A stretch of 64,000 nt of DNA. It comes from Haloterrigena turkmenica DSM 5511 (lineage in GTDB: Archaea > Halobacteriota > Halobacteria > Halobacteriales > Natrialbaceae). The DNA is taken from contig NC_013744.1 of assembly GCF_000025325.1 (NCBI RefSeq), forward strand, positions 558,001 to 622,000, written 5' to 3'. A program made the position numbers and the translations under genes. Shown piece by piece: positions 1 through 64,000 of the stretch (position 1 is its first letter; each line of letters opens with the position of its first letter). Under the pieces are notes generated by a model. It had not been told where the DNA came from and did not search any database. It saw only the letters and a list, made by a program, of their open reading frames with translations.

Positions 1-25
1 GGGCATTCATAGGTGCAACCGTACC

Positions 26-1903
26 ATGGGTGATCAGACTGGGTCGTCCGGACCGAGCGTATCGCGCCGCGAACTCTGTATTGGGGCCGGCGCCGCGAGT
101 ATTTCGGCTCTCGCGGGCTGTTCGACGACTACGACTCCGCCTCGAGCCGAGAGCGCGACGACGATAACGGACCACTCGTCGCCGGAGCTCGAGAAGTGGG
201 TTGACGAGGTCCCTCGACCGGGCGTCGCGGAACCGTCTGGAACGAAAGACGGACATCCTCACTACGAGATCGAAATGCGCGAGGTCGAGCAGAAGGTCCA
301 CCGCGACCTCCCAGCGACGACCGTCTGGGGCTATGACGGACAGTTCCCGGGCCCGACGATCGAAGCCGAGCAGGGCGAACCGATCTACGTCCGATGGGCG
401 AACGACCTCCCGGACGAGCACCTTCTGCCCGAGGACACGACGATTCACGACGACATCATTCCGTACGATACGCCGGGCGTCCGGACCGTGACCCATCTCC
501 ACGGCGGCAACGTCGAGTCCGAGAGCGACGGCCACGCGCAGGCGTGGTACACTCGGGATTTCCAGGAGACGGGCCCCGAATTCGAGAAGAAAGACTACTA
601 CTACGTAAACGACCAGCCGCCGGCGACGCTGTGGTACCACGACCACTCGCTCGGTATCACGCGGCTCAACGTCTACGCCGGGCTCGCGGGATTCTATCTC
701 CTGCGGAGCGAGCACGAACGGAGCCTCGGTCTGCCCGAGGGCGAGTACGAGATCCCGCTCGTGTTTCAGGACCGGAGTTTCGAGGCGGACGGGTCGTTGT
801 TCTATCCGACGGAGATCTCGGACGAGCAAGGCGGCAGCGACGAGTCGCACCCCGACCCGAGTATCGTTCCGCAGTTCTACGGCGACACGCCGGTCGTCAA
901 CGGGAAGGCCTGGCCGCGGCTCTCCGTCGAACCCAGGTCGTATCGGTTCCGGCTCCTCAACGGGTCGAACAGCCGATATTACACCCTCAAATTCCACCAA
1001 TACGACGAGTCGTCGGGCGAAACCGGCGGCGACGGGCCGTCATTCGTCCAGATCGGGAACGACGGCGGCCTCCTCTCAGCGCCGGTCGAGATCGACGACC
1101 GCCTCGAGCTCGGCGCCGGCCAGCGCGCCGACGTCGTCGTCGACTTTTCCGAATACGCCGGCGAGACGCTGCTGCTCCACAACGACGCACCCGCCCAGTA
1201 TCGTGGTGGGATGAGTTCGAGCGACGACGACATCGTTTCGCTCCCCGAGATCATGCTCGTGGACGTGAGCGACGACGGGGACTCGGCGGACGCTCCCGAA
1301 CTCCCCGACGAGCTGACCCGCGTTCCGGACATCCCCGTCGATTCGGTCGACAACGAGCGCTATCTCACGCTCAACGGTGGCGCGACCGACGACTACGGTC
1401 GGCAACTCTTCCTGCTCGGAACGGAAGCCGAACGCGACGGCCTCAAGATCGATGCCCCCGTGACCGAGGAGCCCGCGCTCGGTGACACCGAGATCTGGAG
1501 TTTCGCCAACCGAAGCGCGATGTCCCATCCGATGCACCTCCACCTCGTCCACTTCCAGATGCTGGGACGACAGTCGATAGGGGACTACGATCCGGACGAG
1601 GACGACCTCGACCTCGACGCGCTCAAGGCTCCCGAGCCGTACGAACGAGGATGGAACGACGTGATCACCGTTGATCCCGGTGAGGTAGTCCACGTGATCG
1701 TTCACTTCGGAGAACACGACGGACTGTTCAACGATCAGACGGGAACGTACATGTGGCACTGCCACATGATCGAACACGAGGACCACGACATGATGCGGCC
1801 GTTCACCGTCCTGCCGACCGATAACGACGGCAACGGCGACGACGAGGGCGACAGCGACAACAACGAAAACAACGGCGGCAACGATTCGACAACCCGCGGC
1901 TGA
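26..1903 (+). CDS. Secreted multicopper oxidase (laccase / CotA-like)
   Basis: 625 aa. A twin-arginine signal (R14-R15) runs into a lipobox ending at C32, so the protein is probably exported folded and lipid-anchored outside the cell. All four copper-binding blocks are visible: H157-L-H159, H205-D-H207, H501-P-M-H504-L-H506 and H578-C579-H580 with H584 and axial M589. This is a complete type 1 plus trinuclear site for oxidising a substrate with O2. The family includes CotA, bilirubin oxidase and the Haloferax laccase LccA; the substrate cannot be told from sequence. The last ~25 residues are an Asp/Asn/Gly-rich tail. Only 25 bases lie upstream, so the promoter is mostly outside the window. 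The start was chosen because it gives a normal-length Tat n-region. Confidence 0.93.
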   Translation: MGDQTGSSGPSVSRRELCIGAGAASISALAGCSTTTTPPRAESATTITDHSSPELEKWVDEVPRPGVAEPSGTKDGHPHYEIEMREVEQKVHRDLPATTVWGYDGQFPGPTIEAEQGEPIYVRWANDLPDEHLLPEDTTIHDDIIPYDTPGVRTVTHLHGGNVESESDGHAQAWYTRDFQETGPEFEKKDYYYVNDQPPATLWYHDHSLGITRLNVYAGLAGFYLLRSEHERSLGLPEGEYEIPLVFQDRSFEADGSLFYPTEISDEQGGSDESHPDPSIVPQFYGDTPVVNGKAWPRLSVEPRSYRFRLLNGSNSRYYTLKFHQYDESSGETGGDGPSFVQIGNDGGLLSAPVEIDDRLELGAGQRADVVVDFSEYAGETLLLHNDAPAQYRGGMSSSDDDIVSLPEIMLVDVSDDGDSADAPELPDELTRVPDIPVDSVDNERYLTLNGGATDDYGRQLFLLGTEAERDGLKIDAPVTEEPALGDTEIWSFANRSAMSHPMHLHLVHFQMLGRQSIGDYDPDEDDLDLDALKAPEPYERGWNDVITVDPGEVVHVIVHFGEHDGLFNDQTGTYMWHCHMIEHEDHDMMRPFTVLPTDNDGNGDDEGDSDNNENNGGNDSTTRG

Positions 1904-1998
1904 AGCGGTGGGCTCGACGAGAGACTCCCGTCAGCGAACCGACCTCGAGAGCGATTCGGGGGGAGCGAGCGTGAACGCGAGTGGCGGCCGGTAGACGA

Positions 1999-2406
1999 TT
2001 AGCTCTGGGCTGGGATTTCGGTGCCGGCGTCGGTGTGTTCGTACTTGTCCTCGAACTCCTGGATGAGCTGGCCCATCTTCGCGTACCAGTCGTTGAGCAT
2101 CCGCTGCATGTCGCTTGCGATTTGGGTCGGATCCGTCGGATAGTAGACGTGGTAGTAGCCGCCCTGCTCGTAGTTGATCTGCTCTTTCTGGATGAAGCCG
2201 CTCTGGAGCAGTCGCTGGATCGAGCGGTACGCGGTCGAGCGTTCACGGTCGACCTGGTCGGCGACCTCGTCGATCGTCAGCGCGTCCTCGCTCTCGACCA
2301 GCACGCGAAAGCACTCCTTGTCGAGTTGCTTGAGTCCGTGGATACACTCCAGCAGCCCTTCGCACTCCATATCCTGCTGCAGTTGTTCCGCCATCGAGTT
2401 AGCCAT
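1999..2406 (-). CDS. TrmB-like winged-helix regulator, candidate sulfur/thiol regulator
   Basis: 135 aa from the ATG at 2406; a TATA-like box 30 bp upstream fits a leaderless transcript. A winged-helix domain covers roughly residues 25-95 (typical TrmB-type phrase ALTIDEVADQVDRERSTAYR), followed by an acidic C-terminal helix. Three cysteines (C15, C21, C32) lie in or just before the DNA-binding domain. Known: small haloarchaeal TrmB proteins such as OxsR of Haloferax respond to thiol oxidation. Inferred: this one could sense thiols or persulfides, because it sits next to the TauE exporter and shares a 14-bp palindromic promoter element with every sulfur operon in the window, including its own. 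Longer upstream reading in this frame runs through the TauE gene and is not coding. Confidence 0.85.
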   Translation of the reverse strand: MANSMAEQLQQDMECEGLLECIHGLKQLDKECFRVLVESEDALTIDEVADQVDRERSTAYRSIQRLLQSGFIQKEQINYEQGGYYHVYYPTDPTQIASDMQRMLNDWYAKMGQLIQEFEDKYEHTDAGTEIPAQS

Positions 2407-2436
2407 TTTACTATCCGCTGATAGGGACCACACCGG

Positions 2437-2466
2437 TATAAGGGTTGTGTGAATATTGCGCAATCT
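2437..2466 (-). promoter_or_regulatory. Promoter and 14-bp palindromic operator of the TrmB-like regulator
   Basis: The plus strand shows the TATA-like box TATAAGGG (2437-2444), 8 bp, then ATATTGCGCAATCT (2453-2466), whose core ATTGCGCAAT is a perfect palindrome. The box lies 30 bp before the ATG. The operator is upstream of the TATA/BRE region, a position compatible with activation. The same geometry recurs at 3769, 22114 and 24012. Confidence 0.75.
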
Positions 2467-2507
2467 CAATGCGCCGCGGTCAAACGCGGTGAGCGGCGTC
2501 TCTGACG

Positions 2508-3548
2508 TCAGTCCGCGGACGCCGCCGACGCCTTCGACTCCGCTCGCATCGTCGCGATCGTGCTGTAGATCACGGCCCCGCTGACCATGAACGCCGAGAG
2601 CAGGATCAGCGCGAAGCTGATCGTACTCAGGACCTCCATCCCGAGGTAGTCGCCGGCCTGGCGGAACGCGACGGCGATCGATCCACCGAGCAACATTAGC
2701 CCGAAGTAGATCTTGATGTCGCCCTCGTCGACGATACCGGTCGCGGCCGACCCGATGCGAGCGCCGAGTGCGCTCCCCGCGAGCAAGGGCGCGACGATCG
2801 AGAGGTCGACGCCGCCCTCCATCCCGTAGAGGAACGAACCGATCCCACCCGAGAAGACGATCTCGAACAGGTCGGTCCCGACCGCCACCGGAACGGGGAC
2901 CCCGATGAGGTAGAACATCGCGGGCATCCGGATGAATCCGCCGCCGACGCCGAGGAAGCCCGACAGCAGCCCCGTCGCGAACGCGACGCCGAGGACCATC
3001 CACAGCGAGACCTGGATGCCGCCCGCGATCGTCATCATCGGCGGGACGCGATACGCCTGGATCTTCTTCGCGATGTCCGGGATCGCGTCCGGATCGATCT
3101 CCTCGTTCGCGGCGTCGTGGTGGCCGCCGCCCGAATCGTCCGCACCGTCGTTTCTGAGCGCGTTACGCGTGACGAACACGCCGATCGCGCCCAGCAGGAC
3201 GACGTACGTGACGCCGATGACCCCGCTGGCGAGACCGAGCTCCTCGAGGTAGAACACCCCGATCCGCCCGATCTCGATGCCGACGGAGGTCCCGACGATC
3301 ATCAGTCCGCCGAGTTTGTAGTCGACCTGTCCCAGGTCGTGGTGCTTGAGCGTCGCGATGACCGCCGTCCCGAAGACGAAGGCCATGCCGCTCCCGACGG
3401 CGACTCTGGCGGGATACCCCATCACGAGCAACGCGGGCGTGACGAGGAACGAGCCGCCCATCCCGAAGAAGCCGAACAGCACGCCGACCATGAAGCCGAA
3501 GCTCACGAACAGTACGAGCGTCGCCAGTGCGATTCCGAATAGCTCCAT
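2508..3548 (-). CDS. TauE/SafE-family sulfite/anion exporter
   Basis: 346 aa, integral membrane, about eight hydrophobic segments in two homologous halves. The first half carries VGVLFGFFGMGGSFLVTPAL and the second GFLGVGGGFIRMPAMFYLIG, the Gly-rich repeats typical of TauE/SafE (UPF0721). Known family role: export of sulfite, sulfoacetate or related organosulfur anions. The start was set at 3548 because this ATG overlaps the stop of the upstream DUF7512 gene (TAATG) and removes an Arg-rich non-homologous extension. A hydrophilic His/Asp loop separates the halves. The sulfur operator upstream of the DUF7512 gene supports a role in removing toxic sulfur anions. Confidence 0.92.
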   Translation of the reverse strand: MELFGIALATLVLFVSFGFMVGVLFGFFGMGGSFLVTPALLVMGYPARVAVGSGMAFVFGTAVIATLKHHDLGQVDYKLGGLMIVGTSVGIEIGRIGVFYLEELGLASGVIGVTYVVLLGAIGVFVTRNALRNDGADDSGGGHHDAANEEIDPDAIPDIAKKIQAYRVPPMMTIAGGIQVSLWMVLGVAFATGLLSGFLGVGGGFIRMPAMFYLIGVPVPVAVGTDLFEIVFSGGIGSFLYGMEGGVDLSIVAPLLAGSALGARIGSAATGIVDEGDIKIYFGLMLLGGSIAVAFRQAGDYLGMEVLSTISFALILLSAFMVSGAVIYSTIATMRAESKASAASAD

Positions 3549-3694
3549 TATGCGTGTTTCACCCGCTCGATGATCGGCATTGCGACTCGCTCGAGCGCGC
3601 CGTACCCGACGTAGAGGGCGATCGCCTCGAGGAGGACGGCGCCGACGAGGGCGCCCGCTTGTGCTGCTGACGAAGACGCGGCGAGGTCGATCAT
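3548..3694 (-). CDS. Small single-helix membrane protein, DUF7512 family
   Basis: 48 aa. One hydrophobic helix (about residues 13-32, rich in Ala/Gly/Val/Leu) is followed by a short basic C-terminus ending VKHA. The stop overlaps the TauE start by one base (TAATG), so the two are probably translationally coupled. Known: DUF7512 proteins of about this size are haloarchaeal and sit next to TauE-type permeases; their function is unknown. Inferred: a small accessory subunit or stabiliser of the exporter. The match rests on size, topology and context. Confidence 0.8.
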   Translation of the reverse strand: MIDLAASSSAAQAGALVGAVLLEAIALYVGYGALERVAMPIIERVKHA

Positions 3695-3768
3695 CGCGAT
3701 CGACCACCGCCGATCGGTTGTGTGCATCTCATGGGTTTCTGCTCACTATCGTCTACCCGGAGAGAGGT

Positions 3769-3798
3769 TATAACGCTTTTGGGAATGTCGCACAATAT
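3769..3798 (-). promoter_or_regulatory. Promoter and operator of the DUF7512-TauE unit
   Basis: TATA-like TATAACGC (3769-3776), 8 bp, then the 14-mer at 3785-3798. Read on the minus strand the 14-mer is ATATTGTGCGACAT; one half-site (ATATTG) is well conserved and the other is degenerate. The spacing matches the three other minus-strand sulfur promoters exactly. The site lies in the 363-bp divergent region 3695-4057 shared with the UspA gene. I see nothing else there except short AT-rich stretches. Confidence 0.6.
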
Positions 3799-4057
3799 TA
3801 CTGCAGTCTATCTCACGGCTATCCTACGGAGATATTCGAATAACTTATCGGGATATACGGATCGTGGCGCGAGCCGTCTGTACAGTTCGCGCGCGGTCGA
3901 GGCGACTATCTCGCGCGGTTCTATCGGGCACGCCGGTGACGTCTTCCCGGCCGAGGGTCGCCGATGTTCGGGCCACAGCCCGCATCGCTGCGATCGGTTG
4001 TCCGGCCCCGGTATTGGACACCGGAAACAATATCATGTCCTCGGCCCTACGAATAGT

Positions 4058-4903
4058 ATGAAAGCGATCTGTGCAACCGACCTCTCCGCCGCCAGCGAGG
4101 CGACGATCGAGAGCGAGACCTGCCTCGAGTGCCTCGGCCGAATCGGCGTCGAGGAGATCCACCTCGTGACCGTGATCCCGTCGAACGTCCACGCGGGTAT
4201 GCCCGGGATGGACTTCGAGGGACGACGCGAGCGGGCGCTCGAACGCTACCGTCGCGTCATCGAAGACGCGGGCTTCGACGTCGAGGCGCACGTCGTCCGC
4301 GGCACGCCCCACCGGCGAATCAACGGCGTCGCCGAGGCGATCGGCGCCAGCCTCACCGTCGTCGGCTCGCGGGGGAAGAGCCCGCTCGAGAACCGTGTCA
4401 TCGGCTCGACCGCGCGCAACCTCGCGCGGACGACGGTCGTCCCGCTGCTGGTCAACCGGATCGAACGCGGCGCGGACGAGCCGGACGTCCTCCGCGAACA
4501 CCTGTTTCAGCGGATGCTGTACGCGACGGACTTCTCGGCGAACGCCGATCGGGCGTTCGAGGCGTTCTCGTACCTCCGTCACGCGACGCGTGAGGCGACG
4601 CTGGTCCACGTCGAAACGCCGAAGGATCCGGCGCTTCCGGAGGACGCCGATCCCGAAGCGCGGCTGGCGGAGCTGGCGGCGCAACTCGAGGAGTGGGGGA
4701 TCGAGACGCGAACCGAGGTCCGGCAAGGTGATCCCGCCGACGAGATTCTGGCCGCGGAGGAGGAGTACGAGCCGACGACGATCCTCGTCGGCTCGCGCGG
4801 TCACAGCCGGCTCCGCCGACTGTTGCTCGGGAGCGTCTCCGAAGACGTCGTCGCGCGGGCGGACGGCAACGTCATGTTGATCCCCCCGGACCGAACGGCC
4901 TAA
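4058..4903 (+). CDS. Tandem-domain universal stress protein (UspA family)
   Basis: 281 aa with two UspA folds in tandem (about 1-140 and 150-281). Each ends with the nucleotide-binding signature: VGSRGKSPLENRVIGSTARN in the first, VGSRGHSRLRRLLLGSVSED in the second. Cytoplasmic; the family binds ATP and is linked to stress survival, with no defined reaction. The ATG at 4058 follows a typical haloarchaeal leader; the open frame upstream to 3722 does not look coding. It is divergent from the DUF7512-TauE unit, so the operator at 3785-3798 could in principle affect it too. Confidence 0.9.
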   Translation: MKAICATDLSAASEATIESETCLECLGRIGVEEIHLVTVIPSNVHAGMPGMDFEGRRERALERYRRVIEDAGFDVEAHVVRGTPHRRINGVAEAIGASLTVVGSRGKSPLENRVIGSTARNLARTTVVPLLVNRIERGADEPDVLREHLFQRMLYATDFSANADRAFEAFSYLRHATREATLVHVETPKDPALPEDADPEARLAELAAQLEEWGIETRTEVRQGDPADEILAAEEEYEPTTILVGSRGHSRLRRLLLGSVSEDVVARADGNVMLIPPDRTA

Positions 4904-4955
4904 CAGGCGACCCGAAACCGGAACCGTCTCCGGCCCGATCCACTGTGAGCGTTCA

Positions 4956-5609
4956 TCAGACACGCACACGAGAGCCGACGTATTCGTCCGCGAACCAGCG
5001 GGCGATCGCGCTCTCCGCGCGGTGTAAGACGTCGCTACAGGTCGACTTGGTCACGCCGAGCGCCGACGCGACCTCCGTCAGCGTCGCCTCGCGGGGAACG
5101 TCGTAGTACCCCGCCTCGAGGGCGGTACGGAAGACCTCGAGCTGTCGATCCGTCAGCGGGTTCTCCGCGCGACTCGCGTCGACGGCGCGGACGTACTCGA
5201 TGCGATACTCGACGCCGCGCTCGTCGAACGCGTCGCCGAGCGTCGACAACCGATCCGAACTGGTCGTCAGCTCCCACGTCACCGCACCGTTTTCGACCGA
5301 GAACGGGGTCTCAATCGGAACGCCCGCCCGCTGCAGGGGAACGAGCAACAACGGATTCGACGTCTCGACCTGCAGGAGTGCCGTCTCGTCGTGTTTCCAG
5401 AGCAACTCGAGGTCTCGAATATCGCTCTGATCGTCGATCGCGGCGAGTATCGGGACCGGATTCGGCGCCGCCAACTCGATGACGCCGATCGCGACGTCCG
5501 ATCCCGGCAGCACCGAACTGACGCGGAACGTCGTGTCGGGATAGGCCGTCGAAATCTCGTGAATCCAGAGCGATTCGGGGAGGGAGACGGTGAGTTTCGC
5601 TCGCGGCAT
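4956..5609 (-). CDS. HTH-10 (Bat-type) transcriptional regulator
   Basis: 217 aa. The N-terminal ~150 residues form the variable sensor-like region of haloarchaeal Bat-like proteins. The C-terminus (about 155-210) is the HTH-10 domain, with LTDRQLEVFRTALEAGYYDV and a recognition helix around LGVTKSTCSDVLHRAESAI. The start at 5609 was chosen because the family normally begins with a short strand of the kind MPRAKLTVSLPES; the longer frame to 5744 adds an unlikely basic extension. It is divergent from the Cox1-like membrane gene at 5717, so it may regulate that gene. Confidence 0.87.
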   Translation of the reverse strand: MPRAKLTVSLPESLWIHEISTAYPDTTFRVSSVLPGSDVAIGVIELAAPNPVPILAAIDDQSDIRDLELLWKHDETALLQVETSNPLLLVPLQRAGVPIETPFSVENGAVTWELTTSSDRLSTLGDAFDERGVEYRIEYVRAVDASRAENPLTDRQLEVFRTALEAGYYDVPREATLTEVASALGVTKSTCSDVLHRAESAIARWFADEYVGSRVRV

Positions 5610-5716
5610 GTATCGACGGAAGGGTTCGAACGCCGTAGCGAGAACTTCGAACATGTTCGAACCGATCCTCGATGTTCGCGAGAACCGATTCACGGCCGCC
5701 GAGCGAACGAACGTGT

Positions 5717-7093
5717 ATGATCGATACGAATCCACACGAATCACGTCCGACTGACTCCGAACGGCAGTCCGTACCGACCGACACTGAACAGCGGTCTGCT
5801 CGCCGATCGACGGACGGTCCGCCGCTCTCGATGACGCCGTTTCACGTCGCCGGTATCGGGTTCCTGTTCGTCGGGTTCACGCTCGCCGTCTACCAGGGCC
5901 TCCAGCAGTTCGAATTGGTCTCCGCCGTCTCGTGGATCACGTGGACGCACATCCACTTCGTTACGATCGGCGCGTTCACGCAGCTACTCTTCGGCACGCT
6001 GCCACAGTTGACGGCGCGAAAGCTCGAGCGTCCGGGACCGTCGACACCGGCTCTCGGAGTCATCTTCTTCGGCTTGAACGGCGCTCTACTGCTCGCTTGG
6101 TACGGACGCGCCTACGGCGAACCGCTATTGTTCGACATCGGACTCGGGACGATCTGGTCGCTCACGGTCTGGCTGTTCGCTGTCGTTTTCGTGATGGTCC
6201 TCCGAAGCGAGGGCCGGCGAGCGCGCGACGCGACCGTTGGCTTCTACCTCCTCTCGCCGTTCGTTTATCTGATCGGGCTCACGTTCGCGTTCGGGCTGTA
6301 CAGCCATGGCTGGGACGTCCCGGGCAGCTGGTACGGACTCCGGGAAGCGCACGTCCACGCCAACGCATGGGGCTTTCTGGGCCTCGCGGCGATCGGCACG
6401 CTGTACGACCTCTTTCCGCGGTTCGTAGGTGCGGAACTGTATAGTGCCCGCCTGAAACGTTACTCGTTCCCGCTCTTCGCACTCGGTATCGTCCCGCTCG
6501 TCGTCGGACCGGTACTCGGCATGGGGAAGACGGTGACTGCGGTCGGACTGGTGCTGTACGCCGCCGGCTACGTCCTGTACATTTACACCCTCGTTCGGAC
6601 CTACCGAGCTGGTACACCGAACGGGACGGCGCTCTCGGTGCTCGTCGCGCAGGTGTGGATCCTCGGCCCGGCGAGCTTCGCGCCGTTCATCCTGTTCGGC
6701 GTACCGCTCGGCGTCCCCGAGCCGTGGATCGAGACCGGGGCGCTGCACTTCTTCTTCCTCGGCTGGGCGCTTCCGATCGCGCTCGCAGGCTCGCTGCTCG
6801 TCGCCCGCTCACTCGAGTGGGCTCCGGAAACCGAACGGCGTAACGGAAGTGACGGCCCCGTCGGCGGGCTCGTCCCCGCGACACATCTCCCGTCGGTCGT
6901 CGGACCGTGGTCCGTCCTCGCCTGGAACCTCGCGGTGCTCGCAATCGGAATCGGCTTCTTCTATCAGGACCAGTCGTGGTCGGCGCTGCTTCACAGCTCG
7001 GGATTCGCTATTATCCTCGTCCTCTGGGGGCGGTATCTGCTGAAGATCGTCGAACAGCGGTGGGCGATTCGCGAACGCACGTCGCCGGCCTGA
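5717..7093 (+). CDS. Polytopic membrane protein related to cytochrome oxidase subunit I / NnrS
   Basis: 458 aa, about twelve hydrophobic segments after a ~40-residue hydrophilic Arg/Ser-rich N-terminus. Conserved His-containing helices resemble CcoN/NorB-type haem ligands: HIHFVTIGAFTQLLFGTLPQ, EAHVHANAWGFLGLAAIGTL and ALHFFFLGWALPIALAG. The complete Cu-B set of a true oxidase is not obvious, so it may be a haem-binding relative of the NO-response kind and not a proton-pumping oxidase. Start at the ATG at 5717. Context: divergent HTH-10 regulator upstream and a halocyanin downstream, compatible with a respiratory or nitrogen-oxide role (inference). Confidence 0.75.
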   Translation: MIDTNPHESRPTDSERQSVPTDTEQRSARRSTDGPPLSMTPFHVAGIGFLFVGFTLAVYQGLQQFELVSAVSWITWTHIHFVTIGAFTQLLFGTLPQLTARKLERPGPSTPALGVIFFGLNGALLLAWYGRAYGEPLLFDIGLGTIWSLTVWLFAVVFVMVLRSEGRRARDATVGFYLLSPFVYLIGLTFAFGLYSHGWDVPGSWYGLREAHVHANAWGFLGLAAIGTLYDLFPRFVGAELYSARLKRYSFPLFALGIVPLVVGPVLGMGKTVTAVGLVLYAAGYVLYIYTLVRTYRAGTPNGTALSVLVAQVWILGPASFAPFILFGVPLGVPEPWIETGALHFFFLGWALPIALAGSLLVARSLEWAPETERRNGSDGPVGGLVPATHLPSVVGPWSVLAWNLAVLAIGIGFFYQDQSWSALLHSSGFAIILVLWGRYLLKIVEQRWAIRERTSPA

Positions 7094-7443
7094 GCACGGT
7101 TTCCGAGTCGGCCGGCCACGGAACTCGGCATTATCGCGACCGTAGCCATTGAAACGATGTACACTGATCGCAACGCGATCACGCGACGGGTGCGCAGTGA
7201 CGTTCAGTGGCTACGGTAGCAGACGGCGATCCGACGACAGAGCCGGGATGTCGCGATCGAGAGCCAAGAGCAGTGATGCAGGTGACCGCCTGATACCGTA
7301 CGGAATCAGTCACAAACGGACGGGTTCCCGTGCGTCAAAGACGGCGCACCCGTCACTGTTAGTGACAGAAGCGTGTAACTTATTCCGTATTATCCGCCGG
7401 ATAAAGAATATGGGGCTGGCATATCTCTATTTCGACGACAACG
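7094..7443. promoter_or_regulatory. Intergenic region with three palindromes ahead of the halocyanin gene
   Basis: No credible gene. Three inverted repeats are visible: TGATACCGTACGGAATCA (7291-7308, 16 of 18 positions symmetric), GTCACT-GTT-AGTGAC (7352-7366, perfect arms) and TATCCG-C-CGGATA (7391-7403, perfect arms). An AT-rich stretch (GTAACTTATT near 7376) lies between the last two. These are candidate operators for the halocyanin gene. A 100-aa open frame across the region has no protein-like composition. Confidence 0.5.
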
Positions 7444-8151
7444 ATGAATGATCAGCTATCCCGACGAACCGTACTCGGCGTAACTAGCGGTGCAATCGCG
7501 ACCGGCGTTGCCGGATGTCTGACCGGGAACGACCAGCAAGAGGACGACGACGGGCAAGACCCAGACTCCTCCAATCAGAGCGGCGACGAGGACGTTCACA
7601 ACGATTCTCGCGACGAGAATACCGATGACCACGACCACGGAAGCCACAGTGCGGACCTCGACGGCCCCTCGGCGGATGCGGAGGTGGCGATGACTACTAC
7701 CGAGTCCGGAGACCACTTCGAACCGCACGTCGTTTGGATCGAACAGGGTGGAAGCGTCAACTGGACGAACGAGAGCGGCAGTCACTCGACGACTGCCTAT
7801 CACCCGGACAACGACGAACCGTCGCTCGTCCCCGACGAGGCGACCGCCTGGGACAGCGGCGTTCTCTCGGAACCGGAGGCGACCTTCGATCACACGTTCG
7901 AAACCGAGGGTGTGTACCACTACTACTGCACCCCTCACGAGACGGCCGGAATGATCGGGAGCGTCATCGTCGGTCGACCCGACCCGGAGACCCAACCTGC
8001 ACTGGCGGAACCACCGTCAGAGAAGTCGGAGACCATTCGCGAGAAGCTCGCGGATCTGAACGAGACGGTGACCGGCGCGCTCGACGGCGGTACTGCCGAC
8101 GATGACGGCCACGGCGGTGACGACGACGGCCACGACGATCACGATCACTGA
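7444..8151 (+). CDS. Halocyanin-type blue copper lipoprotein
   Basis: 235 aa. Tat motif R7-R8 and lipobox Cys25 place it on the outer face of the membrane. After a very acidic, His-containing linker (about 30-75), a plastocyanin-like domain spans about 78-178. Type 1 copper ligands are visible as H114 (or H120), C162, H165 and M170 in YYCTPHETAGM. Role: one-electron carrier in the respiratory chain (known for halocyanins). The C-terminus is an unusual Asp/Gly/His tail that could hold extra metal ions. The Cox1-like protein lies upstream on the same strand, a plausible electron partner, but 350 bp with palindromes separate them. Confidence 0.9.
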   Translation: MNDQLSRRTVLGVTSGAIATGVAGCLTGNDQQEDDDGQDPDSSNQSGDEDVHNDSRDENTDDHDHGSHSADLDGPSADAEVAMTTTESGDHFEPHVVWIEQGGSVNWTNESGSHSTTAYHPDNDEPSLVPDEATAWDSGVLSEPEATFDHTFETEGVYHYYCTPHETAGMIGSVIVGRPDPETQPALAEPPSEKSETIREKLADLNETVTGALDGGTADDDGHGGDDDGHDDHDH

Positions 8152-8409
8152 GGACAGCGTTGATGACCGATCTGAGTCGACCGAAAACGACCGCAAATCC
8201 GAGCCAGTGACCCGCTTTCACTGCTGATTTCGCGGTTCGGTAGACCGGTGGCGTTTTTCCTTCCAGTTACCGGCGTACGACGCCGAAACGCCGTAACCAT
8301 TGGTGCTCTTGTCTCTTCATGAGCCGGGAGTACGTTCTATATCACGGCCCGTCTACGGTCTGAAGAACCTCCCTCGAGTTGGACGCGAATCGCGGAGCGA
8401 TCGGTCAAA

Positions 8410-9411
8410 ATGAATCTCGCCTATCTCACGCTCGGTGTCGCCCTTCTCGCTGCCACTGTCATCGATATCGTCTGGACGACACTCTGGATCGAAGGGGGTG
8501 CCGGTCCGCTCACGTCTCGACTGATGGTGTGGACGTGGCAGACGTTACGACGAATAGGCGGCCAGAACGCCGGACTGCTCAGCCTGTCCGGTGCGTTGCT
8601 CTTCGTGCTGAACCTCACGGTCTGGATCGTGCTGCTCTGGGTCGGTTGGACGCTCGTCTTCGCCAGCGCCGAGAACGCCATCATTGATACGCTCAATCGA
8701 GGGTCCGTCTCGTGGTCCGACCGGCTCTATTTCACCGGTTATACGATATTCACATTGGGTAACGGAGACTTCGCACCCAGAACGGGACGCTGGCAGATCG
8801 TCACGATACTCGCAACGGGGAGCGGCCTACTCTTCGTCACCCTGAGCGTCACCTACGCGCTTTCCGTCCTCGAGGCGGTCACCCAGAAACGCGCGTTCGC
8901 CAGCACCATGAGCGGGTTCGGAACGCACGGCGAGGAGATCGTTCGAACGAGCTGGACCGGCGAGGAGTTTCGCGGGCTCGAGGTACCGCTCAATTCCGTC
9001 GCGTCGCAACTCGCGACCCTCACCGAGAATCACAAGGCGTACCCGATCCTCCACTACGTTCACAGCGCCCGGCCGGATCGAGCGCCGATCGTCGAAATCG
9101 TCGTTCTCAACGAGGCGTTGACGCTTCTCCGGTTCGGCGTTCCGGAACGACAGCGGCCGAACGAAATCACCGTCCGAAATGCGCGTACGAGCGTCGAACA
9201 CTACCTCGAGACGCTTCACGAAGGATTCGTCGGACCGGCTGACGACTCTCCGCCCTCGCCCGATCTCCGCTCCCTCCGCGAGGCGGGCATTCCGACTGTT
9301 TCGGACGACGAATTCGAGACCGCCCTCGACGAACTGGAGACGCGACGGCGACTGCTGTACGGACTCGTCGAATCCGACGCTCGAGAGTGGCCGTCGAGGG
9401 AAATCGACTGA
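8410..9411 (+). CDS. Two-helix potassium-channel family protein
   Basis: 333 aa. Transmembrane segments near residues 3-22 and 55-80, a pore loop with T115-L-G-N-G-D-F121, a further helix to about 160, then a cytoplasmic C-terminus of ~170 residues with no recognised RCK signature. The pore reads GNGD where canonical K+ channels have GYGD/GFGD, so selectivity may differ. Intergenic space upstream (8152-8409) contains an AT-rich patch (CTATATCAC near 8336) that may be the promoter. The ATG at 8410 is the first start that includes the initial helix. Confidence 0.8.
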   Translation: MNLAYLTLGVALLAATVIDIVWTTLWIEGGAGPLTSRLMVWTWQTLRRIGGQNAGLLSLSGALLFVLNLTVWIVLLWVGWTLVFASAENAIIDTLNRGSVSWSDRLYFTGYTIFTLGNGDFAPRTGRWQIVTILATGSGLLFVTLSVTYALSVLEAVTQKRAFASTMSGFGTHGEEIVRTSWTGEEFRGLEVPLNSVASQLATLTENHKAYPILHYVHSARPDRAPIVEIVVLNEALTLLRFGVPERQRPNEITVRNARTSVEHYLETLHEGFVGPADDSPPSPDLRSLREAGIPTVSDDEFETALDELETRRRLLYGLVESDAREWPSREID

Positions 9412-9495
9412 TTTCCCTGACGCAGACAGACGACCAGTTTCCGGCGATCGGTATCCACCATACCGTTCAAGACTCTGGCAACCAAAGAAGGACAT

Positions 9496-9852
9496 ATGGC
9501 AACCGATGATTCTCTAATTCGGACGCTGTTGATCGTTATCGCCGCGATCCTTCTCCTGCCGGTTCTCATGATGGCGCTCGCGATGCCCATGATGGGCGTC
9601 TGGGGCGGGGGCCACATGTGGGACGGCGGGATGTGGAACGGCACCGGCGCCACGTGGATGTGGCTCCTCATGTCGATTATTCCGTTGCTGGTGATTCTCG
9701 GCCTCGGATATCTCCTGTACAGCGCGGTTCGCCAGTCCAGCGGGGAACGGACGGACCCCGCACTCGAGGAACTGAGGACTGCCTACGCTCGTGGTGACCT
9801 CACAGACGAGGAGTTCGAGGAGCGTCGTGAACGCTTGCGACGGGAGCGGTAG
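9496..9852 (+). CDS. SHOCT-domain membrane protein
   Basis: 118 aa. Two hydrophobic helices flank a Gly/Met/Trp-rich segment (about 35-55), and a C-terminal SHOCT motif (about 88-117) carries LEELRTAYARGDLTDEEFEE. SHOCT modules are short helical regions found at the ends of small membrane proteins and are thought to mediate oligomerisation. Function unknown. Its 3' end overlaps the convergent nitroreductase frame by 53 bp, which most likely reflects an abnormal extension of that neighbour. Confidence 0.85.
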   Translation: MATDDSLIRTLLIVIAAILLLPVLMMALAMPMMGVWGGGHMWDGGMWNGTGATWMWLLMSIIPLLVILGLGYLLYSAVRQSSGERTDPALEELRTAYARGDLTDEEFEERRERLRRER

Positions 9853-10978
9853 TACGCGGGTGGACGCATTCTGGGGCGGACGCCGCCAGTTCTGGCCGGC
9901 AGTGCCTCCGTTTGCGGTCGGGCTCCGATAGTCGGTACGATCCGTCTCTGAACGTCACAGTTGTGTCGAGAGGACCCTTCTCGAGCGGCCATCGTGGCGT
10001 GTGATCCTTCGGTTCATCTGTATAACCCAACCGGAACAGATGCTGCGGAACACCATCGCCGATCGCTGCCAGAGTCCCGAGCTCGTCTCGTTTTTCCGGA
10101 AGTTCCAGAATCTGGCTCATCGGGTGCGTGGCAACCGAGTTAGCACTGGCAGCGAGCGCCAACCGTTCGTATACTCGCCCGGTTTTGATCCGTGCTGCTG
10201 GAGCATCGGTTTCCGTGACGAGGAGTCCGAGGACGGGTGCACTACGAATCAGCTTCGAATTGTTCTGACTTTCGCGATTCCCGAGGTCGAACGTGGTCAC
10301 GACCGCTTGTGCAATACGAGCCATAAGCCACGACTGGCCCAGTGCGCCGATCCCGAGCCAGTAGCCGAGTTCTTTCCGGTACTCTCGGTCGTCCATCAGA
10401 CGCAGATCTGCCGCGGCCTGTAACTCCCCGATCGATCGCTTCCGGTCCGAGTCCTCGATCAAGTGGAGCGAAACGTCGCCGTCGAAGACACACTGACGGA
10501 GGATATCTCGCGTTGACTGCGGAAGCGGCCGATCTTCGAACAGATCGTGGCTCGTATATCGCTCCGTGAGTTGGTCGAACAGTCCCGGTGGTCGGGTATT
10601 CGATGGGGTCCCGTCGGGGTGAAGCGTTACGGTGGCGATGTGGTCCCCATCGACGGCATCGATGGTATCGTCGTACTCGACTCGATAGCCGAATCCGAAG
10701 TGCGCTGCCGCAGTGCAGAGGTTCTCGATGGCGCAGCCGAGACTGATCTGTAACTCGCGTTTGTCGTGATCGGCCACCTCGAGCCACCGTGCATCGTCGG
10801 CGAAAATCTGGATTCGACCGTCGCGTACGGCAAATCGCCACGGTTGCGAGTTGTGACTGGACGGAGCGAGGATCGCGTATCGAAGCAGGAACTGCGCCCA
10901 TTCTCGGATCGACCCGTCAGATGGGAACTCGTCCTCATCTAGCTCCCAGACCGTGGTCGTTAACTCGTCCGAATTCAT
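9800..10978 (-). CDS. Acg-type nitroreductase family protein with an abnormal C-terminal extension
   Basis: 392 aa. The N-terminal FMN-binding signature LAPSSHNSQPWRF (about 36-48) and the later domain through FRLGYTDEPKDHTPRWPLE (about 333) match the haloarchaeal Acg/nitroreductase family, which usually ends at about that point. The last ~59 residues (DNA about 9803-9979) are Arg/Pro-rich, have no family counterpart and run 53 bp into the convergent SHOCT gene. The simplest reading is a lost stop codon or a frameshift near 9980. Enzyme role if active: NAD(P)H-dependent FMN reduction of nitro or quinone compounds; substrate unknown. Confidence 0.8.
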   Translation of the reverse strand: MNSDELTTTVWELDEDEFPSDGSIREWAQFLLRYAILAPSSHNSQPWRFAVRDGRIQIFADDARWLEVADHDKRELQISLGCAIENLCTAAAHFGFGYRVEYDDTIDAVDGDHIATVTLHPDGTPSNTRPPGLFDQLTERYTSHDLFEDRPLPQSTRDILRQCVFDGDVSLHLIEDSDRKRSIGELQAAADLRLMDDREYRKELGYWLGIGALGQSWLMARIAQAVVTTFDLGNRESQNNSKLIRSAPVLGLLVTETDAPAARIKTGRVYERLALAASANSVATHPMSQILELPEKRDELGTLAAIGDGVPQHLFRLGYTDEPKDHTPRWPLEKGPLDTTVTFRDGSYRLSEPDRKRRHCRPELAASAPECVHPRTTAPVASVHDAPRTPRL

Positions 10979-11220
10979 GGGGCGACGTCATCGACGGGGG
11001 ACATAACGCTCCGGATCGATCCGCTGACGGAACTCTCTGCGACAACGCTAGGTACGCCGAACGGGACGGTCAATGAGCGGTCTCGGTGCTGCACGCACGG
11101 TATGCCCGCGACGAGGGAAAGAATACCGGGGCGTTCGTATCGAATCGGATCTCGGGTTCAACGGGGCCGGTAGCGTCGGGGTGACGAAGCTATATCGCTG
11201 AGTCTCGTCGCTACGTGTGT

Positions 11221-11577
11221 ATGAACGATCGAGAACGACTCTCTGCAATCGTTGCCCGTATTCAGGACCGCGCAGGCGTCACCCAGGTGTACGGCGATCC
11301 CATCGTACACGACGGGAAGACGATCGTTCCCGTCGCAAAGGTAGCGTACGGATTCGGTGGAGGGTACGAATCGGAAGGCGGCGAGGTCGATACTGCAGAC
11401 GAGAAACGAGAAGACGGCGAGGAAGGCGGACTGGGCGGTGGCGTCTGGGCAACTCCGACTGGCGTCGTGGAGATAACGAACCGGGGTACCCGATTCATTC
11501 CGTTCGATGACCCAGAGAAACGTGCGGCAGTGGCTTTTCTGTGCTTTGCCCTCGGGTATTTACTCGGCCGGAAGTAA
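11221..11577 (+). CDS. GerW/YtfJ-family protein
   Basis: 118 aa. The family pattern is clear: VYGDPIVHDGKTIVPVAKVA, then YGFGGGYESEGGE, an acidic stretch, GGGVWATPTGVVEI and a C-terminal hydrophobic segment (about 100-115). In Bacillus, GerW (YtfJ) is a spore germination protein, but archaea do not sporulate and the general role of the family is unknown. The ATG at 11221 was chosen; a start two codons upstream is also possible. It is probably a single-gene unit. Confidence 0.85.
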   Translation: MNDRERLSAIVARIQDRAGVTQVYGDPIVHDGKTIVPVAKVAYGFGGGYESEGGEVDTADEKREDGEEGGLGGGVWATPTGVVEITNRGTRFIPFDDPEKRAAVAFLCFALGYLLGRK

Positions 11578-11697
11578 GGATCGTTCACACTGTCGTGTTG
11601 AGAACGTGAACGGTATATCGACTGTCCCGTGGATCACCGACTTCGTTTATGATCATCTCTGACCTACTACTACTGTCAGGAGGGGGAGGACGGAACA

Positions 11698-11811
11698 ATG
11701 AATCGAGAACGACGCGCGGTGATCGATGAACTGGAAGCGTGTGAGAAGGGACTCGGTGATGCGATACCCGGCAACGGGGCTGCCATCGAGAACAGAACTA
11801 TCGAAACATGA
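11698..11811 (+). CDS. Small ORF coupled to the CPBP protease
   Basis: 37 aa, hydrophilic and charged. It is preceded by a strong purine-rich ribosome-binding site (AGGAGGGGGAGGA, 11679-11691) and its stop overlaps the next ATG (ATGA, 11808-11811), a classic coupled arrangement. Its sequence is not recognised and may be a truncated remnant of a larger gene. The ribosome-binding site and overlap are the reasons for listing it. Confidence 0.45.
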   Translation: MNRERRAVIDELEACEKGLGDAIPGNGAAIENRTIET

Positions 11812-12680
11812 GCGAGACAGCACATCTCACGATCGGCACGACTTCCGTCTCTGTCGCAAATCCGTGGCTATTCTTCGGCGTAACATTCCTCATAACGTGG
11901 AGCTTCTGGCTGTCGGCTATCGTCCTCAGGGTGAGCTTCAACAGTGCTGTCGGCCTCGTGTTGCTATTAGCGGGACTCGTTGGCCCCGGGATTGCGGGTA
12001 TCGGGTTCGTGTATCTCGTCTACGGTGAACGAGGTCGGTCGGATTTTTGGAACCGCATCGTCCAGGTTCGCCGAATCGGCGTCAGGTGGTTTCTGGTAAT
12101 TCTTCTGCTCCCGCTGGTCGTGACGATCACCGCTGCAGTAGTCGATCTGCGATTGGGCGGCCCGGGCGCAACGTGGGGCGAAGGGGTGCGGGAATTCGGC
12201 GTTAATCCGCTCGCGATCCTGCCAGCGCTATTCTTTGCGTCGCTCCCACCCATCCTCGAAGAGTTGGGATGGCGAGGCTATGCGTTGGACCGACTTCAGA
12301 TGAATTGGTCCGCATTGAGCGCCAGTCTGCTTTTGGGAGCGGTGTGGGCGGTCTGGCACCTTCCGTTGTTTTTCATTGCCGGGACGTTTCAGCGGGAGAT
12401 GGTTGGGTTCGGGACGTTGGGATTCTGGCTGTTCATGAGCGGGACTGTGGCGCTCTCGGTGGCATTCACGTGGGTGTACAACCATACGTCGCGTAGCATC
12501 CTCGGCATCATCCTGTTACACGGGTGGGTCAATTTCGTGTCCGAAACGATCGAAGTCGCGGACGTATTCTACTATCTTCACTGGATACTGCTCGTCGTTC
12601 TACTCACAGCGATCTGGGGTACAACGACCCTCACGAATACCGAAGAAGTGCCACGGCCACCGCTTCCGCCGAACCGATAG
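11808..12680 (+). CDS. CPBP family intramembrane metalloprotease
   Basis: 290 aa, about eight hydrophobic segments. The three CPBP (Rce1/Abi) motifs are present: E151-E152-L-G-W-R156, H184-L-P-L-F-F and H238-G-W-V-N. Known: these residues form the glutamate-type intramembrane peptidase centre. Members process lipoproteins, prenylated proteins or peptides, and some act in bacteriocin immunity. The substrate here is unknown. It is translationally coupled to the 37-aa ORF upstream. Confidence 0.9.
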   Translation: MSETAHLTIGTTSVSVANPWLFFGVTFLITWSFWLSAIVLRVSFNSAVGLVLLLAGLVGPGIAGIGFVYLVYGERGRSDFWNRIVQVRRIGVRWFLVILLLPLVVTITAAVVDLRLGGPGATWGEGVREFGVNPLAILPALFFASLPPILEELGWRGYALDRLQMNWSALSASLLLGAVWAVWHLPLFFIAGTFQREMVGFGTLGFWLFMSGTVALSVAFTWVYNHTSRSILGIILLHGWVNFVSETIEVADVFYYLHWILLVVLLTAIWGTTTLTNTEEVPRPPLPPNR

Positions 12681-12943
12681 CGCCATTGGGAGTGTCGTCG
12701 TCCCCGGTCCGGTTCGGCCGTGCAGAGGGTGTCGTCAATGTCGAAAAACGGTTCGTCGAATCGAGTACGACGCCTGCTCATCCAGCCGCAGTGGCCGTAA
12801 TTACAGTCCACAGTTCGAGACTGTAACCCGTTCCCGTAACTCTCCGCGGTGTCCAACGGGGCTACTATATCGTCTCGAGGAGCGAACTAGCGATCAGTGA
12901 CCACAGTATGACTCAGCGTACCACTTACGGCCAGATCACCGAT

Positions 12944-13143
12944 GAGAGCTATGGAACGGCGTCGGATACGTCGTGCTCATGGCGGTGGGTGATGCCGGCA
13001 ATGCGGCGGCGTTCGGCCGGATCGGACACGGAGGGACCGAACGGATGATCGTCTACCCGGTTATGCTCTGGCTGGTAGCCCTCGGCGGCTATCTGCTCGG
13101 GAGTCCCGAACGACCCGATACACTCGCCCATCGAGGCGAATGA
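12944..13143 (+). pseudogene. C-terminal remnant resembling a DUF998 membrane protein
   Basis: Within the 459-bp gap 12681-13139 one frame, open after a stop at 12943, encodes a hydrophobic end containing GGTERMIVYPVMLWLVALGG. This is like the last transmembrane helix of DUF998 family proteins. The N-terminal part is missing or shifted (another frame runs from an ATG at 12908). Its stop overlaps the next gene (ATGA at 13140-13143). Probably a decayed, internally deleted gene. The rest of the gap shows nothing. Confidence 0.35.
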
Positions 13144-15092
13144 GTTACAGTACGAGGGACTCCGTTACGCGCCGGGAAGTACTGGGTGGACTCGCAGTCG
13201 GTGCTGCTGTCATCTCGACGCCCGTAGCTGCCAGCACGGATACCGCGAGTGGAGCCGTTGCCCAGCCTGATGCGGGACCGCTCGCGGATCAAGATGCCTT
13301 CGCATCATTCCTCGATGAATTCGTGAGTTCGCAACTGGAGGAACACGATATCCCCGGAGCGACAGTCGCCGTCGTCGACGGTGATTCGGAGGTCACGAGG
13401 GGATACGGCTTCAGTGACATCGAGTCAGAGACGCCAGTTCGGGCCGATGAAACGCTCTTTCGTATCGGCTCCCTGTCGAAACTGTTCACGTGGACCGCCG
13501 TGATGCAGGGCGTCGAACGCGGGCGATTTGATCTCGACACCGACGTAACCCAGTATCTCGACGAGATCGACGTTCCCGCGACGTACGAGCAGCCGATCAC
13601 GCTCGAGCATCTCGGGACGCATACGGCCGGGTTCGAGGATCGCGTTCACGGGACGTTCGTGGTGGACGAAACCGACCTCCAGCCGCTCGAGCAGTCCCTA
13701 GCCGAAGAGCGGCCCGCTCGCGTTCGACCGCCGGGGCAGTTCACCGCTTACTCGAACTACGGCGCGGCGCTGGCGGGCCACATCGCTGCAACGACTGCCG
13801 GGACGTCGTTTCGGAACTACGTCGACGAGGAGATATTCGAGCCGCTCTCGATGGATCGGAGCACGTTTGCCCAGCCGGTCCCGGACGTGCTTCGCGCTGA
13901 TCTCGCAACGGGGTACACGGCTGCAGACGGCGGGTTCGAGGACCGTCCCTTCGAGTTCGTCGGAATGGCGCCGACGGGAGCGATGAGCGCGACCGCGACC
14001 GACATGGCACGGTTCGTCCGGGCACACCTTCAGGGTGGAACCGTCGATACCGAGCGGATCCTCGAGTCGGAAACGGTTGCAGAGATGCACCGTCGGCGGT
14101 TCGCCAACGACGAACGGGTGAACGGGATGGCCTTCGGCTTCTACGAGATGAGTCGCTACGGGGTACGCGTGATCGGCCACGCCGGTGATACGCCGTCGTT
14201 TCACAGCCTCCTTTTTCTCCTTCCCGAACACGACGTAGGGGTATTCGTTTCGTACAACAGCCCAGGCGGAATCGACGCCAGAGAGGAATTCATCGACGAG
14301 TTCGTCGATCGATACTTCCCCACGGAAGAGCCGCCGGGAGCGGTCCCAGATAGCACGCCGACGCGCGGATCCGATCTGGAGGGCACGTACAGAGCGCTCA
14401 GGATGCCCCACACGACCTCGGAGAAGTTCATCGGTTTCAGCGAAACCGTCTCGGTTTCGATCGACGATCGGGGGCGACTGGTCACAACGCACGCGGGTGA
14501 AACGAAACGATGGGTCGAAGCGGATCCGCTCTTCTTCCGGGAAATCGACGGCCCCGACCACCTCGCATTTCGTGAGACGGACGGGGACGTTACACACCTC
14601 TTTCTGGGGAGTCGCCCGCCATCGGCGTACGAGCGGCTCTCGATCGCGGAGCAACCGCGGATTCACGGTGCGATCGTCGCCCTCTCGGTGCTCGTGTTCG
14701 TGACTGCTGTCGTCGGATGGTCGGTTGCGGCCGTCTGGCGCCGGTATCGCGGTGTGAGCCGACCGAAAGCGGATTCTCCGCTCCGATATGCACGCTGGGC
14801 GGGTGGTATAGCGGCCGCCTGTTTCCTCCTGTTCACCGTCGGTTTCGCGGGAGCGCTAGTGATGCGACCGACCGCGTTTCTGTACGGCGATCGGTTCCTG
14901 TTTCGGATCCTCACGATCCCCTCTCTCGTCGGGGCGGTCGCGAGCTGTGTGACGGCCGTCTTCGCCGGTGTCGCCGTTCGGAACCGAGCGTGGGGGCGCT
15001 GGAAGCGGATCTACTACGCCTTCGTCGCCCTCGCCGCGATCGCGTTCACGGTATTGCTCTGGTACTGGAATCTCCTCTGGTACCAGATGTGA
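13140..15092 (+). CDS. Secreted serine beta-lactamase-like hydrolase with C-terminal membrane domain
   Basis: 650 aa. A Tat-type signal (TRREVLGG near residue 10) ends about residue 35. The beta-lactamase/class C fold spans about 45-400 with S111-L-S-K114 (SxxK), Y204-S-N206 and H347-A-G349 (replacing KTG). After a beta-rich linker (about 410-500), four hydrophobic helices (about 515-650) anchor it to the membrane, so the catalytic domain should face outside. Known relatives are D-aminopeptidases, esterases and peptidoglycan-independent hydrolases; the substrate is unknown. The gene overlaps the DUF998-like remnant by the ATGA sequence. Confidence 0.88.
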   Translation: MSYSTRDSVTRREVLGGLAVGAAVISTPVAASTDTASGAVAQPDAGPLADQDAFASFLDEFVSSQLEEHDIPGATVAVVDGDSEVTRGYGFSDIESETPVRADETLFRIGSLSKLFTWTAVMQGVERGRFDLDTDVTQYLDEIDVPATYEQPITLEHLGTHTAGFEDRVHGTFVVDETDLQPLEQSLAEERPARVRPPGQFTAYSNYGAALAGHIAATTAGTSFRNYVDEEIFEPLSMDRSTFAQPVPDVLRADLATGYTAADGGFEDRPFEFVGMAPTGAMSATATDMARFVRAHLQGGTVDTERILESETVAEMHRRRFANDERVNGMAFGFYEMSRYGVRVIGHAGDTPSFHSLLFLLPEHDVGVFVSYNSPGGIDAREEFIDEFVDRYFPTEEPPGAVPDSTPTRGSDLEGTYRALRMPHTTSEKFIGFSETVSVSIDDRGRLVTTHAGETKRWVEADPLFFREIDGPDHLAFRETDGDVTHLFLGSRPPSAYERLSIAEQPRIHGAIVALSVLVFVTAVVGWSVAAVWRRYRGVSRPKADSPLRYARWAGGIAAACFLLFTVGFAGALVMRPTAFLYGDRFLFRILTIPSLVGAVASCVTAVFAGVAVRNRAWGRWKRIYYAFVALAAIAFTVLLWYWNLLWYQM

Positions 15093-15098
15093 GGTCAC

Positions 15099-15872
15099 TC
15101 AAAGCCCGTGAGCGGCCTCGAGAAGTTCTTTCAACCGCTGGACGAACCGCGCAGCGGGCGCCCCGTCGACCACATCGTGGTCGAACGTCACTGTGAGGCT
15201 GAGGTACTCCCGGGGTTCGATCTCCTCGTCGACGATACCCGGCTTGGTGGCGATCCCGCCGACCGTTAGCTGGAGCGTGTAGTTCGTCGGACTGATTCCC
15301 CAGCCGCCGCCCTCGCCGAACATTCCCACGGACGTTACGGCGACTGTGCCCGCGATGCGTTTCCAGCGTCGCGGAAACAGCTGCGGAAGTCGCCAGAACT
15401 GTCGCCGGACGACCCCGGGGAGCCGCATAGCCAGGGACGCCCACGGCGGCTGCGTTCCCCCGTCCGGGTTCCGCTGTCTCGTCCGAATCTCCTCGTGAAT
15501 CGACCGTAGTGACCGGCGATTCGCCGCCCTGATGACGTGGGGGACGCCGATGCGCTCGCCGTCGATCGCCGTTTCGATTATCACGTTCACGTCGACGTCG
15601 TCGAACGAGATGATCCGACCCCGCCAGTCGCGGTACGCTTGGACGTGCGGATGGTCTTCGATCGCTCGCGCCAGACAGTACATGAGAAACGCGGTGAACG
15701 AGAGGCCCTCTCCCGTTTCCTCTTTTCGCTCGCGGATGCGTTGTCTGGCCTCAGTTACGTCGATCTCGACGAGTCCGTGAACGACGCTGCGCCGGCCGGC
15801 CACCCGCATGTAGTCGATCGTCCCTCGACGCTGGAGGGGGAGTGGCTCGACTGCCTCGCCCTGCTCGTCCAT
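15099..15872 (-). CDS. Stand-alone 2-oxoacid dehydrogenase E2 acyltransferase domain
   Basis: 257 aa. It covers the catalytic domain only, with the acyltransferase signature H232-D-V-V-D236-G near the C-terminus. No lipoyl or E1/E3-binding domain is present, unlike a normal ~450-550 aa E2. No E1 or E3 genes are nearby. Known: single-domain E2-like proteins exist and are related to chloramphenicol acetyltransferase folds. Inferred: a CoA-dependent acyltransferase of unknown substrate, not part of a classical oxoacid dehydrogenase complex. Confidence 0.85.
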   Translation of the reverse strand: MDEQGEAVEPLPLQRRGTIDYMRVAGRRSVVHGLVEIDVTEARQRIRERKEETGEGLSFTAFLMYCLARAIEDHPHVQAYRDWRGRIISFDDVDVNVIIETAIDGERIGVPHVIRAANRRSLRSIHEEIRTRQRNPDGGTQPPWASLAMRLPGVVRRQFWRLPQLFPRRWKRIAGTVAVTSVGMFGEGGGWGISPTNYTLQLTVGGIATKPGIVDEEIEPREYLSLTVTFDHDVVDGAPAARFVQRLKELLEAAHGL

Positions 15873-16054
15873 GAGGCCTCTAGGGAAGGAAGGACCATAC
15901 CTCTTGGTTCACACCGACCGTTCTCGTCGCTCGAGTCCGCGTCCTCACCGAGGTCACTACAGCAGGCCAATACCGCGATCGCGAGCGGTGCTGCCGCGCG
16001 TTCGAGCAGTCGCCGTCGGGACGGATCGGTTCCGGTCATCCGTCACAGCGACGG

Positions 16055-16327
16055 CTAGATCGTCTCGTCGGGGTCGTGTTCCTCCACCATGCGCGTCGCC
16101 TCGGCGGCGTACCGTTCTCGCTCGTCCGGGTCCGCCACGCTCGAGAGGTCGTCGAGAGAGACGTCCTCGGTTGCGGTTACCGAGTCCAAATCGATCGCTC
16201 GTGCCGCGAGTTCCCGCCGGAACGCCCGAGTCCCGTCGGGCGTCGCGTACGTCGGGACGATGAGATCGCGATTGTTGTAGTCGCGCTCGACGAGCCACAC
16301 GCGCACGTCGTCCGACTCCGATGGCAT
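16055..16327 (-). CDS. Small acidic hypothetical protein
   Basis: 90 aa from the ATG at 16327; a start at 16360 would add 11 residues. A TATA-like stretch near 16372-16380 favours the shorter form. The protein opens with a beta-strand phrase (VRVWLVERDYNNRDLIVPTY), then an acidic helical C-terminus. Composition is typical for a haloarchaeal soluble protein. Not recognised. The 180-bp gap to the E2 gene holds a frame with an RRRLL-Cys lipoprotein-like start, but it runs antiphase into the E2 gene and was not accepted. Confidence 0.6.
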   Translation of the reverse strand: MPSESDDVRVWLVERDYNNRDLIVPTYATPDGTRAFRRELAARAIDLDSVTATEDVSLDDLSSVADPDERERYAAEATRMVEEHDPDETI

Positions 16328-16416
16328 GAGAGCGCAAACGTGAACCGCGAGGATAGTCATTTGGAGCGTGATTTTAGTGTGTTCGGAACCTCGTTACGCA
16401 CGACTTCGCCTCGAGT

Positions 16417-16770
16417 ATGTCTCCATCGCCTCCACCGACGCTCGTCTACGACGACGACTGCGGGGTCTGTACGCGCGCGGCGCGGTTCGTCGATCGCCGC
16501 GCGGCCATCGACATCATCGGCTTCTCCGAGCTGACTCCGGAGTTGCGAGACCGGCTCCCCGCAGAGTACGAGCAGTGCGCTCACCTCGTCACCGAGAGGG
16601 CCGTCTACTCTTGTGGGGAGGCGATGGAGCGCGCCTACGAACTCACGGGGCTGCCGCCATCGCGTCTGTTACCGCTCTTCCGGAGAATTCCCGGGTACGA
16701 GTCCATTCGCGAGGGCGTTTATCGGATCGTCGCCGAGAACCGACCGCTGATCAGCCGGTTGCTCCCGTAG
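16417..16770 (+). CDS. DCC-family thiol-disulfide oxidoreductase-like protein (DUF393)
   Basis: 117 aa. The defining D-x-x-C-x-x-C motif is seen as YDDDCGVCTRAARFV near residue 11, followed by the family phrase AVYSCGEAMERAYELTGL. Known: DCC proteins have a thioredoxin-like fold and are predicted redox proteins; no substrate is established. The cysteine pair is intact. It stands alone between two minus-strand genes. Confidence 0.88.
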   Translation: MSPSPPPTLVYDDDCGVCTRAARFVDRRAAIDIIGFSELTPELRDRLPAEYEQCAHLVTERAVYSCGEAMERAYELTGLPPSRLLPLFRRIPGYESIREGVYRIVAENRPLISRLLP

Positions 16771-16981
16771 ATCCCCCTCGAGAGCAGGGATACCGCGTCA
16801 GCCGAGGTCCCGGGCGTTCATAGTATCGGGTATGGCCGTCGGATTCCGTCTCCCTGTTCTTCGAAGAACGCCGCCGGACGGTCGGTCCCGGACACTTCCG
16901 GGCGGGTTCGCGGCCTCGAGCGTGCGTATCGCCGATCACGCTGGATGACTTCGAGCGGTTTCAGCGGTGGCGAACCGGCGC

Positions 16982-18628
16982 TCACTCCTCCCTGAGGAAC
17001 GTCGTTTCGAACCGGTGGACGCTCTCGTCCGTCCCCGCGATAACGACCTCGTCGCCCGGTTCGAATTCGAAGGTGGCGGGATCGAACTCCGAGATCGTTT
17101 CCCCGTCGCGAACGACGACGAGGACGACGATGCCGGTCTCGGATCGGACGTCGGCCTCGACGAGCGTCCGACCCGCCAGCCGACCGACGGGAAGTTTGAC
17201 GACGTCGATCTGTTTGTCCACCGCTAGCACTGACTCGTCCTCGAAGATCGTCGAGGCCAGCATTCGACCGCTGACCGTCGCCAGAGACTGAACGTACGCC
17301 GCGCCCGCCTGGTAGAGCTTTCTCTCGCTCTCCGGTTCGTTCGCCCGCACGATCACGTCGACGTCCGGGTTCAGATCGCTGACGATCAGCGTCGTGAAGA
17401 TCGCCGTCGTGTCGTCGTTGAGCGTGACGATAACGGCCGATGCGTCGTCAATGTCCGCTTCGCGGAAGACGTCCGGTTCCCTGACGTCCCCCACGACGTC
17501 GACGCCCGCCTTCTCTTGCCGATCGATCACGGTTACGTCCGAGTTCGTCCCGGCGAGGACGTCAGCAGCGGTCGACCCCGCCTCGCCGTACCCGGCTATG
17601 AGGACCCGCTGGGACGAAAACGGCCGGACGGACGACGTCGCTTCCTCGCGCAGGGCCGCGATCCGCTCCGGTTCGCCGGCGACCAACAGTCGAACGTCGT
17701 CGTCCAGTTCCACGGTCGGATCCATCGGGCTTTCGAACTGTCCGTCGATCCAGACGCCGACGACGTCGACACCGAACCGTTTCCGGAGCCGTACCTCCTC
17801 GGCGGTCCGGTTACAGAGGTCGCTTCCCGCCTCGATGGAGAGTTCGACCAGTTCCAGATCGTTCCCGAGTTCGACGGCGTCGTCGATCACCGTCGTGACG
17901 GCCGTCGGGACCTGGCGGGCGAGGCTCTCGCCCAAAAGCTGTCGGGGAGACAGGACCTCGTCCGCACCCGCGATCCGGTGGTACGTGTCGAGCGCCACGT
18001 CTTCGACGAACGTCACGATCCGAACGTCCGGGTTCACCTCCTTCGCGGAGAGAACGATACTCGCGTTGATGTCGTCGGCGGCGTCGGCCACGACGGCCGT
18101 CGCCCGCCCGACGCCCGCGTTCTCGAGCGCCTCGGTCGACTCCGGATCGCCGTGTATGACCCGATACTCGTCCTCGTGGAGGACCGTCGCCCGTTCGCCG
18201 TCGGGTTCGACGATCACGTACTCCCGGCCCCGCGACTCGAGTTCCGAGAGGAACGCCTCGCCGCGAGGGGAGTACTCGCAGATGACGATGTGATCCTCCA
18301 GATCCGTCGCCGCCGTCGGTGCCGACGGCGCGAGCGCGTTCTGGAGCCACGGAACCGCGAACACGTCCGCGGCGGTGAGAATGAGCCCGATTCCGGCGAG
18401 TTGCATCCCAATCACCAGCAGGTTCATCTGCGGCGTCTGCCACGGCGCGTCTTGGCCGTATCCCGTCGTCGTGTACGTCTGAAAGACGATCTCGAGGGAC
18501 CGATACAGCGGCTGCGGGCGGCCTTCCCACGCGGTCATGCCGTAGTTGTACAGGAGCGTAAAGAAGACGGTCGATACGACTACCAGTACGAAGTAATAGA
18601 CGGTGCGACGGGATTTCCACAGCGACAT
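16982..18628 (-). CDS. Potassium channel with tandem RCK (TrkA-N/TrkA-C) regulatory domains
   Basis: 548 aa. Two transmembrane helices (about 9-29 and 68-95) flank a pore loop with T55-G-Y-G58, the canonical K+ filter. Two complete RCK units follow: TrkA-N at about 108-225 (DHIVICEYSPRGEAFLSEL) with TrkA-C to about 320, and a second TrkA-N from about 337 (RVLIAGYGEAGSTAADVL) with TrkA-C to the end (about 470-545). The arrangement resembles MthK/Kch channels gated by ligands at the RCK ring. Role: potassium flux, important in salt-in halophiles. It lies directly downstream of the sulfur operon but 75 bp separate them. Confidence 0.93.
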   Translation of the reverse strand: MSLWKSRRTVYYFVLVVVSTVFFTLLYNYGMTAWEGRPQPLYRSLEIVFQTYTTTGYGQDAPWQTPQMNLLVIGMQLAGIGLILTAADVFAVPWLQNALAPSAPTAATDLEDHIVICEYSPRGEAFLSELESRGREYVIVEPDGERATVLHEDEYRVIHGDPESTEALENAGVGRATAVVADAADDINASIVLSAKEVNPDVRIVTFVEDVALDTYHRIAGADEVLSPRQLLGESLARQVPTAVTTVIDDAVELGNDLELVELSIEAGSDLCNRTAEEVRLRKRFGVDVVGVWIDGQFESPMDPTVELDDDVRLLVAGEPERIAALREEATSSVRPFSSQRVLIAGYGEAGSTAADVLAGTNSDVTVIDRQEKAGVDVVGDVREPDVFREADIDDASAVIVTLNDDTTAIFTTLIVSDLNPDVDVIVRANEPESERKLYQAGAAYVQSLATVSGRMLASTIFEDESVLAVDKQIDVVKLPVGRLAGRTLVEADVRSETGIVVLVVVRDGETISEFDPATFEFEPGDEVVIAGTDESVHRFETTFLREE

Positions 18629-18703
18629 ACGGCTACTACCCGGTGCCGACCTGTTGAGCGTGTTGGGCGAACGGAGCAGTCGACTATCGCTCGCGAGACG
18701 TCG

Positions 18704-19876
18704 TCAGTTACCCATGACTAGCATCGATCCGTAGCCGAGTCCGAACGCGAGCGCGAACGATCCGACCCAGGCGACGACGGTGAGTCCCAGCTTTCGCGGA
18801 CTGACGCCGGCTCCGCCGGCGACCGCGAGCCCGCTTCCGACGATCGCGCTCACGACGATCTCGTTGAACGAGACCGGCACCCCCAGCAGGACCGCACTCT
18901 GTGCGATGAGAAACGAGGGCACGAGCGTCGCGATCGATCGGCGCGGCCCCAACGACGCGTACTCCTGGGAGATCGACTTGATCATCCGCGGTGCGCTCGT
19001 CCAGGAGCCGACGAGGATTCCGACGCCGCCGCCGAGCAGGACCGCGATCGGCGACACCATCGGTAGTTCCTCGAGCAGCGGGAACAGCGGTCCGACGGCC
19101 AGCCCGACCTGACTCGCGCCCGCCGAGAACGCCACGAGTGCGCCGAGCGAGAGCAGGAACCGGCGCAGACCGTCGGCCTGATCACGTCCGACATCCCAGC
19201 GAACGACGGCCGCGACGAGCGTCCCGATCCCGAGGGAGACCGCGATCGTCGCGGCGGTGCCGTCGACGGGAACCAGCGTGGTCCCGGCGGCAGCGAGCGT
19301 TCCCCCGACCGACGAGAGAAACGCGAACTCGAGGTTCGCGACGACGGTGCCGACGATACCGGCGAGTATCGGAATGCTGAGGTTCTCGGGAACGTCCGGT
19401 CGCGGAAGAACGCTCGCGATTCCGTAGGCGATGCCCCCGCCGACGAACGGCGTGAGCACCCAGACCGCGCCGATTTCGGCGTACTTCCCCCAGGCCGGAT
19501 CGCCGCCGAGTGCGAAGCCGACGCCGATGACCGACCCGGTCACGGTGAACGCGGTCGCGATCGGGTAGCCGGTGTAGATGCCGATCGCCATCAGTCCGGC
19601 GCCGATCAGCAAGACGACAATGACGCCGCTGACCGGGAGGCTGACTCCGTCCACGAGGCCGTTACCGACGGCTTCGGATACATTTCCACCCTGGGTCACT
19701 GCACCGGCGAAGCCGAGGACCCCGACGAAAAACGCCGCGCGCATCGTCGGAATCGCGTTTGCGCCGACGGCCGGTGCGAACGGCGTCGCGCCACTCGAGC
19801 CGGCGCCGATCACCCAGGCCATGAACAGGCTCGCAACGGCGGCGGTGACGAACAGCAGTATCGTTGCAGGTTCCAT
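18704..19876 (-). CDS. PiT-family anion permease, probably sulfur-linked
   Basis: 390 aa, about ten hydrophobic segments. The PiT signatures are present in both halves: VGANAIPTMRAAFFVGVLGFAGA at the N-terminus and a C-terminal repeat with GSWTSAPRMIKSISQEY. The usual GANDVANA reads as GANAIPTM. The family normally imports phosphate, but known members such as Bacillus CysP move sulfate. Inferred: because it is the last gene of an operon with two YeeE/YedE halves and a rhodanese-MBL protein, sulfate or thiosulfate is more likely than phosphate. It starts 45 bp after the YeeE gene. Confidence 0.82.
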   Translation of the reverse strand: MEPATILLFVTAAVASLFMAWVIGAGSSGATPFAPAVGANAIPTMRAAFFVGVLGFAGAVTQGGNVSEAVGNGLVDGVSLPVSGVIVVLLIGAGLMAIGIYTGYPIATAFTVTGSVIGVGFALGGDPAWGKYAEIGAVWVLTPFVGGGIAYGIASVLPRPDVPENLSIPILAGIVGTVVANLEFAFLSSVGGTLAAAGTTLVPVDGTAATIAVSLGIGTLVAAVVRWDVGRDQADGLRRFLLSLGALVAFSAGASQVGLAVGPLFPLLEELPMVSPIAVLLGGGVGILVGSWTSAPRMIKSISQEYASLGPRRSIATLVPSFLIAQSAVLLGVPVSFNEIVVSAIVGSGLAVAGGAGVSPRKLGLTVVAWVGSFALAFGLGYGSMLVMGN

Positions 19877-19921
19877 CAGTGTACAGAAAGCTGCAGTTTA
19901 GGTCTCGAAATTCGAGCGGCG

Positions 19922-20383
19922 TTAGTCGGCACCCGCCGGGGCGGTTTCGGCCGCGGTACGCTTGCTGCGCCAGACGCCTTGCAGGTAGGCGCCGGCGAAC
20001 ATGCCGACGAGCGCCCACAGGATGGTGATATTGCCGATCCCGAGGCTGGCGTAGGCGGCGCCGGGACAGATTCCCGAGAGCCCCCAGCCGACGCCGAATA
20101 TCGCGCCGCCGATCAGGACGTTTCGGTCAAACGCCTTCAGCCGACGACGGTACGCGTCGCCCGTCAGCGGTGCGCCGTCGCGTATCCGGGGCATGACCGC
20201 GAAGGCGATCCCGGAGACGATCGCTGCGCCGAACATGACGAACAGCAGTCCGAAGTCGTCGAACTGGAGGAAGTCCAGTACAACCTCCGGTCGGGCCATG
20301 TGGCTGAACGCGAGGCCGAACCCGAAGATCAGGCCACCGACGAGGATCAGCGGCATGAACAGGGGATGGCGGTTCCCGTTCAT
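19922..20383 (-). CDS. YeeE/YedE family membrane protein, second half (DUF6691-like)
   Basis: 153 aa, about four helices. It carries the conserved cysteine-bearing phrase GVGWGLSGICPGAAYASLG near residue 95, equivalent to the thiosulfate-relay motif of YeeE. Known: YeeE (TsuA) transports thiosulfate through a chain of cysteines and works with TusA-like proteins. Here the transporter is split into two genes that overlap by 4 bp, so the two products probably assemble as one channel. The start at 20383 is fixed by this ATGA overlap. Confidence 0.88.
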   Translation of the reverse strand: MNGNRHPLFMPLILVGGLIFGFGLAFSHMARPEVVLDFLQFDDFGLLFVMFGAAIVSGIAFAVMPRIRDGAPLTGDAYRRRLKAFDRNVLIGGAIFGVGWGLSGICPGAAYASLGIGNITILWALVGMFAGAYLQGVWRSKRTAAETAPAGAD

Positions 20384-20886
20384 GGTGACATCCCGATGGC
20401 CTGAACGAGCTGGGCGGTCACGATCGCGACCGTCAGGAACGTGATCACGCCGACGATCGACGTCTTCGACGCCGAGCCGACGCCGCAGACGCCGTGGCCC
20501 GACGTACAACCCTTGCCGATACGCGTCCCGATCCCGACGAAGACGCCGCCCACTAGCAGCCGCCAGGGCTGGACGTTCGTCGTCCACGCGCCGCCCTGCC
20601 AGACGGCGGCGTACACCGCCGCCCCCAGGACGATCCCCAGCGTGAACACGACGCGCCAGTCTCGAGAGGCGCGGTACTGCTGGAACCGCGACCGGTCCGA
20701 GACGTACGAGAGCGTGGACTCGAGGAACGTGCTCGCGCCCGCGGCGATTCCCGTCCCGAGGTAGATGACGACCGCGCCGAGGCCGACGAGCAGTCCCCCG
20801 ATGGCGTATCGGGCAATCCCGTTTGGAAACGGCTCGGCCGGCACCGCCTGGGCGACGAGTTCAGCAGGCATTGCGATCTCGATCAT
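20380..20886 (-). CDS. YeeE/YedE family membrane protein, first half
   Basis: 168 aa, about four to five helices. It has the defining motif IGKGCTSGHGVCGVGSASKTS near residue 125, with two cysteines expected in the sulfur-relay path. It begins 5 bp after the stop of the rhodanese-MBL gene and overlaps the second YeeE half by 4 bp, placing it in a four-gene operon (20 kb locus) driven from the operator at 22130. Function by family: thiosulfate or other reduced-sulfur uptake. Confidence 0.88.
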   Translation of the reverse strand: MIEIAMPAELVAQAVPAEPFPNGIARYAIGGLLVGLGAVVIYLGTGIAAGASTFLESTLSYVSDRSRFQQYRASRDWRVVFTLGIVLGAAVYAAVWQGGAWTTNVQPWRLLVGGVFVGIGTRIGKGCTSGHGVCGVGSASKTSIVGVITFLTVAIVTAQLVQAIGMSP

Positions 20887-20891
20887 GTCGA

Positions 20892-22085
20892 TCAGTCATC
20901 CGCCAGCGACTCCTGGCTGGCCGCACAGTTGTTTGGACCGAGCTCGAGTTCGAACGCCTCCTCGTCGTCAGCCTCCTGCTGACCGAGGTTCGTCGGGATG
21001 ATGTCCTCGTAGTTGGCCGGCCGCGGCGGCATGTCCGAGAGGATCAATTCGACGAACTCGTCTTCGTCCATCGTCAGGGCGTCCATCTCCGCCGTGAGCT
21101 GGCCGACCGGTGCCGTGTACGTGCCGTCGTCGGCGGGTTCGGCCGCGTCGCTGAAGTGTGCGCCGCCGATCAGCGTGTCGTCGGGTAGGGTCAGCACGCG
21201 CTCCTGCAGCGACTCGTAGAGCTGCTTTGCAGCGTCTTCCGCGCCCTCGTCGCCCTCCTCTAAGTCGGGGCGGGCGACGCTCTCGACGAACAGCCCGTCG
21301 CCGGTCGCGAGCAGCGAGTCGTCGATCAGATACGAGGTCATCCCGGAGGTGTGACCGGGCGTGTAGACGGTCTCGATCGTCGCCGAACCGACCTGGAACT
21401 CGTCGCCGTCCGCGGCCAGCGTCATCTCGTCGGCGTAGGTGACGCCGCGGTCGACCGCCGCCTCGGGGATGACGCCTTCGACGCCGACCGCGTCGAGCGA
21501 ACGGACGCCCGAGATGTGGTCCGCGTGGATGTGCGTGTCGATCGCGTACTGTAGATCGACCCCCAGATCGTCCGCGTCTTCGAGGTACCGACTCGTGAAC
21601 GCGCGCAGCGGGTCGATCACGGCCGCCTCGTCGCCGTCGATGAGGAAGTAGCCGAGACAGCCGCTCGAGGGACGCTGGTACTGGTAGAGCGTCCCCGCGC
21701 CGTCGTAGCGGTCGACTTCGACGCGCTCGTAGATGCGCGCCCAGCCGTTCATCCCGTCCTCGAGGTGGTCCACGTCGTAGCCGCGTTCTTTCAGCGTCCC
21801 GGCGACGTACTCGCTCGAGCCGCCCTTCGCACAGAGAACCGTAATTTCGCGGTCGTTGGGAATCTGAGCAAGGACATCGTCGTCGATCTCGTCGTCCAGG
21901 AACTCGAAGTACGGAACGTTGATCGACTCGACGTTCTCGCCCTCGATTCGCCACTCGTCGTACTCTGACTCCATACGAGTGTCGAGGAGCGTGACTGCTT
22001 CGCCCGCGTCGATCCGCTCCTTCAGCCCGTCGGGGCTGACCGATTCGACTTCGACGTCCGGCATTGGAAGGTCCATATCGTCCAT
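20892..22085 (-). CDS. Rhodanese - metallo-beta-lactamase fusion (persulfide dioxygenase-like)
   Basis: 397 aa. The N-terminal rhodanese domain (about 12-120) has the active-site loop C85-A-K-G-G-S-S. The metallo-beta-lactamase domain (about 130-340) has H185-I-H187-A-D189-H190 plus later metal ligands in YTPGHTSGMTSYL and GDGLFVES. The order rhodanese then MBL is the reverse of many bacterial fusions. Known: ETHE1-like MBL proteins oxidise glutathione or other persulfides to sulfite, and rhodanese domains pass sulfane sulfur. Inferred: it detoxifies or routes persulfide formed from imported thiosulfate, giving sulfite that TauE could export. Its promoter has the shared sulfur operator. Confidence 0.9.
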   Translation of the reverse strand: MDDMDLPMPDVEVESVSPDGLKERIDAGEAVTLLDTRMESEYDEWRIEGENVESINVPYFEFLDDEIDDDVLAQIPNDREITVLCAKGGSSEYVAGTLKERGYDVDHLEDGMNGWARIYERVEVDRYDGAGTLYQYQRPSSGCLGYFLIDGDEAAVIDPLRAFTSRYLEDADDLGVDLQYAIDTHIHADHISGVRSLDAVGVEGVIPEAAVDRGVTYADEMTLAADGDEFQVGSATIETVYTPGHTSGMTSYLIDDSLLATGDGLFVESVARPDLEEGDEGAEDAAKQLYESLQERVLTLPDDTLIGGAHFSDAAEPADDGTYTAPVGQLTAEMDALTMDEDEFVELILSDMPPRPANYEDIIPTNLGQQEADDEEAFELELGPNNCAASQESLADD

Positions 22086-22113
22086 GTACAGTCATCAGTA
22101 TCGGCCGCTGGCA

Positions 22114-22143
22114 CTTAAGGGTTCGGATAGTATTTTACAATAC
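22114..22143 (-). promoter_or_regulatory. Promoter and operator of the rhodanese-MBL/YeeE/PiT operon
   Basis: TATA-like CTTAAGGG (22114-22121), 8 bp, then GTATTTTACAATAC (22130-22143). The outer half-sites GTATT and CAATAC match the thioredoxin operator exactly, while the centre differs (TTA for GCG). The TATA box lies 28 bp before the ATG at 22085, implying a leaderless transcript. A further half-site (CAATA) follows at 22147-22151. Confidence 0.7.
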
Positions 22144-22279
22144 ATACAATATAGAAGGGGCGAGATTATGGCCAGAATCGTAGTCCATCGGGTATAATTT
22201 TCATATAGCGCGCCCACAGGCGGTCTAACACTAGGATAAATCGCTAATCATCTCATTCGGCGTCTGTTCGGATGTTCGT

Positions 22280-22333
22280 GTATTGTGCAATAACCGATGC
22301 CCTTATGAGGGAGAGGGCTATATTGTACGATAG
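22280..22333 (+). promoter_or_regulatory. Promoter with two operator copies ahead of the TusA-DsrE operon
   Basis: First copy GTATTGTGCAATAA (22280-22293), then 6 bp and a TATA-like CCTTATG (22301-22307). Second copy ATATTGTACGATAG (22320-22333), 40 bp downstream of the first (about four helical turns), near the expected transcription start. The first copy lies upstream of TATA as in the other sulfur promoters, though with a 6-bp and not an 8-bp gap. The second could allow repression or feedback. Confidence 0.65.
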
Positions 22334-22355
22334 CTCCAATACGGAGCACAAAACA

Positions 22356-22601
22356 ATGAGTTCGGAATACCAGACCGCGGAGACGCTGGACGTGAAAGGA
22401 CAGTCCTGCCCGATGCCCATCGTGAAGACTAAGCAAGCGATCGACGACCTCCAGGCCGGCGACGTTCTCGAGGTCGTCGCGACGGACTCGGGCAGCATGA
22501 GCGACATTCAGGGGTGGGCCGACGGAACCGACGGCGTCGAACTCCTCGAGCAGGTCGAGGACGGCGATCTCTACACCCACTACGTGAAGAAGACGGAATA
22601 A
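22356..22601 (+). CDS. TusA-family sulfur carrier protein
   Basis: 81 aa. The signature C18-P-M-P sits in LDVKGQSCPMPIVKTKQAI, where the cysteine carries a persulfide. The rest is the beta-alpha-beta-alpha-beta-beta TusA fold, with a typical DLQAGDVLEVVATDSGSMSD section. Known: TusA passes sulfur from sulfurtransferases or YeeE transporters to biosynthetic or oxidation pathways. The ATG at 22356 was chosen to give the family length; the operators lie 23-76 bp upstream. Its stop overlaps the DsrE-like start by one base (TAATG). Confidence 0.92.
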   Translation: MSSEYQTAETLDVKGQSCPMPIVKTKQAIDDLQAGDVLEVVATDSGSMSDIQGWADGTDGVELLEQVEDGDLYTHYVKKTE

Positions 22602-23191
22602 TGAGCACGGACAACCCCACCTCGTCGGTCGACGACGCCGATCCAGACGTCGACGCCGCCGAGCTGCAGGCGCTGCGCGAGCGCGTCGAGGAACTGGAGG
22701 AGTCGATGGCAGCGGTGGACACTGGCGACGATCAGAAGAAGATGACCATCGTCGCGACACAGGGAAGTTTCGACATGGCGTATCCGCCACTGATCCTCGC
22801 GAGCACGGCGGCCGCCTTCGGCTGGGAGGTCGTCGTCTTCCACACGTTCTGGGGACTCGACATCCTCCACGAGGAGAAGTCGGCGGACCTCAAGCTGAGC
22901 GCCGTCGGGAACCCGAACATGCCGGTCCCGAATGCCGTGGCCGCGCTCCCCGGCATGGACACGATGGCCACGAAGATGATGCAGAAGAAGATCGACGACA
23001 ACGGCACCGCCACCATCGAGGAGTTGATCGACCTCTCGCTCGAGAGCGGCGTCGACCTGCAGGCCTGCCAGATGACCATCGAGCTGATGGACTACGACGA
23101 GGACGACTTCTACGACGGCGTCACCACCGGCGTCGGCGCGGCCACCGCGTTGCAACACATGGCCGAATCCGACATCCAACTCCTCGTCTAA
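22601..23191 (+). CDS. DsrE/DsrF/DrsH-like family protein
   Basis: 196 aa. A charged helical N-terminus (about 15-45, coiled-coil-like, LQALRERVEELEESMAAV) precedes a DsrE-like domain (about 50-196) with MTIVATQGSFDMAYPPLILA, EVVVFHTFWGLDILHEE and the conserved cysteine in ESGVDLQACQMTIELM. Known: DsrE-like proteins are sulfur carriers that exchange persulfide with TusA. It is translationally coupled to the TusA gene, so the pair is likely a carrier-acceptor couple. The start at 22601 is fixed by the TAATG overlap. Confidence 0.9.
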   Translation: MSTDNPTSSVDDADPDVDAAELQALRERVEELEESMAAVDTGDDQKKMTIVATQGSFDMAYPPLILASTAAAFGWEVVVFHTFWGLDILHEEKSADLKLSAVGNPNMPVPNAVAALPGMDTMATKMMQKKIDDNGTATIEELIDLSLESGVDLQACQMTIELMDYDEDDFYDGVTTGVGAATALQHMAESDIQLLV

Positions 23192-23626
23192 TCTTTCGCC
23201 GATACCGAGCCCGCGCTTCAAAGCCGAATCTACGCGTCCTCGAGCCGGTCGCCGACACAGAAAGCGATTGCCACGTTGAAAGAGACGGCGTGGGCGCCGA
23301 TTGGTGGAGACGTGCCTCTGACAGAGTGTAGCGTTTCGAATACCGCGCTGACTACACCCGTTCCGATATGTGGGATCCTCTGTTATTATCCTTTCGTATT
23401 ATAGTGTCTACTATACAATAATCCGCGAGCCATTTCTGCCAAAGAGACCGTCGTGGAATCGAAGGCGTTTGAGAGCGCTATCAAATCGCCATCAGCGCCG
23501 GCTGGCCGCCGATTCGGAGCCCTCGAGCCGACCTAGCGACTCGAGGTCGGCCTAAGTGGCGGGGACGGCCGCCGAAGGCCGACGATCACCGTGTCGCAGA
23601 AGTCGGCGCCGACGCCGGACGGCCGG
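23192..23626. other. Intergenic region, no gene seen
   Basis: 435 bp between two convergent transcripts. The middle is AT-rich (about 23365-23430), with GTATT at 23396-23400 and CAATA at 23416-23420; the distance between them does not fit the 14-bp sulfur operator. The right part holds short inverted CTCGAG-type repeats. I see no protein or RNA gene. Confidence 0.5.
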
Positions 23627-23986
23627 TTACTCGGCGTAGTCGTCGATCAGCTCGCGGAGTCGGTCCTCCGGCAGCGCGCCGGTGTGTTGTTCGACCTGTT
23701 CGCCGTCCGCGAAGAGGACGAGCGTCGGGACGCCGCGAACACCGTAGGTGGCCGCCAGTTGCTGGTGTTCGTCCACATCGACTTTCGCGATCACGGCCGC
23801 TGTCTCGTCGGCCAGTCCCTCGAGGACCGGCTCGAGCATCTGGCAGGGGCCACACCAGTCGGCGTAGAAGTCCACGAGGACGACATTGTACTCCGCGGTG
23901 ACGTCTTCGAGGTGAGCCTCGCTTTCGACGTGGAGGGGCTCGTCGATCGGTTCTCCTGCAGCACCGCCGCGTGCATCGGTTGCCAT
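23627..23986 (-). CDS. Thioredoxin
   Basis: 119 aa. The active site is W44-C45-G-P-C48, with the expected cis-proline phrase GVRGVPTLVLFADGE and C-terminal helix. It has an ~18-residue acidic N-terminal extension. Role: cytoplasmic dithiol reductant; in this context probably reduces persulfides or disulfides on the rhodanese, TusA and DsrE partners (inference). The start at 23986 lies 25 bp after a TATA-like box, so the mRNA is probably leaderless. It has the best copy of the shared sulfur operator. Confidence 0.94.
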   Translation of the reverse strand: MATDARGGAAGEPIDEPLHVESEAHLEDVTAEYNVVLVDFYADWCGPCQMLEPVLEGLADETAAVIAKVDVDEHQQLAATYGVRGVPTLVLFADGEQVEQHTGALPEDRLRELIDDYAE

Positions 23987-24011
23987 CAGTTCTCCGTACG
24001 AGCCGACGGCG

Positions 24012-24041
24012 TTTAAGGGTTATGTGTGTATTGCGCAATAC
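24012..24041 (-). promoter_or_regulatory. Promoter and perfect operator of the thioredoxin gene
   Basis: TATA-like TTTAAGGG (24012-24019), 8 bp, then GTATTGCGCAATAC (24028-24041), a perfect 14-bp palindrome. It is the reference copy for the sulfur motif. The TATA box is 25 bp before the ATG at 23986. Confidence 0.78.
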
Positions 24042-24179
24042 AATCTGACGGAGAACTGGTGTCGCTATCGGATGTCACTCGGACCGCTACCGCGCCACGA
24101 GATCGGATGAACCCCGAGAGGAAGGGAGGAGAGGGGGCTCATCGAACACCGTCCCACCGCGGTGTTCGCGTTCGCTTCT

Positions 24180-25031
24180 TCATTCGTCACCAGTCAATGT
24201 GTTCGAGACCGGACTCGAGTCAGACGGGATCGAGCGGAGAAATCGAACCATCAGCACGACGCTGCCGAGCGTCAACGCCCCGAAGATAACGATCTGGGGG
24301 GCGGGAACGGCCTGCCCGTCTCGGATCATGAAAACCGCCATCGCCAGTACCGCTCCGCCGAGCGTGGCGATCTTCACGAGGAGAACGGCGGTGAACGCGT
24401 ACCCATAGGGTCGGCCGACCCGCAGCCAGTACGCGGTGAGGACGAACGCGGGAACGATGATCCCGAGATCGAACGCGTAGATGACGGACGTCGGGAGTCC
24501 GGCCTCGACGATACTCGGTGGGATCGTCCCGGAGCGAATCGCGGGGAAGATTTCCGAGAGCCAGAGGAACGCTATCAGGACGCCCAGCAGCAGGTGGAAC
24601 GCGACGTACGCCCGGTCGGACCGCCGCCCCACCGATCGCTTCAGCGCGGTCGCGTCCAGCCGGACCATCCCGCCGACGAACGTGAAGAGCGTCAGCCAGA
24701 GCAGCGTCGTATAGATCAGGTAGAGTTCGTTGAACGCCGTCATGAACGAGTAGGAAGCGTACGTGTAGAGCAGGTAGCCGATCACGCCCAGCCAGACGAT
24801 GTAGCCGCGAAGCGATCCCCGGGTCGCGAAGTACAGCGACAGGACGAGGGCCGGCAACGCGACGACGAGCGTCAACAGGTCCTGTCCGTACATCTGCGGG
24901 AGGAGTACTGGCGCGTCGCGATAGAACCCGGGGACGAACAGCCCGACGGTCGTCGCGACCGCGGTCAAGATCGATATCACCGCCGTTGACAGGACGTACG
25001 AACGAGGAACAGGCGGGCGAGAAGTGGCCAT
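24180..25031 (-). CDS. Polytopic membrane protein of unknown function
   Basis: 283 aa from the ATG at 25031; a start at 25058 would add nine charged residues. About eight hydrophobic segments span residues 15-265, with few charged loops and no recognised motif. Phrases such as GYIVWLGVIGYLLYTYASYS resemble conserved uncharacterised membrane proteins found in both bacteria and haloarchaea. It is on the same strand as thioredoxin but 138 bp separate its stop from the thioredoxin promoter, so it is probably independent. Confidence 0.75.
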   Translation of the reverse strand: MATSRPPVPRSYVLSTAVISILTAVATTVGLFVPGFYRDAPVLLPQMYGQDLLTLVVALPALVLSLYFATRGSLRGYIVWLGVIGYLLYTYASYSFMTAFNELYLIYTTLLWLTLFTFVGGMVRLDATALKRSVGRRSDRAYVAFHLLLGVLIAFLWLSEIFPAIRSGTIPPSIVEAGLPTSVIYAFDLGIIVPAFVLTAYWLRVGRPYGYAFTAVLLVKIATLGGAVLAMAVFMIRDGQAVPAPQIVIFGALTLGSVVLMVRFLRSIPSDSSPVSNTLTGDE

Positions 25032-25347
25032 GTGGCTACGGGTTCTTCGTTCGGTCACCTGTATCTACTGCCGACGGAGGCCGAAGTCCCCCGTTGGAGG
25101 AGCGTTCTGTCAGTACGCCCTGAAGTTTGGGACGATGACCGTGAACGCTCCCGAAGTGGCGTCCGACGCGTTCGTGTCGAGAGTACGGGAGTCCGCTGAC
25201 AAGCCCGCTGCTTCAGCGGTGGGTAGCTGACGGTTGCTCCGATTCGTCGAGGCGGCATCCCTGTTAGCGCAACGTGCGGTGACTCGATATTCCTCGACGT
25301 TCTCAAAACCACTTCCAGCGCGCAATGATTCGACAGCAGCCAGCGGA
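25032..25347 (+). mobile_element. Probable right-end remnant of an IS1341/TnpB-type element
   Basis: No complete gene. A short plus frame ends in residues ADKPAASAVGS. The DNA at 25200-25230 (AAGCCCGCTGCTTCAGCGG followed by TGGGTAGCTGA) resembles the coding end and hairpin region of haloarchaeal TnpB elements, with an inverted repeat CCGCTG-CTT-CAGCGG (25204-25218). No catalytic domain remains. The rest of the region shows nothing. The assignment rests on a remembered pattern and a short hairpin. Confidence 0.3.
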
Positions 25348-25986
25348 CTAGAAGAGTTCGTCGAGAGGCCGGTCCGCACCGTCTTCGGTCTCGATGTCTT
25401 CGTTCGGCTCGATAGGAGGAGCATCGAAGAGGCGGCCGCCACCGTGTTCTCGGGCAGCGAGCACGTCATCGATAAGTGTCTCTGTTTCGTCGTCTAGTTC
25501 TGGAATTTTGAGGGCATCGCTAACGTCTTCTGGCAGGTCTGGTCGAGGCGCATCCTGATGGCGTTTGATTTTCTCGGTGAGATAGAGATGTTCCTGCAGG
25601 GCACGCAGAACCGGGACGTACCGGAGGTAGCTGTACTCATCCAAGAGGGTGACCCCGTAGCTGGTCAACCCCCAGAACTCCCGTGGATCGTTACGCTCGG
25701 CCTCATCTCCACGGTATTTGTACTTCGCCATCACCTGCTTCTCTGCAAGCCGGTCGAGATGCTCCCGGATGGTAGAGCGATTCTTGGGCACGAGGTATTC
25801 GAACTCGTCGAGCGTCGCCAGGTACCGTGGATGCCCGAGCACGGCTTGGATGATGTGGTAGCGGGTTTCTTGCGTGAGGAATTGGTGTGCCCGTCGCTGT
25901 TTCTCGATCGGTAGGACGTCGTCACCGCCGAACGGGTCTGCCTCGCCGCCGATCGGATTTCCTGGACCTCCCACACTATTGCTCAT
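25348..25986 (-). CDS. Winged-helix DNA-binding regulator
   Basis: 212 aa from the ATG at 25986 (a start at 26007 is possible). The N-terminus is Gly/Pro-rich. A winged-helix domain spans about 30-115, with QFLTQETRYHIIQAVLGHPR and the helix region VPKNRSTIREHLDRLAEKQV, then YGVTLLDEYSYLRYVPVLRA and a long acidic tail. Lower GC than the surrounding genes. It is divergent from the 279-aa gene at 26101, sharing a 114-bp promoter region, and is its most likely regulator. Ligand and operator unknown. Confidence 0.8.
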   Translation of the reverse strand: MSNSVGGPGNPIGGEADPFGGDDVLPIEKQRRAHQFLTQETRYHIIQAVLGHPRYLATLDEFEYLVPKNRSTIREHLDRLAEKQVMAKYKYRGDEAERNDPREFWGLTSYGVTLLDEYSYLRYVPVLRALQEHLYLTEKIKRHQDAPRPDLPEDVSDALKIPELDDETETLIDDVLAAREHGGGRLFDAPPIEPNEDIETEDGADRPLDELF

Positions 25987-26100
25987 ACGTGTCCATTTCG
26001 TCTCCACTCACGTAACTATTCGGGATGGGCGAGTTGGATTTAGAGCGAATTTCCAACCCGAATGCGAGTTTTTAAGACGAACACGTCTGTAGTCGGATAT

Positions 26101-26940
26101 ATGAGTGGCCCACGGGTTCCACGCAATTCATACGCCATCTACCGGGCTGTCGACCGAATTTTCGAGGGAATTATCTCTCCGCCACAGGGGGACTACCACG
26201 CAGTCGTCCGCTATATGAACGAAGAACTCCCCCGGTTCGAGCAAGCCGATAGTAGCTATCTCATTCTTGGGAGCTACCGCAGCGAATACGGACGGCGCCT
26301 TCGAGAGTTCGCTAACTGTCTCAACATGCCGACGAACGCCGAATCGATCGTTCTCGGGGATACGATCAACTTAGATACCGCGGTCGTCCCCGAATTCGAC
26401 ATCAAGATCAACCTCCTCGGTGAGGCAGCAGATTACGTCGCTGGCGTCTATGAGAAAGAAAGCGGCGGTGAGAGCCCGGAACTCGGAGTCGTCAGAGCAC
26501 TCTTCGCGAATAAGACGTTCGTATTCCCGCGTGACTATACTGGCCTCACCCGCGATAGCCTGGAGACACGAGAAGACGTCATTCAGGCTGCTCTGGTGGT
26601 GTATTACGCCGACTTCGATCATATCGAGAGTGAGCAGCGAGTCGCCGAGAAGAAGAAAGCGGAAATCGCATCGCTACTGACAGCAGCGCGAGAGGAAGGT
26701 ATCGAGATCACCGAGCGAGAACTCACCGACGTGATCAAAGAGCGTCAAAACGATCTCGATGAGCCGCCCGCCGAATATAGCTGGGTCCATCTGAGCTTCT
26801 TCAAACGGTTCGAGGCGATGAACCAGTGCCACCCTTGGACGACGACGGCCGAACTGCGAGACCGTGCTGATGAGATGCCGGGGCCAGAACGCCCGCGGTG
26901 GGAAACTGAATTCGACGTAGGGATGTTCCGGGACGACTAG
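26101..26940 (+). CDS. Uncharacterised protein with a deoxyribosyltransferase/TIR-like signature
   Basis: 279 aa, not a family I can name with confidence. The central part resembles nucleoside 2-deoxyribosyltransferase/TIR-like Rossmann folds: YLILGSYRSEYGRRL (about 53-67), a middle strand ending in ADYVAGVYE, then SGGESPELGVVRALF with E127 in the position of the catalytic Glu (ELG), and the strand KTFVF. The C-terminal half is helical and charged, with a coiled-coil-like stretch at about 173-220. Visibly lower GC than its neighbours. Leaderless start, with a TATA-like TTTTTAAG near 26070. Whether it cleaves nucleosides or NAD, or is inactive, cannot be told. Confidence 0.75.
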   Translation: MSGPRVPRNSYAIYRAVDRIFEGIISPPQGDYHAVVRYMNEELPRFEQADSSYLILGSYRSEYGRRLREFANCLNMPTNAESIVLGDTINLDTAVVPEFDIKINLLGEAADYVAGVYEKESGGESPELGVVRALFANKTFVFPRDYTGLTRDSLETREDVIQAALVVYYADFDHIESEQRVAEKKKAEIASLLTAAREEGIEITERELTDVIKERQNDLDEPPAEYSWVHLSFFKRFEAMNQCHPWTTTAELRDRADEMPGPERPRWETEFDVGMFRDD

Positions 26941-27114
26941 CCGGACTCACGGACATACGTGCCGTTCTGAATCGAGAATCGCGTGCGCATTCGTATCGAC
27001 GACAACGCGACCTTCACTCGTTGAATCGGTAGCTTCGCCCGCTTCGTGTACTGGTTTGAGGCGTGGCTTCGGTCGAACCCTGAATTTTTTCGTCCTACTG
27101 ATGGACCGCGTCGT

Positions 27115-27687
27115 ATGGTATCTATCCTCGTGATATACGGAACGGGCGAGGGACAGACGGCAAAGATCGCCGAGACCGTCGCCGACGCGATCGAGGAGCG
27201 CGGTCACGAGACGACCGTGACCGACGTCGCGGCCGATTCGGGGTCGGTCGATGTCGACGATTTCGACGCGGTGCTGGTGGGTGCGTCGATCCACGTTGGA
27301 AAGCAGCAGGCCGCGGTCCGAACCTTCGCGACGGACCACCGAGACGCCCTCGAGTCGCGCCCGACGGGGTTCTTCCAGGTGTCGCTGTCGTCGGCGACGG
27401 ACGACGACACGCGGCGGGCGGAGGCCGCGGGCTACGTCGATGCGTTCGTCGAGGAGACGGGGTGGCAACCCGATCGCGTCGGCCTCTTCGGGGGTGCGCT
27501 CCGGTATTCGAAGTACGGGTTCCTCAAACGGCTGGTGATGAAGCGGATCGCCAGGGAGGCCACCGGCGACACGGACGCATCCAGGGACTACGAGTACACC
27601 GACTGGGAAGAGGTCGAGGCGTTCGCGAACGACTTCGCCGCGTTCGTCGAGGGCCGACTCGGCGTCGCACCGCCGTCGTCGGAGTGA
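27115..27687 (+). CDS. Flavodoxin-domain protein, HemG-like protoporphyrinogen oxidase family
   Basis: 190 aa. A flavodoxin fold starts at once with VSILVIYGTGEGQTAKIAET, the FMN phosphate loop, followed by DAVLVGASIHVGKQQAAVRTF and FFQVSLSSATDDDTRR, phrases shared with menaquinone-dependent protoporphyrinogen oxidase (HemG flavodoxin type). The start at 27115 is the first ATG that precedes the FMN loop closely. Role: electron transfer through FMN. A role in haem synthesis is possible, but the haem genes here are 20 kb away and include an FAD-type oxidase. Confidence 0.85.
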   Translation: MVSILVIYGTGEGQTAKIAETVADAIEERGHETTVTDVAADSGSVDVDDFDAVLVGASIHVGKQQAAVRTFATDHRDALESRPTGFFQVSLSSATDDDTRRAEAAGYVDAFVEETGWQPDRVGLFGGALRYSKYGFLKRLVMKRIAREATGDTDASRDYEYTDWEEVEAFANDFAAFVEGRLGVAPPSSE

Positions 27688-27762
27688 TCGGCGTCGGCCG
27701 GGCAACCATCGAAGAACGTGAGGACCGAACGCCAGTCCGTCTACGACCGATACTGACGGTCG

Positions 27763-28074
27763 TCACGGCTCACCGTCGAGTCGGCGCCAGTCGAGCAGTG
27801 GCGAGTCCGAATTCGCACAGTCGGGCTCGCCGCAGACGCCCGCGTCGGCACCCGCCCGTTCGACGCCGGCGGCGACGCGCTTGATCTGCCAGTCGGCGTC
27901 GTGGTCCGTCTTCGATTCGTGATCGTTGAGCGCGACGCGGGCACTGCCCAGATTCGCAAACGACTCGCGGAACGCGCAGTCGCGACACTCGAGTACGACG
28001 CTGTCCTCGTCCATACGCGAGGGTCGGCCCAGCGCGACGAAAACGCTCCGGTCGATTTTCCGATTCGAACTCAT
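27763..28074 (-). CDS. Small zinc-binding-like protein
   Basis: 103 aa. It carries C-x2-C (LECRDCAFRESF), two histidines in LNDHESKTDHD, and C-x4-C near the C-terminus (VCGEPDC), a plausible zinc site. The pattern is seen in many small haloarchaeal proteins of unknown function. The start at 28074 gives a basic N-terminus (MSSNRKIDR). It is convergent with the flavodoxin gene. Confidence 0.7.
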   Translation of the reverse strand: MSSNRKIDRSVFVALGRPSRMDEDSVVLECRDCAFRESFANLGSARVALNDHESKTDHDADWQIKRVAAGVERAGADAGVCGEPDCANSDSPLLDWRRLDGEP

Positions 28075-28266
28075 TCGTCAACCCGCTCGACGGCTCACTT
28101 CAGAGCGGCAGCGTCGCGCGTCCCTCCGTCGCGACGACTGCAATGCCGGGAGATCCGCACGGACTCGAGCGGTCTCGGTTTCGGACCGGTCCGTTTCCCG
28201 GACAAACTGTCAATCGGTGTATATACTATATATCCGTGTGTGACGTTAGATAAACTGGTGAACCAC

Positions 28267-28860
28267 ATGAGTACAGTAACTGCGGACGCTGAAACGAGCG
28301 CGCTCGAGACGGAATGGAAGACGCTGGCGATCGCGGGCGGGATCGTCGCGATACTCGGCATCCTCGCCGCGGCGCTCCCGTTCGTGACCGGCATCGCGAT
28401 GACGTACCTCGTTGGATCGCTCCTGGTGCTCGGCGGGTTCGTTCACGGGAGTCGCGCCGTCGCTGCGCGCGGACAGACCGGAACGCTCTGGCAGTTGACG
28501 CTCGCCGCGGTCTCGGTTCTGGGCGGTATCGCGGCGCTCGTGAACCCGATCGTCGGCCTGCTGACGCTCACGCTCCTGGTCATCGCGTACCTGTTCGCCG
28601 ACGCCGTCGTCGAACTCGGAACGGCCCTCCGCATGGGACGCGACTCGGGCCGGGGATGGATCGCCGCCAGCGGCGCGCTCTCGCTCGTCCTGGCCGTCCT
28701 TCTCTTGGCCGGGTTCCCCGCTGACGCCGTCTGGGTCGTCGGCCTCGCCGTCGGCGTGAACCTGTTCGTGACGGGACTCTCGATGATCGCCGTGGCGTAC
28801 GGCGGCCGTCGCCTCGCTCACGACGTCACCCCGCCGGCGGGAGAATCCCGCAGCGCGTGA
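28267..28860 (+). CDS. HdeD family membrane protein (DUF308)
   Basis: 197 aa, six hydrophobic helices arranged as three pairs, with typical HdeD phrases (GGIVAILGILAAALPFVTGI, GGIAALVNPIVGLLTLTLLV). In Escherichia coli HdeD is linked to acid resistance at high density; the role in archaea is unknown. The AT-rich stretch TATATACTATATAT (28219-28232) is a good promoter candidate. It appears monocistronic. Confidence 0.88.
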   Translation: MSTVTADAETSALETEWKTLAIAGGIVAILGILAAALPFVTGIAMTYLVGSLLVLGGFVHGSRAVAARGQTGTLWQLTLAAVSVLGGIAALVNPIVGLLTLTLLVIAYLFADAVVELGTALRMGRDSGRGWIAASGALSLVLAVLLLAGFPADAVWVVGLAVGVNLFVTGLSMIAVAYGGRRLAHDVTPPAGESRSA

Positions 28861-28994
28861 ACCGAATTCCCCGTTTCTTCTATGTGACGCATACCCACGA
28901 GTCAGTGTGAGCGCCGTGGAGGCGACGAAGCATGCCAGCGTATCGAGGCGTCGCAGCCGGAATTAATTTTATGAGCGGCTCAATACTGTACAGT

Positions 28995-29135
28995 ATGATG
29001 TGTCCCATCGATCTCGCTCCCCATCTCTCGAGCATCCGAGCCGCGCGGCTCATTGGGAGGGCTCCGGACGACGAGACGGCAGGCACTGTCGCCGAGACCG
29101 GCGAACTCGTCGACAAAGCCGCCGAGGGTACGTGA
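28995..29135 (+). CDS. Small ORF overlapping the methyltransferase start
   Basis: 46 aa from the ATG at 28995 (another at 28998). Its stop overlaps the GTG start of the next gene (GTGA, 29132-29135), suggesting coupling. A perfect 10-bp palindrome, ACTGTACAGT (28985-28994), sits directly before the ATG, and AT-rich AATTAATTTTA lies 24-34 bp upstream. Sequence not recognised. It could also be a 5' leader or a remnant of a longer gene. Confidence 0.4.
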   Translation: MMCPIDLAPHLSSIRAARLIGRAPDDETAGTVAETGELVDKAAEGT

Positions 29136-29698
29136 CCGTGGGCTACCACACGTTCGACGCCGGGCGGGCGGATCAGCTAGAACGGGCCGGACGGCGATAC
29201 CGATTCCTCTCGGCCGAGGAACTGCTGTGGTCGCTCTCGCTGTCGCCGGACGATACCGTCGCCGACCTCGGCAGCGGCACCGGCTTCTTCACCGACGACG
29301 TCGCACCCCACGCCGGGGAGGTCCACGCGGTCGACGTTCAGGAGGCGATGCACGAGTATTATCGGGAAAAGGGCGTCCCGGAGAACGTCGCCCTCGTGAC
29401 CAGCGACGTGAGCGACCTCCCGTTCGACGACGACGCGCTCGACGCCGCGTTCTCGACGATGACCTACCACGAGTTCGCGAGCGACGACGCGCTCGCGGAG
29501 ATTCGACGAGTCCTCGCGCCCGACGGCCGACTCGTCGTCGTCGACTGGGCGTCGACCGGCTCCGGCGAGGATGGTCCGCCGGTCGACGAGCGATACAGCG
29601 CCGACGAGGCGGCGACCGCCCTCCGCGACGCCGGATTCGATATCGAACACGAGGCCGTCCGCCCGGAAACGTTCCTCTTGATCGCGACGCTCGAGTGA
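29132..29698 (+). CDS. Class I SAM-dependent methyltransferase
   Basis: 188 aa with a GTG start at 29132. SAM motif I is VADLGSGTGFFTDDVAPHAG (about 38-57), the acidic loop is VHAVDVQEAM, motif II is around LDAAFSTMTYHEF and the strand LVVVDW follows. A UbiE/Methyltransf_11-type fold. The substrate is unknown. The GTG was chosen because it gives the family N-terminus (YHTFDAGRADQLE, a phrase typical of this group) and overlaps the small ORF upstream. Confidence 0.88.
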   Translation: MTVGYHTFDAGRADQLERAGRRYRFLSAEELLWSLSLSPDDTVADLGSGTGFFTDDVAPHAGEVHAVDVQEAMHEYYREKGVPENVALVTSDVSDLPFDDDALDAAFSTMTYHEFASDDALAEIRRVLAPDGRLVVVDWASTGSGEDGPPVDERYSADEAATALRDAGFDIEHEAVRPETFLLIATLE

Positions 29699-29789
29699 GT
29701 TTCCGGCCCGATTCATCAGTTTTTGACACCTCGTAACTCGCCTTCAGAAACCGACAGGGTAAACCACGTCTATGAGATAGAAGATCCAA

Positions 29790-31841
29790 ATGAGTCGTGG
29801 TGGGCAACGATCTATAACTGATGTGATCGGTGACGTCACCCGAGCGTTGGTTCCGACCAACACCGAACCCGAGATGCGTCGCCGCGTTTGCGAGGCGTTC
29901 GTTTCATCGGAGGTGTACTCAGTTTCGTGGATCGGCCGCTATCTGCCGGAGCGAGACGACGTGATTCCGAACGCCTCCGCCGGGATTGCGGAGCAGACGC
30001 TCGAGGACGTCTCCATCGCTGCGGAGTCGCCTCGAGCGGAGCTGACGACTGAAGCGGTGCGCACGCGGGAGCTGACGGTCCGACGGGACCTCGTCGACGA
30101 CCCGCCTTGTGAGGAGTGGCGCAACCACGCCCTCGAGCACGACTACCGAACGTGTGCGGCGATCCCGCTCGTTTACGAGGAGACGCTGTACGGCGTCTTG
30201 CAGCTGGCTACCGACCGGCCGCACGGATTCGGGACGTCCGAGCGAGAAGCGCTTACGGAGCTGGGCGTCACGATCGCCTACGCCCTCGACGATGCGGAGT
30301 CGCCCGCGAATACTGACCGCGACGAGCGCGAGGGAGCGGCGGAAGAGATGACGGAGGTGCCCATCGAGTCCGAGCAGAAACGACGGCTCTACGAGACCAT
30401 CATCTCCAGTACGCCCGACCTCGTCTACGCCTTCGACCTCGACTACCGCTTCATCTTCGCCAACGACGCGCTGCTGGAGATGTGGGGTCAAACCTACGAC
30501 GAGTCCATCGGCAACACCTTGCGAGAAAACGGCTACGAGCCGTGGCACGCGGAGATGCACGAACGCGAGATCGACCGGGTCGTGGAGACGAAAGAGCCCA
30601 TCCGCGGCGAAGTCGCGTTCGAACACGTCGAACGCGGCCGCCGGATCTACGACTACATCTTCGCACCGGTACTCGACGACGAGGGCGAGGTCGAAATCAT
30701 CGCCGGGACGACGCGCGATATCACCGAGCGCAAGGAGGCCGAGGAGGCGCTTCAGAAGAGCAAGGAGCGATTCAGAGCGTTGGTCACTGCGAGTTCGGAC
30801 GTCGTCTATCGCATGAGTCCGGACTGGAGCGAAATGCACGAACTCGAGGGCAAGGAATTCATCGCCGATACGCAGGAATCGACCAGCGACTGGCTCGACA
30901 AATACATCCATCCGGACGATCAGGAACGCGTCACGGCGGCCATCGACGAAGCCATCCGGTCCAAGAGCACCTTCGAACTGGAACACCAGGTAGAGCAGGT
31001 CGACGGCAGCCTGGGCTGGACGTTCTCGCGTGCGGTGCCAATGTTGGACGAGGACGGCGACATCGTCGAGTGGATCGGGATGGCGAGCGACATCACCGAA
31101 CGCAAGGCGTACGAGCGGGAACTCGAACAAACCAACGCGCAACTGAAACGCTCGAACCGAGAACTCAAGCGATTCGCCCACGCCGCCTCCCACGACCTCC
31201 AGGAGCCGTTACGGATGGTCTCGAGCTATCTCCAGCTACTCGAACAGCGGTACGGAGACGACCTCGATGCCGACGCGACGGAGTTCATCGAGTTCGCCGT
31301 CGACGGCGCGGATCGCATGCGGGCGATGGTCGACGCGCTGCTCGAGTATTCGCAGGTGAGCACCCGTGAGAACGACTTCGAGACGGTCGACTGCGAGGCG
31401 GTCCTCGAGCAGGCGACGGAGAATCTCCAGATGGCGATCGAGGAACGCGAGGCCTCCATCACGTCGGACGAACTGCCCACTGTGAGCGGCGACGAACGCC
31501 AACTGATTCAACTCTTCCAGAACCTCCTCGATAACGCCATCACGTACGCGGGCGATGCGCCGCCGACCGTCCACGTCTCCGCCGAGCGAGGGGACGGCGA
31601 GTGGCTGTTTTCGGTCCGCGACAACGGGATCGGGATCGACCCGGAGGAAACGGACGACATCTTCGCGGTATTCAACCGCCTGCACGCTCCCGACGAGTAC
31701 GGGGGAACGGGTATCGGTCTCGCTATCTGCAAGCGCATCGTGACGATTCACGACGGCCGTATCTGGGTCGAGTCCGAACCCGGCGAGGGAACGACGTTCT
31801 TCTTCACCATTCCTGATAGTACTGGAGAAGGGACGACGTAG
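29790..31841 (+). CDS. GAF-PAS-PAS sensor histidine kinase
   Basis: 683 aa, no transmembrane segment, so a soluble sensor. Domains in order: GAF (about 15-170), PAS1 with PAC (about 200-325, ending ITERKEAEEAL), PAS2 with PAC (about 330-450), HisKA (about 460-525) with the phospho-acceptor H468 in FAHAASHDLQEPLR, and HATPase_c (about 570-680) with N-box LLDNAITYAG, G1 DNGIGIDPEE and G2 GGTGIGLAICKRI. All kinase motifs are intact. No response regulator gene is adjacent, which is common in haloarchaea. The signal is unknown. Confidence 0.93.
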   Translation: MSRGGQRSITDVIGDVTRALVPTNTEPEMRRRVCEAFVSSEVYSVSWIGRYLPERDDVIPNASAGIAEQTLEDVSIAAESPRAELTTEAVRTRELTVRRDLVDDPPCEEWRNHALEHDYRTCAAIPLVYEETLYGVLQLATDRPHGFGTSEREALTELGVTIAYALDDAESPANTDRDEREGAAEEMTEVPIESEQKRRLYETIISSTPDLVYAFDLDYRFIFANDALLEMWGQTYDESIGNTLRENGYEPWHAEMHEREIDRVVETKEPIRGEVAFEHVERGRRIYDYIFAPVLDDEGEVEIIAGTTRDITERKEAEEALQKSKERFRALVTASSDVVYRMSPDWSEMHELEGKEFIADTQESTSDWLDKYIHPDDQERVTAAIDEAIRSKSTFELEHQVEQVDGSLGWTFSRAVPMLDEDGDIVEWIGMASDITERKAYERELEQTNAQLKRSNRELKRFAHAASHDLQEPLRMVSSYLQLLEQRYGDDLDADATEFIEFAVDGADRMRAMVDALLEYSQVSTRENDFETVDCEAVLEQATENLQMAIEEREASITSDELPTVSGDERQLIQLFQNLLDNAITYAGDAPPTVHVSAERGDGEWLFSVRDNGIGIDPEETDDIFAVFNRLHAPDEYGGTGIGLAICKRIVTIHDGRIWVESEPGEGTTFFFTIPDSTGEGTT

Positions 31842-31938
31842 GCGGTGAGTGGTACTGTGGTTCGGTCGGCGTAGCGCTGTTCGGTGCGTCTGCCGTCGCG
31901 TCGTCGAACCGGGACGGCTCGAGCCGTGAGCTGACGGG

Positions 31939-32403
31939 TTACCAGTCGAAATCGCGGTGGAGCTGGCGGCCCTCCTCGTTCAGGACGGGGCCGGTAACAT
32001 CGCTGACGCCGTCGAGGATCTCTGCCGACCGGACCGCCGGTTCGCTGTCGGTGAAGGCCGGGAGTTCGTCGCTGCCCACGCTGTAGACGACCCGTCCGAA
32101 CCCGGCGCTGATCATCCCGCCGGCACACATCGGACACGGCTCCGTGCTCGTGTACATGACCGTCTCGGCGCGTTCGTCAGGGTCGAGTTCTCGACACGCC
32201 CGATACGCGAGGTGGAGCTCCGGATGGCGGCGAATGTCGTCCTCCGTGACCACGCGATTCGAGTCGGCCATGATGACCGTATCGTCTCGGACGAGCACCG
32301 TTCCGAACGGCCGGTCACCGCGATCGATGGCCTCGCGAGCGAGTTCGAAGGCACGGCGCATGTGCGCCTCGTGGTCGAACTCATCGAAGGTCGGTTCGGG
32401 CAT
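31939..32403 (-). CDS. Nucleoside deaminase (cytidine/deoxycytidylate deaminase superfamily)
   Basis: 154 aa. Zinc motifs: H-P-E in RRHPELHLAYRACREL (catalytic Glu present, with Pro where Ala is usual) and P-C-P-M-C in TSTEPCPMCAGGMISAGF. It resembles guanine/cytosine deaminase-type proteins (GuaD/TadA group). Role: hydrolytic deamination of a nucleobase or nucleoside; the exact substrate is not predictable. The start at 32403 gives the family length. Convergent with the histidine kinase. Confidence 0.9.
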   Translation of the reverse strand: MPEPTFDEFDHEAHMRRAFELAREAIDRGDRPFGTVLVRDDTVIMADSNRVVTEDDIRRHPELHLAYRACRELDPDERAETVMYTSTEPCPMCAGGMISAGFGRVVYSVGSDELPAFTDSEPAVRSAEILDGVSDVTGPVLNEEGRQLHRDFDW

Positions 32404-32816
32404 GTCTGTACAGTGGCTCGAGTAGCACATAAACCGTGGTGGACCGACGCGTGAGTGTGTCCGGAGTGTCGTCACCCTCGTCGCGATCGACTCCGGACTC
32501 GATAGTTCGTGACAGTCAGGTGCTTCTCGAGCGCGGAATCGTTGGACCCAGTTTCGCTGATGTCTTTTCCCGTTCCTCGAATCCGCTCTCTTCGTCCGAG
32601 GCCGAGATCGGACCGCAGCGAGCGGTCTGCTGTGATGCTAGTCCGCGGACGCCGCAGACGCGTTCGACTGCTTTCTCAGCGTCGGTTCGTTCCCAGAAGT
32701 GTCTCCTAACGGTGACGCCCTGGAACAGGTAGGTGTCATATTACTAAGTATTGTTTGATTATAGTTTTGTGTGGAATGCTAGCGCAAAATAGCGGCCGAC
32801 AGTGTGGGTGCGAACA
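32404..32816. other. Intergenic region ahead of the broken esterase gene
   Basis: 413 bp with no supported gene. Short plus frames have no protein-like composition. The right end (about 32735-32790) is AT-rich and contains TATTACTAAGTATTG, a likely promoter for the esterase gene at 32817. Confidence 0.45.
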
Positions 32817-33810
32817 ATGACCGGGTCGACTCGACGCGAGACGTTGAAGTCGCTCGGTGCAGCTTCGGGGCTGATACTCGGCGGCACCGGCGCCAATGTT
32901 CTGACCAGTGATTCGCCGACGGACACCGAGAGACCACCGGAACGCTCCGGAGCTGAGTTCGTGGGAACGTGGATGGCGAGTCCGATGGCACCGAACGACG
33001 AGGGCCTCTCTCAGGAGGGCTTCGAGGACGAGACGCTCCGACTGATGATCCGGACGAGCGTCGGTGGGAACGGTGTCCGTATCCGCCTGTCCAACACGTT
33101 CGGTGACGAACCGGTCACGTTCGACCGGGCGTCCGTGGGGATACGGGCCGAGCCCGGTAGCGCTGCGATCGAACCGAGGACGCTTCGGCAACTGACGTTC
33201 GGCGGTGATGACGACGTGACGATCACGGCCGGGGGTCGCGTCTTGAGCGACCCGGTGGATCTGCACGTCGAGCCGGAGCAGGAGCTGGCGGTCAACCTCT
33301 ACGCGGCGGCGCCGACGGGCCCGACGACCTTTCACCACCTCGAGACCAAGACGTCCTTCGTCGCGGAGAGCGGCGACCACACGGGCGAAACCGGCGCAGA
33401 CGCGTTCACGACGGAAATCTCTCGGTGGTTCTACCTCGACGGGGTAGAGGTGGTCTCACCGGAAACGAGCGGCGCGATCGTCTGCCTGGGCGACTCGATC
33501 ACCGACGGCTTCGAATCGACGTACGACGCCAACGCGACCTATCTCGACTTCCTCGCCGAGCGAATCAACGAGAGCGGGAGTCTACAGAAATCGGTGCTGA
33601 ACGCCGGTATTTCCGCCAACCGCGTACTCAGCAGGGGTGCCGGCGAAAACGCTCTCGCCCGGTTCGATCGAGACGTCTTCGCTCAGACGGGCGTAACCGA
33701 CGTGCACCTGTTGGATGGGATCAACGATATCGGGGCCGGAACGGGCGACGGATCCGAAACCGTGACCGCCGAGGAACTAATCGACGGCTATCTTTAATCA
33801 GCGAGAGAAT

Positions 33811-33869
33811 CCCACCGTTCACGGTGGGCGTGAATCGCGTCACTGGACGACGCAATCCACCGTCGGTGG
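33811..33869. repeat. Left-end hairpins of the TnpB element
   Basis: Two perfect stem-loops: CCCACCGT-TC-ACGGTGGG (33811-33828) and CCACCG-T-CGGTGG (33857-33869). Such subterminal hairpins are the binding sites for the Y1 transposase in this family. Confidence 0.7.
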
Positions 33870-33929
33870 CAGGCGGGATATTTCACGATAATCCACTCCA
33901 TTAAGTTGGATTGTCTACATACACTATGT

Positions 33930-35180
33930 ATGGCCATCGAGGTCACTCGCACTTACGTTGGTCTCATCCAGAACCAGCGACAAGTCTGTGAGGACCTCGA
34001 TTCGCTCGGAGACTCCGCCTCGAAAATCTGGAATGTTGCACGCTGGACAGCCGATCGCATCTGGGATGAAACCGGTGAAATTCCCGATGAAGGAACGCTG
34101 AAAGCGTGCATGAAGAACCAACCGTGCTGGAAAGATCTGAACGCACAATCCAGCCAGAAAGTCATCGAAGAACTTTCTGACGCTTTTCAGTCGTGGTTCG
34201 ACTTGCGACAGACAGACGACGAGGCGAATCCGCCTGGCTACCGTAAACACGGCGATAACCGACCACGCAGCACGGTCACGTTCAAAGCAGACGGTTTCAA
34301 ACACGATCCCGAGAACAATCGTGTCCGGCTGTCGAAGGGGTCAAACCTGAAAGAGAACTGGTCGGACTTCATCCTCTGCGAGTACCAAATCCGGTCAGAT
34401 GTTGATCTCTCAGAAGTTACCCGCGTACAGAACGTTCGTGCCGTCTGGAACGGCGATGAATGGGAATTGCACTTCGTCTGTAAAGTCGAGGTTGAAACCA
34501 GTGACTCTGCGGGTGACGGCGTAGCGGGTATCGACCTTGGCATCACGAACATTGCTACGGTCGCATTCCCTGACGAGTACGTCCTGTACCCTGGCAACTC
34601 GATCAAAGAGGACAAGCACTACTTCACTCGAGTAGAGTACGACACCGAAGGCGAGAACGGCCCGTCCGAGACGTCGATATGGGCGCGTCGAAAACTCGCA
34701 GAACGGGAAATCCATTTCTACCACGTCCTCACGGACACCATCATCACCGAATGCATCGAACGCGGTGTTGGAACGCTGGCGGTGAGTTGGCCTGAAGACG
34801 TCCGTGACTCGGACTGGGGCAAAACTGGAAACAAGAAGTTGCACTCGTGGGCGTTCGACCGTATCTACCAGTATCTCGCGTACAAAGGCGAGATACGTGG
34901 CGTTGAGGTGCTGAAAGAAAACGAGTGGGACTCCTCGAAGACGTGCTCACGATGTGGCGACGAGACGGCGTCGAACCGTGTAGAGCGTGGCTTGTACGTC
35001 TGTTCATCGTGCGAGCTGGTGGCTAACGCCGACTGCAACGGGGCGGAGAATATGCGCCAGAAGATAACTCCGAGTCCTCACGGTGAGGATAGGAGTAACG
35101 GCTGTGTGGCACAGCCATCGACATACCTGTTCGACCGCGAGAGCGGGACGTTTCGCACGAGAGAACAGGTCGTGTCGTAA
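33930..35180 (+). CDS. tnpB: TnpB RNA-guided endonuclease
   Basis: 416 aa from the ATG at 33930; a start eight codons upstream is possible. RuvC residues are intact: D202 in GIDLGITN, E289 in LAVSWPEDVR and D368 in NADCNGAENM. The zinc ribbon has C339-x2-C342 and C358-x2-C361. Known: TnpB proteins cut DNA guided by an RNA made from the element's right end, at sites next to a TAM. It looks functional in full length and catalytic residues. It lies within the broken esterase gene, same strand. Confidence 0.93.
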   Translation: MAIEVTRTYVGLIQNQRQVCEDLDSLGDSASKIWNVARWTADRIWDETGEIPDEGTLKACMKNQPCWKDLNAQSSQKVIEELSDAFQSWFDLRQTDDEANPPGYRKHGDNRPRSTVTFKADGFKHDPENNRVRLSKGSNLKENWSDFILCEYQIRSDVDLSEVTRVQNVRAVWNGDEWELHFVCKVEVETSDSAGDGVAGIDLGITNIATVAFPDEYVLYPGNSIKEDKHYFTRVEYDTEGENGPSETSIWARRKLAEREIHFYHVLTDTIITECIERGVGTLAVSWPEDVRDSDWGKTGNKKLHSWAFDRIYQYLAYKGEIRGVEVLKENEWDSSKTCSRCGDETASNRVERGLYVCSSCELVANADCNGAENMRQKITPSPHGEDRSNGCVAQPSTYLFDRESGTFRTREQVVS

Positions 35181-35262
35181 ACCGACAAATATCCCACCTG
35201 CGGTACGGGAAGCCCCGGCGTTTACGCCGGGGAGGATGTCACCAGCAGCTCATCCGCAGGGC
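35100..35262 (+). ncRNA. Predicted omega-RNA (sense-overlapping RNA) of TnpB
   Basis: Inferred from the known biology of IS1341 elements in haloarchaea, where a sense-overlapping RNA covers the tnpB 3' end. The scaffold should end at the right end (about 35242), after the stem CCCCGGCG-TTTA-CGCCGGGG (35213-35232). The guide would be the next ~16-20 bases, beginning CAGCAGCTCATCCGC. The 5' limit is a guess. Confidence 0.5.
35213..35232. repeat. Right-end hairpin of the TnpB element
   Basis: Perfect 8-bp stem CCCCGGCG / CGCCGGGG with a TTTA loop, 33 bp after the tnpB stop and 10 bp before the inferred element end. It is both the transposase recognition hairpin and the last stem of the guide RNA scaffold. 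Confidence 0.75.
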
Positions 35263-35554
35263 TCACCGCTATACACCTGAAGGCGAGGAGATCCGCCAGA
35301 CGGTCAACGAGTTCATACGGACGAGCGACGCCTTCGACGGTGTCGTCGACTTCGACGAGGCCATTCGAGACCCTAACAATCCCGAGCGGATGCTCCCGAA
35401 GTACGATAGCGGCGATAACCTCCCGGGGGACGCGGGCTACGAGGCGATGGCCGAGGCGGTCGACCTCTCGCTGTTCCGGGGTCGCGGCCGAAACAGCGGA
35501 GAGGGACACGGCAAGAACGAGGCTCGGGGAGGGAATCTGGGCAGAGCAGACTAA

Positions 35555-36893
35555 GGCCACCACGCGAATCGGCTTGGCGGAGACCCCGCCGAGATAGTCG
35601 AGGCGGTCTCCGCTCTTGTGGCCTCTGAGCGTCGGCTGCTCGCAGGTCACAGCTACGGTGACTCGAGTCGGCAGCCACATGGGGAGCGACGGAACGCGGT
35701 GGACGTCGCCGACAGAAGCTGTCCGTTCGCCTCGTAGGACGAATCGAGCGGGTCAATTGTTTCGACGGAAGCAATGGTGGACGGGTTGTTCAGTGAAATC
35801 TCGAGGGGCGAAGCGATCGCGCTCACTTACCTGTCAGCCCGCACCCTTAACGGAGAAGGGTCGAATGAGTCTTTCGGCGGGAGAGGAGTACTGTCGTTGA
35901 CGACAGCGCTCTCCGATCTGAGACATACGGACCCGCCGCTAATCGGGAGTAACCAACGTCAGAGGCCAATCTCGGTTCACCCCTACCCACCGATTGACAC
36001 ACCATCATTGTCAGGGGACTCCGACGCCGGACCCGACCGGCGTTTCTCGCGCTATGCGTTCCACCGAAAGCCGCGGGTAACGGCAGTGACGACAGCCGAT
36101 CGCGACTGCCGCGACGATGCTTCCGACACCGTGTGCTGACGGGAGTGGCGTTCACTACGAAACGATCGACCCAGCCCTCACAGTGCGGACCGGACAACTG
36201 GCTGTCGACTGACTCCTCGAGTTCGCTGCCGATCCGGGAGCGATCGGCGAACTGCTCGAGAGCGGAACTGCGCTCAAATCGGCGCGAATCAAAAGTCCCA
36301 GCGGGCCGGGGCAGGCCCACGGTGGCTGACGACAAGATCGGGTGGGGAGATGGGATCGCTATGTCGCGTGGGAGAGGTACGCGACAGTGGATATGTTCGG
36401 CGCAAGGATTATCAACCCAGCCACGATTCCAACAGACTCGGAATCGGCGCTCTACGCCCTGTCACTCGCGGCCTCGACGCGGCTACCGATCTGTTGGAAT
36501 CGTTGGCGAGCGATTTCTCCGAACGGAACCGCTCGACGAACGACGCTCGATCACGAGAGCGTCTCGTACAGTTCTCCATTCGGCGTTCTTTGCGGTCAGT
36601 TATCTGCCGGTACCTCGCTCCGCTCGGCTTTAGGGGGGATTCTCTCGCTGGTTAAAGATAGACCTGTACAGTATCTCGCCACCTATCTTTATTCTCCAGA
36701 TAATAAAATAATTGGTATATTTATATTTTGATGGATGTGCGAAAAGGAAGTGATTGGGAAGTGACGGGTTCCGCTCCGACCTCGATGGTCATCCGTTTCG
36801 ACCGTCTGTAAAACACTACAACCGCGCTACTACGAACCAGTCCCTTGCAACCAAACCCAAATTTATTTGCCTTCCAACATCTAGTGGTATCAT
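35555..36893. other. Gene-poor debris region next to the TnpB element
   Basis: About 1.3 kb without a credible gene. Many short frames exist on both strands, none with a recognised domain or good start context. The minus-strand frame around 36170-36300 has protein-like stretches (for example ELEESVDSQL) that may be a decayed transposase; I could not identify it. The right part (36660-36890) is AT-rich and includes the promoter of the UspA gene. A partial IS left end lies at 36636-36661. Confidence 0.4.
36636..36661 (-). repeat. Second, solo left end of the TnpB-type element
   Basis: 26 bp that match 33788-33813 (the outer flank and left end of the TnpB element) at 25 of 26 positions, in the opposite orientation. 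The match includes the outer CTATCTT and the inner CAGCGAGAGAATCCC. Sequence diverges beyond it and no right end or tnpB accompanies it. Likely the scar of another element, or a deleted copy. Confidence 0.65.
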
Positions 36894-37322
36894 ATGACGA
36901 TTGTTGCTTCAGTTGATGACGAGGAGAGATCGAAAACAGTAGTGAAGGAAGCGGCGACGTTAGCCGATCGCTTTGACGAACCGCTTCACGTCCTGTCCGT
37001 GTATGAAGAGTCGGAGCACAATCATCGCCTCAACGAGAAAATCGACGTCGATCAAAAGGCGACGGATGAGGACAGAAAAGAAATCGCTCGAACGGTCGCC
37101 GAACGGGCTTCCGAGGGGATTTCGCGGGAGCACGAAGTGATCGGACGGACGGGGAATCCAGCCGAAGAAATCCTGGAGTATGCAACCGAAGTAGATTCCC
37201 GATATCTCGTTCTGGGAGGACGGAAACGATCGCCAGTTGGCAAGGCGCTATTCGGAAGCGTCACCCAATCGATCCTTCTGGACGCGGACCGACCGGTAGT
37301 CGCGGTAATGGACAGCAACTGA
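36894..37322 (+). CDS. Universal stress protein (single UspA domain)
   Basis: 142 aa, full-length single UspA domain. The nucleotide-binding signature is LGGRKRSPVGKALFGSVTQS near residues 107-126. Cytoplasmic stress protein of unknown reaction. The gene starts at the ATG at 36894 after an AT-rich leader. It is most similar in layout to the protein at 55267 ([18 protein letters not shown]), so the two probably belong to one subfamily. Confidence 0.9.
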   Translation: MTIVASVDDEERSKTVVKEAATLADRFDEPLHVLSVYEESEHNHRLNEKIDVDQKATDEDRKEIARTVAERASEGISREHEVIGRTGNPAEEILEYATEVDSRYLVLGGRKRSPVGKALFGSVTQSILLDADRPVVAVMDSN

Positions 37323-37375
37323 TCCGCTCTGCTGTTTGATCTCCTCAGACTGTCTGCTGGCTCACCGGAAGGCGT

Positions 37376-37640
37376 TCAACGGCTCGCGACCCCCCACTGA
37401 AATGCGAGTACCGGCGACGTCGGACCGGTGAACGTATCGGCGACCGTTTTCGGCTCACCCTCCGCTCGGAAGCGGAACGTCCCGCGTGACTGAAGGATCG
37501 GAGCGCGTGCGACGACCACCAAGATACCCCCGACGAGGACCGCCGGCAGCAGTGCGGTTCTCAGGTAGGTCGTCAGGAAACGATTTCCTGGCGAATAGTT
37601 ATATTTATTGAAACTAACGCGATGGGAAAGGACCGGTACC
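37376..37640 (-). pseudogene. Possible fragment of a membrane-anchored protein
   Basis: In the 373-bp gap 37323-37695, one minus frame encodes a convincing transmembrane helix (LLPAVLVGGILVVVARAPIL) followed by TFRFRAEGEPKTVADTFTGP and LAFQWG, then stops. The first half has no clear start and the end looks truncated. I do not recognise the family with confidence. It may be the N-terminal remnant of a larger gene. Nothing else is seen in the gap. Confidence 0.3.
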
Positions 37641-37695
37641 TCGAGTACGAACGGCGCTCGAGGAGATGAGAAGGCGATCAGGGCGATCAGTATCG

Positions 37696-39954
37696 TCACT
37701 CGGGGGCCGGGATGAACTCCGGTTCGACCTGTCGCAACCGACCGGTGCTCTCGAGGAACGAGTGGAGGTCATCGTAGAGATCGGTCCCACTGCGGGTGCC
37801 GTCTCGCGGGCCCCGCAACGTGTACCAGTCGCCGACGATCGCGCAGAATCGCTCGGCGCGGGTCATCGCCACGTTCAACCGTCGCGGACCGTCGAGCGGA
37901 CGGTCGAGGAAGCCGACCTCACCGTCGGCGTTGCTCCGAACCAGCGAGATCACGATCGCGACCTTCTCGCTGCCCTGGAAGGAATCGATCGTGTCTACGG
38001 TGACCTCGCGGCCGCGCTCGAGTCGAGTAGTCAGCTTCGTCCGAACCGCATCGACCTGCGCCGTGTACGGGGTGATGACGCCGATATCGGAGGCCTCGAG
38101 GCCGGCCTCGGTTCGGAGTTCGTCGACGACGTGCGCGACGAGGCGGGCCTCCGCGTCGTTGCGCTTCGAGTGATCGATCGTCTCCTCGCTGCCGCCGACA
38201 TCGTAGCCGACGAGCGCCGGCTGGTCCTCGAGCGACGTGACGTCTCGGCCCTGTCGCAGCGCCCGGTCGTAGAAGCGCCGATTCGAGAACCAGGCGATAT
38301 CGCGGTGCATGCGGTACTGCGTCCGCAGCTGGACGCCGACGCCCTCGTAGACGCCGCCGTCGGCGTAGAGGTGCTCGAACAGCGACATCCCTGCCGCCGA
38401 CTCCGGCGGGTCCTCGGTCGCGCTGAACGGTGGCAGCTGCTTGTGATCCCCCGCGAGGACGACCTTGTTCGCCCTCGCCAGCGGGATACAGGAGGCGGTA
38501 CACGTCGCCTGGGTCGCCTCGTCGAGGACGAGCACGTCGAACTCCCGGTCGAGGGTGGCCGCGCTGCTGTTCGTCGCGGCGACGACGTCGGCGCGGCCGT
38601 CGCAGGTCGCGTACCGTTCGCTGACCACGTCGTTCGACGAGTTGCCGGCGTTGACCCGTCGGAGGACGAACTCGTCGGCGCCGTGCTGTGCGTAGGCATG
38701 GAGCGACCGTTCGTCGGCCGTCGCCGCCGTGCTCGAGCCGGCGACGAGGTTGTCGACCGCCTGGTTCGAGTCGGCGCAGACGAGGACGTCGTCACCGGCC
38801 TCGACGGAGCGCCTGACGACCTCGACGAGCGTTCGCGTCTTCCCGGTGCCCGGCGGTCCGTGGATGCAAAACAGGTGGTCGGCGAGGAGCGCACAGGAGA
38901 CCGCGAGCTCCTGTTCCTGGTTCAGTTCGACGTCCTGCTGGCTGCTCTTGACCCCGGCGGTGTCGCCGAAGGTGACCGCCGTCTCCCCCGTCAGGAGCGC
39001 GCGGTGATCGTCGCGCTCACGAACGCGCGCGATCGCCTCGAGTTCGCGGTCGTAGGGAACGGGATTCAACAGCAGGGTCATTGCGAATCCGCGTCGCTTC
39101 TGTCGGAGGTAGCCGCCGACGGTCGACCGATCCTCGATGGCGTGCCAGTCGACGGCCAGTCTCACGGTCCGTCCCTCGATCGAATCGACCGTCGCCGCGA
39201 TCGGGAACGCCTCGGGCGCGTGCTCCGCGCTCGGGGGAACGAGTCGGACCTCGTTCCCCTCGAAGATGCCGAACTCGCGCTGGACGTACCGATACCGGTC
39301 CTGCGACCGATCGTCGCCGTCGTCGTCGTCGATCCTGAACCGATAGATCCCGTCTTCCGGGTGGCCCAGCGACGAGAGCGAGGGAATGGCGCCGAACCCT
39401 CGCCTGTGGAGTTCTTCGGGCGTCGAACCGGCCGCCTTCTCTCTGTTCACGTCGCGTTGGGCTTCCATCTCCGCTCGGACGAACGACTCGAGTTCGTCGA
39501 AGAAGGAGGCCGCGTCGTCGTCGGAGAGCGGCTGTCGAGGGGGCTCGCGTTCGGCGATCGGCGAGTCGAAGTACGACGGCGGATCGTCGGGCGCGTAATC
39601 GGAGTGCCAGAACCGCACTCGTCCGGCCAGCGTCGACTCGACGAAGGCGTCCCGGTCGATCGACTCGTAGTCGTCACCGCCGTCGTAGACGAAGATCTCG
39701 CCGTGGAGCGCGTGATCGGTAAAAGCGATATACTCGCCCGTCAGCGCGGCGCTGTCGGATTCGTGAAGCGGAATCACGATCCAGTCGTCCTTTTCGGGAT
39801 GGTCGAGTCGGTCGTGGTGGCTCGCGTACTCGACGATGCCGTCGATCGGGACGGGCTCGTCACGCGTCGCCTCGAGGTCACCGTCCGCCGGCGGATAGAG
39901 CGTCGCAGTCGAGAGATCGAAGTCGCCGATCGCGCTCTCGAAGAGGAGGGACAT
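37696..39954 (-). CDS. Superfamily 1 DNA/RNA helicase (Upf1/Dna2/IGHMBP2-like)
   Basis: 752 aa from the ATG at 39954; a start 13 codons upstream is possible. The Walker A motif CIHGPPGTGKTRTLVEVV lies at about residue 365, motif II VLDEATQATC at about 475, motif III AGDHKQLPP follows, and C-terminal motifs V-VI appear in VDTIDSFQGSEK and RLNVAMTRAERFCAIVGD. The N-terminal third is a family-specific region with no nuclease motif. Known relatives unwind RNA or DNA 5' to 3' in repair or RNA turnover. It stands alone as a single-gene unit. Confidence 0.92.
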   Translation of the reverse strand: MSLLFESAIGDFDLSTATLYPPADGDLEATRDEPVPIDGIVEYASHHDRLDHPEKDDWIVIPLHESDSAALTGEYIAFTDHALHGEIFVYDGGDDYESIDRDAFVESTLAGRVRFWHSDYAPDDPPSYFDSPIAEREPPRQPLSDDDAASFFDELESFVRAEMEAQRDVNREKAAGSTPEELHRRGFGAIPSLSSLGHPEDGIYRFRIDDDDGDDRSQDRYRYVQREFGIFEGNEVRLVPPSAEHAPEAFPIAATVDSIEGRTVRLAVDWHAIEDRSTVGGYLRQKRRGFAMTLLLNPVPYDRELEAIARVRERDDHRALLTGETAVTFGDTAGVKSSQQDVELNQEQELAVSCALLADHLFCIHGPPGTGKTRTLVEVVRRSVEAGDDVLVCADSNQAVDNLVAGSSTAATADERSLHAYAQHGADEFVLRRVNAGNSSNDVVSERYATCDGRADVVAATNSSAATLDREFDVLVLDEATQATCTASCIPLARANKVVLAGDHKQLPPFSATEDPPESAAGMSLFEHLYADGGVYEGVGVQLRTQYRMHRDIAWFSNRRFYDRALRQGRDVTSLEDQPALVGYDVGGSEETIDHSKRNDAEARLVAHVVDELRTEAGLEASDIGVITPYTAQVDAVRTKLTTRLERGREVTVDTIDSFQGSEKVAIVISLVRSNADGEVGFLDRPLDGPRRLNVAMTRAERFCAIVGDWYTLRGPRDGTRSGTDLYDDLHSFLESTGRLRQVEPEFIPAPE

Positions 39955-40149
39955 ATCGATCCGGTCGCAGCACTCGCTCCTAAATCTTCTCATTGAATTG
40001 GTATGTGGGTCGAACTGAAACGGATATCGGTGATCCGGCAGTTGACAGAGATTCCGTTATTACCCGTTCAGCGCGCGCGTATCTCCCCTGATGAAGCCCA
40101 TGCAATAGACGGGCTACTGACTATTGGTTCTGACTTCAAAGCTGAGACG

Positions 40150-40743
40150 ATGACACGAGATGAACGGTTCTCACGCCGACGGATGCTCGAGTTGACTGGT
40201 GTCGCGGCATCGACAGCGTTCCTCGCAGGCTGTGGCGGTGGCGGCGGTGGTAACGGCGGTGGTAACGGTGGCGGTAACGGCGGCGGCGGTAGCGACGGTT
40301 TCGAGATCGATCCCGGGACGACCGTCGAGTTTAGCGGTCAGACGACCGAGTGGGAGGGGCTCGCTCCGTCGTCGATCGAGGGCGAATCGAACCCGACGCT
40401 GATTTTGCAGGAGGGTGAAGACTACACGATCGGGTGGACCGAGGGCGACGGTGCGGAACACAACATCGAGATTTGGGACGAAAATGGCGAAATCGTTGAC
40501 GATCTGTCGACGGAGATCGTTAGCGAACCGGACGAAGAGCAGATGTTAGAGATCACGGCGAGCAGTGAGATGGCCCAGTACGTTTGCCAGCCCCACTCGT
40601 CGAACATGGTCGGCGATCTCCAGATCGGAGGTGGCGGTGGAAACGGCGGCAACGAGACCGAGGGTAACGAGACTGGTGGTAACGAGACCGGTGGTAACGA
40701 GACCGGCGGTAACGAGAGCGGCGACAACGAAAGCAGCGAGTAA
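40150..40743 (+). CDS. Cupredoxin-type lipoprotein with repeated glycosylation sequons
   Basis: 197 aa. Tat motif (SRRRML, residues 8-13) and lipobox Cys28. A Gly/Asn linker (about 29-54) precedes a plastocyanin-like domain (about 56-160) with copper ligands H104, C146, H149 and M153 in YVCQPHSSNM. The C-terminus is a tandem five-residue repeat of the type GNETG, about six N-x-S/T sequons in 30 residues. Known: haloarchaea N-glycosylate surface proteins at this sequon. Role: extracellular electron carrier or copper protein. The start at 40150 was chosen because it places the Tat motif correctly. Confidence 0.87.
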   Translation: MTRDERFSRRRMLELTGVAASTAFLAGCGGGGGGNGGGNGGGNGGGGSDGFEIDPGTTVEFSGQTTEWEGLAPSSIEGESNPTLILQEGEDYTIGWTEGDGAEHNIEIWDENGEIVDDLSTEIVSEPDEEQMLEITASSEMAQYVCQPHSSNMVGDLQIGGGGGNGGNETEGNETGGNETGGNETGGNESGDNESSE

Positions 40744-41282
40744 TCAGTCGCTCTCGATCCGGGGCCGGTTTGTCGTGAGACGACTATCGCGATTCGCAAC
40801 CGCGTATAGCGTCCGTGTGACGAGGCTGCAGTCCGAGAGCGAAAACCCTTGATCGCTGTGATCGGGAAGCCGGGGTACGGTATGATGGCACGAGCGGCGG
40901 CGGCTGTCTCGTGGACCCCGGCAGAATTCGTATCCCGCTATTTCCAATAGTGGTATCGCTTGCAATGGCACCCCCTTTCAACGAACTATTCACGTATTCT
41001 CTGTCGGAGTCCTCCTACGGCTAACGCCGTGGGCCTCTTCCTCGTATGCACGTGAGAACCGCTAGCCGCCTCCGGAGTGCTGAATTGCAGGATGGGTAGA
41101 TCGACCGCTATACCAATCGGTCGGTTTTGCTCTTTGGCGTGAGGGGTCGGAGGGATGACGTCTCTTCTCTACTACCAATAGATAGTAGCGCGATTTCGCT
41201 ATTCGGTTCGAGATGTGGAAATGAATCTAGGGGTTCTGTTGCGGGCCTGTTCCACAGGCAGTTCGAATAGCGAAACTGTCCA
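40744..41282. other. Intergenic region with an IS right-end-like hairpin
   Basis: 539 bp without a gene. On the minus strand the stretch around 41005-41037 has a stem CCCACGGC-GTTA-GCCGTAGG (41014-41033, one mismatch) followed by AGGACTCCGAC. This is the same layout as the right end of the TnpB element at 35213-35242 (stem then AGGATGTCAC). Possibly a remnant right end. Several AT-rich stretches lie on either side. Confidence 0.35.
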
Positions 41283-41585
41283 TTACAGGTAGACACCAAA
41301 CATAGCCAATATGCCCGTTAGGAGGAAGTAGACGAAGCAAACACCGAAGAATCCCACTACTGCCAGGATCATGACCGTCCGGAGGTCTGAAGTCCAAGAA
41401 TCTGTAGAGTTTTCATCCCTCCTTTCCATTCCGACTCCACTGTCTCTATATCCCATCGACTGGAGGACTGACTCCGCAGAATCCGGAGAATCTCGGTCCG
41501 TGCTTTCAATTCCAGTCACATCCATGCCTCCTATTCCACCGCCACTCATTCCACCGCTGTCCATTCCGCCGCCATCTCCGTCCAT
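41283..41585 (-). CDS. Small membrane protein with a Gly/Met-rich N-terminus
   Basis: 100 aa. The first ~25 residues are Gly/Met/Asp-rich (MDGDGGGMDSGGMSGGGIGG), a hydrophilic middle follows, and one long hydrophobic helix (about 70-98, VMILAVVGFFGVCFVYFLLT) ends the protein. Lower GC than its neighbours. Not recognised. The N-terminus would probably face the cytoplasm or outside as a flexible tail. A 69-aa frame upstream (41628-41837, same strand) is less convincing. Confidence 0.55.
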   Translation of the reverse strand: MDGDGGGMDSGGMSGGGIGGMDVTGIESTDRDSPDSAESVLQSMGYRDSGVGMERRDENSTDSWTSDLRTVMILAVVGFFGVCFVYFLLTGILAMFGVYL

Positions 41586-42078
41586 ATCCTCTCCAAATGT
41601 ATCTTCAGTAATAGGTTTTCTCCCTTGTTATGTCTCTCCCGTCTTCAAAATGACCCGATATGTGCTCTGAATTTGGCACCCTGTATTCAGCCCACTATCC
41701 CTGACAGAAACCGGATAGCCACGATTCGGAGCGTTAGATTCCTCATCTACACCGACGGAAATTTCCACTCTCAAACTGAATAAAGAAACCGTGCTACCAA
41801 CTACTGGTACGGAAGATGTTGCCTCTGACGTGCTCACACCGGTTCTGATACCGTCCGATCAAACAGAGAGACGATCACCCTCGTCGTGCAACCCATCGTC
41901 CGCCTTGAAACGCTCTCTACGGCCCTTCCGACCGGCCGCCAATTTGACTAAGGTTCTTAGATATGAATCTGAGATATGTATTATAGATTTGAACCTGTGA
42001 ACATGTGGCTCCCTAAGAGGACCGTCTAACGGGACGGGAAAATGTCGAGGCGTGCGACGAACAGCGAACGGCGACTCC
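41586..42078. other. Low-GC intergenic region
   Basis: 493 bp. A minus-strand frame of 69 aa (41628-41837) looks weakly protein-like but has no domain or promoter I can defend. The right part (about 41945-42000) is very AT-rich. No RNA gene or repeat was seen. Confidence 0.4.
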
Positions 42079-42543
42079 CTATCGATCGGTCGATCCCTCG
42101 AGTCTGTCGCCACTGCCGTCGACGTCGACCGCTCTCGTACACCAGTGACAGAACTCGAGGTCCGGATCGAGTTCGTTGCCACAGTGGGGACAGGCAATCG
42201 TGCCGTCGTCGGCCGTCTCTGCGTTGATCGCCGCCGCGTCGGTCGTCGTTGGCGGGCGACGCTGCGCGTTCTGGGCGCGAGCGAGCAGATACGCGTCGAC
42301 GGCGCTCAACCCGATGACGACGTACATCGGCGACACCGCCAGCATCGTCTCGAGGGTCGCAGTCCCGGCTAGCAGCGACTCGACCGCCGCCGGGTCGACG
42401 AACAGGGCGGACACGGCGACTGACGCGGCGAACCAGCCGAGCGCGCGACGCCAGCGCCGAAGATACAGGTGACCGAATCCGGTGAGGATTGCCGCCAGCA
42501 GCGCTGCGAGCCACGGCCGTTTCTGCGATACTGGTCGAACCAT
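42079..42543 (-). CDS. Zinc-ribbon membrane protein (DUF7575-like)
   Basis: 154 aa. About three hydrophobic helices (residues 10-27, 33-50 and 68-90), with a TM2-like GFGHLYLRRWRRALGWF turn. A C-terminal zinc ribbon follows, C-x2-C ... C-x2-C (IACPHCGNEL and EFCHWCTRAV). Common in haloarchaea, function unknown. A variant of the TetR operator overlaps the promoter, 5 bp before the start codon, so it may be controlled with the MMPL exporter. Confidence 0.82.
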   Translation of the reverse strand: MVRPVSQKRPWLAALLAAILTGFGHLYLRRWRRALGWFAASVAVSALFVDPAAVESLLAGTATLETMLAVSPMYVVIGLSAVDAYLLARAQNAQRRPPTTTDAAAINAETADDGTIACPHCGNELDPDLEFCHWCTRAVDVDGSGDRLEGSTDR

Positions 42544-42548
42544 ATCCT

Positions 42549-42564
42549 GACTAACCGTTCAGTA
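42549..42564 (-). promoter_or_regulatory. Variant TetR-type operator ahead of the zinc-ribbon gene
   Basis: On the minus strand the 16-mer reads TACTGAACGGTTAGTC, matching GATTGAACGGTCAGTC (44119-44134) at 13 of 16 positions. It sits 5 bp before the ATG at 42543, where bound repressor would block a leaderless transcript. Confidence 0.55.
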
Positions 42565-42751
42565 AGTAAAAGTCTTGGCGAACCCGCCGCGCCTCGCCAC
42601 GGAGCCTCTTGGTGGGTGCGGGCATCGGACTTGAGCGCTCCTGTCGCGAATTGCCACGTGCGACTCGGTACCGGCCGAACGGACATTTTAATACGATATA
42701 CACGCAAACCGAACGCTTACCCGACCGGACGCCGACATTCCAACCGACGTA

Positions 42752-43288
42752 ATGGTTGAAACCGCGATCGCCGCTGTTGCCGGAGGCCTCGAGGCCATCG
42801 TCGAGACAGCGACGGGCTGGCCCGGGATGGGCGTTGTCTTCGTTTACTCGTTTCTGATCGCGTTCGTGCTCCCCGGCCCGAGCGAGATCGTGCTGGTCGC
42901 ACCGCTCGATCTCGGGCTACCCTCGTGGGCAGAGCTCTCGAGTATCATGCTCGTGAGCGCGATCGGCAAAGCCGCCGGAAGCGTGCTGGCGTTTCATATC
43001 GGTCAGGAGGTCAAGCAGGCCGGACCGATAACGCGATGGTTGCGTCAGTCGCGATGGGACGTTCTGAAGTGGTCGGAGAAGCGCTCCGTCCGGCTCGCAC
43101 AGCAGTACGGGTACGGTGGGATGACGGTGGCCCTGTGCGTGCCGTTCTTTCCCGATACGATCTCGATCTACGCGTTCGCCGTCCTCGAAACGGACTACGT
43201 GCGGTTCGCCGTCGCGACGTTTCTCGGGAGCCTCGGGCGGCTCCTCGTCACGGCCGGCGTCTTCGGCGGACTCGTGACGGTGTTTTGA
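42752..43288 (+). CDS. VTT/SNARE-associated (YqaA/DedA-like) membrane protein
   Basis: 178 aa, about five hydrophobic segments, with family phrases LPGPSEIVLVAPLDLGLPSW, SAIGKAAGSVLAFHIGQEVK and VALCVPFFPDTISIYAFAV. The layout (re-entrant helix with Pro-Gly-Pro, Gly-Lys, Pro-Phe-Pro-Asp) fits small VTT-domain proteins. Known members move lipids or export small molecules; the substrate is unknown. The ATG at 42752 lies ~55 bp after an AT-rich promoter (TTTTAATACGATATA). Confidence 0.8.
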   Translation: MVETAIAAVAGGLEAIVETATGWPGMGVVFVYSFLIAFVLPGPSEIVLVAPLDLGLPSWAELSSIMLVSAIGKAAGSVLAFHIGQEVKQAGPITRWLRQSRWDVLKWSEKRSVRLAQQYGYGGMTVALCVPFFPDTISIYAFAVLETDYVRFAVATFLGSLGRLLVTAGVFGGLVTVF

Positions 43289-43390
43289 ACCCGATCGAAC
43301 CGCCGAACTTGCGCGATCGCGACCGGCGCGTTGTCGTTCGGACGCACCGAGACGATGTGACCTGTGCGGTGGCCGGTTAGCGCCGCCGGC

Positions 43391-44002
43391 TCACTCTTCG
43401 ACGAGGAGGTACTCCCGAACATAGCGCTCGAAGGCGGCGCGGCTGTCCTCGAGGACCTCCTCGTCGTTGTTGGTGACGCGAAGCACCATCGTTCCGAGGA
43501 AGACGTTCTGGAAGAGCGCCGCCGTTTGCTGGGGGTCGACCTCCTGGAACACGCCCTGTTCGATCCCCGACCGGATCGTATGTGCGATGTGTTTTCGAAT
43601 GAAGCGATCGCTCCGGGAGAAATACTCCCGATAATCGTCGTCGTGGGCCGCCTGCGACCGAAGTTCGACGACCGCCTGCGTGAACTCGGTCGACGTCGCG
43701 GCGTCACCGAAGCCGAACGTTTGGTCAACGATTTCCTCGATGTGATCGTCCACGCCCCCATCCTGGTACGCGGGGATCTGGCCCTCGATCTCGTCCAGCA
43801 TGAACTCGAGGAAATCGAGGAGGAGTTCGTCCTTGCTATCGTAGTGGTGGTACAGCAGCGACTTGCTCTTCGAGAACTCGTCGCCGATCCGCTGGATCGT
43901 GAGATCACTGTATCCGTGTTTACAGAGTGCGGCGTACGTCGCGCTCATGATAGCGCCGCGAGTACCTCCCGGATTCTCGAGGAATTGCGGAAGCTCCGTC
44001 AT
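43391..44002 (-). CDS. TetR/AcrR family repressor
   Basis: 203 aa. The N-terminal HTH (about 14-60) has the TetR pattern RGAIMSATYAALCKHGYSDL ... SLLYHHYDSKDELL. The C-terminal ligand domain is helical. It is divergent from the MMPL exporter, and two near-identical 16-bp operators lie between them, so it very likely represses the exporter and itself. The inducing ligand is unknown; the partner class suggests lipids or hydrophobic compounds. Confidence 0.92.
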   Translation of the reverse strand: MTELPQFLENPGGTRGAIMSATYAALCKHGYSDLTIQRIGDEFSKSKSLLYHHYDSKDELLLDFLEFMLDEIEGQIPAYQDGGVDDHIEEIVDQTFGFGDAATSTEFTQAVVELRSQAAHDDDYREYFSRSDRFIRKHIAHTIRSGIEQGVFQEVDPQQTAALFQNVFLGTMVLRVTNNDEEVLEDSRAAFERYVREYLLVEE

Positions 44003-44118
44003 CGTCCTCGCGTCCCGTCCTTCCCGTGCGTTTCGACGGCGGTCTGACGTCGGTTCCGGGTCGATTCCGTAGTTCCCACCATGCTGACTGCCGGATACGA
44101 CTACCAGCTATAAAAATC

Positions 44119-44134
44119 GATTGAACGGTCAGTC
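44119..44134. promoter_or_regulatory. TetR operator, TetR-proximal copy
   Basis: GATTGAACGGTCAGTC. The half-sites GATTGAA and TCAGTC are identical to those of the copy at 44213, with a different 3-bp centre (CGG). It overlaps the TATA region (CTATAAAAAT, 44107-44116) for the minus-strand tetR transcript, so it could mediate autorepression. Confidence 0.7.
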
Positions 44135-44200
44135 CAGACGGGTCGAGACGAATTTCTCTCAGACCCCTCTGCCGGGACGAAATAGCCGAGGAGAAAAAGG

Positions 44201-44228
44201 CATATAAGTGCTGATTGAATATTCAGTC
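44201..44228 (+). promoter_or_regulatory. MMPL exporter promoter with TetR operator
   Basis: TATA-like CATATAAGTG (44201-44210), directly followed by TGATTGAATATTCAGTCA (44212-44229), 16 of 18 positions symmetric. The operator lies between TATA and the transcription start, the classic place for repression. Confidence 0.72.
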
Positions 44229-44233
44229 AACAC

Positions 44234-44365
44234 ATGACAGCGAAACCGAAACGAACGGCCGGGATCACGACCGCTACCGGTCGGATCCGGGGGCGCTCCT
44301 CGCTCAGTAGCGAGTCGAGCGTACCGAACGAGGACGGAATACGAGGAGGTCTATCCGCCACATGA
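44234..44365 (+). CDS. Possible 43-aa leader ORF of the MMPL gene
   Basis: A basic, Ser/Arg/Thr-rich 43-codon frame begins just after the TetR operator and ends ATGA across the MMPL start codon. It may be translated from a leaderless mRNA and coupled to the exporter, or be chance. A ribosome-binding site GAGGAGG lies at 44343-44349 before the exporter ATG. No known family. Confidence 0.3.
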   Translation: MTAKPKRTAGITTATGRIRGRSSLSSESSVPNEDGIRGGLSAT

Positions 44366-47049
44366 GTTGGATCGACGCGGTCTCCGATGCGGTCGCGGAC
44401 TACAGTCGGCCCGTGATCGCCGTCATGCTCGTGCTCACGCTCGTCGTGGGTGCGGGCGCCGGAATGGTCGAGCAGTCCTCCGACCTCGATGCGTTCCAGA
44501 GCGACAGCGAGGAAGCGCAGAAGATGGAGTACATCGAGGAGAACTTCTCGACGGGCCAGGAGAACACGTCGGCCGCGCAAGTGATCGTCAGGGGCGAGAA
44601 CGTCCTCACGCAGGAGGCAATGGTCGAGAATCTCCGGTTGCAACAGTCGTTCCGCGAGAACGAGACGATCAACCGGACGCTCGCCGACGAACGGCCGACG
44701 GTCGGCGTGGCGAACCTCGTCGCGCTCGCGTCGCTGTCCGAGGGTCAGCAGGCGGCACAAGCGAACGAGTCCGGTCAGCAACGGGTCGCACAGGAGGACA
44801 ACGCCGGCCAGCAACAGGATGCACAGGCGAGCGCCGCGTCGCCGACGCTGCAACAGCAGATCGACGCCCTCGAGTCGATGAACGAGACGGAGTACGAACG
44901 GGCGCTCGGCGCCGTACTGAGCGAGGAGTCGTCGGGCGAGATGAGCGGACTGGCGTTCATGCCGACGAGCTACGAGCCCGGCTCCTCGAGCGCGAACGCG
45001 ACGATGCTGTTGGTCACCCACCAGTCCGGCGGTGGCGGCGGTCAGGACGGGATGTCCAGCGAACTCGCCGACGCGCAACTGGCCATGCAGTCCATCGCGA
45101 ACGAGGATGTCGAGGGCGAGGACTCCGAGGTCATCGTCTTCGGGAGCGGGATCATGGGCGAGGAGATCGAGAATTCGATGGGCGACAGCATCGCGATCGT
45201 CGGTCCTCTCGCGCTGCTGTTCGTCGTCGTCGCCTTGCTGGTCGCGTACCGCGATCTGCTCGATATCTTCCTCGGTCTGGTCGGTATCGGTGCCGTTCTC
45301 CTCTGGACGTTCGGGTTCATGGGCTGGGCGGGGATCGACTTCAACCAGATGTTCATCGCGGTGCCCGTCTTACTGATCGGGCTCTCGATCGACTACGCGA
45401 TCCACATCTTCATGCGCCACCGCGAGCAGCGTCAGGCTGGCGGTGCGTACGGTGACGACGATACGCGCGGATCGATGCGGATTGCCCTGGCCGGCGTCGG
45501 CGTGGCGCTCGTACTCGTAACCGCGACGACGGCCATCGGCTTCCTCTCGAATCTCACGAGTCCGATCCCGCCGATACAGGAGTTCGGAATCGTGAGTGCG
45601 GTCGGGATTACGGCCGCCCTGCTCGTCTTCGGCATTCTGGTTCCGGCGCTCAAAATCGAACTCGACGAGTTCCTCGAGTCGCGCGGCATCGATCGGAAAA
45701 AGCGCGCGTTCGGGACGGGCGGCGGCCGATTCAGCCAGCTCCTGTCGGTCGGATCGACGGCGGCGCGACGGATGCCGCTCGTCATCATCCTCGTCGCGGT
45801 TCTCGTGAGCGCCGGCGGCGCGTACGGCGCGGCACAGGTCGACACCAGCTTCAACCAAGAGGACTTCATCGCGGAGGATCCGCCGGAGTGGACGGACAAC
45901 CTTCCCGGTCCGATGGAGCCGGGCGACTACTCGATGAAGGAGAACCTCGAGTTCGTCAACCAGAACTTCGCCCGGGAGGACTCCCAGGCGCAGCTCCTCG
46001 TCGAGGGTAACGTAACTGATCCGGAGACGTTACGGCGACTCGAGGCGGCCGAACGCGAGGCCGCCGAGAGCGACGTCGCAATCACGCTCTCGAGCGGCGA
46101 GGCCGACCTCGAGAGTCCGCTGCGGACGATGCGCCAGACTGCGGAGCAGAACGAATCGTTCAACGCGACGTTCGCCGCGGCCGACACCGACGGCGACGGC
46201 GTGCCCGATCGGAACGTCGACCAGGTCTACGACGAACTGTTCGCCACCGCGCCCGACGAGGCGGCTAGCGTCATCCATCGGACCGACGAAGGGGACTACG
46301 AGGCCGTTCGGATGGTCGTCTCGACGAGCGGCGCCGCGTCCATGAGCGACGTCACGGACGAGATGCGAACGATAGCGGACGGGATCAGCGGAAACGGACT
46401 CGAGGCCACCGCGACCGGACAGACGATCACGTTCGACATCGTCCAAGACCAGCTGATGGACACGGTCATCGAGAGCCTGCTGATCACGCTCGTGGCCGTC
46501 TTCGCCTTCCTGATGGTCGCCTACCGGATCACGAAGGGCAGCGCAACCCTCGGGGCGGTGACGCTTCTCCCGGTCGTGTTCAGCGTTTCGTGGATCCTCG
46601 GGACGATGTATTTGCTCGAGATCCCGTTCAACGTCATGACGGGGATGATCACGAGCCTCACCGTCGGCCTCGGGGTCGCCTACAGCATCCACATCAGCGA
46701 GCGCTACAGTCTGGAACTGGAGCGCACCGGCTCGGTCTGGGAGGCGATGTCCCGGACGGTCACCGGCACAGGCGGCGCGCTGTTGGGCAGCGCGGCGACG
46801 ACCGTCGGCGGGTTCGGTGTCCTCGCCTTCGCCATCCTCCCGCCGCTCCAGCAGTTCGGAATCATCACCGGGCTGACGATCACGTACGCGTTCCTCGCCA
46901 GCGTGATCGTCCTCCCGTCGCTGCTGGTGCTGTGGACGCGGTATCTCGGCCCCGACGTTTCCTTCGGCTCGACGAGTAGTTCACCCGCGCCCACGGCCAG
47001 CGACGGCGGGCGACCGGCCGACCAGCCGGAAGAAAGAACCGACGACTAA
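44362..47049 (+). CDS. RND superfamily MMPL-type exporter
   Basis: 895 aa in two similar halves. Each has a first helix, a large extracellular domain and a bundle of about five helices (about 272-440 and 695-870). The first external domain has a Gln/Ala-rich insertion (about 130-155). Typical RND phrases: FIAVPVLLIGLSIDYAIHIF in the first bundle, with D347-Y in helix 4 as proton-relay candidate, and TVGLGVAYSIHISERY in the second. Role: proton-driven export of lipids or hydrophobic compounds. The ATG overlaps the leader ORF. Regulated by the divergent TetR protein. Confidence 0.92.
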   Translation: MSWIDAVSDAVADYSRPVIAVMLVLTLVVGAGAGMVEQSSDLDAFQSDSEEAQKMEYIEENFSTGQENTSAAQVIVRGENVLTQEAMVENLRLQQSFRENETINRTLADERPTVGVANLVALASLSEGQQAAQANESGQQRVAQEDNAGQQQDAQASAASPTLQQQIDALESMNETEYERALGAVLSEESSGEMSGLAFMPTSYEPGSSSANATMLLVTHQSGGGGGQDGMSSELADAQLAMQSIANEDVEGEDSEVIVFGSGIMGEEIENSMGDSIAIVGPLALLFVVVALLVAYRDLLDIFLGLVGIGAVLLWTFGFMGWAGIDFNQMFIAVPVLLIGLSIDYAIHIFMRHREQRQAGGAYGDDDTRGSMRIALAGVGVALVLVTATTAIGFLSNLTSPIPPIQEFGIVSAVGITAALLVFGILVPALKIELDEFLESRGIDRKKRAFGTGGGRFSQLLSVGSTAARRMPLVIILVAVLVSAGGAYGAAQVDTSFNQEDFIAEDPPEWTDNLPGPMEPGDYSMKENLEFVNQNFAREDSQAQLLVEGNVTDPETLRRLEAAEREAAESDVAITLSSGEADLESPLRTMRQTAEQNESFNATFAAADTDGDGVPDRNVDQVYDELFATAPDEAASVIHRTDEGDYEAVRMVVSTSGAASMSDVTDEMRTIADGISGNGLEATATGQTITFDIVQDQLMDTVIESLLITLVAVFAFLMVAYRITKGSATLGAVTLLPVVFSVSWILGTMYLLEIPFNVMTGMITSLTVGLGVAYSIHISERYSLELERTGSVWEAMSRTVTGTGGALLGSAATTVGGFGVLAFAILPPLQQFGIITGLTITYAFLASVIVLPSLLVLWTRYLGPDVSFGSTSSSPAPTASDGGRPADQPEERTDD

Positions 47050-47166
47050 TCCGGCGGGTTCCCACCCCTCTCCCCGTCGCGGTAGCGGGGACGGTATCTG
47101 CGGGAGAAATTCGCGCGTGCGACGCGTATCGATATCTTTGAACCGCTCGAGTACCTGGATCTGACT

Positions 47167-48228
47167 ATGAGCACCGGTATCGCTGTTCTCAACTTCGGTG
47201 AACCGTCGGAACCGGACCGAGACGCCGTCGTCGACTACCTCGAGCGGATCTTCCTCGCGAACATGGAAATCGAGGGCGAGACGACGCCCGAGGCGGCGCG
47301 CGAACGAGCGCGCTCGCTGGCGGAGCGTCGCGTCCCCGCGTTGATCGAGGAGTACGAAGCGATCGGCGGATCGCCGCTGAACGCGCACGCCGAAACGCAG
47401 GCGGAGCGACTCGAGTCCGAACTCGTCGCCCGCGGCCACGACGTGACGACCTACAACGGGTTCCAGTTCACCGAGCCGTTCGTCGAGGACGCGGCGACCG
47501 CCGCGGCCGAAGACGAGGTGTCGAACCTCATCGGATTGCCACTCTACCCCCTCTGCGGGCCGTCGACGACGGTGCAGGCCCTCGAGGACCTCTCGGCCGG
47601 CGTCGACGATCTCGACTGGTCGCCGGAGTACCACGAGATCACCGGCTGGCACACGCACTCGGCGTATCTGCGGCTGCGCGCCGACGCGATTCGTGACACG
47701 CTCGAGCAAAACGGCCTCGAGTTGGGGACGGAGACGCGACTCGTCTTCTCGGCCCACGGCACGCCGCAGTACTACCTCGAGGAGGGGAGCCGATACGCGC
47801 AGTACGTCGACGAGTACGCGGAGATCGTCAACCGAATGCTCGGCGACCCCGGCTACGAACTCGGCTACCAGAACCACGAGAACCGCGACGTCGCGTGGAC
47901 GGAGCCGGACGTCGAATCCGTCGTCGAAGACCTCGACGCCGAGCGCGTCGTCGTCGACCCCGTCAGTTTCATGCACGAGCAAAGCGAGACGCTCTCCGAA
48001 CTCGACCTCGAACTCCGCGAGGAAGCCGAGGAGCGGGGGCTCGGGTTCTTCCGCGTCCCGGTTCCCTACGACGACGACCGCTTCATCGAACTCCTGGCGG
48101 ACCTCGTCGAGCCGTTTGTCGCCGACTTCGATCCGGAATACTACGGCTTCCAGTCGTGTACGTGCCGGGACAGTCCGAACGCGATGTGTCTCAACGCCCG
48201 TCGGAACGAGCCGGCGCGAGACGAGTGA
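47167..48228 (+). CDS. hemH: Ferrochelatase (coproporphyrin or protoporphyrin type)
   Basis: 353 aa. The catalytic His is H197 in VFSAHGTPQYY, and the second motif is MHEQSETLSELDLEL (family Glu). The enzyme inserts Fe2+ into a porphyrin. The C-terminus has C331-T-C333 and C341 in a Cys-rich tail (SCTCRDSPNAMC), which could hold an iron-sulfur cluster as in some bacterial and animal ferrochelatases. It is followed 6 bp later by hemG, so the two form an operon. Starts at the ATG at 47167 with the normal N-terminus (GIAVLNFGEP). Confidence 0.9.
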   Translation: MSTGIAVLNFGEPSEPDRDAVVDYLERIFLANMEIEGETTPEAARERARSLAERRVPALIEEYEAIGGSPLNAHAETQAERLESELVARGHDVTTYNGFQFTEPFVEDAATAAAEDEVSNLIGLPLYPLCGPSTTVQALEDLSAGVDDLDWSPEYHEITGWHTHSAYLRLRADAIRDTLEQNGLELGTETRLVFSAHGTPQYYLEEGSRYAQYVDEYAEIVNRMLGDPGYELGYQNHENRDVAWTEPDVESVVEDLDAERVVVDPVSFMHEQSETLSELDLELREEAEERGLGFFRVPVPYDDDRFIELLADLVEPFVADFDPEYYGFQSCTCRDSPNAMCLNARRNEPARDE

Positions 48229-48234
48229 GACAGG

Positions 48235-49506
48235 ATGCGTATCGGAATCGTCGGAGCGGGGATGACGGGACTCGCGCTCACGCACGCGCTCGCCGAGCGC
48301 GGCGTCGACAGTGTCACCTACGAAGCCACCGGCGAACCCGGCGGTGTCATCGACTCTCGCGTCGTCGACGGACGCGTCATCGAAGTCGGCCCGCAGCGCC
48401 TGCGGCTCAGCGAGCCGGTCGCGGAGTTAGTCGATTCGGTCGGCTTACGACGGGAGCTCGTCGCGGCCGACGACTCGCTCCCGTTGTACGTCTACAGCCG
48501 CGGGGCGCTTCGGCGCGTTCCGCGGTCGGCGACCGCGTTCCTCAAGACGGACCTCCTCTCGCCGACCGCGAAGCTTCGCGTTCTCGCGGAGCCGTTGACC
48601 GGGGACGCGAAGCCGGACGAATCCATCGCGGAGGTGTTCACGCGAAAGTTCGGACGGGAGGCCTACGAGAACCTCGCCGGGCCGATCGTCGGCGGCACGT
48701 TCGGCTCCGACCCGGCCGAGATGCCCGCGCGGCACGCGCTCGAGTCGCTGTTCGAACTCGAGCAGCGACACGGAAACCTGCTCGTGCCCGCCGCCAAACG
48801 GCTCCTCGGCTCGAGCGAGTCGCCCCCGCCGGTCTCGTTCGAGCGCGGATTGCAACGGCTCCCGCGGGCGCTCGCGGACGCACACGACGACCGGGTCCGG
48901 TTCGAAACGCCGATCCGATCGATCCGCGAGGCGGGAGACGAGGTCGTCGTCACGGGAGTCGACGGCGACGTCGAGCGATTCGATCACGTCGTCGTAACGA
49001 CGCCCGCGGGCGAGACTGCCGACCTGCTCCGAGAGACTGTTCCGGAGGCGGCTGCTCTCGAGGAACTCACCTACAATCCGCTCGCGCTCGTGCACCTCGT
49101 CTCCGACGCCGGCGCGAACGGGTTCGGCTACCAGGTTCGACGCGACGAACCGCTGCGGACCCTCGGCGTGTCCTGGAACGCGAGCCTGTTCGACCGCGAC
49201 GGCGTCTACACGGCCTTCCTCGGGGGGATGAACGACGCAGAACTCTGCGACAGGGCGGACGAAGCAATCGGCCGGATCGCGGCTCGAGAGTTCGAGCGCG
49301 TCCTCGGCGCCGAGGCCGACGTGTTGCACGTCGAGACGCTCTCCTCGGCGTTTCCGGCCTATGATTCGTCGTGGAGCGCGCTCGACCGCGTCGACCTCCC
49401 CGAGCGGATCCACCTCGCGACGAACTACACGTCACGAATGGGGATTCCCTCGCGCGTTCGGGAGGCGAACAGTCTCGCGGAGACGTTCGCCGACGAAGCC
49501 AGCTAG
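48235..49506 (+). CDS. hemG: FAD-dependent protoporphyrinogen/coproporphyrinogen oxidase (HemY-type)
   Basis: 423 aa. The dinucleotide-binding motif is RIGIVGAGMTGLALTHALAE at the start, with TYEATGEPGGVIDSR and IEVGPQRLRLS typical of HemY-type oxidases. The C-terminus ends in a flavin-contact region (IHLATNYTSRMGIPSRVREA). Role: oxidation of a porphyrinogen to a porphyrin just before iron insertion. Only 6 bp downstream of hemH, so co-transcribed. No signal peptide: a soluble or peripheral enzyme. Confidence 0.88.
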   Translation: MRIGIVGAGMTGLALTHALAERGVDSVTYEATGEPGGVIDSRVVDGRVIEVGPQRLRLSEPVAELVDSVGLRRELVAADDSLPLYVYSRGALRRVPRSATAFLKTDLLSPTAKLRVLAEPLTGDAKPDESIAEVFTRKFGREAYENLAGPIVGGTFGSDPAEMPARHALESLFELEQRHGNLLVPAAKRLLGSSESPPPVSFERGLQRLPRALADAHDDRVRFETPIRSIREAGDEVVVTGVDGDVERFDHVVVTTPAGETADLLRETVPEAAALEELTYNPLALVHLVSDAGANGFGYQVRRDEPLRTLGVSWNASLFDRDGVYTAFLGGMNDAELCDRADEAIGRIAAREFERVLGAEADVLHVETLSSAFPAYDSSWSALDRVDLPERIHLATNYTSRMGIPSRVREANSLAETFADEAS

Positions 49507-49557
49507 GGCCGCCCGAACTCGGGTGACCTCACCGTCTCCGATCGGGAACGGACCGAG

Positions 49558-50571
49558 CTACTCCCACTCCCAGTTTTTCGCGGTTTCGACGAACGCCGCG
49601 ACCGACTCGATCGGCGTCTCCTTGCCGACGCCGTGCCCGAGGTTGCAGACGTACCCGCGCGGTCCGGCGGCCTCGATCATCCGTGCAGTTCGATCTCGAA
49701 CCGTTTCGGGATCGGCAAACAGCAGCGTCGGATCGAGGTTGCCCTGCACCGGCGTCGTCCCGAGCTCCTCGCGCGCATGCTCCATATCGACGGTCCAGTC
49801 CAGCGAGACGGCGTCGGCGCCGCCGGTTCGCAACTGTTCGAGCCGACCGCCCATCCCGCGGACGAACAGTATCGTCGGCGCGTCGATCGCGGAGAGGATC
49901 TTGCGGTGCAGCGGGCGCACGTACTCCTCGTAGTCCGCCGGCGGGAGGACGCTCGCGTAGGTGTCGAACAGCTGGACGACGTCCGCGCCGTGGTCGACCT
50001 GCAGTCGGAGGTACTCCGCGACGACGTCCGCGAACCGCTCGAGCAGCTCCTCGAACGCGGCCGGCTGCTCGGCGCGGAACCGGCGGATCGCCCCGTTCTG
50101 GTGGTCGGCACCGCCGGCCACGGCGTACGACGCGAGCGTGAACGGCCCACCGGCGAATCCGATGACGGCGTCCGTCTCGGCGACCGACGCGGACAACCGA
50201 TCGAGCAGGTCGTAGACGAAGTCGAGTTCGGTCTCGACGTCGCGGTGGTCCGCCGGAACGTCGTCGGGCCCCTCGACCGGATTCGGGATGACCGGACCGA
50301 CGCCGGACTCGATGCGGTAGTCGAAGCCGAGGGGCTCGAGACACGTGAGAATATCCGAGAACATCACGACGCCGTCGACGCCGTACCGCTCGTAGGGTTG
50401 CAAGGTGATCGTTTCCGCGATGTCCGGCGTTTCGATGGCCTCGCGAAACGAGTGCTCGCTTCGAAGCTCCCGGTACTCCGGGAGGTGCCGTCCGGCCTGG
50501 CGCATCAGCCAGACCGGCGGCCGTTCGGTGCGTTCGCCCCGCGCCGCTCGAACGAGCAGTGGTGTGGTCAT
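49558..50571 (-). CDS. hemE: Uroporphyrinogen decarboxylase
   Basis: 337 aa from the ATG at 50571, which gives the family start (LLVRAARGERTERPPVWLMR). The conserved blocks are RQAGRHLPEYRELR, MFSDILTCLEPLGFDY (catalytic Asp), FAGGPFTLASY, QLFDTYASVLPP and CNLGHGVGKETPIESV. The reaction is uroporphyrinogen III to coproporphyrinogen III. Convergent with hemH-hemG, so the three genes cover consecutive steps from uroporphyrinogen to haem or its coproporphyrin precursor. Confidence 0.93.
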   Translation of the reverse strand: MTTPLLVRAARGERTERPPVWLMRQAGRHLPEYRELRSEHSFREAIETPDIAETITLQPYERYGVDGVVMFSDILTCLEPLGFDYRIESGVGPVIPNPVEGPDDVPADHRDVETELDFVYDLLDRLSASVAETDAVIGFAGGPFTLASYAVAGGADHQNGAIRRFRAEQPAAFEELLERFADVVAEYLRLQVDHGADVVQLFDTYASVLPPADYEEYVRPLHRKILSAIDAPTILFVRGMGGRLEQLRTGGADAVSLDWTVDMEHAREELGTTPVQGNLDPTLLFADPETVRDRTARMIEAAGPRGYVCNLGHGVGKETPIESVAAFVETAKNWEWE

Positions 50572-51068
50572 ACTCGGACGTCGCCCACCGAGTAAAGAGT
50601 AGTTTCGGTTGCCATCCGCCGGTTCCAAGAGTGTCGTCGCCGTCTCGCTCCGCGTCGACTACGGGCGACGATCCGTCGCGTGGTACGTGCCAACGAGCCG
50701 TCAGTACGGCGACCGCGCCGGGTCGTTACCGCGACAGGCCCCGTCGATCTCCCACCGACAGATCCGGTCAATGCTGGAGTGGAGCGAATCTGCTCTCTAC
50801 CGTAGTAAGCAGAACGGTCTCTTGACAGGTTACAGACTGATTCGATCGGTTTGACTTCCCAAATACTTACCCCATCATATGGGGGTGGTATTTTTGTAGT
50901 ATTACAAAAATACAAGCGTAAACCGACCAGTAGAACATCTTGTTGTCGTAGTCATATGTATCCTACCTGATGGTTTCTTATCGGACTCGGGATGCTACGC
51001 TCGAACTCGACTATCGTACCGAATCACGAGAAACGCACTTATCGTTCCGTCCCCTTTCGACGGTCACA
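50572..51068. promoter_or_regulatory. Intergenic region with a perfect 11-bp inverted repeat
   Basis: 497 bp with no gene. An AT-rich perfect palindrome has arms GTATTTTTGTA (50888-50898) and TACAAAAATAC (50903-50913) around GTAT. It is preceded by an imperfect one, CCCCATCATATGGGG (50870-50884). TCATATGTATCC (50952-50963) occurs again at 53418-53429. These are candidate regulatory sites for the flanking genes; none is assigned. Confidence 0.5.
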
Positions 51069-51692
51069 ATGATGGCGACAACGCACGTGCTCTGGGGGAT
51101 GGCGCTCGCTCTCCCGGTCCTCGCGACCGCCCCGGAGTTCGCCCCGGCCGCCTTCGCGGCCGGACTCGTCGGCGGACTGGTCCCCGATCTCGATCTCTAC
51201 GCCGGCCACCGGAAGACGCTCCACTATCCGATCTACGCGTCGCTCGCGACCGCGCCGGCGCTCGCGCTCGCACTCGCGGCGCCGTCGACACTGACCGCCG
51301 GCCTCGCCGTCGCGCTCGCCGCGTCGGCCCTCCACGCCGCCGCCGACGTCCTGGGCGGCGGCCTCGAGCTCCGACCGTGGCAGGAGGGCTCAGAGCGAGC
51401 GGTGTACAGTCACTATCACGGCCGCTGGATCCGACCCCGGCGGCTCGTCCGTTACGACGGCGCACCCGAGGATCTCGCGCTCGCCGCGGTCGTCGCGGCG
51501 CCACTCGTCGGAACGGGCGACGGGACCGTGACCGCCGTCACGGTCGCGTTCCTGTCGGTTTCGGCCGTCTACGTACTATTGCGAAAACCGCTCGCGACGC
51601 TCGCCGAGCGACTCGCCGGCCTCGTCCCGCAGCCGCTGGCACCGTACCTGCCCGAGCGCTATCGCGAGTCCGGCGCGTACTCGCGGCGGTAA
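51069..51692 (+). CDS. Membrane-bound metal-dependent hydrolase family (DUF457/YdjM-like)
   Basis: 207 aa. About five hydrophobic segments, with the family metal-binding phrases TTHVLWGMALALP (first His), GLVPDLDLYAGHRKTLHYPI and SALHAAADVLGGGLELRPWQ. The family is annotated as inner-membrane metal-dependent hydrolase, and its substrate is unknown. The ATG at 51069 (or the next codon) was chosen because the upstream frame to 50970 is charged and does not match. A short leader with TCATATGTATCC lies ~105 bp upstream. Confidence 0.83.
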   Translation: MMATTHVLWGMALALPVLATAPEFAPAAFAAGLVGGLVPDLDLYAGHRKTLHYPIYASLATAPALALALAAPSTLTAGLAVALAASALHAAADVLGGGLELRPWQEGSERAVYSHYHGRWIRPRRLVRYDGAPEDLALAAVVAAPLVGTGDGTVTAVTVAFLSVSAVYVLLRKPLATLAERLAGLVPQPLAPYLPERYRESGAYSRR

Positions 51693-51804
51693 AGTAGTCG
51701 GAGACGCCCACACTACTATCGGTCTGGTAGTCTCGGACGGTCGGATGGGTCACAGTCGAGCCGTCCACCGCCCTCGATGCCGACCGTCGTCCGAACCGTC
51801 GTCG

Positions 51805-52155
51805 TCAACGACGGGAGCAATTCGCTTCGACGGCGGCGAGTACGTCCGCGATCAGCTTACAGCGATAGTATCTGACCGTCCCGGATCGACTGTCGTACTC
51901 GATCACGTCCCCGTCCTCGAGCGCGGGCAAGTGGCGGTGGTGGAGTTCTATTTTCCAGGTCTCGGCGCTCACGTCGGTGTGCTCGTCGGCCAACGTGGAG
52001 ACCAGTCGATCGACGTTCATCGAGTCGCGTTCCGACCGTTCGAGAACGGAAACGACGGTGCGACGCCGGGTGTTCGATAGTAGCCGGAGCACGTTCCCTG
52101 CCGTACACGAACACACTTCGACGTCGTTTCGGTTGACGGTTGGACACCCAGTCAT
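51805..52155 (-). CDS. DUF7344-type winged-helix protein
   Basis: 116 aa. A winged helix spans about 20-95, with NVLRLLSNTRRRTVVSVLER and a wing region IEYDSRSGTVRYY. The N-terminus has three cysteines (C4, C15, C17). Small proteins of this layout are common, poorly characterised haloarchaeal regulators. It lies near two UspA genes but is not fused to them; a regulatory link is possible, not shown. Confidence 0.78.
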   Translation of the reverse strand: MTGCPTVNRNDVEVCSCTAGNVLRLLSNTRRRTVVSVLERSERDSMNVDRLVSTLADEHTDVSAETWKIELHHRHLPALEDGDVIEYDSRSGTVRYYRCKLIADVLAAVEANCSRR

Positions 52156-52284
52156 AGTTCCTACCGGATCGTCGTTCTACCGGAGCGGGCTAAAAGCCAT
52201 ATCGTGTTCCCAGCGACTGACATACTTCTCAGTATCGAACGGTCTCGAAAACGTGAATTGGAAGTCGATCGCCCCGCCAGACGA

Positions 52285-52707
52285 TCACCGAACGACCGTC
52301 ACCGGCATCGATGCCCGTCGAACGACCTGTTCCGCAACACTGCCCAGCAGCACGCGCGAAACGCCCGAACGGCCGTGACTGCCGATGACGATCTGATCGA
52401 CGTCGTTTTCGTCGGCGAATTCGACGATGTCGCGGATCGGTTCTCCGACGACGGTTTCGGTCGTCAGCGAGGCCTCGTGACCGTGCTCGTCGGCGATCTC
52501 CCGGGCCGTCTCGAACAACGCCTCGGCTCGCTCTTCCTCGAGTTCGACGAGCCGTTCGAAGTTGAAGTGAGTGTCCGTCCGGTACGCCGACATCGAAGGG
52601 TTGACGACGTGCAACGCCGTGATATCGGCGTTTGGAAACGTCGTCACGGCGTGTTCGATCGCCGCGCGCGCCGGTTCGGAATTGTCGATCGGGACGAGAA
52701 CGTGCAT
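52285..52707 (-). CDS. Universal stress protein (single UspA domain)
   Basis: 140 aa from the ATG at 52707. The start phrase is MHVLVPIDNSEPARAAIEHA and the nucleotide loop is IGSHGRSGVSRVLLGSVAEQ near residues 111-130. Full-length single UspA domain. It shares a 170-bp divergent promoter region with the UspA gene at 52878, so the two may be induced together. Confidence 0.9.
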   Translation of the reverse strand: MHVLVPIDNSEPARAAIEHAVTTFPNADITALHVVNPSMSAYRTDTHFNFERLVELEEERAEALFETAREIADEHGHEASLTTETVVGEPIRDIVEFADENDVDQIVIGSHGRSGVSRVLLGSVAEQVVRRASMPVTVVR

Positions 52708-52877
52708 AGGTGACCGTTCGACGATCACTGACATATATGCTATGTGAATTCCCCCCATTCGGAACTACGAGCAAGGGTCTTGGGATCGAACGGAGCACTC
52801 GAGCGACCGCGTGCTATTCGCCGGGTTGCCATCCTCCTTGCCCTTTATATCGGAGGCGGTCCGACGTCCACCCAGGG

Positions 52878-53327
52878 ATGTACTCCGACGTCCTTCTCGC
52901 GACCGACGGCAGCGAGTGTGCGCGAGCGGCGACGTCGCACGCGGTCGACCTCGCGGCGACGTACGGTGCGACGTTGCACGCGCTTTACGTGATCGAAACC
53001 CGGATCGGCTACGACAGCGACATCGTCGATCCGGCGACCATCGAAGACGACCTCCGCGCGGAGGGCGAGTCCGTCCTCGAGGCGGTCGACGCCGAGTGTC
53101 GGGCGCGGGACGTGACGCTCGTCGACCGGATCCGGAAGGGCGTCCCCGAACAGGAGATCGCCGACTACGTCGAGACAGAAGGAATCGATATCGTCGTCGT
53201 CGGGACGCGAGGGACGTCCGCGTTCAAGACGATTCTCCTCGGGAGCACGAGCGAAGCGCTCGTCCGCGACCTGTCGGTTCCCGTCGTGCTGGTGTCCGAG
53301 GACGACGAGACGACCCCCGATGCCTGA
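52878..53327 (+). CDS. Universal stress protein (single UspA domain)
   Basis: 149 aa. The start phrase is MYSDVLLATDGSECARAATS and the nucleotide loop is VGTRGTSAFKTILLGSTSEA near residues 115-134. It is divergent from the UspA gene at 52285, from the ATG at 52878. The intervening region has an AT-rich stretch (CATATATGCTATGTGAATTC, 52731-52750) likely to hold the promoters. Confidence 0.9.
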   Translation: MYSDVLLATDGSECARAATSHAVDLAATYGATLHALYVIETRIGYDSDIVDPATIEDDLRAEGESVLEAVDAECRARDVTLVDRIRKGVPEQEIADYVETEGIDIVVVGTRGTSAFKTILLGSTSEALVRDLSVPVVLVSEDDETTPDA

Positions 53328-53454
53328 CCGTCTCCGACGACTGAGTCGATCCGGGCGATCGAGTCTGTCGGAAGCCAGCTCCGCGTCGGGCGTTTAGCTC
53401 TCCGCGTGTAGCGATATTCATATGTATCCCGAGTGGTCAGCACGACCTAGAAGC

Positions 53455-54012
53455 ATGTCCACACCGGCCGAGTCGAGCGGGGTACGCGGGACCCGGTACG
53501 CATTACTCACAGTGTTTTTCGTCGGACTCCGACGGCGGAACCCGGGTGCGGTCGTGAATGCCGTCGCCGCAGCGGCCGGTACCTACCTTCCCGATTTCAT
53601 CGCGCGCGCCTACGGCGTCGAACTCGAGCCGTGGCAGCGGGCGTACGTCAATACCGCGATGCTCACCCACGCCGTCGGGATGCTCGGTCCCTACGACGAG
53701 GTCTGGTGGTGGGACCACCTCACGCACGCCCACTCCTCGTCGATTCTGGGCGGGCTGATTTACGCCGTTAGCCGTCGACGGGGACGCGATCCCGGTCCGC
53801 GGGTCGTCGCCGTCGTCGTCTGTCTCGGTCTCGGCTGGGAACTCCTCGAGTACGTCATTCACACCGCGGCGAACCGCCTCGGGCTCGAGCCGATACTCGT
53901 CACGTACGGTCCGAAAGACACCGCCCTCGACATCGTCTTCGATCTGGTCGGCGCGGTGCTCGTGCTCGCGTTCGGAGACTGCGTCCTCGGCGAGTTCGAG
54001 GACGGCGAGTAA
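53455..54012 (+). CDS. DUF2238/YjdF-like membrane protein
   Basis: 185 aa, about four hydrophobic segments. The conserved core YDEVWWWDHLTHAHSSSILG (about 81-100), with its Asp/His pattern, fits the DUF2238 (YjdF) group, followed by LGLGWELLEYVIH and KDTALDIVFDLVGAVLVL. Function unknown. The ATG at 53455 lies 26 bp after TCATATGTATCC (53418-53429), the same 12-mer seen upstream of the DUF457 gene. Confidence 0.8.
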   Translation: MSTPAESSGVRGTRYALLTVFFVGLRRRNPGAVVNAVAAAAGTYLPDFIARAYGVELEPWQRAYVNTAMLTHAVGMLGPYDEVWWWDHLTHAHSSSILGGLIYAVSRRRGRDPGPRVVAVVVCLGLGWELLEYVIHTAANRLGLEPILVTYGPKDTALDIVFDLVGAVLVLAFGDCVLGEFEDGE

Positions 54013-54129
54013 GTTGTTCTCTCGGCCTCTTCCGCTTCATCTACCCCTCGCTCGGGACATTCGTTCCCGATCGATCGCGACTCCCGACGAACCGCCCCTC
54101 GGACTGCAGGAGACGCCCCATCGAGCCGA

Positions 54130-55014
54130 TCACGACGAACGCATCGCGACCAGTACGGGGACGTCGACCGTCCGCAAGAGCGTCGAGGTGACGCTCCCGA
54201 GGATTCGGCGGCCGAGGCGCGACCGGCTGCGGGCACCCACGACGAGTAGGTCGATATCGGCCTCGTCGACGTACTCGCGAACGCCGGCCGCGACGCCGTC
54301 GAAGGACGTCGTCCGGACAACCGCGGTCGTGACGGCCGGCGCCGCGTCTTCGATTTCTGCCGCCGCGTCCTCGACGATTTCCTCGCCCTCCGCCTCGTGT
54401 CGTTCGATGAACTCCGTTCCGAGGCCGCCCGCGGCGAACGCGCCGCCCGCGGCCTGCAGATCGACCACGTTCAACACGTGAATCGTCGATCCGTACTCCC
54501 GTGCGACCGCGGCGCCGTGTCGTCCCGCGATAGCCGCGGGTTCGCTCCCGTCCGTCGGAACCAGCAGGTCGGAGTAGTCGGCCACTGCGTCCGAAGCTCC
54601 CCTCGGGACGACGAAGACGGGGACGTCGCTCCGATGGAGGAGCCGCTCTGTGACGCCACCGAGGAGTCGCTTTCCGAGCCCCGTATGTCCCCGTCTGCCG
54701 ACGACGATCAGCCCCGCATCCTGGTCGGCAGCGCGCGCCATGATCCGGTCTGCGGGCTTTCCCTCGACCAGTTCCGTCGTTACGGACTGGTCGAGATCGG
54801 ACGCGAGCGCCTCGATTTTCTCGAGCACCGCCTCACCCCGTTCTCGAAGGCGAACCGTTTCGGAACCGGGACTCGAGACCCGCAGCGCCTTCGAGTCGAC
54901 GACGTAGACGGCGTCGACGGCCGCATCGAAGGCGCGCGCGAACTCAAGTCCGCGCTCTGCCGCCCGCTCGGCCTCGTCGCTTCCGTCGACCGCGATCAGT
55001 ATCCGGTCGTACAT
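54130..55014 (-). CDS. Tandem-domain universal stress protein
   Basis: 294 aa with two UspA domains. The first nucleotide loop is VGRRGHTGLGKRLLGGVTER and the second VGARSRSRLGRRILGSVTST. The start at 55014 gives the standard opening MYDRILIAVDGSDEAERAAE; the frame to 55074 adds a basic stretch. It is one of four stress-protein genes in 52-56 kb and the only tandem one there. Confidence 0.92.
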   Translation of the reverse strand: MYDRILIAVDGSDEAERAAERGLEFARAFDAAVDAVYVVDSKALRVSSPGSETVRLRERGEAVLEKIEALASDLDQSVTTELVEGKPADRIMARAADQDAGLIVVGRRGHTGLGKRLLGGVTERLLHRSDVPVFVVPRGASDAVADYSDLLVPTDGSEPAAIAGRHGAAVAREYGSTIHVLNVVDLQAAGGAFAAGGLGTEFIERHEAEGEEIVEDAAAEIEDAAPAVTTAVVRTTSFDGVAAGVREYVDEADIDLLVVGARSRSRLGRRILGSVTSTLLRTVDVPVLVAMRSS

Positions 55015-55266
55015 GGCCTGACGTTCGACGCCGACGGTCTTCGTTCTTTGCGACCGATCGAACCGATACTGCACTACGGACGGAGAGTTTGGCTTGTCCG
55101 TTCGTCCGCAGTACCGCTCGATAACCCCCGTTCACACGTCGATCTGGGCGATATTCAAAACAGAGATGATAGATGACCAGATCGGATCGACGCGATCCGT
55201 CTGGCGGATTCTCGTGTCCGGTTCCACGGGAGTAGGTTTAAGTCCTGCCTCCTGTATCAATGATAC

Positions 55267-55710
55267 ATGGCACTCGAAACGGTCGTTCTCGTCTGTAAAC
55301 CCGGTGATGAAGGATTAGGGCCGAAACTCGCGGAAACGGTCATCGATATCGCGAAGCCGGCGAACGCCCGCGTGGACGTCGCACAGGTGTTCACGGACGA
55401 CGAGTACGAAAACACCACGACGAGTCTCGGTCTCGACGACGACACCAAGATCGCTCCCGAACGGATCGCGACCCAACACGGAACGTTTCGGACCATCGTC
55501 GATCGGTTCGACACCGAGGGACTCGAGTACGACGTGAGCACCGCTATCGGCCCGCATGCGAACACCATCGTCGACCTCGCGGCCGACGCGGACCTCCTCG
55601 TCATCGGCGGCGACAAGCGGTCGCCGGCCGGAAAGGCCATCTTCGGGTCGACGACCCAAGAGGTGCTGCTCTCAGCTCCCTGCCCAGTGGTGTTCGTCCG
55701 GCGGGAGTGA
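55267..55710 (+). CDS. Universal stress protein-like (single domain)
   Basis: 147 aa. It starts [20 protein letters not shown], with a nucleotide loop variant [20 protein letters not shown] near residues 115-134. The closest relative here is the protein at 36894 with the same KRSP-GKA-FGS pattern. A TATA-like TTTAAGTC stretch (55237-55244) lies ~30 bp before the ATG. Confidence 0.88.
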
Positions 55711-56303
55711 GTCCGGAGCGACGTACCGTGATCCCGATCCAGCGTCTCTTTTGCCAGACTCGCGTTCTTGGAGCGCTTTGCGCTCTCCACTGGTCGACGA
55801 ATCGTCGATACGCTTCGACAACAGAACGCGGCGTGTTCTGCGGGCGGCGCAGCCGTCCAGAATCGAGAATCATAAAATTCCCGTCAATATTTTCGGTGCC
55901 TGGTCTTGGGAGGATAATACAATATAAATTAGTAGAAATCTAATCCCCGATGTAGTTCTCTTTGGACAGCGAGACACCATCCTGCTTCGGTTCTGTATAG
56001 TGTAACCGAGAAACGTGATCTCTCCGATACTGAGTCGCCCGTCGATGGCGACGGACATCAGACAACTTATTTTCAGTTAGAATTGACCGACCGTTTGACC
56101 CTGTCGATCGAAACCACGTTGAAAGTGGTTTTACACCCTCCAACTGCAGATTGGCCGCTTCTATAATTCGTGAATCGGCAGTCGGGCGATCGCTAAAGGT
56201 ATCTTGAATAGATTATCCACTACTATAGCACACAGTGGCTCCACCAGTTACTCAACAGACAATTACCAGCAGCGGTGCGAAACTAGATCGTGCCTCTTCG
56301 TGC
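55711..56303. other. AT-rich gap between the UspA gene and the recombinase
   Basis: 593 bp. Features seen: a GC stem GGAGCGC-TTT-GCGCTC(T)CC (55770-55788) that may end the UspA transcript, and a stem AAACCAC-GTTGAAA-GTGGTTT (56111-56131) followed by one T, a possible terminator or remnant. A minus-strand frame (55940-56143) reads like decayed coding sequence but is not recognised. GC drops clearly compared with both sides, typical of an integration scar. No tRNA or direct attachment repeat was found. Confidence 0.4.
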
Positions 56304-57443
56304 TCAACTATCGTGTTCGATAAATGCCTCACCGGCGTCTTCTGCCATCTCTTTGGCCTCAATATGCGAGTACGATTTGCGGACGACCTCCTCGCTGTTA
56401 TCCAGCAGTCGGGCGGCGGCGGTGAACCCACGTTGTCGAACCATTACCTCTCCAGCGCCGCGGCGCCCGCCGTGCGGGGCGAGATAGTCGTGCTTCCCCT
56501 CGAGTTCGAGATCGGCCTCCTCGCAGAGTCGGCGCATGATCCGGCGAGCGCCGTCGGTGTTGATGGAGGGCGGCGAGAGGTCGCGTTCGCGCAGCGCGTC
56601 GAACACGTCGGTCTGTCCGGTGAGTTCGTCGACGAACGACTCGACTTCGTCCGTCGACCAGCCGTATTCGTTTCGTAACCCGGTCCGAAGCGTTTCATAA
56701 AGCGAGGGGAGGTGAAACGTCGGAAACACCGGCCAGTCGTCGCTCGCGGGATCGAGCAAACTTTTGTATCGCCGCATAGGGTTTACTGCCTGTTTCGTCA
56801 GCGATCGATCGGACCAGTCCTGCTTTTTCGCGAGGACGGTCATTTTCTGATCGTCGAGCGAGACGTCGCCCCACCGGAGGCCGTTCCGGCGATCGTCTTT
56901 CGGGTCCGCGAAGATTTCTCCGCCACGGACGCCGGAGTAACAGAGGACGTAGACGAGCGCTCGGTCGCGGAACTCCTGAATTGCGCCGAACCCCTTCTCG
57001 TCGGCGGCGTCGTGTGCCCGTTCGTCGACGTGTCGCGTGATCAGGAGTCGGTGTTCGTCGGTCCAGGCCTGCTGGTCGCCCGACCGACGGCCGTCGTTCG
57101 CCGGAAGGGGCTCCTTCGCGACGTTTCGCTGCGCGTAGTTCGCCTCGAGGAGGCCCTCGCGAACGCACCAGCCGATGTAGGCGCTCACCTGCGCGTAGTA
57201 GGTCCGGATCGTCCCCGGCGCGAGGTCGCGAGCGGTGAGGTCTCGAGCGTACCGGCGGAACGTTCGCTCGTCGATATCGTCGAACGTCGTGCCCGATCGG
57301 GAGTCCGACTCGAGCCACTCGAGGAAGTCCTCGACGCAGCGCTCGAGGTTTCGACGGTAGTTGCCGCTCCCTTCGCCGCCCTTCGACTTCGAGCGGAGGA
57401 ACGCCTCGAGCGGGTCGCCGACTGCTGTCGATTCCGTAGTCAC
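56304..57443 (-). CDS. Tyrosine recombinase / phage-type integrase
   Basis: 379 aa. A SAM-like N-terminal core-binding domain (about 10-100) is followed by a catalytic domain with R173 in YSGVRGGE, H324-G-G-R327 and the nucleophile Y358 in RKSYSHIEA. All key residues are present; the usual H/W before the Tyr is N (LLDN). Of the XerC/XerD and archaeal phage integrase kind. No other phage genes are near, so it is either a stand-alone recombinase or the last piece of an integrated element. Confidence 0.87.
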   Translation of the reverse strand: MTTESTAVGDPLEAFLRSKSKGGEGSGNYRRNLERCVEDFLEWLESDSRSGTTFDDIDERTFRRYARDLTARDLAPGTIRTYYAQVSAYIGWCVREGLLEANYAQRNVAKEPLPANDGRRSGDQQAWTDEHRLLITRHVDERAHDAADEKGFGAIQEFRDRALVYVLCYSGVRGGEIFADPKDDRRNGLRWGDVSLDDQKMTVLAKKQDWSDRSLTKQAVNPMRRYKSLLDPASDDWPVFPTFHLPSLYETLRTGLRNEYGWSTDEVESFVDELTGQTDVFDALRERDLSPPSINTDGARRIMRRLCEEADLELEGKHDYLAPHGGRRGAGEVMVRQRGFTAAARLLDNSEEVVRKSYSHIEAKEMAEDAGEAFIEHDS

Positions 57444-57730
57444 ACGTGATCACCCTCGAGCGTCGATTTCTTCTTGTGACCCATCGTTCGTGATCGGTAG
57501 AGAGACCGGACACCTATAAAACTACACTTGATTAGTCCGCTTTCTACTCTACAGTCCCCGATAGCGGACCGACTCTGCACGGTGCTGAGTGCTCTTGCGG
57601 GGAGGAGCCGGAATATCGGTCTGCCCACAGGAGAGCGCGAGTCGGTTCGCTGCGGGGAAGCGCCGCGGAGAGACGAGCGTCGACGAGTTCGAATATCGAC
57701 TGCAGACAGTGCTCGACGCTCAGGAGACGG

Positions 57731-59248
57731 CTACTCGTGGCTCGCCTCGAACGCGCGAGCACTCGAGAGCACCGTCGCGTCGTCGAATCGGTCACCGATT
57801 AGCATGAGGCCGGCCGGTAGCCCGCCAGCAGTTCCAGCGGGTACCGATATCGCCGGATGGCCCGTCACGTCGAATGGGGAGGTGTTGTGTAACATGTTCA
57901 GCGCTCTCTCGATCGCCTCGACGCGCGAAATCGTCTCGTCGACTTCGTGTGCGGTTTGTGGGGTCGTGGGCATCGCGAGCACGTCGATGTCCTCGAGCGC
58001 CTCGTCGTACTCCGCGGCCAGCTTTCGACTGAGATTCTGCGCTTTCGCGTAGTAGCGGCCGCGGTACTCATCCGACAGATACTCTCCGAGGACGAGCGTG
58101 AGTTTCAGCGTTGTGATGTAGTCGTCGGCGTGGGCGCGTCGCGCCCGTCCGAAGGCTTCGGCGAGCTGCGTGTCGTAAAACCCGTTTCCGTAGTGGCCGA
58201 CGCACTCGCCGTCGACTGTCGCGGACGTCTCCTCGAGCGCGATGGCGTTCCAGATGGTGAGGCCGTCTACGTGCATCGGGACGGACACCGCTTCGACCGT
58301 CGCGCCGGCGTCCTCGAAGTCGGCGAGCGCGTCGCGGACGGTCTCGTCAACGCCCGGTTCGCTCGTCTCTCGACCGAAGCCCTCCTCGACGACGCCGACG
58401 GTCACGTCCGACGGATCGTCCGAAAGCGCCTCAAGGTAGTCGTCGGTCGGGACCTCGCCCTGACGCGGATCGAGGCCGTCTTTCCCGGCGATCACGTCGA
58501 GGACTCGCGCGCAGTCCTCGACCGTGGAACACATCGGTCCGGCGTGGTCGAACGACCGACCGAGACCGGCGATACCGGTGTAGGGAACGAGTCCGTGAGT
58601 GGGCTTGTGACCGACGATTCCGCTCCAGGCGGCCGGGATCCGGATTGAGCCGCCCTGGTCGCCGCCGATGGCGACGTCGACGTCCCCGTTTCCGACGGCC
58701 GCAGCCGAGCCCGAGGACGAGCCGCCCGCGATGTAGTCGGAATCGACGGGGTTCAACACCGGCCCGGTCGCGGAGAGTTCGCCGCTCCCGGAGAACGCCA
58801 TGTCTTCCATGTTCAGCTTTCCGGTGATGGTCGCGCCGGCGTCGAGGAGCCGCGTGACGATCGTCGCGTCGGTCGACGGGACGTATCCCTCGAAGAGCTT
58901 CGAGCCGAGCGTCAGCTCGACGCCGGCCACGTTGACGTTGTCCTTCAGTCCGACCTCGTAGCCGGCGAGCGGACCGTCGTCGGCTCCCTGTACCTCGCAT
59001 TTCGTGACGAAGGCGTTGAGCGGATCCTCGTCGCGTCCCGGTCTGTGCCCCGGATCGCGGTCAGTGTACTCGACCCGCGGTCGATAGTCCGGGAGCTCGT
59101 CCAACCGTTCGTAGCCGGCGAGCGTCTCGGCGATGACGGCTTCGAAGTCCGCTACTTCCGCGTCGCTCAACTCGATATGGTGCTGTTCCGCGTACGCTCG
59201 GATCTCCTCCGGCGTCGGTGCTTGAACGTTCGGTGGTGACTCCGACAT
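57731..59248 (-). CDS. Amidase (amidase signature family)
   Basis: 505 aa. The Ser-Ser-Lys triad region is visible: K in VGLKDNVNVAG, the Gly/Ser-rich GGSSSGSAAAVGNGD and the nucleophile serine in GGDQGGSIRIPAAW. It is similar in size to GatA and to bacterial amidases or allophanate-type hydrolases, but its N-terminus (HHIELSDAEVADFEAVI) and lack of GatB/GatC neighbours argue against a tRNA amidotransferase role. The substrate is an unknown amide. Confidence 0.88.
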   Translation of the reverse strand: MSESPPNVQAPTPEEIRAYAEQHHIELSDAEVADFEAVIAETLAGYERLDELPDYRPRVEYTDRDPGHRPGRDEDPLNAFVTKCEVQGADDGPLAGYEVGLKDNVNVAGVELTLGSKLFEGYVPSTDATIVTRLLDAGATITGKLNMEDMAFSGSGELSATGPVLNPVDSDYIAGGSSSGSAAAVGNGDVDVAIGGDQGGSIRIPAAWSGIVGHKPTHGLVPYTGIAGLGRSFDHAGPMCSTVEDCARVLDVIAGKDGLDPRQGEVPTDDYLEALSDDPSDVTVGVVEEGFGRETSEPGVDETVRDALADFEDAGATVEAVSVPMHVDGLTIWNAIALEETSATVDGECVGHYGNGFYDTQLAEAFGRARRAHADDYITTLKLTLVLGEYLSDEYRGRYYAKAQNLSRKLAAEYDEALEDIDVLAMPTTPQTAHEVDETISRVEAIERALNMLHNTSPFDVTGHPAISVPAGTAGGLPAGLMLIGDRFDDATVLSSARAFEASHE

Positions 59249-59323
59249 CCTAGCGTGAGTGATGGTAACAATGTACTAAAATCTTCTCTGTCGTCCAGCG
59301 ACCGCAGCTTCGATTTCGAGCGC

Positions 59324-60217
59324 TCAGACGCGATCATGATACTTCAGATAGCCGTCGGTGAGCAGGCTCGCGAAGAACGACTCGACGGCCGGGTCGTAGG
59401 GCGGTGCGAGTTCGAGCAGTTCCTCGTCGACGGCGCGCTTCGTTTCCTCGCGGGAGCCGGTCTCCTCGTACAGTTCGAGGATTCGCTCGTCGTATCGGCG
59501 GAGTTCGGCCCGCGCCGTCTCGAACGCCTCGACGGGGTCGTACGGCCACTCGCCGAAGTGGGGAAAAACGATCCGATCAGGTTCGAGTTCCTCGAGTCGG
59601 TCGACGGCGTCCGCGATCAGTTCGACGTCGAAATTGGGGAGGGTGGCCGGCGGCAGCCACTGGTCGGCCTCAGCGAGGTAGAGCCCGAGACACTCGGCGG
59701 CGAACAGGAGCTCCCGCTCGGGGTTCCAGACTGCGAAGTGGTCGGGCGAGTGGCCCGGCGCGTAGATCAACTCGAGGCTATTGGTCCCGATATCGAGCGT
59801 CCGTCCCTCGTTGGGGACGCCGACGACGTTCTCCTCCGGGACTGGCCCCTGTTCGCCCATCAGCTCGAAGTGATCGCCCATCGCCCGCTTGCTGCTCTCG
59901 ACGAGTCCGCTCGGATCGATCAGATGCGGGGCGGTCGATTCGTGGATGAAGACGTCGAGGTCCGGCGCCGCGTCGACGAGATCGCTCGCGGCGCCGCTGT
60001 GATCGACGTGAACGTGCGAACAGACGAGATTCGAAAGTTCCGACGGGGCGACACCGCACTCTTTGAGTCCGTCCCTGATTGTCTCGGCGGTGGCTGCGAT
60101 GCCCGCGTCGACGAGCGTCGGTTCGTCGTCGTCGAAGAGATAGACAGACGCGACGCCCGAATCGAACATTCCGATATCGATCCCGTACACGCCGTCGGTG
60201 ACTTCGAAGGTCGACAT
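59324..60217 (-). CDS. Metallo-beta-lactamase fold hydrolase
   Basis: 297 aa from the ATG at 60217. Zinc ligands: H-x-H-x-D-H in CSHVHVDHSG (about 65-74), H in YAPGHSPDHFAVW and D/E in LLFAAECLG. The C-terminus is an alpha-helical extension with FPHFGEWPYDPVEAFE. It belongs to the broad glyoxalase II/MBL group; the substrate is unknown. It lies between an amidase and an epoxide hydrolase in a cluster of catabolic-looking enzymes. Confidence 0.87.
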   Translation of the reverse strand: MSTFEVTDGVYGIDIGMFDSGVASVYLFDDDEPTLVDAGIAATAETIRDGLKECGVAPSELSNLVCSHVHVDHSGAASDLVDAAPDLDVFIHESTAPHLIDPSGLVESSKRAMGDHFELMGEQGPVPEENVVGVPNEGRTLDIGTNSLELIYAPGHSPDHFAVWNPERELLFAAECLGLYLAEADQWLPPATLPNFDVELIADAVDRLEELEPDRIVFPHFGEWPYDPVEAFETARAELRRYDERILELYEETGSREETKRAVDEELLELAPPYDPAVESFFASLLTDGYLKYHDRV

Positions 60218-60531
60218 GGGAACAGGTGTGTCAGCGAATGGCAAATCCCTTTCGGAGAGTTCGACGGTCCGCCTCGAGATCTGAACCGTTCCGAGACATT
60301 TGAGAGCGAAACGTATCTCGGTTCGAATTCGGAGTCTCGATACCGCTGTAACTCCGAATTCGCGATCACCAATCGGCATCGACTTCCTGTGACAGTCCGC
60401 ACCGGACCCTCCCGGTGCGGTCGATCGTCCACGTGTTATTTGATCCCGTGAACCGCACTACGAGTCATGTCCGTGACTGACGAACGTACGGCCGATACGA
60501 GCGATCGCCTGATCGAACTGGCGTGGTCGAC

Positions 60532-61683
60532 ATGACGCCGCCGAACGGCTCGATTCGATCGTTCGAGGTCGACGTCGGGCGAGACGCGATCGACGACCTC
60601 CGGCGACGTCTCGCCGAGACGCGCTGGCCGGATCAGTCCCCCGATTCGGGGTGGGAGTACGGAACGAATCGGGAGTATCTCCGGGACCTCTGTCGGTATT
60701 GGCGGGAGGACTACGACTGGGAATCCTTCGAGGAGCGGTTCAACACCTTCGACCAGTACGTGACGACGATCGACGGCCAGCGGATTCACTTCTACCACGT
60801 CCGCTCGCCCGAATCGTCGACGCTCCCGCTGCTCTTACCCCACGGCTGGCCGGGCTCGGTCGCGGAGTTCCTCGACGTGCTGGGGCCGCTCAGCGATCCG
60901 GCGGCCCACGGCGGTGGTCCCGAAGACGCGTTCGATCTGGTCGTCCCCTCGCTCCCGGGCTACGGGTTCTCCGGTCCGACGCGAGAGCGGGGTTACGACG
61001 TGACGGCGATGGCGTCGGCGTTCGACGATCTGATGGATCGCCTCGGCTACGATAGCTACGTCGTCCAGGGCGGCGACTGGGGGGCGCTCATCGCCGCGGT
61101 TCTCGGTGCGAGCTATCCCGATCGCGTCGACGCGATTCACACGAACATGCTGTTCGTGACCCCCTCGCGGCTCGAGGACCCGGTGGCGATGCTCGACGAC
61201 GAGGAACGGGCCGCCTACCGGGAGACCAGCGAGTTCTACGAGACCGGCTTCGGCTACCACGAGATTCAGTCGACCAGACCGCAGAGCCTCGCCTACGGAC
61301 TCACCGATTCGCCGGCGGGACTCGCCGGATGGATCGTCGAGAAGTTCCGGGCGTGGAGCGACGGCGACGACGTCGACGAGGCCATCGGTCGCGATCGACT
61401 GCTCGATAACGTCGGCGTCTACTGGCTCACCGAGACGATCAATTCCTCGATGCGCCTGTACTACGAGACCGACATCGAAGCGACGGTGCCGGAATCGGTC
61501 GACGTGCCGGTGGGACACGCCCGCTATCCCGCGGAAATCATCAAGACGCCCCGCAGCTGGGCCGAGGAATTCTACAACGTCGTCCGCTGGAGCGAGCTGC
61601 CCGAAGGCGGGCACTTCGCCGCGATGGAAGTCCCCGATCTTTTCGTCGACGAGGTCCGCTCGTTCTTCCGGGAGATCCGCTGA
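60532..61683 (+). CDS. Epoxide hydrolase (alpha/beta hydrolase, EphA-type)
   Basis: 383 aa from the ATG at 60532 (a GTG three codons upstream is possible). An N-terminal epoxide-hydrolase domain (EHN, about 6-100, VGRDAIDDLRRRLAETRWPD) is followed by the alpha/beta core with oxyanion motif LPHGWPGSVAEF, nucleophile Asp in VQGGDWGALIA and the catalytic His in PEGGHFAAMEVPDLF. Role: hydrolysis of epoxides to diols, cytoplasmic. It is on the strand of the acyl-CoA dehydrogenase, with the MaoC gene opposite in between. Confidence 0.9.
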   Translation: MTPPNGSIRSFEVDVGRDAIDDLRRRLAETRWPDQSPDSGWEYGTNREYLRDLCRYWREDYDWESFEERFNTFDQYVTTIDGQRIHFYHVRSPESSTLPLLLPHGWPGSVAEFLDVLGPLSDPAAHGGGPEDAFDLVVPSLPGYGFSGPTRERGYDVTAMASAFDDLMDRLGYDSYVVQGGDWGALIAAVLGASYPDRVDAIHTNMLFVTPSRLEDPVAMLDDEERAAYRETSEFYETGFGYHEIQSTRPQSLAYGLTDSPAGLAGWIVEKFRAWSDGDDVDEAIGRDRLLDNVGVYWLTETINSSMRLYYETDIEATVPESVDVPVGHARYPAEIIKTPRSWAEEFYNVVRWSELPEGGHFAAMEVPDLFVDEVRSFFREIR

Positions 61684-61718
61684 CCCGCGCTATTTTCGCG
61701 GTCGTCGGCGTCCGGCGT

Positions 61719-62198
61719 TCAGGGTTCGACCGACGCCTCGCCGGTTCTGAGCACGAAGAACTTCAGGTCTCCCTGGAAGACGACGGTGTCGTCCTGCGTC
61801 GTCATCTCCGTGTCGAAGACGACGAGTCCCACGTCGTCGCGGCTCTCGAGGTCCTTCGTCTCGGCGACCTCGATCTCGACCGAGACGGTGTCGCCGATGC
61901 GGACGGGATTGGGCAGGTCCATGTAGTTCATCCCGAGGAACGCGTAGGCGGTCCGCTCGAGGATGCCGATCCGCATGACCATCCCGATCGCCTGCACGAA
62001 GGTCATCGGTCCGTGGACGATCCGTTCGCCGAAGTCCCGCTCTCGGGCGTGTTCCCGGTTCGTGTGGAGTTCGTTCCAGTCGCCGGTCGTCGCAGCGTGC
62101 ATCACGACGTCTGTCTCGGTGATGGTCCTGCCGGGACTGTGGAACGTCTGGCCCTTTTCGAACTCCTCGAAGTGATGCGGCTCGTAGCTGTACGCCAT
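61719..62198 (-). CDS. MaoC-family enoyl-CoA hydratase
   Basis: 159 aa, a single hot-dog fold domain. The hydratase signature is D-x-N-x-x-H in AATTGDWNELHTNREHARER, with GERIVHGPMTFVQAIGMVM after it. Role: hydration or dehydration of acyl-CoA double bonds. The start at 62198 gives the family N-terminus. It is convergent with the epoxide hydrolase and divergent from the acyl-CoA dehydrogenase; a 120-bp promoter region lies between them. Confidence 0.88.
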   Translation of the reverse strand: MAYSYEPHHFEEFEKGQTFHSPGRTITETDVVMHAATTGDWNELHTNREHARERDFGERIVHGPMTFVQAIGMVMRIGILERTAYAFLGMNYMDLPNPVRIGDTVSVEIEVAETKDLESRDDVGLVVFDTEMTTQDDTVVFQGDLKFFVLRTGEASVEP

Positions 62199-62318
62199 AC
62201 CGGCACCTCCTCGAGGATTCACAAATATCTTTGTCCGTGATCGACCGACGGTTCTGAATCGAACCCGACCCCGTGCGAAGAGGAACAGCTATAGGAGAAA
62301 CGGGAGAAATCGTCTAGC

Positions 62319-63464
62319 ATGGACTTCAGCTTTACCGACGAGCAACGCCAGATCGTCGAGATGGTCGAGGAGTTCATCGACGAAGAAGTCGTGCCAATCG
62401 CCGACGAGATCGACCACACCGACGAGTTTCCCCGCGAGCTGGTCGACGAACTCGCGGAACTCGGACTGATGGGGATGCCCTTCCCCGAAGAGTACGGCGG
62501 CGCCGGACTCGACTATCACGCCTACCCGGCGGCCCTCGAGGAGATCTCGCGGGGTTCGGGCGGTCTGGGCACGATCGTCGCCGCGCACACCTCGCTGGCG
62601 GGGAACATGCTCTACGAGTTCGGTGACGAGTCCCAGAAGAAGGAGTATCTGACGCCGCTGGCCGAGGGCCGCGACATCGGCGCGTTCGCGCTCTCGGAGG
62701 CCGGCGCGGGCAGCGACGTGCCGGCGATGGAGACCACGGCGGAGAAAGCGGGCGACGAGTACGTCGTCAACGGCGGCAAGCTCTGGATCTCGAACGGTTC
62801 CGTGGCCGACACGGTCACGCTGTTCGCCAAAACGGACCCGGACGCGGGCAGTAAGGGCATCTCGTCGTTTATCGTCCGTCCCGAGGAGGACGACGGCTTC
62901 ATCGTCGAGGGCACCGAGGAGAAACTCGGCGACAAGGGGTGTCCCACTGCCGAACTCCGGTTCGACGACCTGCGAATTCCCGAGAACCGACTCCTCGGCG
63001 AGGAGGGCGAGGGCTTCGTGCAGGCGCTGAAGACGCTCAACGGGGGTCGGATCACCATCGCCGCCCGGTCGGTCGGGATCGCGCAGGCGGCCCTGGACGA
63101 GGCGCGGAAGTACAGCCAGGACCGCGAGCAGTTCGATCGACCGATCTCGGACTTCCAGGCGATCCAGCACAAACTGGCCGACATGGACACGAAGACGCGC
63201 GCGGCTCGGCTGCTCATGCACGACGCGGCCGACAGGAAGATGCGCGGCGAGAACTTCGTCAAGGAGGCCGCACAGGCCAAGCTCTACGCCAGCGAGGTGA
63301 GCCGCGAGATCGCCAACGAGGGCATCCAGATCCACGGCGGCTACGGCTACACCAAGGACTTCGCCGCCCAGCGGTTCTACCGCGACGCCAAGCTCAACGA
63401 GATCTACGAGGGCACCAGCGAAGTGCTGCGGAACACGATCGCGCGGGAACTGCTGAACGCCTGA
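62319..63464 (+). CDS. Acyl-CoA dehydrogenase
   Basis: 381 aa. The family signatures are AFALSEAGAGSDVPAMETTA (FAD-site region), LYASEVSREIANEGIQIHGG and the C-terminal IYEGTSEVLRNTIARELL, where the catalytic Glu is expected. Full length, with N- and C-terminal helical domains. Role: first oxidation step of beta-oxidation or branched-chain breakdown, passing electrons to ETF. With MaoC next to it, this indicates an acyl-CoA degradation locus. Confidence 0.95.
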   Translation: MDFSFTDEQRQIVEMVEEFIDEEVVPIADEIDHTDEFPRELVDELAELGLMGMPFPEEYGGAGLDYHAYPAALEEISRGSGGLGTIVAAHTSLAGNMLYEFGDESQKKEYLTPLAEGRDIGAFALSEAGAGSDVPAMETTAEKAGDEYVVNGGKLWISNGSVADTVTLFAKTDPDAGSKGISSFIVRPEEDDGFIVEGTEEKLGDKGCPTAELRFDDLRIPENRLLGEEGEGFVQALKTLNGGRITIAARSVGIAQAALDEARKYSQDREQFDRPISDFQAIQHKLADMDTKTRAARLLMHDAADRKMRGENFVKEAAQAKLYASEVSREIANEGIQIHGGYGYTKDFAAQRFYRDAKLNEIYEGTSEVLRNTIARELLNA

Positions 63465-63541
63465 CCCGCCGCGAACGGCCGAACTGACGTCGAGGGCGGC
63501 TCGAGAGAGCGCTCCGCTCCGAACAGGGATACCGCGCGCCG

Positions 63542-64000
63542 TTACTCTTCGGACACTGAGTCCTCGAGTTCGAGCTCGTCGACGCACTCCTCGACCGGCG
63601 CGAGCACGTCGGCGGCGATGGTGTAGGGATCGGTCTCGCCCTTGCGGACGGCCTCGACCAGTTCGTCGACGCCGCCGGCGGCCGCGAGCCGGTCTTCGAG
63701 CATGGCGTGGACGTCCTCGCGCAGCAGCGTGCGGATCTCCTCGGCGTAGCGCTGGCGGGTCATCACAGCCCGCGTTCCGGAGTCGACGAGGTACCGCTGG
63801 TGGTCCTCGAGCGCGTCGATAAACGCCTCGACGCCCTCGCCCTTCGTCGCGACGGTCTCGACGATCGGCGGGGTCCACCCCTCGTCCTCGTCTCCGTCCT
63901 CGTCGTCCTCTGGGTCCCAGTCGTCGTGGGCGTCGATGACCTCCTGACTGTGGTGGCCGCCACCGCCGGCGCCGCCCGTGCCGCCCCCCTCGCCGAGCTG
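63542..64000 (-). CDS. meaB: MeaB/ArgK-type GTPase, C-terminal part (runs off the window)
   Basis: Partial: 152 codons in frame from the stop at 63542 to the window edge; the N-terminal GTPase domain is outside. It ends with the typical MeaB C-terminus: ETVATKGEGVEAFIDALEDH (GTPase end), then the helical region RQRYAEEIRTLLREDVHAM and LEDRLAAAGGVDELVEAVRK. A Gly/His stretch and a very acidic linker (about codons 5-41 of the fragment) are inserted. MeaB is the chaperone of methylmalonyl-CoA mutase, linking this region to propionate metabolism. Confidence 0.85.
   Translation of the reverse strand, partial: QLGEGGGTGGAGGGGHHSQEVIDAHDDWDPEDDEDGDEDEGWTPPIVETVATKGEGVEAFIDALEDHQRYLVDSGTRAVMTRQRYAEEIRTLLREDVHAMLEDRLAAAGGVDELVEAVRKGETDPYTIAADVLAPVEECVDELELEDSVSEE

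Follow-up and report, generated by a model that had tools for sequence, protein, structure and literature searches.

A mobile haloarchaeal gene pair encoding a winged-helix regulator and a divergently transcribed effector with a predicted NDT/TIR-type fold

The window analysed here, a stretch of 64,000 nucleotides from Haloterrigena turkmenica DSM 5511 (genome of 5.44 Mb in seven contigs), contains two divergent genes separated by 114 bp, one encoding a winged-helix regulator and the other an effector with a predicted NDT/TIR-superfamily core (Table 1). The original prediction, made from the letters of the sequence, had described an unrecognised pair of this kind; both open reading frames are found at the position and on the strands that it gave, and the motifs it quoted from the effector (YLILGSYRSEYG, ADYVAGVYE, and SGGESPELGVVRALF) match exactly. 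Its remark that the pair is lower in GC than its surroundings also holds, with a GC content of 0.564 for 25348-26940 against 0.629 for the whole window, a value this low occurring in only 3.9% of equal-sized windows.

Table 1. Coordinates of the gene pair, its proposed control elements, and the flanking remnants within the window
Feature	Position	Strand	Remarks
Segment missing from sister genome	25072..27085		2,014 bp, replaced there by 56 bp (L214, G191)
Repeat remnant, read as IS200/605-type end	25075..25231		Contains hairpin CCCGCTGCTTCAGCGG
Repeat remnant	25231..25309		Same repeat as 26972..27083
Regulator	25348..25986	-	212 aa, ATG at 25986; winged-helix DNA-binding protein, C-terminal part helical
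GTAACTATTCGGG, proposed regulator promoter element	26012..26024	-	~26 nt upstream of regulator ATG; conserved across subfamilies
Inverted repeat CGAGTTGGATTTAGAGCGAATTTCCAACCCG, candidate operator	26030..26060		TTGG-N15/16-CCAA, between both promoters
TTTTTAAG, proposed effector TATA-like element	26069..26076	+	~25-30 nt upstream of effector ATG
Effector	26101..26940	+	279 aa, ATG at 26101; NDT/TIR-superfamily core
E118 codon	26452..26454	+	118/118; adjoins C-terminal end of strand 112-117
E127 codon, proposed catalytic Glu	26479..26481	+	ELG motif; 118/118; aligned by motif and predicted secondary structure
Repeat remnant, other side of pair	26972..27083		Same repeat as 25231..25309

An AlphaFold2 model of the effector built from 37 homologues (pLDDT 85.4, pTM 0.83) contains four strands at residues 51-57 (b1), 80-84 (b2), 112-117 (b3), and 139-144 (b4), and its strand-helix order is that of NDT and TIR domains. 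The core occupies approximately residues 49-150 together with a part extending to ~263, to which the model adds N-terminal helices and a helical insertion at ~157-226. A Foldseek search with this model returned human DNPH1 with a probability of 0.99 but a weak E-value (0.043 for the best DNPH1), and among the matches listed by VIA-align human DNPH1 was the best (Z 12.4 over 128 aa, rmsd 3.1), with TIR-STING at Z 11.5, SPARTA TIR at 10.7, NDTs at 10.2-10.6, and the first structures from outside the superfamily at Z ~8.5. The 50 structural matches listed did not include the retron Ec86 effector, which is uninformative either way. Although the Foldseek E-value is weak when taken alone, the effector is on the evidence of the model assigned an NDT/TIR-type fold; the guess from motifs is thereby borne out at fold level (VIA-align DNPH1 Z 12.4), the predicted structure being related to deoxyribosyltransferases and TIR domains and not to an unrelated fold. 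The effector had also been called unrecognised, and it is indeed absent from the family libraries searched, being matched by neither a family of Pfam, NCBIfam, PHROGs, or PADLOC nor a PDB sequence; the 279-aa protein has no Pfam match even at E 1, so none to PF05014, and no TIR, TIR-like, or DUF4062 model matches it. Similarly, hhalign comparisons of the effector with single DNPH1, TIR, and retron sequences and with a small retron alignment scored no better than decoys, while the register of the Glu motif was correct in these alignments for the retron and for DNPH1. Apart from the effector, the genome encodes a TIR-like protein (L179, G000:C1 ~1980484) that may be followed by a Cys-rich segment and has homologues in related genera.

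Residue conservation was counted over 118 distinct effector sequences, in all of which E127, E118, G57, S58, D111, G122, P143, Y226, C243, and W246 are invariant, with one exception at G123 and with D87 and R60 kept in 108 and 107 sequences, respectively. Chance open reading frames were rejected because homologues at 26-100% identity keep E118, E127, G57, S58, D111, Y226, C243, and W246 (118/118). The Glu that had been placed at the catalytic position of NDT and TIR enzymes is E127, which in the model belongs to an E-L-G motif early in helix 124-134, the helix that follows strand 3 (112-117), and its conservation in homologues was complete when checked (118/118). The motif S-x-G-x3-E-L-G is common to the effector, DNPH1 (SLGVGYELG), and the retron Ec86 effector (SPGSFTELG). 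In DNPH1, D80 is the general acid and both D80 and Y24 are catalytic; by sequence register, the effectors have no conserved acid at the D80 position and no conserved counterpart of Y24. Nicotinamide leaves without the help of a general acid, and because no conserved acid stands at the D80 position, NAD+ may be slightly favoured over dNMPs as the substrate of the effector. The covalent nucleophile of DNPH1 is E104, and its water activator is E55 (PMC10603095). E127 is proposed from the shared motif to be the equivalent of E104, and D87, located where strand 2 ends, would correspond to E55.

The regulator is likewise predicted as a winged-helix protein by its model (pLDDT 80.8), and the open reading frame at 25348-25986 (-) can thus be recognised as the divergent winged-helix partner gene that had been expected. 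Its closest comparison is with 3u1d, a solved winged-helix protein of Halomicrobium mukohataei to which it is related both in fold (3u1d_A, Z 17.7 over 140 residues) and in sequence (E 2.4e-15, ~21% identity), and whose PDB entry names no function. A conserved segment, H-x(2)-APRP-x-LP, follows the winged helix, and the window regulator ends in DRPLDELF; an LDELF-like C-terminal tail is found in the window subfamily and several others and is missing from other subfamilies. Regulators of one subfamily reach ~390 aa and have large C-terminal extensions. On some plasmid copies of the pair (L022, L027, L033, and L097), the effector is directly followed downstream by another winged-helix gene, which is shorter and comes from the same wider family. 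A regulator fused in frame to a complete FtsZ was observed in Haloarcula sebkhae (L081:3914-5893 (-), equal to locus L170), the FtsZ part matching TIGR00065 with 387 bits, above the cut-off. A check of 32 genomes from this genus gave no further regulator-FtsZ fusion, and the fusion, being a single case, was dropped as a functional clue.

The region between the two genes carries elements that could serve the control of both. By their position and conservation, GTAACTATTCGGG and TTTTTAAG would act as promoter elements of the regulator and the effector, respectively, and the inverted repeat between them is the presumed binding site of the regulator. The pattern TTGG-N15/16-CCAA is present in 41 of 91 distinct upstream regions, every copy beginning at -67 to -69 relative to the effector start codon, compared with a mean of 0.8 and a maximum of 3 in shuffled upstream regions, figures that overstate independence since the upstream regions are related by descent. 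It occurs both in the window subfamily and in the plasmid subfamily, whose effectors are ~42% identical, and in two loci (L005 and L006) it forms a perfect 32-bp palindrome, the inner arms differing between copies and remaining complementary. The exact TTGG/CCAA motif was not found in the other 50 of the 91 upstream regions, and other subfamilies would therefore need other operators.

Effector matches were detected by tblastn in 195 of 391 sampled Halobacteria genomes and in 64 of 86 genera, as well as on 59 plasmid records, and the relatives include those of Halobacterium salinarum NRC-1 and R1. Around half of the sampled Halobacteria genomes thus carry at least one relative, yet the effector is unnamed and annotated merely as hypothetical, and a literature search, with most subscription journals outside its reach, found no paper describing the pair. 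A scan of ~85,000 species genomes, based on two short motifs and so liable to overlook distant relatives, retrieved nothing beyond haloarchaeal loci and a single Euryarchaeota MAG, and the candidate explanation of bacterial or other archaeal relatives was set aside on this result. A virus origin was rejected in the same way, no effector relatives being present in phage records or IMG/VR. The regulator is adjacent to the effector in 95 of 95 loci of a first set and for 146 of 150 effectors in a larger set, the remaining four being truncated or at a contig edge. The pairwise distances of regulators and effectors are strongly correlated (Mantel r 0.93, a value reached by 0 of 999 permutations), and the gene neighbourhoods differ beyond the pair, with no conserved third gene. 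The two genes form one module, which is stable and spreads as a unit; the predicted fold and the module, taken together, are regarded as very probable.

This module is also mobile. A congeneric sister genome (G191) has a clean site at which only 56 bp lie between the flank ending at 25071 and the one beginning at 27086, an effector with 83% identity occurs in a different family (G201), and many copies are carried on plasmids. The insertion sequence debris reported beside the pair was traced to the three repeat remnants in Table 1. The remnant at 25075-25231 matches another repeat copy in the same genome at 87% and is read as the end of an IS200/605 (TnpB-type) element, and the repeat shared by 25231-25309 and 26972-27083 overlaps elsewhere a transposase-like open reading frame that is read as IS5-type. 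Outside the segment, a methyltransferase-like region at 28966-29700 of the window recurs with ~90% identity at other places in this genome and in sister genomes.

Loss of the two genes is one-sided. In a regulator search followed by inspection of 28 loci, an intact regulator was accompanied by an absent or truncated effector in 20 (L232, L233, L235-L237, L245, L246, L248, L249, L251-L254, L257-L261, L263, and L264), several of which retain an effector fragment beside the regulator, and none of the loci examined showed an intact effector lacking its regulator (0 against 20). A sign test on these numbers, assuming even losses, gives ~2e-6, a value that overstates independence because there is some relatedness among the loci. 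The genes next to the orphan regulators include no common replacement. Because the effector is lost or broken only in this one direction, with the regulator retained, it may be normally silenced and potentially harmful; the one-way loss suggests the pattern expected of a harmful effector that is checked by its regulator, and regulators may also persist for reasons other than antitoxicity.

Among known systems, the effector of retron Ec86 (Retron-Eco1) of E. coli B, named in the PDB as a ribosyltransferase/DNA-binding protein, combines an NDT-like domain carrying ES-x-G-x3-ELG, in register with the present effector, and a DNA-binding domain. By its title, Carabias 2024 (cited in PMC12548924) reports retron Ec86 as an NAD+-hydrolysing antiphage system. 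The two domains form one protein in the retron, whereas here they are encoded by two separate divergent genes, and the sequence similarity is not significant; by analogy, the pair resembles a retron Ec86 effector that has been split in two. Identity with a retron was rejected because no match to the Ec86 reverse transcriptase was found in the window or in 248 fetched loci. No Rfam family was found in 24800-27300, but retron RNAs may be poorly covered by Rfam. DNPH1, in its human and haloarchaeal forms (PF05014 superfamily), is the best structural match listed, with E104 corresponding by sequence register to E127 and a GS-x-R loop in common, but the effector has well over 100 additional residues in its N-terminal helices and helical insertion, no Pfam match, and a regulator with which it is always paired. 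TIR-STING and SPARTA TIR belong to the same fold class and share with the effector a single invariant Glu of catalytic type. Swarozyc (DUF4062) combines a TIR-like NADase with an auxiliary domain of HTH/winged type (PMC13174449). Compared with it and with other TIR NADases, the winged-helix partner here is a separate protein, and the effector matches neither TIR nor DUF4062 models. AbiE and other autoregulated toxin-antitoxin or abortive-infection pairs resemble the present pair in their DNA-binding partner, their inverted repeat, and an effector that is lost more readily, but the layout here is divergent and not operonic, and the effector family is unrelated. Type II toxin-antitoxin pairs seldom have a divergent arrangement. 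By the tests made, the pair is not a retron and not a member of the TIR or DNPH1 families.

The reading that we prefer is a repressor-silenced N-glycosidase of the NDT/TIR type working by the logic of toxin-antitoxin or abortive-infection systems. The winged-helix protein would bind the inverted repeat between the divergent promoters and thereby keep both genes off, the effector above all; the effector, when made, would cleave NAD+ or a nucleotide with E127 as the catalytic glutamate, cleavage would lead to growth arrest or cell death, and repression would be lifted, or the effector freed from the regulator, by signals from viruses, plasmids, or stress. DNA binding at the repeat, enzymatic activity, substrate, toxicity, and trigger are all putative steps in this scheme, and the chances that the full mechanism is correct appear evenly balanced. 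A more far-reaching version, in which the pair is an undescribed Halobacteria-wide suicide or defence module with a free winged-helix repressor and an NDT/TIR NAD+ hydrolase, a split counterpart of the retron effector that does without a reverse transcriptase and is possibly near the ancestral parts, is possible though doubtful. If a repressed NAD+ or nucleotide hydrolase is indeed encoded, it would represent a widespread archaeal suicide or anti-element system, in which the NDT and winged-helix components fused in the retron Ec86 effector exist as two free genes.

Instead of a toxin, the effector could be a useful enzyme of nucleotide salvage or pool cleaning that, like DNPH1, disposes of modified or surplus nucleotides, under the control of a metabolite-responsive repressor. 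DNPH1 is the closest fold among the matches listed, the GSYR loop after strand 1 of the effector recalls the GSIR of DNPH1-like haloarchaeal proteins, and the acidic D87 stands by sequence register where DNPH1 has E55 after strand 2. However, D80 and Y24 of DNPH1 are without conserved counterparts in that register, typical DNPH1 orthologues are already present in some haloarchaea (L176-L178), and a patchy, mobile distribution with one-way effector loss is unlike housekeeping, so that a salvage role is judged unlikely. A non-toxic signalling switch, in which the effector makes or destroys a nucleotide ligand sensed by the winged-helix protein for the control of the pair itself and perhaps of plasmid or element genes, would account for the strict co-inheritance and co-evolution of the two genes, their shared intergenic control region, the large C-terminal extensions of regulators in one subfamily, and the persistence of orphan regulators. 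Such a switch is likewise considered unlikely, since the regulator shows nothing recognisable as a ligand-binding domain outside its winged helix and short helical part, and no conserved third gene is under its control.

Silencing of a toxin by direct contact is a further alternative, with the winged-helix protein also binding and blocking the effector protein and its C-terminal tail (LDELF in the window subfamily) being inhibitory. Co-evolution of the two proteins, retention of the regulator where the effector is broken, and the conserved segment after the winged helix together with LDELF-type tails in several subfamilies are consistent with such contact, but the tail is missing in other subfamilies and the divergent gene order leaves no translational coupling, and the probability given to this arrangement is low. 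It would be most surprising if the effector were a catalytically inactive NDT/TIR-like fold serving as a binding or scaffold protein: similar non-enzymatic proteins exist, and CENP-M is among the matches listed with Z 8.4, but even very divergent members show little or no variation at E127, E118, the GSY motif, and the GG pair.

As for the surroundings of the pair, the proposal of a stress or defence effector raised the question of enrichment near defence genes. In a weak matched comparison, 140 neighbouring genes set against as many from the same replicons had a few more PADLOC matches and no clear enrichment, several of the matches being TnpB or general ATPases, and the pair is not consistently near defence genes. 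Certain subfamilies have characteristic neighbours, although most copies lack the chromosomal gene sets described next. For example, chromosomal members of the subfamily with ~390-aa regulators (L072, L079, L126, L129, L131, and L132) often lie beside PLD-like, HerA, NurA, and Rad50-like genes, a neighbourhood that is possibly an uncharacterised DNA-processing or defence cluster. In another subfamily (L068, L071, L149, L151, and L157), the pair is found beside a conserved two-gene set of a UvrD helicase and a PD-(D/E)XK protein, which resembles AddAB or Gabija-like helicases. Similarly, in L097, L099, L102, L141, and similar plasmid loci, the pair is surrounded, in a conserved plasmid stretch, by AbiEi-like, TROVE/Ro60-like, and unknown 291-aa and 134-aa genes; the AbiEi-like gene beside some plasmid copies belongs to a different system, and a Ro60-like gene on haloarchaeal plasmids was unexpected.
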